Source: a virus. From it: 25,789 nucleotides of DNA. Position numbers and translations under genes: made by a program. Positions 1 to 25,789 of this stretch are shown piece by piece (within the stretch, counting starts at the first letter, position 1; each line of letters begins with the position of its first letter). Under the pieces are notes generated by a model, which saw only the letters and a list, made by a program, of their open reading frames with translations, did not search any database and had not been told where the DNA came from. Location: positions 1 through 25,789 of IMG/VR virus record IMGVR_UViG_3300021142_000163; one strand, 5' to 3'.

Positions 1-44
1 GAGGCTTTTGTTTTATACCCCCCTCTAAAAAGTATTTGAATTGT

Positions 45-52
45 TATAAATA
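45..52 (+). promoter_or_regulatory. T4-type late promoter for the tail tube gene
   Basis: The octamer TATAAATA is an exact match to the T4 late promoter consensus. It lies 19 bases before the ATG at 72, and a Shine-Dalgarno AGGAG at 61-65 sits between them, so transcription starting near base 58 would give a short conventional leader. Bases 1-44 hold the end of whatever lies upstream. Frame 1 is open to a TGA at 37-39 and could be the tail of an upstream gene, but there is too little to identify it. Confidence 0.7.
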
Positions 53-71
53 CTTTTAATAGGAGATACAG

Positions 72-695
72 ATGGCAGTTGCATCATTACTCAACATGAC
101 GGTTCCTGTTGCTAGTAATAGTGACCAAAGTGCAAGCAATCAAGGCTTATTAATGCCTTTGCTAAAATACCGCTTTAGAGTTACATTCTTAAATTTCGGA
201 ACTAGTACAGACACAACCGAATTAACCAAACAGGTTATGAACTTTACTCGCCCTAACGTGAACTTTAATCAGATTGAAATTCCAATCTATAATAGCAGAA
301 TGTACCTACAGGGCAAACCTGAATGGCAAACTGTTACTTGTGAACTTCGTGATGATGCACAGGGTAGCATTCGCCTTCTTATTGGTGAACAGATTCAAAA
401 GCAATTTGACTTTGCTGAACAAGCAAGCGCAGTTAGTGGCATTGATTATAAGTTCGTTACACAGTTTGAAGCACTTGACGGCGGCAATGGCGCTAACGGT
501 CCAACTACTCTTGAAACTTGGCAGCTATATGGTTGCTTCCTACAAGAAGTAAACTATAACAACTTTGATTATAGCAGCAATGATCCAGCAACTATTAGCT
601 TAACTATTCGTTATGACAATGCTCTTGAAGTTCCAAATAGCGGCGGTGTTGGTGTATCTGTTACAAGAACACATGGAGCCTCTGTAACTGGCTAA
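72..695 (+). CDS. gp19: Tail tube protein (gp19-like)
   Basis: This is the major tail tube subunit, which stacks as hexameric rings inside the contractile sheath to form the channel for DNA ejection. The protein has 207 residues, somewhat longer than T4 gp19 (163). It has the typical tube-fold pattern: a KYRFRVTF strand near residue 32, a central ELRDD segment, and a C-terminal region with WQLYGCFLQEVNY followed by ISLTIRYDNALEV. The start at 72 has a good AGGAG eight bases upstream and follows a TATAAATA late promoter. The next gene, also tube-like, begins 11 bases downstream. The assignment rests on recognised family sequence patterns and on the surrounding structural genes. Confidence 0.85.
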   Translation: MAVASLLNMTVPVASNSDQSASNQGLLMPLLKYRFRVTFLNFGTSTDTTELTKQVMNFTRPNVNFNQIEIPIYNSRMYLQGKPEWQTVTCELRDDAQGSIRLLIGEQIQKQFDFAEQASAVSGIDYKFVTQFEALDGGNGANGPTTLETWQLYGCFLQEVNYNNFDYSSNDPATISLTIRYDNALEVPNSGGVGVSVTRTHGASVTG

Positions 696-706
696 AGGAT
701 TAAACT

Positions 707-2221
707 ATGGCTAGTTCTTGGGGTTTTCTAAACAGTTTAGCAAATCAACTAACTGGTGGCGGCGGAGTTCATGATTATGGACACGCCGCTCAAGTTTTTA
801 GAACAAGTGGATTTGCGCGAAGCCCAAAATATAAATTCTTATATTATGTAAATTTTGTTATTAGCACCAACATTCCTACAAATGTAGATACAAATGAAAT
901 AGGTGTATTAGTTAAAAGCATAGAATTGCCAAAATTTACAATTGATGTAAAAGATTTAAATCAATATAATCGTCATACTTATATTCAAGACCGCATCAAG
1001 TATGAACCCGTAAGTATTAAATTCCATGATGATAATAATAATGCGCTCCGCCAACTTTGGGCAGATTATTACAATTATTATTATGCTGACGGAACATATA
1101 GTTTTAATGACTATAATAATGATACTCGTTATAAATCTGGTAGCAGTTATACAAGTGCTTGGGGTTTAGATAATGGCAGTACCGTTCCGTTTTTTAGTTC
1201 CATAGAAATATACAGCATGTATGGCGGCCAGAGTAATAAAATTACTCTTATGAATCCTGTTATCACAAGTTTCTCACATGATACTCATGAATATAGTGAG
1301 GGACAAGGTGTAATGGAAGCAAATATGCAAGTTCGTTATAATGGAGTAACTTATGAAGATGGGTTTGTTAGTGGCATACCTGGATTCAGTGAGTCTGCTT
1401 ATTATGACAATACTCCAAGTTCATTAAGTGGTGCATTGGTTGGTGGAAACTATTATATTAATCCTATAACAGGACAATTACAGTCACAAAGTGATAGCTT
1501 TGCTAATCGTAATGCATATAATAATCAACAACAAGGTTCATATGGCTTTGCAGATCAAACTGATGCTTATGATCCTTCAAGTAATCAAGGGTTAAGTCAA
1601 GCTGAAATTGATAATATTGTTGCAAACAATGGTTCAACTAATAATGGTTCTGATACTTCATTTCCTGTTGCCGATACAAATACACAAACTATTGCAACAT
1701 CAGTGCCGCTGCCACCAGTAAGACCATCTTTGCTTGATAATACTACAAATCCAGATAGCACATCTAGTAACATAACACTAAGTCCATATAACGATGGTAG
1801 TTGGCAACGCACTTTATGGAATCAAGGTTATAGCGCAGATCAAATTAATAGTGCTGCTGATTTCGTTAATACAGTTCCAACTACTACAGTTGCAAGTTAT
1901 GGTGGATTTAGTAATACGGTAAGTTCACAGGCACTTATCGCACAACAATACATTGATAATCCAGCTAGTGTTAATAATATTGGAACAGTCAACTATGGTC
2001 AACCAACAAGCGTTCCAAGCAGTTTAACTTTTGGTAATCCTACTACACCTCCAAGTGCACAGTATAATAGTAATACTTGGCAAGCAACTTTGTTGTCTCA
2101 GGGATATAGTCAAAGTGATATATCAATTGCTGAATCTCATTTTGCAACATTGAATGTTCCTAGCGGAACTAATCTGGTTCCTATTGCACAGAGTTATATT
2201 CAATATAGCGCCAATAAGTAA
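707..2221 (+). CDS. Large tail-tube-like structural protein with C-terminal repeats
   Basis: The protein has 504 residues. Its first 220 or so resemble a tube or baseplate-tube fold: KYKFLYYVNFVIS near residue 42, a VLVKSIELPKFTIDVKDLNQYNR segment, and a region near residue 200 with QGVMEANMQVRYNGVTYEDG. The rest is low-complexity and rich in Ser, Asn, Thr and Gln. It contains two imperfect copies of a module with the pattern W(Q)xTLxxQGYSxxxI, at about residues 365-395 and 457-485. The start follows an AAAGGA Shine-Dalgarno. It is probably a virion protein of the tail or baseplate, perhaps a tube initiator or cap comparable to T4 gp54 or gp48, but I cannot say which. The long C-terminal extension could be surface-exposed. 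Confidence 0.6.
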   Translation: MASSWGFLNSLANQLTGGGGVHDYGHAAQVFRTSGFARSPKYKFLYYVNFVISTNIPTNVDTNEIGVLVKSIELPKFTIDVKDLNQYNRHTYIQDRIKYEPVSIKFHDDNNNALRQLWADYYNYYYADGTYSFNDYNNDTRYKSGSSYTSAWGLDNGSTVPFFSSIEIYSMYGGQSNKITLMNPVITSFSHDTHEYSEGQGVMEANMQVRYNGVTYEDGFVSGIPGFSESAYYDNTPSSLSGALVGGNYYINPITGQLQSQSDSFANRNAYNNQQQGSYGFADQTDAYDPSSNQGLSQAEIDNIVANNGSTNNGSDTSFPVADTNTQTIATSVPLPPVRPSLLDNTTNPDSTSSNITLSPYNDGSWQRTLWNQGYSADQINSAADFVNTVPTTTVASYGGFSNTVSSQALIAQQYIDNPASVNNIGTVNYGQPTSVPSSLTFGNPTTPPSAQYNSNTWQATLLSQGYSQSDISIAESHFATLNVPSGTNLVPIAQSYIQYSANK

Positions 2222-2224
2222 ATA
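2219..2224 (+). promoter_or_regulatory. TAAATA late-promoter-like element, 5 bases before ATG
   Basis: TAAATA overlaps the stop codon of the preceding gene and is followed by CTAAT and the ATG at 2230. No Shine-Dalgarno is visible. If it works as a T4-type late promoter (octamer spanning -13 to -6), transcription would start on the A of the start codon. Confidence 0.45.
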
Positions 2225-2229
2225 CTAAT

Positions 2230-2586
2230 ATGGCAAATGTTCCAAGCGGTCAAACAACTAATACCCAAGTATTTTTTAATGGTTATTTTAGCCAACCTAT
2301 ACAGATAAGTGATGCTGTTTGGGGACAGGTATATGGTTATTTTTTAACACTTACAAATAGCAGCGAAGCGGCATCTGCACTGGCCCAAGCTGTAATTACT
2401 TTAACTTATAACAATAATCTTAATCCACTTGATCTTATACAACAATTTCAAGCTAATCCACAAAGCAATAATACTAAAACATTATTAATTAGTTTTTTTA
2501 ATAGTGTAAAAGGTTCAACCAGTAAAATTGGTTATAAAAATAATAATAGTACAGCACCGAGTGTCGCAAGAAATATTTTAGTATGA
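2230..2586 (+). CDS. Small conserved structural-cluster protein, function unknown
   Basis: The protein has 118 residues. A central helical-looking part contains VWGQVYGYFLTLTNSSEAAS followed by ALAQAVITLTYNNNLNPLDLIQ, and the C-terminal tail is polar and Asn-rich. From memory, a similar small protein recurs in the tail and head gene block of marine T4-like phages, so it is likely a virion or assembly protein. No function can be assigned. The start has no Shine-Dalgarno but a TAAATA element ends six bases before the ATG. The stop overlaps the next start (ATGA at 2583-2586), so the two genes are probably translationally coupled. Confidence 0.6.
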   Translation: MANVPSGQTTNTQVFFNGYFSQPIQISDAVWGQVYGYFLTLTNSSEAASALAQAVITLTYNNNLNPLDLIQQFQANPQSNNTKTLLISFFNSVKGSTSKIGYKNNNSTAPSVARNILV

Positions 2587-3026
2587 GTTTAAAATATAGT
2601 CAGGGTATTTTTACACCTAAAAATTCAGAAAAATATATTGGCAAAGGCAGTATTCGTTATCGCAGCAGTTGGGAACTCAAGTTTATGAATTTCCTTGACG
2701 AACATCCAAGTGTAAAACAATGGGCAAGTGAAAGCATATCTATTCAATATGTAAATCCAGTTGTTAATAAGACAAAAAGTTATGTTCCAGATTTTTTTAT
2801 AATTTATGAAGATGTTAATGGAAATCGCAAAGGCGAGTTGGTAGAGATTAAACCACACAAAGAAACAACATTAGAAGCTGCTGGTCGTAGTCAAAAAAAT
2901 CAAATTCAAGCTGTTGTAAACCAAGCTAAATGGAAAGCAGCAAAAGAATTTTGTGATCGCAACGGAATTAGTTTCCGTGTAGTTACAGAGCATGATATGT
3001 TTTCTAATACCAAGAAAAAGAGATAA
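2583..3026 (+). CDS. gp4: Head completion protein (gp4-like, TnsA-type nuclease fold)
   Basis: The protein has 147 residues, matching T4 gp4 (about 150), which is needed to finish filled heads before tail joining. It has the features of that family and of the TnsA N-terminal nuclease fold: RYRSSWELKFMNFLDEHPSV near residue 26, SYVPDFFIIY near residue 62, and a strand with ELVEIKP near residue 82. The Glu, Asp and E-x-K residues are laid out as in PD-(D/E)xK nucleases. A conserved VNQAKWKAAKEFC segment follows near residue 110, and then a basic tail. It overlaps the upstream gene by four bases. Whether it cuts DNA is not established by the sequence. Confidence 0.75.
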   Translation: MSLKYSQGIFTPKNSEKYIGKGSIRYRSSWELKFMNFLDEHPSVKQWASESISIQYVNPVVNKTKSYVPDFFIIYEDVNGNRKGELVEIKPHKETTLEAAGRSQKNQIQAVVNQAKWKAAKEFCDRNGISFRVVTEHDMFSNTKKKR

Positions 3027-3029
3027 ATT
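3022..3029 (+). promoter_or_regulatory. TAAATT late-promoter-like element, 5 bases before ATG
   Basis: GATAAATT overlaps the gp4 stop codon and is followed by ACTAT and the ATG at 3035. It is one base off the TAAATA pattern but has the same fixed spacing as the other elements. The start lacks a Shine-Dalgarno. Confidence 0.35.
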
Positions 3030-3034
3030 ACTAT

Positions 3035-3457
3035 ATGACACAAAAACTTGCAGAATTATTTGATTTACCGCCAGCTAGCAAAGAAATGGTAGAAGCACTT
3101 GATAATGCTAATCAGCTTGAAGCAAGCTTACCCGAAGCACCAGAAGATGCTATGGACAAAGAACTTGATGAATTAACTGAAAAAGCAGTTGAGAGTTTTG
3201 AAAATTTACAGAGTCTTGGTATGAATGTAGAGGCTAGATTTTCAGCACCTATCTTTGAAGCAAGTGCTAAGATGTTAGCAACGGCAGTTACTGCAAAACT
3301 AGGTAAAGTGCAAAAGAAACTTAAACAAACCGAACTTGCAATGAGAGCGCAGAAACTTCAACATGATATGAATAAAGACAAGGGCGAAGAAACAGAAACT
3401 ATTAGTGCCACTGTTTTTGACCGAAACGAGTTACTTCGTACAATAAGAAAAAACTAA
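3035..3457 (+). CDS. gp16: Probable small terminase subunit (gp16-like)
   Basis: The protein has 140 residues. It has an acidic N-terminal part, a long helical and probably coiled-coil centre (FEASAKMLATAVTAKLGKVQ at about 75-95, then KKLKQTELAMRAQKLQHDM), and a C-terminal tail with ATVFDRNELLRTI. This matches, from memory, the layout of gp16 in marine T4-like phages, where a two-helix coiled coil is followed by a tail with an xVFxGSxxEL-like motif. Small terminases form rings that recognise DNA and stimulate the gp17 motor. The stop codon TAA at 3455-3457 is also the beginning of the shared leader of the homing endonuclease that follows, so that element appears inserted right at the end of this gene. 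A scaffold or other coiled-coil protein is the main alternative. Confidence 0.6.
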   Translation: MTQKLAELFDLPPASKEMVEALDNANQLEASLPEAPEDAMDKELDELTEKAVESFENLQSLGMNVEARFSAPIFEASAKMLATAVTAKLGKVQKKLKQTELAMRAQKLQHDMNKDKGEETETISATVFDRNELLRTIRKN

Positions 3458-3518
3458 ATAATAGTGTAGGTCGCGGACGGGAATCCCACCTACTCTATCG
3501 CCTGGGAGGGCAACAGTA
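3455..3518 (+). promoter_or_regulatory. Conserved structured leader of GIY-YIG endonuclease (copy 1)
   Basis: This leader is almost identical to the one in front of the second GIY-YIG gene (complement of 23391-23453): 59 of 62 bases match from TAAATA to CAACAG. It starts with a TAAATA late-type motif (3455-3460). Next comes an inverted repeat, ATAG-T-GTAGGT (3461-3471) against ACCTAC-T-CTAT (3488-3498), with a single T·T mismatch. A strong Shine-Dalgarno, GGAGGG (3505-3510), ends eight bases before the ATG. A late start six bases after the motif would fall on G3466, the first base of the GTAGGT arm. The segment TCCC at 3484-3487 could instead pair with GGGA at 3504-3507 in the ribosome-binding site. 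Confidence 0.7.
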
Positions 3519-4121
3519 ATGATATTTAATTATAATAATCCACCAAGTGGATACTATGTATATGCTTATATAAAAAAGTCCGATTTAACGCCATATTATA
3601 TTGGTAAGGGTAAAGATAAAAGAGCATATAAGGTACATAATGGCATATCTGTCCCCAAAGATCAAACTAAAATTGTTATACTTGAACATAATTTAACTGA
3701 AATTGGTGCATTGGCAATTGAACGGCGATTAATTGCTTGGTATGGCCGCAAAGATAATGGAACAGGAATACTTTTAAATAAAACAAATGGTGGCGAAGGC
3801 ATTAGCGGTGGTGTTTTTAATATTGGAAGAAAGCACTCCGAAGAAGCACGACAAAAAATGAGTCAAGCAAAAAAAGGAAAACCATCTTGGCATAAAGGAA
3901 GAAAAAAATCACCCGAATTTTGTGAAAAATTAAGAAAAGCAAATTTAGGAAAAATTTATTCTTCCGAAACTCTTAAAAAATTATCTGATGCAAAACAAGG
4001 TGAAAAAAATAATAGATATGGAATTAAGCAATCTGCTGAAACAATCGCTAAAAGAGTTGCAACGAGAAAATTAAATGCAATCCTCAAAAGTGATTTAATA
4101 AAAACAATTCAAAAACAATAA
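3519..4121 (+). CDS. GIY-YIG homing endonuclease with NUMOD3 repeats
   Basis: This is a free-standing homing endonuclease of the Seg type, 200 residues long. The N-terminal nuclease domain has [20 protein letters not shown] (residues 13-32, the GIY-YIG core), R35, the IERRLIAWYGRKDNGTG segment with the likely catalytic Glu at 68, and a conserved Asn and GGEG around 88-94. The rest consists of repeated NUMOD3-like DNA-binding modules such as KHSEEARQKMSQAKKGKPSW. It lies between the probable small terminase and the next late gene, and it is more AT- and Lys-rich than its neighbours, consistent with mobile DNA. Its leader is shared with the antisense endonuclease at 22839-23390, and the first 100 residues of the two proteins are clearly homologous. 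Confidence 0.9.
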   Translation: MIFNYNNPPSGYYVYAYIKKSDLTPYYIGKGKDKRAYKVHNGISVPKDQTKIVILEHNLTEIGALAIERRLIAWYGRKDNGTGILLNKTNGGEGISGGVFNIGRKHSEEARQKMSQAKKGKPSWHKGRKKSPEFCEKLRKANLGKIYSSETLKKLSDAKQGEKNNRYGIKQSAETIAKRVATRKLNAILKSDLIKTIQKQ

Positions 4122-4124
4122 ATA
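4117..4124 (+). promoter_or_regulatory. Possible late promoter AATAAATA
   Basis: AATAAATA overlaps the stop codon of the homing endonuclease. The next ATG is at 4143, preceded by AAAGG at 4128-4132. A start six bases after the motif (about 4130) would cut into that Shine-Dalgarno, so the role is uncertain. Confidence 0.3.
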
Positions 4125-4142
4125 TCTAAAAGGTATTCAGTA

Positions 4143-4709
4143 ATGAAAAGCTATGTTCAGTATTTGACAGATAACGAAAAGAAATATGGCTTCCGTGCAA
4201 AAATTGCTACGGAAATCACTAAAGAATCTATGAATAAACTTCAAAAAGTATTGGCTCGTTGGAATCTCGAAGCAATCAGTGAACCAAAGAGTTTGCCAGT
4301 AAGTGAAGATCATACAGGGTTTGGTCACCTTAAGGCAACAGAACTTTATATCATTGATATGGTTGTTAATTATCCTTGCACACCAGCAGAAATGCAAGCA
4401 GCGATTCACGAAGCAACACAAATTCCATTCAGTCATATTATGGTAATTACTCCTAACCAAGAAATTTTAGCTGCACCAATTGTAGCAGAAAATCCAGGCA
4501 AGACAATTTTAGATAGTCCATATCCTGAACAAAAGGCACCTCAATTACTTGCAGACCTTGCCAATGCTCTTAAAGTAAAAACAATTGAACATCCATTTGC
4601 AGTAAAACCAACAAAGGGTCAAACTACAAATGAACTTCCACAAGGCGATACTAGTCCTGTTGGAACACACCGTAATAAACTCCCAGCACGTGGAACAACA
4701 GGAAGATAA
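4143..4709 (+). CDS. Conserved T4-like phage protein, function unknown
   Basis: The protein has 188 residues. The N-terminal two thirds look like a folded alpha/beta domain: KKYGFRAKIATEITKESMNK near residue 13, then ELYIIDMVVNYPCTPAEMQA near residue 67, then HIMVITPNQEI near residue 97. The C-terminal 50 residues are Pro-, Thr- and Gly-rich and probably disordered. I recall similar proteins in the packaging and structural block of other T4-like phages but know of no assigned function. The gene has an AAAGG ribosome-binding site and is separated from the next gene by two bases, so it is probably co-translated with it. Confidence 0.5.
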   Translation: MKSYVQYLTDNEKKYGFRAKIATEITKESMNKLQKVLARWNLEAISEPKSLPVSEDHTGFGHLKATELYIIDMVVNYPCTPAEMQAAIHEATQIPFSHIMVITPNQEILAAPIVAENPGKTILDSPYPEQKAPQLLADLANALKVKTIEHPFAVKPTKGQTTNELPQGDTSPVGTHRNKLPARGTTGR

Positions 4710-4711
4710 CT

Positions 4712-5425
4712 ATGCAAATGATTGATGTATTAGCAAAGCTAAAAGAAATTGAAACCCGCAGCCCAGAAGAACTTGGTCGTGCAATTGCCAGTGTTGCAAA
4801 GTTAAATGACATTGCACCAGTAACAGCAAAAGTTGCAGAATCAAAACCAACTACCATGCCAGAAACTAGCAATGGTTCATATATGGTTGATGTTCTTGCA
4901 AAGTTAAAGGAAATTAGTGATCGCAGTCCTGAAATTGCTCATGCAATTGATAATGCTACTAAAATGGGAAATCCTGTTGCAGAAGCTATTGAAATTAAAA
5001 CTAGTGGTGAAGACGCCATCCTAGCACAGATTCTTAAACTTGCTGGCATGGTTGGTGGAGTTAATTCACCTGATATGGCTGCTGCTCAAGGCGATGTTCC
5101 TAACAGCATGGCACCTGGTCTAGGCGGTGGTATGCCAGAGATTCCTCACGACCATGCGATGACTCCAAGTGAACCATCAGCATTTCCAAGTGTAGGTGCT
5201 AATCTACCAAGTATGAGCGGTGGACCTGATATGGAAGTTACTATGGATGATGCACCAATGGGCGGTGACTCAGATGAGCGTCCTTATAACAACAGCCCGC
5301 ATGAAATTTATAAAAGCCCACGTGCCGCAGTTCCAAGTGGTAATGATCTTGCTAGACCAAAACTAACAGCACCAAAAGTTGCTGGTGGTGATAATCCAAC
5401 ACATGTAGCAGTAAGTTTTGATTAA
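4712..5425 (+). CDS. Unknown protein with duplicated N-terminal helix
   Basis: The protein has 237 residues. It opens with an internal duplication: MIDVLAKLKEIETRSPEE near residue 3 and MVDVLAKLKEISDRSPEI near residue 58, each followed by an Ala-rich helix. The centre and C-terminus are rich in Pro, Gly, Met, Asp and Ser and look disordered. There is no catalytic motif. A good AGGAAG Shine-Dalgarno precedes the ATG. Its place between conserved late genes suggests a scaffold-like or internal virion component, but this is inferred from position only. Confidence 0.5.
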   Translation: MQMIDVLAKLKEIETRSPEELGRAIASVAKLNDIAPVTAKVAESKPTTMPETSNGSYMVDVLAKLKEISDRSPEIAHAIDNATKMGNPVAEAIEIKTSGEDAILAQILKLAGMVGGVNSPDMAAAQGDVPNSMAPGLGGGMPEIPHDHAMTPSEPSAFPSVGANLPSMSGGPDMEVTMDDAPMGGDSDERPYNNSPHEIYKSPRAAVPSGNDLARPKLTAPKVAGGDNPTHVAVSFD

Positions 5426-5434
5426 GGATTGACA

Positions 5435-6025
5435 ATGAATTTTCATGATTATCTAGCATCGGTAGAAAGAGCAAACAACGCACCAGTAAGCGGTGATATT
5501 GTTAATATTGAAATTGACAGCTTAAAAAGTGTTCAGGCAACTGTTGTCGAGCACACTAATAAGAGTATTACCGTTGCACTAGATAATAAAGCATGGAACA
5601 TGCTTGATCGTCACAATCTTTTAAGTGAAGGCGCAGCACAACAAATGGCTGAGTTTGTTCTTACATTTGAGCGTGAAGGTCAAAAAGTTCAAAAGAAATT
5701 CTTGCATCAACCTCCAATGGAAGCTGCTGGCATTACTCCAGATTTTGTTCGTAACATTGCACCAGCAAACAAAATAAGTGAAACAATGAAAGAACAAGGC
5801 TACAAATTACGCCATGCTAGCGCAAGCCTTATTGAAACAGACCAACTTCCAGAAAGTGAAGTAACTGTTATTGCTCGTAATCCAAGTGCAACTGAGGCAC
5901 GTGTTACTTTTGAATGTGTATTTAAAAAAGCAGATTCAAATCGCAGCCGTTTATTTCTTGAAGGAATTGATTGCAGTCAGAAAAGTGACACTGCCAATTA
6001 TTGGATTCTTCCTGTAAAGAAGTAA
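5435..6025 (+). CDS. Unknown late-cluster protein
   Basis: The protein has 196 residues from the ATG at 5435. That start is preferred because AAGGA (5424-5428) lies six bases upstream; the frame extends only two codons further to a TTG. The first half has alternating strands (SGDIVNIEIDSLKSVQATVV near residue 19, then SITVALDNKAWNML), and the last third is again strand-rich (SEVTVIARNPSATEARVTFE near residue 140). The pattern suggests a beta-rich fold. I do not recognise the family. It is the last gene before the three paralogues with capsid-targeting-like ends. Confidence 0.5.
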   Translation: MNFHDYLASVERANNAPVSGDIVNIEIDSLKSVQATVVEHTNKSITVALDNKAWNMLDRHNLLSEGAAQQMAEFVLTFEREGQKVQKKFLHQPPMEAAGITPDFVRNIAPANKISETMKEQGYKLRHASASLIETDQLPESEVTVIARNPSATEARVTFECVFKKADSNRSRLFLEGIDCSQKSDTANYWILPVKK

Positions 6026-6032
6026 TATTTCT

Positions 6033-6040
6033 CATAAATA
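6033..6040 (+). promoter_or_regulatory. CATAAATA late-promoter element, 5 bases before ATG
   Basis: CATAAATA is followed by ATCTT and the ATG at 6046, with no Shine-Dalgarno between. An almost identical block (CATAAATAATTCT then ATG) precedes the gene at 10650. The predicted transcript start coincides with the A of the ATG. Confidence 0.6.
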
Positions 6041-6045
6041 ATCTT

Positions 6046-6399
6046 ATGAGAGCATCAGAGTTTGTGTTAGAAGCCAAAGGTAAAACAAATCCAGAACATA
6101 GCGGCACTATGCAACCAAGCATGGTCGTTCATGACATGGACCCTGGCTATGATTATTATCGTTTTATGATTAAGATTGCTGGTTATCCACAAAAAAATGC
6201 GCCACATGATCATGAACATTTTCGTGATCATCCTGTTATGACAGCTTATACACAAGCAGAAGAAGATATGTTAAGTGCCACTGTAAAAGGTATGGGCAAG
6301 AAAGCATCTTGGATTACAACTGAAAATGGAAAAGAACCATCTTCTAATAATAAAAAAAGCCCCGTTCCATTTAACAGCGGTGCAAGGAAGAAAAAATGA
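6046..6399 (+). CDS. Putative internal head protein paralogue 1 (MRASEF family)
   Basis: The protein has 117 residues. The start at ATG 6046 is chosen because it gives the N-terminus MRASEFVLEA, shared with the next two paralogues, and because CATAAATA ends six bases before it. The frame is open to a TTG at 6001, but those codons lie within the preceding gene. M-x-x-x-EF-(I/V)-x-E-A closely resembles the capsid-targeting peptide of T4 internal proteins (recalled as MKTYQEFIAEA), which the gp21 protease removes after the Glu. The body shares YYRFMIKIAGYP and a Tyr-Thr-x-AEE block with its paralogues, and a tail SPVPFNSGARKKK that is strongly basic. I infer that it is packaged in the head; its function after that is unknown. 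Confidence 0.55.
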   Translation: MRASEFVLEAKGKTNPEHSGTMQPSMVVHDMDPGYDYYRFMIKIAGYPQKNAPHDHEHFRDHPVMTAYTQAEEDMLSATVKGMGKKASWITTENGKEPSSNNKKSPVPFNSGARKKK

Positions 6400-6773
6400 G
6401 AGCAAGCGAGTTTATTAATGAAGCAGCAGATTATTCTGGTGCCAAGGGAATGAGTCAACAGGCTCTAACTACTATTCCTAATGCTCACATTTATCCTGAA
6501 TTAGATAACAGCAGTGGTTATCTCGCATATCGCTTTGGCGTTGCGTTAGCTGGTATGCCTGATAAAAAAATGGCAAAAGCAAGTCCTACTGGACTTAAAA
6601 TGGTAACCATTAGCTATACACCAGCAGAAGAAGAAATTCTTAATGCAACAGCAGCTTATTTTAATACACCAAAGTTACAATTAACACCAGAAGAAAGCAG
6701 CGAACCAAACTATGTTAATCATGCAAGTCCAGTTCCTCAAAATAGTGGTAAAATGAGAAAGAAGAATGGATAA
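6396..6773 (+). CDS. Putative internal head protein paralogue 2 (MRASEF family)
   Basis: The protein has 125 residues and begins MRASEFINEA, with I-N-E fitting the (I/L)-x-E cleavage rule of the T4 prohead protease. It shares with its paralogues a YRFGVALAGMP segment near residue 48, a YTPAEEEILNATAAYF block near residue 73, and a C-terminal SPVPQNSGKMRKKNG with a basic end. The start overlaps the previous stop as ATGA, indicating translational coupling. The most likely role, inferred from the N-terminus and position, is an internal or ejected head protein. Confidence 0.55.
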   Translation: MRASEFINEAADYSGAKGMSQQALTTIPNAHIYPELDNSSGYLAYRFGVALAGMPDKKMAKASPTGLKMVTISYTPAEEEILNATAAYFNTPKLQLTPEESSEPNYVNHASPVPQNSGKMRKKNG

Positions 6774-6963
6774 TATTACTCAACTCAAAGTTCTTGCTGG
6801 TGTTAAGAAGCATACCTTTACTGAAAATGAAGGTATCAATATTAGTTTGACTGGCACAGAAAAACGAGAATTGGAAAAGAAACATAATATCCAACCTGGC
6901 ACTCAGGAATGGTTTCAGTTATGGTTCAGTCTTCCTTATTTGACAGGAGAAAAACCAGTATGA
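6766..6963 (+). CDS. Small conserved protein, function unknown
   Basis: The protein has 65 residues. It starts MDNITQLKVLAGV and ends with PGTQEWFQLWFSLPYLTGEK, a segment I recall from small proteins of other marine T4-like phages. It is not a paralogue of its neighbours. It overlaps the previous gene by eight bases, and its stop overlaps the next start (ATGA at 6960-6963). The ITQLKVLAGV segment resembles short motifs elsewhere in this window (MEMRRLAGL in the 974-residue protein, ISDIKRLSGI at 13571). Confidence 0.55.
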   Translation: MDNITQLKVLAGVKKHTFTENEGINISLTGTEKRELEKKHNIQPGTQEWFQLWFSLPYLTGEKPV

Positions 6964-14034: not shown

Positions 14035-15346
14035 GTTTAAAAATACATTCTGCAGTAGCCCATGGTTTCATTTATATTTAAAAAATGACGGGACTTATGA
14101 AACCTGTAGATGGGCAAGTAATAAAAAATTAAATCAACATATGCAAGATGTTAGTTTGCAGGATTTCTATAATGGTCCTGATATGTCTAACTTACGCACA
14201 CAATTTTTAAATGGTGAAACACCAAATATTTGTAATTCATGCCAGTATGAAGAAAAATTTAATAAGCTTGGCGGTAGGAAAAAACAATTATTAAAAAGTG
14301 GAATTACTGATAACGAATTTGAACTTAAATTTCGTAGTAGTCCTCATTATCAACATTTTAAATATAGTTGGGAAAATAATGGAAAATCTTCATATTATCC
14401 CACTGATTTACAAATAGACTTAGGAAACACTTGTAATTCATCATGCATAATGTGCAGTCCAGAGTTTAGTAATCGATTAGAAGCAGATTATAAATTACTA
14501 AACAAAGAAAACCCTGATATATTTCATCAACAAAAATTAAAAAGAAACTGGACACATGATCCAGATTTAATTGATAAATTTGTAGAAGAATTAGTTAAAT
14601 TACCAGATATAAAATATATTCACTTTTTAGGTGGAGAAACTCTTTATATGAAATCATTTTATCAAATATGTGATAAATTGATAGAAAGTGGTTTATCTAA
14701 AAATTTGATTATAGGAACAACTACCAACGGAACAGTGTATAATGAAAAATTAATTCATTATATAAAAAACTTTCGCCAATTTCATTTGGGAATAAGCATA
14801 GAAACTGTTACAAAACTTAATGATTATATAAGATATCCAAGTAATATAGTTGACGTATTAACTATAATTGAAAAATATAAATCTATTCAAAATGTTGTAG
14901 ATAATCTGTTTATTACTCTAAGAATAACACCTAATATATTTACAATATATGAATTTGACGAATTTGCCAGATATATTATAGAAAATAAATTATCTGTTGA
15001 GAGTTGCAACATTTTGACAACGCCTTCAATGATGCGTATAGAACTTTTACCATCTGATATACGAGAAGAAATTATTAACAAGTTAGAAAATGTTATAAAA
15101 TACTATAACTTGAAAAAAGACAATACTATAATTAATATAAGAAACAATGAGTTTATTAATGAAGTTATTGCAAATAATATTATAGAATATTATGATTTTA
15201 TGAAAAATTTTAAAGAACCAGATAATGTCGAAGAAGAACGATATAAATTAGTAAAATTTCTGAAAGCTTTTGAACGTTTGCGCAGCAATAGGATTACAGA
15301 TTATGCACCAAGATATACAGAATTTCTCACAAATTATGGATATTGA
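14033..15346 (+). CDS. Radical SAM protein with extra N-terminal cysteines
   Basis: The protein has 437 residues. The radical SAM cluster motif is C134-x3-C138-x2-C141 (GNTCNSSCIMC), followed by FLGGET at about 198-203 for SAM binding. The N-terminal extension has C7 (CSSPWFHLYL), C25 (ETCRW), C67 and C70 (CNSC), which could hold an auxiliary cluster or zinc. From memory this matches the twitch-domain radical SAM proteins seen in environmental phages. Substrate and product are unknown; peptide or glycan modification is possible. It has weak ribosome-binding signals (AGG only) inside an inverted repeat. The DNA is much more AT-rich than gp32 or uvsX (13 G+C of 60 in bases 14881-14940), which suggests acquisition. 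Confidence 0.8.
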   Translation: MFKNTFCSSPWFHLYLKNDGTYETCRWASNKKLNQHMQDVSLQDFYNGPDMSNLRTQFLNGETPNICNSCQYEEKFNKLGGRKKQLLKSGITDNEFELKFRSSPHYQHFKYSWENNGKSSYYPTDLQIDLGNTCNSSCIMCSPEFSNRLEADYKLLNKENPDIFHQQKLKRNWTHDPDLIDKFVEELVKLPDIKYIHFLGGETLYMKSFYQICDKLIESGLSKNLIIGTTTNGTVYNEKLIHYIKNFRQFHLGISIETVTKLNDYIRYPSNIVDVLTIIEKYKSIQNVVDNLFITLRITPNIFTIYEFDEFARYIIENKLSVESCNILTTPSMMRIELLPSDIREEIINKLENVIKYYNLKKDNTIINIRNNEFINEVIANNIIEYYDFMKNFKEPDNVEEERYKLVKFLKAFERLRSNRITDYAPRYTEFLTNYGY

Positions 15347-15683
15347 TACTAGTAAAAAACTTAGCATATCTGTAAAACTTAAGATTCATCGCAATCCTAA
15401 TTTTAAATTTTATGTAAATGATATAGATTGTATTACAAATAATTTTTCATTAACCTTTGACTTACTTGATTCTATAAATTTTCATTATGTCAATCTTGGC
15501 GGCGATGGAGCAGTTGAAATAGAAAATATAAGCATTAATGGGCATGAAATAATGCCATTATATTTAAACAAGGCAAATCCACCAATAAATTGGTTAGAAA
15601 ATATAGATTTTTGGAAATTTAATGTGCCATCTCCCTTTTATGCGTGGTATCAAGGCATAACTGGCAATGGTGAGATTTTTTAA
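15336..15683 (+). CDS. Small beta-rich protein coupled to radical SAM gene
   Basis: The protein has 115 residues from ATG 15336, which overlaps the radical SAM gene by 11 bases; the longer frame from 15270 lies wholly within that gene. The sequence alternates hydrophobic strands (LSISVKLKIHRNPNFKFYVN; FSLTFDLLDSINFHYVNLGG; VEIENISINGHEI) and ends with aromatic residues (WYQGITGNGEIF). The pattern suggests a beta-sandwich of the carbohydrate-binding type, but no family is certain. Like its partner it is AT-rich. The overlap suggests a joint function, perhaps as partner or target. Confidence 0.45.
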   Translation: MDIDTSKKLSISVKLKIHRNPNFKFYVNDIDCITNNFSLTFDLLDSINFHYVNLGGDGAVEIENISINGHEIMPLYLNKANPPINWLENIDFWKFNVPSPFYAWYQGITGNGEIF

Positions 15684-15700
15684 AAATATTCAAAAACAAT

Positions 15701-15731
15701 TTGACATTGTTCTTCGTTCGATGTATAAATA
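15701..15731 (+). promoter_or_regulatory. Sigma-70 promoter (also late-type TATAAATA) for gp32
   Basis: TTGACA at 15701-15706 and TATAAA at 15724-15729 are separated by exactly 17 bases, a near-consensus host promoter. The -10 element is also part of TATAAATA (15724-15731), an exact T4 late consensus. The gene could therefore be transcribed both early and late. Confidence 0.65.
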
Positions 15732-15740
15732 GGTATATGC

Positions 15741-15758
15741 AGTAGAAATTATTCTATT
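15741..15758 (+). other. Hairpin in the gp32 leader
   Basis: AGTAGAA and TTCTATT form a seven-base-pair stem (one G·T pair) around ATTA, just after the predicted transcript start. Downstream, the leader has two copies of TGGCACA and an A-rich AAAGGAAAAA ribosome-binding region. In T4, gp32 represses its own mRNA by binding a structured and A-rich leader; a similar arrangement is possible here. Confidence 0.35.
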
Positions 15759-15795
15759 GTATATGGCACATATTGGCACAGAAAGGAAAAACATT

Positions 15796-16794
15796 ATGGC
15801 TTCATTGGCAGAAATCCGTGCGAAACTCGCACAACAAGAAACCCGCAATAGCGGAAATAATAGCGGCGGCGGTCGTGATAACGCAATCTATCCACATTGG
15901 GACATTCCAGAAGGTTCTACATCACGTGTCAGGTTCTTACCTGATGGTGATACAAAGAATGATTTTTTCTGGGTTGAACGTGCAATGATTCGTCTTCCAT
16001 TTAGCGGAGTAAAGGGTCAAATGAACAGTAAACCTGTCATTGTTCAAGTTCCATGCGTGGAAATGTATAATGAAACATGCCCAATTCTTACAGAGGTTCG
16101 CACTTGGTTTAAGGACAAGAGTCTTGAAGAAATGGGTCGTAAGTATTGGAAGAAGCGTTCATATCTCTTCCAAGGATTTATCCGTGATAATCCACTTGCA
16201 GAAGACAGCACTCCTGAGAATCCAATTCGTAGGTTTGTAATTAGCCCCAGCATATATCCTTTGATCATTGCTGCATTGAAAGACCCTGATATCGAAGAAA
16301 TTCCAACAGATTTTGAACGTGGGTTGGATTTCAGTATCACTAAAACTAGCAAGGGTCAGTATGCAGATTATGCTACCAGCAAGTGGGCACGTAAGGAATC
16401 ATCACTCACTCAAACAGAACGTGCGGCAATTGATGCTTATGGTTTGTTTGATTTGAAGAGTTTCCTTCCAAAGAAACCAGGCGATACTGAATTGAAGATC
16501 ATCAAAGAGATGTTTGAAGCATCTGTTGATGGCGCTACCTATGATGAAAGTCGTTGGGGTCAGTACTACAAGCCAAGCGGCTTGGGCAACAGCAACAACG
16601 ATGCTGATGATGTTCCTGCTGCAAAACCAACTGTAGCTTATAGCCGTCCAGTACCAGTTCAAGAGGATGTTCCTTTTGATATGGATGATACGCCAGTTGC
16701 AAGTGCACCAGTAAGCATTGCACCAAAGGTTGATAGCAACCAAAAGGCTGCTGATATTCTTAGCATGATTCGTAATCGTAAAACGGCCGAGTAA
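15796..16794 (+). CDS. gp32: Single-stranded DNA-binding protein (gp32-like)
   Basis: This protein coats single-stranded DNA in replication and recombination and works with UvsX and UvsY. It has 332 residues from ATG 15796, preceded by AAAGGA with correct spacing; the frame is open further upstream but without such a signal. The N-terminus MASLAEIRAKLAQQE is the cooperativity region. The core includes FFWVERAMIRLPFSGVKG, YWKKRSYLFQGFIRDNPL and NPIRRFVISPSIYPLII. Of the T4 zinc ligands, C87 and C95 are present, but the CPxC pair reads CPIL, so the last Cys is missing. I recall cyanophage gp32 lacking it too. The C-terminus is acidic and low-complexity (VPFDMDD), the usual protein-interaction tail. 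Confidence 0.92.
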   Translation: MASLAEIRAKLAQQETRNSGNNSGGGRDNAIYPHWDIPEGSTSRVRFLPDGDTKNDFFWVERAMIRLPFSGVKGQMNSKPVIVQVPCVEMYNETCPILTEVRTWFKDKSLEEMGRKYWKKRSYLFQGFIRDNPLAEDSTPENPIRRFVISPSIYPLIIAALKDPDIEEIPTDFERGLDFSITKTSKGQYADYATSKWARKESSLTQTERAAIDAYGLFDLKSFLPKKPGDTELKIIKEMFEASVDGATYDESRWGQYYKPSGLGNSNNDADDVPAAKPTVAYSRPVPVQEDVPFDMDDTPVASAPVSIAPKVDSNQKAADILSMIRNRKTAE

Positions 16795-17435
16795 TGTTCA
16801 CAGAGATTGATAAGGTCTTATATCCAAATAAGTGCGAGATCATTCAAACGGCCTCGCACGAATTTATCTATCCTATATTTAAAAATGGCAGCAGTAGTTT
16901 ATTTCAAACTGCTAAATTAAATAATTGGAAAATTTTATTAAACACGCAAATAAAAAATTGTCATAAAATAATTGTATTTGTACGAGAACCTGTTGAAAGA
17001 TTTCAAACTGGAATAAACACAGTTATTGAGCATGTTTTGCGAGAAAATTTAGATGAAAAAACTATAATTTATCTTATAAAAAATAACCTTTTAATTAATA
17101 AACATTTTTTATCTCAATTTTTATGGTTAATTAGTCTGGGAAGATACACAAATCCTGAAGTTATTTTATCATTTAAACATATAGAATCCATTAAAGATTA
17201 TACTGATTTAAATAAAAATGAGTCATTAAAACAGAATTACAACTTTAAAAATGATATTGATGTAATTTCAATGATGGGTTTTTATATTGAAGCAGACAAT
17301 TTTCTTATGAAATATATTAATACAGATATAAGTTTTAAAGATTTATTACTCAATTATAAAAAAGAATGTAAATTGGGTTATCGTTATATTTTTGAACATT
17401 CAGAGAATCTTATTAATGTTTTGCCCAAGAATTAA
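16794..17435 (+). CDS. Sulfotransferase-like protein
   Basis: The protein has 213 residues, and its start overlaps the gp32 stop by one base. FKNGSSSL at 29-36 matches the 5'-phosphosulfate loop of PAPS sulfotransferases (K-x-G-S-S). VREPVERFQTGI near 63 matches the 3'-phosphate site R-(D/E)-P-x-x-R-(F/Y)-x-S, although Thr replaces Ser. The family transfers sulfate from PAPS to sugars or proteins. It is AT-rich and sits between gp32 and a radical SAM gene, looking like an inserted accessory gene. A substrate cannot be named; the glycan genes downstream are candidates. The N-terminal half is clearer than the rest, so loss of activity is possible. Confidence 0.6.
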   Translation: MFTEIDKVLYPNKCEIIQTASHEFIYPIFKNGSSSLFQTAKLNNWKILLNTQIKNCHKIIVFVREPVERFQTGINTVIEHVLRENLDEKTIIYLIKNNLLINKHFLSQFLWLISLGRYTNPEVILSFKHIESIKDYTDLNKNESLKQNYNFKNDIDVISMMGFYIEADNFLMKYINTDISFKDLLLNYKKECKLGYRYIFEHSENLINVLPKN

Positions 17436-18441
17436 TCATTTTAGAAGAATAATGCCTGATGGAAATATTGAAATTTGCGGACACATGGTTGCGCAACCAA
17501 GTTTTGATTCCTTACAGCAATTAGAAGAAAGCGAATGGTTAAAACATTTAAAAAATTCTGATACTTTACCATCAGAATGTATAAGATGTAAACAAGAAGA
17601 AGAACTTGGTCAAAAAAGTATAAGAAATCATGCTTTTGATAGGCACAAAATACTTAAAAAATATCATGAAGATTATTTGATTATTGGTGGAATACTTGAC
17701 AATATTTGCAATAGTGCCTGTCAGTTTTGCAATGAAAATTTAAGTACAAAAATTGGAAGTTTGAAATTTGGAAAATACTACAAATTAGTTAATAACTATA
17801 ATAAATTTGTAGAACTTCCACAAGATAGAATTATAGAATTGGATATTAATGGTGGTGAACCAAGTAATAGTCCAAATTATCAAAATGTTCTTGAGAATTT
17901 GCCACAAAATTTAAAAATTTTACGAATTAATACAAATTGCAGTAAATTTATAGATAATTTACCTAGTATATTAGAAAAAAAAATTAAAGTAATAGTAACA
18001 ATAAGTTTAGATGGTGTTGGTAAAGTATTTGAATATGCTAGATACCCACTTAAGTGGTATAATTTTAATAATGTTTTGCATCGTTATCTTGCATTACGTA
18101 GTGAAAGTAATTTTTTAGAGTTAGATTTTTGGACAACTTTGAGTGTTTATACTATTGAAGATTTTACTAATATAGAAAATTTTGCTAAACTAGTTAATAT
18201 ACCATTGTCTTATGGAATATTACATGAGCCTGACTGCTTAAGTATAAAATATAAAAATCCATTTAATAATGCCGCTAAAACTAAACTTATTAACAATGAA
18301 TTACAAAATTTGACAGCAAGTGATAAAGACAATTCTGAACAATTATTTGAATATATAAAAGTTCAAGATAAAATACGAGGCACAAATTTTATTACCACTT
18401 TTCCAGAACTTTATGGTATATTAATTAAAGAAGGACTATAA
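17416..18441 (+). CDS. Second radical SAM protein, same layout as the first
   Basis: The protein has 341 residues from ATG 17416; the frame extends to a TTG at 17392. The radical SAM motif is C98-x3-C102-x2-C105 (CNSACQFC), followed by INGGEP at about 145-149. The N-terminal extension has C3, C21, C55 and C58 (CIRC). The C-x17-C and C-x2-C spacings are identical to those in the protein at 14033 (C7, C25, C67, C70), supporting this start and a common origin. Overall sequences have diverged strongly. The gene overlaps the sulfotransferase by 20 bases and ends one base before uvsX. It is AT-rich. The function is unknown; modification of a glycan, peptide or virion protein is possible. Confidence 0.75.
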   Translation: MFCPRINHFRRIMPDGNIEICGHMVAQPSFDSLQQLEESEWLKHLKNSDTLPSECIRCKQEEELGQKSIRNHAFDRHKILKKYHEDYLIIGGILDNICNSACQFCNENLSTKIGSLKFGKYYKLVNNYNKFVELPQDRIIELDINGGEPSNSPNYQNVLENLPQNLKILRINTNCSKFIDNLPSILEKKIKVIVTISLDGVGKVFEYARYPLKWYNFNNVLHRYLALRSESNFLELDFWTTLSVYTIEDFTNIENFAKLVNIPLSYGILHEPDCLSIKYKNPFNNAAKTKLINNELQNLTASDKDNSEQLFEYIKVQDKIRGTNFITTFPELYGILIKEGL

Positions 18442-18442
18442 C

Positions 18443-19492
18443 ATGGCTAAACCATTTGACATTGCACGTTTTAGAAAAGATTTAACAAAAGCAATTCCAG
18501 GCATGAGTGTTGGATATAATGATCCAACTGATTGGGTCTCTACGGGAAATTATACGCTCAATTATCGTATCAGTGGTGATTTTAACAAGGGTATTCCTCT
18601 TGGAAAGGTAACCGTATTTGCTGGTGAGTCTGGCGCTGGTAAGAGTTATATTTGCAGCGGCAATATTGTCAAGAACGCTCAAGATCAGGGAATTTATGTC
18701 ATTCTTATTGATACTGAAAATGCGCTTGATGAAGATTGGCTAAAAGCACTTGGCGTTAAGACTGATGAAGATCATCTTCTTAAGCTTAATATGGCAATGA
18801 TTGATGATGTCGCCAAGACTATCACTAACTTCATGGATCATTATAAGGCAATGGCAGAAGAAGCGCGTCCAAAGGTTCTATTTGTAATTGACTCTCTTGG
18901 TATGTTGCTTACTCCAACCGATGTTAATCAGTTTGAGTCAGGTGATTTGAAGGGCGACATGGGTCGTAAGCCAAAGGCATTGACCGCCCTAGTTCGTAAC
19001 TGTGTTAATATGTTTGGTTCTTATAACATTGGCATGGTCGCAACTAACCATACCTATGCTTCGCAAGATATGTTTGATCCAGATGATAAGATTTCTGGTG
19101 GACAAGGATTTGTGTATGCTTCTTCTATTGTGGTTGCTATGCGCAAATTGAAATTGAAGGAAGATGAAGATGGCAACAAGACATCGGAAGTAAATGGTAT
19201 TCGTGCCGCATGTAAGGTGATGAAAACTCGTTATGCTAAGCCATTTGAAAGTGTTCAGGTTAAAATTCCATACACTACTGGCATGAGTCCTTATAGCGGT
19301 CTTATTGAAATGATGGAAGATGAAGGTATTCTTGTCAAAGAAGGCAATCGTCTTGCATATACTAGTCCAGTTACTGGTGAAATCATCAAGGAGTTTCGCA
19401 AAAACTTTACTGATGACCAGTTGGATATAATTATGGAAGAGTATAATAAGCATACTCCTATTACTAAGAAGGAAGAAGTAGAAGATGAGTGA
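18443..19492 (+). CDS. uvsX: RecA-like recombinase UvsX
   Basis: The protein has 349 residues and forms filaments on single-stranded DNA for strand exchange, recombination-dependent replication and repair. It has Walker A GESGAGKS at 61-68, Walker B VLFVIDSLGML near 145, a conserved KGDMGRKPKALTALVRN segment, and a SGGQGFVYASS loop. The C-terminus is acidic. GAAGGA a few bases upstream supports ATG 18443. Base composition is much more balanced than in the preceding radical SAM gene (29 G+C of 60 in bases 18601-18660). It is followed by an overlapping small gene and uvsY, the usual order in this phage group. Confidence 0.95.
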   Translation: MAKPFDIARFRKDLTKAIPGMSVGYNDPTDWVSTGNYTLNYRISGDFNKGIPLGKVTVFAGESGAGKSYICSGNIVKNAQDQGIYVILIDTENALDEDWLKALGVKTDEDHLLKLNMAMIDDVAKTITNFMDHYKAMAEEARPKVLFVIDSLGMLLTPTDVNQFESGDLKGDMGRKPKALTALVRNCVNMFGSYNIGMVATNHTYASQDMFDPDDKISGGQGFVYASSIVVAMRKLKLKEDEDGNKTSEVNGIRAACKVMKTRYAKPFESVQVKIPYTTGMSPYSGLIEMMEDEGILVKEGNRLAYTSPVTGEIIKEFRKNFTDDQLDIIMEEYNKHTPITKKEEVEDE

Positions 19493-19712
19493 TACAAGTG
19501 AATTACTTGTTCAATTTTGGCAAACTGTCAAAGAATATATTTCAGCAAAAGACCGTCAGGTAGCAGCCGACCATGTTATTAATGAGTTGGTTGAATTAGG
19601 CATTACAGATCACGATTTACAAGAACTAGCCGTTGATAGTGCCATGCGAGCAGCAATTGCTGAGCATCTTGATGTGGAAGACGCTGACGAAGATAGCGAA
19701 GACGACGAATGA
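19485..19712 (+). CDS. Small acidic protein between uvsX and uvsY
   Basis: The protein has 75 residues. It has a helical core (LLVQFWQTVKEYISAKDRQV; HVINELVELGITDHDLQEL) and a strongly acidic tail (EDADEDSEDDE). It overlaps uvsX by eight bases and uvsY by four, so all three are probably co-translated. From memory, a similar small protein follows uvsX in marine T4-like phages. Its role is unknown; a recombination or replisome accessory function is inferred from position. Confidence 0.6.
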   Translation: MSDTSELLVQFWQTVKEYISAKDRQVAADHVINELVELGITDHDLQELAVDSAMRAAIAEHLDVEDADEDSEDDE

Positions 19713-20170
19713 GTAACTGGTATACCAGAGTAAGTCAAAATATGGGTGCAATTCCAGATTTTATTGCGCATTATGAAACTGAACTTAATGGAGCAAAGCG
19801 TGATATCAATATTGGTGGTATCGTGGAAAAAAACATAAGTGGCTTACCTGGTATTACCGAGCATCGTTTTAATCAGTTGCAAGAAATTGAAGCAGTTTTA
19901 AATTTCTTGAACATTCAATTGCGTAAAGTTCGCCGTAAACATTTCCAGAAGTATTTGGAACATTATGCTCGTGCATTAAGTGCAAGAGATGCTGAAAAAT
20001 ATGTTGATGGCGAAGATGAAGTTATTGATTATGAAACCATTATCAATGAGGTTGCACTACTTCGCAACCGTTGGTTAGGTATCATGAAGGCACTAGAAAG
20101 TAAGAATTTTATGTTGGGTCATTTGGTTCGACTTAAAACCGCAGGCATGGAAGATTTTACAGTATCATAA
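19709..20170 (+). CDS. uvsY: Recombination mediator UvsY
   Basis: UvsY loads UvsX on gp32-coated single-stranded DNA. The protein has 153 residues, against 137 in T4. Recognisable segments are GLPGITEHRFNQLQEIEAVL near 45, LNIQLRKVRRKHFQKYLEHY near 67, and ARDAEKYVDGEDEVIDYE near 91. The C-terminal MLGHLVRLKTAGMEDF also fits the family. The start overlaps the previous stop as ATGA. Confidence 0.92.
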   Translation: MSNWYTRVSQNMGAIPDFIAHYETELNGAKRDINIGGIVEKNISGLPGITEHRFNQLQEIEAVLNFLNIQLRKVRRKHFQKYLEHYARALSARDAEKYVDGEDEVIDYETIINEVALLRNRWLGIMKALESKNFMLGHLVRLKTAGMEDFTVS

Positions 20171-20183
20171 ATTTATGTCCGCA

Positions 20184-20189
20184 TATAAT
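20184..20189 (+). promoter_or_regulatory. Possible promoter -10 TATAAT before gmd
   Basis: A perfect TATAAT lies 32 bases before the gmd ATG, in the largest gap upstream of the sugar genes. No good -35 is found at the usual distance; TTTACA at 20156-20161 is 22 bases away. AAAGGA just before the ATG would be in the leader. Confidence 0.35.
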
Positions 20190-20221
20190 CAGAAATATAT
20201 ACAGTATCAAAGGAATTATCA

Positions 20222-21244
20222 ATGAAAAAGGCACTTATTACAGGTATCGCAGGTCAAGATGGCAGCTACTTGGCAGAAATGTTGCTAGACAAAGGCTATG
20301 AAGTTCATGGTCTCATTCGTCGTAGCGCAAACTTTGATCACCCAAATATTCAGAATGTTAAAGATCGAGTAACATTCCATAATGGTGATCTAAGCGACTC
20401 AAACAGTATTCGCAATCTTATTGACAAGGTTCGTCCTACTGAAATTTATAACCTTGCGGCACAAAGCCATGTCAAGGTATCATTTGAAATGCCAGAATTA
20501 ACTGGTGATACCAATGCTCTTGGTCCATTGCGTATTCTTGATACTATTCGTAGTCTCAAAATGCAAAATGATACCAAGTTTTATCAGGCATCGACCAGTG
20601 AAATGTTTGGTATTCAAAAGTTTAATCCACAGAAAGAAGATACTCCATTCTATCCTGGTTCACCATATAGCGCAGCCAAGTTGTATGCTTATTGGATTAC
20701 CGTAAATTATCGTGAAAGTTACAAGATTTTCGGTTGCAATGGTCTTCTATTCAACCATGAGTCTCCTCGTCGTGGCGAACTATTTGTTACTCGTAAGATT
20801 ACTAAGGCATTTGCCAACATGGTATTGGGCAAACAGAAGGTGCTAGAACTTGGTAACATGGACTCACTTCGTGATTGGGGACATGCCAAGGATTATGTTC
20901 GTGCAATGTGGATGATGTTACAGCATGATAAACCAGATGATTATGTTGTAGCAACTGGTATTCAAAGCAGCATTCGTGATTTCTGTAATCTTACTGCACA
21001 ATACTTTGGTATTACCCTTAAGTGGGAAGGCAGCGGCGTTGATGAAGTTGCTCGTAATGCTGCAACTGGTGATATTATGATTCAGGTTAATCCAGAGTTC
21101 TATCGTCCAGTTGATGTTGTTAATATTCAAGGTGATGCTTCAAAAGTTCGTGATGTTCTTGGTTGGAAACCAGAATATACACTTCAAGACCTTGTAAACG
21201 ATATGTGCGAAACTGATTTGAAACTTGTAAAGGCATATCTATGA
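20222..21244 (+). CDS. gmd: GDP-mannose 4,6-dehydratase
   Basis: This short-chain dehydrogenase converts GDP-D-mannose to GDP-4-keto-6-deoxy-D-mannose, the precursor of fucose-, rhamnose- and perosamine-type sugars. The protein has 340 residues, typical of the family. It has the NADP-binding GIAGQDGSYLAE at 8-19, the active-site STSEMFG at 124-130 and Y149-x3-K153. The LFNHESPRRGELFVTRKIT segment is diagnostic for Gmd. Phage copies are known in T4-like phages of marine bacteria. It heads an operon with the DUF6165-like and methyltransferase genes, so the product is likely processed further by phage or host enzymes for a glycan. Confidence 0.92.
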   Translation: MKKALITGIAGQDGSYLAEMLLDKGYEVHGLIRRSANFDHPNIQNVKDRVTFHNGDLSDSNSIRNLIDKVRPTEIYNLAAQSHVKVSFEMPELTGDTNALGPLRILDTIRSLKMQNDTKFYQASTSEMFGIQKFNPQKEDTPFYPGSPYSAAKLYAYWITVNYRESYKIFGCNGLLFNHESPRRGELFVTRKITKAFANMVLGKQKVLELGNMDSLRDWGHAKDYVRAMWMMLQHDKPDDYVVATGIQSSIRDFCNLTAQYFGITLKWEGSGVDEVARNAATGDIMIQVNPEFYRPVDVVNIQGDASKVRDVLGWKPEYTLQDLVNDMCETDLKLVKAYL

Positions 21245-21627
21245 GCATGATTCTTGCTCCAATCGGCGTTGGAGAATTGTATGATAAAATTACAATTCTT
21301 CAAATTAAATTGCAAGAGATTGCAGATTTTGATAAACTAAATCATGTCAGACGTGAGTTAAATGAACTTACCTCACTTACTGGAAAATTTGAGGACGTTG
21401 ATTTGGCTCAAGAAATTGCAGAATTGCTAGAAGTAAACAAAGTTATTTGGCGAAACGAAGACCTTGCACGAACATATGGTTCTACCGAAGACAAAAAACC
21501 ATATGATATGGATTTTGTTCATATTGCAAGTTCAACATATGCGGCAAATACTCGTCGCGCCCAAATTAAACAAATTATCAATAAAAAGTGCAATAGCACT
21601 ATCGTAGAAGCAAAAAGTTACACATGA
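21241..21627 (+). CDS. DUF6165-like protein of glycan clusters
   Basis: The protein has 128 residues. The pattern PIGVGELYDKITILQIKLQE near residue 7, then HVRRELNEL, then VNKVIWRNED, and the end with AQIKQIINKKCNSTIVEAKS, matches what I recall of DUF6165 proteins. These are small helical proteins encoded next to polysaccharide and glycosyltransferase genes. Their function is unknown. It overlaps gmd by four bases (ATGA). Confidence 0.6.
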   Translation: MSMILAPIGVGELYDKITILQIKLQEIADFDKLNHVRRELNELTSLTGKFEDVDLAQEIAELLEVNKVIWRNEDLARTYGSTEDKKPYDMDFVHIASSTYAANTRRAQIKQIINKKCNSTIVEAKSYT

Positions 21628-21640
21628 GGAATTATCAACA

Positions 21641-22864
21641 ATGAAGAAGATTTTAGAATTAGGCGATCACTATGTAAGTGATTTTATGAAGCCAGGCGCA
21701 GAAATGCGTGAAACAAAGCCATGGAGTCTTGATTTGTATCTTGACGAAACCATTGGTGCTGCTCGTCTTGATGGCGTTGCACCACTTGATAAGATGTATG
21801 GTCAGTATTGGTACCGTAGTGGCATCAATACAAGCATGACAAAGCAGTTGGGTGAAATCGTAGCTGAAATTACGAGCCGCACAAAGATTAACAATGGTGA
21901 TATATGGCTTGATATTGCTTGTAATGATGGTACATTGCTACGTCAGGTTCCTGATAATATGATTAAGTTGGGTATTGATCCTGCTGATGATTCATATTAT
22001 GAAGAGAGCAGCAAGGTTGCAGAAGTCAAGCAAGATTTCTTTAGTCGTGAAGCATATGATAGTCTTGGTTATGGCAATGAAAAGGTAAAGGTTATCACTT
22101 GCATTGCTATGTTCTATGATTTGAACGACCCTCGCCCATTTATTCGTGATGCTCATTCTATTCTTGCAGAAGATGGCGTGTTTGTTCTACAAATGAGTTA
22201 TACTCCGCTTATGTTAAAGCAGTTAGCATTTGATAATATCTGCCATGAACATGTTTATTACTATGACCTACGCAGTATTAAAAAGTTGTTTGAAGGCGAA
22301 GGATTTGTTCTACGTGATTGTTCACTAAACGACACCAATGGCGGTTCATTCCGTGTTACCTTCCAAAAGGCTAGCAGCGATATCAAGACTTTTGCAACTC
22401 AGCAGATTCGTGATGTTTGCGAGTTCCGTATTAATTCAACTCTTGCATATGAAGAACAGGCTTGGGATATCACTGACGAAGCACACTGGAAAGCATTTGG
22501 TGATAATATTTGGTCATTGAAGCAACAGGTTCTTGATTTCTTGCATCAAGCAAAGGCAGAAGGCAAGAAAGTGTATGGGTATGGTGCATCAACTAAAGGC
22601 AATACTTTACTACAATTGTTTGGTATTACTCCTGACCTTATGACCGCTATTGCTGAACGTTCACCATATAAGTTTGGTTTGCAGACTGTTGGAACTAATA
22701 TTCCAATTTGCAGCGAAGAAGAAATGCGAGCAGCAAACCCAGATTACTTGCTTGTTCTTCCTTGGCATTTTTTGGATGAATTCGTCAAGCGTGAAGGTGA
22801 CTTTATCGCAAAGGGCGGCAAACTTATAGTTCCTTGTCCTAAATTTGCCGTGATTGGTGCCTAA
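21641..22864 (+). CDS. SAM-dependent C-methyltransferase-like protein
   Basis: The protein has 407 residues. It has a class I methyltransferase fold with motif [14 protein letters not shown] at 90-102, a central [20 protein letters not shown] segment typical of sugar C-methyltransferases, and a C-terminal domain with [17 protein letters not shown] near 310. Related enzymes methylate 4-keto-6-deoxy sugar nucleotides, the kind of product that Gmd makes. The usual N-terminal zinc-binding CxxC module is absent: the protein starts directly at the [11 protein letters not shown] part that normally follows it. This may be a natural short form or a defect. The 3' end overlaps the antisense endonuclease gene by 26 bases. 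An SD-like AGGA lies before the ATG. Confidence 0.75.
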
Positions 22865-23390
22865 TTCGGTTTTTTGCCGATTCGCTCATTTTGCGACGAG
22901 TTTCGTCAGAAATTATTCTGGTTTTATTATAATTGATAAGTGCCAACCTACATTTCTCACGGAGTTCGTCGCTTAAAGGAGCACGATTTTTTTGTGCAAT
23001 GTTTAGTTTTTCTCGATGTTTTTCCGATAAAGGTTTTCCTTTTTTGGCGAAACTCATTTTAGCAAGAGATTCAGGCGAACGATTGCGTGATGCAAGTCCA
23101 ATTTTTTCTCTCGTTTCTTTTGATGGATTTGCACCCCCATCGCCGCCGTCAGTTAAATTGTGTAATATGCCTGTTCCTAAATCTTTACGACCATATTTGG
23201 TAATAAGTTCTCGTTCTAAATTAAATGCTTGATCTTCTGTAAGATTATCTGAAATTATAATAATTCTATTTTTATCTTTTGGTGGTTTTACACGATGATG
23301 TGAAGAAAAGGCTCTATAACCTTTGCCTTTGCCAATGTAATATGGAGTTAAATCTTCACGAATGTATTGATATACATAATAAGTATTCAT
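22839..23390 (-). CDS. GIY-YIG homing endonuclease with NUMOD3 repeats (antisense)
   Basis: The protein has 183 residues and is homologous to the one at 3519. The GIY-YIG core is [20 protein letters not shown] at 4-23, followed by R26, the likely catalytic Glu at 59 in [18 protein letters not shown], and a DGGDGG loop near 81. The C-terminal half is made of NUMOD3-like repeats, for example [20 protein letters not shown]. It lies antisense in the glycan operon and may be a mobile insertion. It has the same structured leader as its relative. Its insertion separates the methyltransferase from the glycosyltransferase-like gene, which has its own promoter. Confidence 0.9.
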
Positions 23391-23453
23391 GCTGTTGCCC
23401 TCCTAGGCGATAGAGTAGGTGGGATTGCCGTCCGTGACCTACACTATTATTTA
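23391..23453 (-). promoter_or_regulatory. Conserved structured leader of GIY-YIG endonuclease (copy 2)
   Basis: Read on the minus strand, it runs from TAAATA (23453 to 23448) to CAACAG before the ATG at 23390, with three substitutions relative to copy 1 (3455-3518). Both stem arms are unchanged: on the plus strand ATAG-A-GTAGGT (23410-23420) against ACCTAC-A-CTAT (23437-23447). The GGAGGG ribosome-binding site is also kept. The changes fall in the loop and in the GCC-T(G/A)GG linker. Confidence 0.7.
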
Positions 23454-23464
23454 TCATTATTATT

Positions 23465-23493
23465 TTGACAACGCTTGCTAATATAGGTATAAT
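23465..23493 (+). promoter_or_regulatory. Consensus sigma-70 promoter
   Basis: TTGACA (23465-23470) and TATAAT (23488-23493) are both perfect and 17 bases apart. The ATG of the next gene is at 23501, seven bases after the -10, so the transcript would begin at or one base before the start codon. Confidence 0.75.
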
Positions 23494-23500
23494 TAAAAGT

Positions 23501-24424
23501 ATGAAAACAGTTGAAAATATTATTTTTTATAATCATTGGCATTATGGTGACCTATTCTCTACACGAGGATGGGTTGCCGATATTAAACGTCAATTGCCAG
23601 AAACAAACTTCTTTTATGCTCATAAAAAAGATAATCGAGCAACTATTGATATTGCAGAAAAGTTAGACGATGAAAACAATGCAGCAGTTCTTGATGGTAT
23701 TAGTCAGTGGAATCGCTTTGGCAGTGACGACGATACCATTCTTATTAATACATGGGTGGGGTCATATATGGGATTATGGGCTAACACCCATCCTTCTTAC
23801 ATTAGCCATCACCGCATTGTGGGCGAGTGTTACAATAATCTTCGTCAGCAATTTGGCATCGACCTCGAACTAAGTGACGATGTGTGGGATTATGTTCCGC
23901 AGGTTGATTACAGCCATTATCATACTCCGATTAAGGAAATTCAAGACGAGTTAGTAGGCAATGTTTATTTGTTCTGCAATAGTTCTGTTGCAAGCAAACA
24001 AAGCAGCATGGACAATATGCAAAAAATTATTGAGTATATTGCTGATAATCACAAAAGCGATACTATTGTTGCAACTGAAAAGTTTGAAACAAAGTGTAAA
24101 AATATCATGTTTACTGATGATATGTTTGTAACTGCATGTGACCTTTGTGAGATTTCTCTGCTTTCTACCAAAGTAAATCTTATTGTTGGTAAGAATAGCG
24201 GACCATTTACCTATGCAAATACCAAAGATAACTTGCTTGATAAGAGTAAAGTATTTGTAAACTTTAGCCATAAACCAGAAGATACACTGCCTTATGGTCT
24301 TGATATTGGTGCAGACTTCCGCTTTAGTAACACTACTTTTGCAAGTCCAGCAGTAAAAATTATTGAGACTGCTATCAGCGATATCAAAAATAACAAACAG
24401 GTATCTGGTTTTAAGAATGCGTAA
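23501..24424 (+). CDS. Putative glycosyltransferase (GT-B/GT9-like)
   Basis: The protein has 307 residues from ATG 23501; the frame continues up to a TTG that is part of the promoter -35 and can be excluded. NHWHYGDLFSTRGWVADIKR near residue 11 recalls the H-x-GD loop of GT-B enzymes such as the heptosyltransferase (GT9) group, and IVGKNSGPFTYANTKDN near residue 240 resembles the donor-binding region. The middle is divergent, and the family call rests on these segments and the sugar-gene context. A leaderless mRNA is expected from the promoter position. The stop overlaps the next start by eight bases. Confidence 0.5.
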   Translation: MKTVENIIFYNHWHYGDLFSTRGWVADIKRQLPETNFFYAHKKDNRATIDIAEKLDDENNAAVLDGISQWNRFGSDDDTILINTWVGSYMGLWANTHPSYISHHRIVGECYNNLRQQFGIDLELSDDVWDYVPQVDYSHYHTPIKEIQDELVGNVYLFCNSSVASKQSSMDNMQKIIEYIADNHKSDTIVATEKFETKCKNIMFTDDMFVTACDLCEISLLSTKVNLIVGKNSGPFTYANTKDNLLDKSKVFVNFSHKPEDTLPYGLDIGADFRFSNTTFASPAVKIIETAISDIKNNKQVSGFKNA

Positions 24425-25346
24425 AATAGCAATTGTAATGAATAGCGAGACAAACTGTGGGATTCATACCTATGGTTTGTTTTCCCATAATATTCTAAAA
24501 CAATCGCAAAAATATGAATTTATGCTAGTAGAAGTCAATGGACCTGAACAGTTCTATGGCTTCTACAGCCAATATGTTGTAGATGGTATTATTTGGAATC
24601 ATCATCCATCTACCATGCCTTGGTTAACTGAACAGGTTCTAGCATCTACTGGTATTCCGCAATATGTTATTACAGGTCACGACAATTATAATATATTTCC
24701 ACATATGACGCATCATTTTGTTTGTGATCCTACATTCCAAGCAACTGAAACGCATAGCCCTATTGGTCGTCCACTTATATTCTATGATGATATTGTGTAT
24801 TCGCCACCTGGTGAAGTGTTAAAGATTGGTTCGTTTGGTTTTGGTCAGCATAGCAAGAATTTTCCACGCATTATTGAATTAGTCAATGAGCAATTTGATG
24901 AACTCGTTGAAGTCAATATCAATATTTCATATGGTGCTTATGTTGATATGACAGGCGGTCTTGCCCATAGCATTGCTGATCATTGCCGTGCTATTGCAAA
25001 ACCTAATGTCAAGGTTAATATCACTCATGATTTTATACCAGATCGTCATAGTTTATCAAAGTTCTTGAATAATAACGACATTAATATGTTCTTATATGCA
25101 ACACAACCAGGTCGTGGTATTAGTAGTTGTGTTGACAGTGGCTTAACAGCTATGAAGCCTATGCTATTAAGTGATAGTAATATGTATCGTCATATGAATT
25201 GGAAACAAGAGTTACTAGCCGAAAAGAATACAATAAAAGATACAATTGCTCGTGGTTTAGAACCTACTAATGAGTTCCGTGAATTTTGGAGCAATGAGAA
25301 TTATATAAGAGATTTTGAAAAAGTATTGGATAAAACATATGGATAA
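24417..25346 (+). CDS. Putative glycosyltransferase (GT4-like)
   Basis: The protein has 309 residues from ATG 24417; upstream in-frame codons lie in the previous gene. RKIAIVMNSETNCGIHTYGL near the start resembles the acceptor-side loop of GT-B enzymes. VLKIGSFGFGQHSKNFPRII near residue 140 resembles the opening of the donor domain, and NMFLYATQPGRGISSCVDSG near residue 228 the EX7E-type region, although the two Glu residues are not clear. It is likely to transfer a sugar to a glycan or virion part. It overlaps both neighbours by eight bases. Confidence 0.5.
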   Translation: MRKIAIVMNSETNCGIHTYGLFSHNILKQSQKYEFMLVEVNGPEQFYGFYSQYVVDGIIWNHHPSTMPWLTEQVLASTGIPQYVITGHDNYNIFPHMTHHFVCDPTFQATETHSPIGRPLIFYDDIVYSPPGEVLKIGSFGFGQHSKNFPRIIELVNEQFDELVEVNINISYGAYVDMTGGLAHSIADHCRAIAKPNVKVNITHDFIPDRHSLSKFLNNNDINMFLYATQPGRGISSCVDSGLTAMKPMLLSDSNMYRHMNWKQELLAEKNTIKDTIARGLEPTNEFREFWSNENYIRDFEKVLDKTYG

Positions 25347-25789
25347 GAAAGCAATTGTAATTGGCGCAGGTGGATTTATTGGCAGTCACATTGCCAAACG
25401 TCTCAAAGCGGATGGTTATTGGGTTCGTGGAGTTGATTTAAAAGCGCCAGAATTTAGTAGTTCAGGGTGTGATGAGTTTTTTATTGGCGATTGTCGCAAT
25501 CCAAAGGTGGTTGATTTTATTATTGACCAAAAAGTAGATAGAGTATTCCAACTTGCTGCAGATATGGGCGGTGCTGGCTATATCAACACTGGCGATCACG
25601 ATGCTGATGTTATGAATAATAGTGCAAAGATTAATCTTAATGTGCTAGATGCTTGTCGTCAGCAAGGCATTGAACAGGCATTTTTTAGCAGCAGTGCTTG
25701 TGTTTATAATGAGCATAATCAGATGGATAGGGAAAATCCAGACTGCCGTGAAGAAACTGCTTATCCAGCTTTCCCTGATAGCGAATATG
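25339..25789 (+). CDS. GDP-mannose 3,5-epimerase-like protein (3' end outside window)
   Basis: The first 150 codons are present. The NAD-binding GAGGFIGSHIAKRL starts at residue 9. FQLAADMGGAGYINT near residue 72 and FFSSSACVYNEHNQ near residue 115 are typical of the plant and bacterial GDP-mannose 3,5-epimerase family, where LAADMGG and SSACIYP are conserved. Members convert GDP-mannose to GDP-L-galactose or L-gulose. The active-site Tyr-x3-Lys falls beyond the window. A relative acting on another sugar nucleotide cannot be ruled out. It overlaps the upstream gene by eight bases. Confidence 0.7.
   Translation, partial: MDKKAIVIGAGGFIGSHIAKRLKADGYWVRGVDLKAPEFSSSGCDEFFIGDCRNPKVVDFIIDQKVDRVFQLAADMGGAGYINTGDHDADVMNNSAKINLNVLDACRQQGIEQAFFSSSACVYNEHNQMDRENPDCREETAYPAFPDSEY

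Follow-up and report, generated by a model that had tools for sequence, protein, structure and literature searches.

How is the expression of a free-standing homing endonuclease set, when it has to be high enough for the gene to spread and low enough to spare the phage? To our knowledge, the control of such genes in most phages is largely unknown. The question is raised by a viral record of 25,789 nucleotides (the window, meaning the whole stretch of DNA analysed), in which two homing endonuclease genes stand behind nearly the same leader. The leaders at 3455-3516 (plus strand) and 23453-23392 (minus strand) share 59 of 62 bases (95.2%, E 2.4e-24 within the window), as a preliminary description of this DNA had noted. 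They are also, as it had stated, more alike than the coding regions: identity is 66% over the aligned segment that includes coding sequence. A 28-base core pattern, with up to three mismatches allowed, matched only these two leaders in the window and nothing in 100 shuffles, and a pattern search revealed no third copy in the 25,789-base record. The features of the two copies, with the antisense RNA predicted as argued below, are as follows.

Copy 1:
3455-3460, plus strand: predicted late-type promoter TAAATA (from sequence), overlapping the stop codon of the upstream gene
3466-3493, minus strand: predicted antisense RNA, hairpin B (called P2 on the gene strand); model R2 match at 3466-3517, E 1.8e-7
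3495-3516, minus strand: predicted antisense RNA, hairpin A, with CUG/UAG as closing arm and a loop complementary to the Shine-Dalgarno sequence
3504-3510, plus strand: Shine-Dalgarno GGGAGGG of the endonuclease gene (from sequence)
3523-3528, minus strand: predicted antisense late promoter, TATTTA (TAAATA on the minus strand; from motif), 5 nt ahead of the predicted antisense start at 3517
3519-4121, plus strand: homing endonuclease ORF, 200 aa, GIY-YIG-like by eye, with NUMOD3
Copy 2:
23448-23453, minus strand: predicted late-type promoter TAAATA (from sequence)
23415-23442, plus strand: hairpin B of the predicted antisense RNA; model R2 match at 23391-23442, E 6.3e-9
23392-23413, plus strand: hairpin A of the predicted antisense RNA (fold and model match)
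23398-23404, minus strand: Shine-Dalgarno AGGAGGG (from sequence)
23380-23385, plus strand: predicted antisense promoter variant TAAGTA, 5 nt ahead of the predicted start at 23391
22839-23390, minus strand: homing endonuclease ORF, 183 aa, GIY-YIG-like by eye, with a weak NUMOD3 match

Judged by the RecA/UvsX protein, the closest named relatives are jumbo phages, Sinorhizobium phage Phosso and Agrobacterium phage Atu_ph07 among them. The terminase large subunit (7881-10626) is carried by two ORFs, with Terminase_6N and Terminase_6C; the latter ORF also shows an intein splicing domain, below cut-off. A free HNH/NUMOD3 ORF without the leader element (8862-9575) lies between them, so that the arrangement suggests a split intein whose gap holds a homing endonuclease. 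The phage structural and replication region encodes two radical SAM type proteins, one with a SPASM domain (14033-15346) and a second with a weak match only (17392-18441).

In both leaders TAAATA lies 5 nt ahead of a GTAGGT arm. Since T4 late promoters occupy positions -13 to -6 (PMC1524935), the predicted late start is the first base of that arm in both copies, which bears out the preliminary description on this point.

The element is not confined to the window. A structural scan of fetched viral loci for the hairpin and CTA, in which neither promoter nor start codon was required, gave at least 322 matches, at least 269 of them distinct, against four on the same sequences reversed. TAAATA lies 3-10 nt upstream in 256 of the 269 distinct copies, and for 163 of 256 family members 5 nt separate TAAATA from the hairpin. 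Downstream, 252 of 269 have CAGC and a start codon, and in 240 of these 252 a Shine-Dalgarno core is located between CAGC and the fixed CTA. The scanned loci had been fetched by related patterns and the copies are related by descent, so that these counts are neither natural frequencies nor numbers of independent events; as pattern scans of viral contigs give lower bounds, the family is larger than counted. A scan for TCTA, CAGCATG and TATTTA only, with no hairpin term, found 128 places, 117 of which have the 6-bp stem (five or six pairs formed) followed by C.C. The 11 places outside this grammar comprise five chance sites (ORFs of at most 20 aa), one second register of a counted copy and five apparently damaged or shifted copies. 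An early hit list had been reduced to 92 rows, 62 of them distinct, low-pairing hits and five loci (L061, L063, L069, L037 and L223) being dropped as chance.

Domain matches indicate that the nucleases behind the element belong to different families, GIY-YIG, HNH and TnsA-like. Among 53 downstream proteins scanned against Pfam, NUMOD3 was found in 23, HNH in 8, HNH_3 in 3, SegE GIY-YIG in 2 and a TnsA-like domain in 1, and PHROG homing endonuclease 314 was matched by 34 of the 53. Single-linkage grouping of the nucleases merged nearly all of them and was not used for counting families. One contig of 5.75 kb (L015) carries four element copies before different endonuclease genes. Remnants of the element, where the endonuclease gene is not intact or the start codon is lost, occur at L194:7218-7306, L214:4706-4786, L257:5658-5740 and L058:1756-1842.

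A model search of phage genomes, proposed in the preliminary description, gave three positives with R1 or R2 among 26 named phage genomes. These are Variovorax phage V45v66 (PV558790.1, 86005-86058 minus, E 3.5e-12), Pseudoalteromonas phage vB_Psh_XG4 (PP712099.1, 56144-56205 minus, E 5.4e-8) and Rhizobium phage RHph_I1_18 (MN988519.1, 80288-80377, E 2.2e-8 with R1 and, in the fetched locus, just 4.7e-4 with R2). Among 25 of these genomes R1 was positive in V45v66 and RHph_I1_18, a weak R1 match elsewhere in XG4 (E 0.08) not being used, and R2 was positive in V45v66 and XG4; S-PM2 was searched with R2 only. XG4 keeps the fold with the fixed pair swapped from CTA/CAG to GTA/CAC and the G·U retained. 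No match was obtained with R1 or R2 in T4, Aeh1, Aeromonas phage 25, cyanophages (S-PM2 by R2) or jumbo relatives. A BLAST search with the leader found no match among 50,697 phage records, and Rfam 15, searched on both strands with the window and ten family loci, has no family matching at the element. In bacterial genomes the loop pattern matched at least 120 loci; two weak structural matches among those listed, with neither promoter nor start, were taken as chance. A published description was not found in the literature searched; this leaves absence unproven, most subscription papers being outside its scope. The words promoter, hairpin and leader do not occur in the available portion of a survey of phage nuclease genes (PMC10448857).

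On the gene strand the family stem consists of 6 bp, an R-Y pair and a further 3-6 bp, with two bulged C. Its sequence is highly variable: the 264 members examined contain 70 versions of the outer stem, fully Watson-Crick in 221 members, and 53 versions of the inner stem. In a first alignment of 56 sequences 98.4% of the cells are paired, as against 83.0% in shuffles, with two-sided changes in 7 of 10 pairs; for a second hairpin the figures are 78.6% in 252 copies and 49.5%. The preliminary description was thus right that a conserved, covarying element is tied to homing endonuclease genes. In the ten-pair stem that it had drawn, the TAG/CTA extension is local, TAG standing opposite the conserved CTA in only 30 of 264 members; the ribosome-binding site GGAGGG sits in the second hairpin, outside the main stem. 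Shared ancestry or recent gene conversion without any function might be invoked to account for the near identity of the window copies, and conversion between these two is possible. However, so many different and mostly compensated stems are more than gene conversion alone can explain, and the nearly complete compensation among both outer and inner versions refutes it for the family, making this explanation extremely improbable.

The kind of mispair points to the strand that carries the structure. In 254 copies read on the gene strand, the outer-stem cells comprise 1472 Watson-Crick pairs, 47 A·C, 1 G·T and 4 others; A·C occurs in 24 distinct outer stems and G·T in one. The R-Y pair (8-22) is A-C in 45 of these copies and G-T in one. 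The first four pairs of the second hairpin show the same preference (A·C 160, G·T 8), which is reversed at the fifth pair (A·C 4, G·T 33), a position where the bases are under constraint from the Shine-Dalgarno sequence. By contrast, in 107 tRNAs from the same loci the acceptor stems, read on the RNA strand, have the normal preference (56 G·T, 2 A·C). A·C on the gene strand corresponds to G·U on the opposite strand. The sense-strand reading embodied in the first model, R1, was useful for searches and was dropped in favour of the antisense strand because its mispairs were almost exclusively A·C.

Comparison of the two strands over a gapless alignment (53 copies; the commonest length class has 54, of which one contains an N and was omitted) agrees with this. 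Read antisense, 95.9% of the cells are paired, as against 75.3% in shuffles and at most 47.5% in slid versions, and 16 of 20 pairs show two-sided changes. Read in the sense direction, the same copies have 86.7% of cells paired, and none of the 53 forms the third pair of the fixed CTA/CAG arm; in the antisense reading CTA and CAG form an arm of C-G, U-A and G·U, the two hairpins are separated by one linker base, and the bulged G is fixed across the family. RNAalifold finds this antisense fold unaided, with 16 of 19 pairs doubly changed. Both hairpins occur in the minimum-energy fold of 210 of 254 copies on the antisense strand and of 52 on the sense strand. The difference in stability is in part an effect of composition, antisense being the more stable strand in 197 of 254 shuffled and 245 of 254 real copies, with mean antisense-sense differences of -2.67 and -5.04 kcal/mol, respectively. 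The window copies themselves fold weakly relative to shuffles in the sense direction (z -0.50 and -1.45) and better on the opposite strand (z -2.79 and -2.43). The best reading of these sequence patterns is that the conserved RNA structure lies on the strand opposite the gene.

A possible source of such an RNA is found at the beginning of the coding region. Of 148 copies not selected for the motif, 108 have TATTTA at most 20 nt from the start codon, 22 TACTTA, 10 TATATA and 8 some other sequence, so that one of the three forms is present in 140, whereas TATTTA occurs in only 12 of 2182 internal windows of the same genes and in 46 of 2121 other gene starts. It falls in all three reading frames (69, 20 and 19 copies), and is therefore not dictated by the protein sequence. 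Read on the opposite strand, the motif is AATAAATA, GATAAATA or TATAAATA and resembles the sense promoter, and the TAAGTA variant is found on both sides. In 81 of 149 copies, 5 nt separate the motif from the base at which the predicted antisense RNA begins, as is usual for T4 late promoters (PMC1524935); the motif is missing in nine of the 149. Among the named isolates, inspection by eye places it 12 nt away in RHph_I1_18 and 14 nt away in V45v66, and it was not seen in XG4. Measured from CAGC, TATTTA lies at exactly 5 nt in 83 of 142 copies, the start codon being in several registers; that its spacing would be better conserved overall from CAGC than from the start codon did not hold (entropy 1.92 versus 1.55). 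No terminator was clearly recognised for the predicted antisense RNA.

The same motif could instead serve a sense-strand switch of the I-TevI kind, in which TAAATA in read-through RNA would pair with TATTTA behind the start, a three-way junction would hide the start, and late RNA would be open. The logic is established for I-TevI (PMC2988022), and the TATTTA found at 108 of 148 starts would provide the partner. Moreover, the flanks of the two promoter motifs covary (inner flank 0.42 against 0.24 expected, reached by a fraction of 0.00125 of shuffles), which favours pairing between the motifs. The covarying bases lie just inside the motifs (3461-3465 with 3518-3522 in the window, and likewise in family members), outside the antisense model. 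In 35 of 104 copies the pairing predicted at 37 C exceeds 0.5, and the start region is less open in the long RNA than in the short one (0.43 versus 0.58). However, the TACTTA or TATATA present at 32 of 148 starts breaks one pair of the helix, TAAGTA also occurs as a sense promoter variant, and the strand bias of P2 and P3 falls on the other strand. The Shine-Dalgarno sequence is equally open in long and short RNA (0.425 versus 0.429). This equality, together with the scarcity of sense folds containing both hairpins, speaks against the I-TevI-like sense hairpin over the ribosome-binding site that the preliminary description had suggested. Its conserved covarying element and late-promoter geometry stand; its hairpin switch is not supported, the pairing evidence pointing to the opposite strand. 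Pairing between TAAATA and TATTTA in read-through sense RNA is possible, although as an account of the leader the sense switch is unlikely.

The preferred reading, to which we would give a probability of roughly two in three, is that the leader is a portable control module in which convergent late promoters give the endonuclease mRNA and an antisense RNA that represses the nuclease. The gene strand would supply a late promoter, a 5' leader and the ribosome-binding site, and the opposite strand a small structured RNA of about 52-56 nt, beginning with G or, in window copy 1, with A. Hairpin A would have 8 bp, a closing arm CUG/UAG that includes a G·U pair, and a loop complementary to the Shine-Dalgarno sequence; one linker base would join it to hairpin B, with 6 bp, an R-Y pair between two bulged G, a further 3-6 bp and a small loop. 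In most copies a second late-type promoter within the first codons would be directed back through the leader, and from this position mRNA and antisense RNA should overlap exactly over the leader, the antisense RNA spanning the first mRNA base to the position just before the start codon. By pairing with new mRNA it would hide the Shine-Dalgarno sequence and keep the nuclease scarce. The computed results are the existence of the family and the covariation within it, the strand bias, the promoter-like motif and the absence of the element from empty insertion sites. Transcription of the antisense RNA, its half-life, its 3' end and repression by it are predictions of the model.

Comparison of insertion sites suggests what moves with the element. 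Among 30 relatives of the gene downstream of the endonuclease gene, 26 have empty junctions (25-51 nt), three have a related cassette with its own element, and one is cut at a contig edge. None of the 26 empty sites contains the element, which therefore travels with the cassette and does not belong to the target. After the endonuclease gene, a TAAATA belonging to the downstream gene is still in place; the promoter and leader of the endonuclease are accordingly supplied by the cassette itself. The endonuclease ORF closes with a repeat of the upstream gene's terminus (window 4095-4146 and 3430-3457; LIKTIQKQ versus LLRTIRKN), the upstream gene end being recoded at the insertion. A shortened cassette with leader (L528) occupies the same site as the window copy; L533 was among the loci compared.

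These sites also bear on whether the element acts as DNA, as a hairpin or site for homing, recombination or replication, an alternative raised for homing or recombination in the preliminary description. A single-strand DNA hairpin of the antisense strand would give the same A·C/G·T bias. Of 29 pairs of leaders on the same contig, 9 have the outer stem in common, as against 2257 of 26533 pairs from different contigs (pairs of near-identical nucleases left out), which hints at exchange; such sharing makes either exchange inside the phage or cross-control possible. However, the empty sites contradict a homing or recombination site, the spacing to promoter, Shine-Dalgarno sequence and start is near-constant, and the stem sequences vary freely. 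A DNA element is accordingly very unlikely.

It could also be asked whether the antisense RNA has another job, for example acting in trans, serving as a scaffold for protein binding or taking part in homing. The fixed bulged bases and fixed CUG/UAG arm exceed the needs of simple antisense pairing, and one RNA stands beside unrelated nucleases. Nevertheless, its position over the leader and Shine-Dalgarno sequence, with CAGC and a start in 252 of 269 copies, fits cis-antisense control, and one guide scaffold common to unrelated nucleases is hardly to be expected; we consider such a role quite improbable. An extension of the antisense control module is more speculative, and on balance doubtful: the element may represent a new class of mobile antisense RNA, a brake shared by unrelated selfish nucleases, whose stem versions would act like incompatibility groups, a resident silencing a matching newcomer in trans. 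Over their 52 overlapping bases the window copies have 4 differences, and their predicted cross-pairing (-98.5 and -109.8 kcal/mol) compares with -118 and -116 kcal/mol for their own pairs.

Antisense control of the predicted kind has parallels in other mobile elements. RNA-OUT of IS10/Tn10 is a 69-nt RNA from the opposite strand whose first 35 nt are complementary to the transposase translation start region, and its pairing with RNA-IN blocks ribosome binding (PMC5006887). The present element would likewise place a short antisense RNA over the translation start of a mobile gene. It differs in sequence, in its two hairpins with fixed bulges, in its phage late-type promoters on both sides and in being common to unrelated nuclease families. 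FinP of F-like plasmids, an antisense RNA of traJ, has two stem-loops, is complementary to the ribosome-binding site and blocks translation (PMC5415839). The predicted RNA shares with it two stem-loops opposite a ribosome-binding site, and would share the repression; FinP, in contrast, controls a plasmid transfer regulator and is stabilised by FinO. In cyanophage S-PM2, a T4-like phage, the antisense RNA CfrI runs across a homing endonuclease gene (PMC2984593). Unlike the element, CfrI is about 225 nt long and links the endonuclease gene to psbA, and R2 found no match at E≤1 in the S-PM2 genome (AJ630128.1).

Hairpins over the ribosome-binding site in sense RNA, most with a late promoter, are described for I-TevI, I-TevII, I-TevIII, segB and Aeh1 mobE, and seg43(25) has a hairpin upstream (PMC2988022); a second review treats those of T4-like endonucleases (PMC3014915). 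They resemble the element in placing RNA structure, mostly with a late promoter, before a homing endonuclease gene. They differ in lying on the sense RNA, and neither R1 nor R2 has a match in T4, Aeh1 or Aeromonas phage 25. Another leader design was seen upstream of endonuclease genes in L478 (S-SRM01), L479 (B23), L496 (S-B68), L501 (phiN3) and L503 (S-SKS1), where TAAATA is flanked by the two arms of a long inverted repeat; with this layout the start could be hidden in read-through RNA but not in late RNA. These five leaders fit the I-TevI logic better than the window element does.

The element is real and unusual, and its function is a well-founded prediction. If this is correct, one RNA module across GIY-YIG, HNH and TnsA-like nucleases would be a general answer to the problem of expression control, and would be, within the reach of the searches, the first family of conserved antisense RNAs tied to homing endonucleases. 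The element would also serve as a marker for finding such nuclease genes in unannotated phage DNA, and the named isolates that carry it make the prediction testable.
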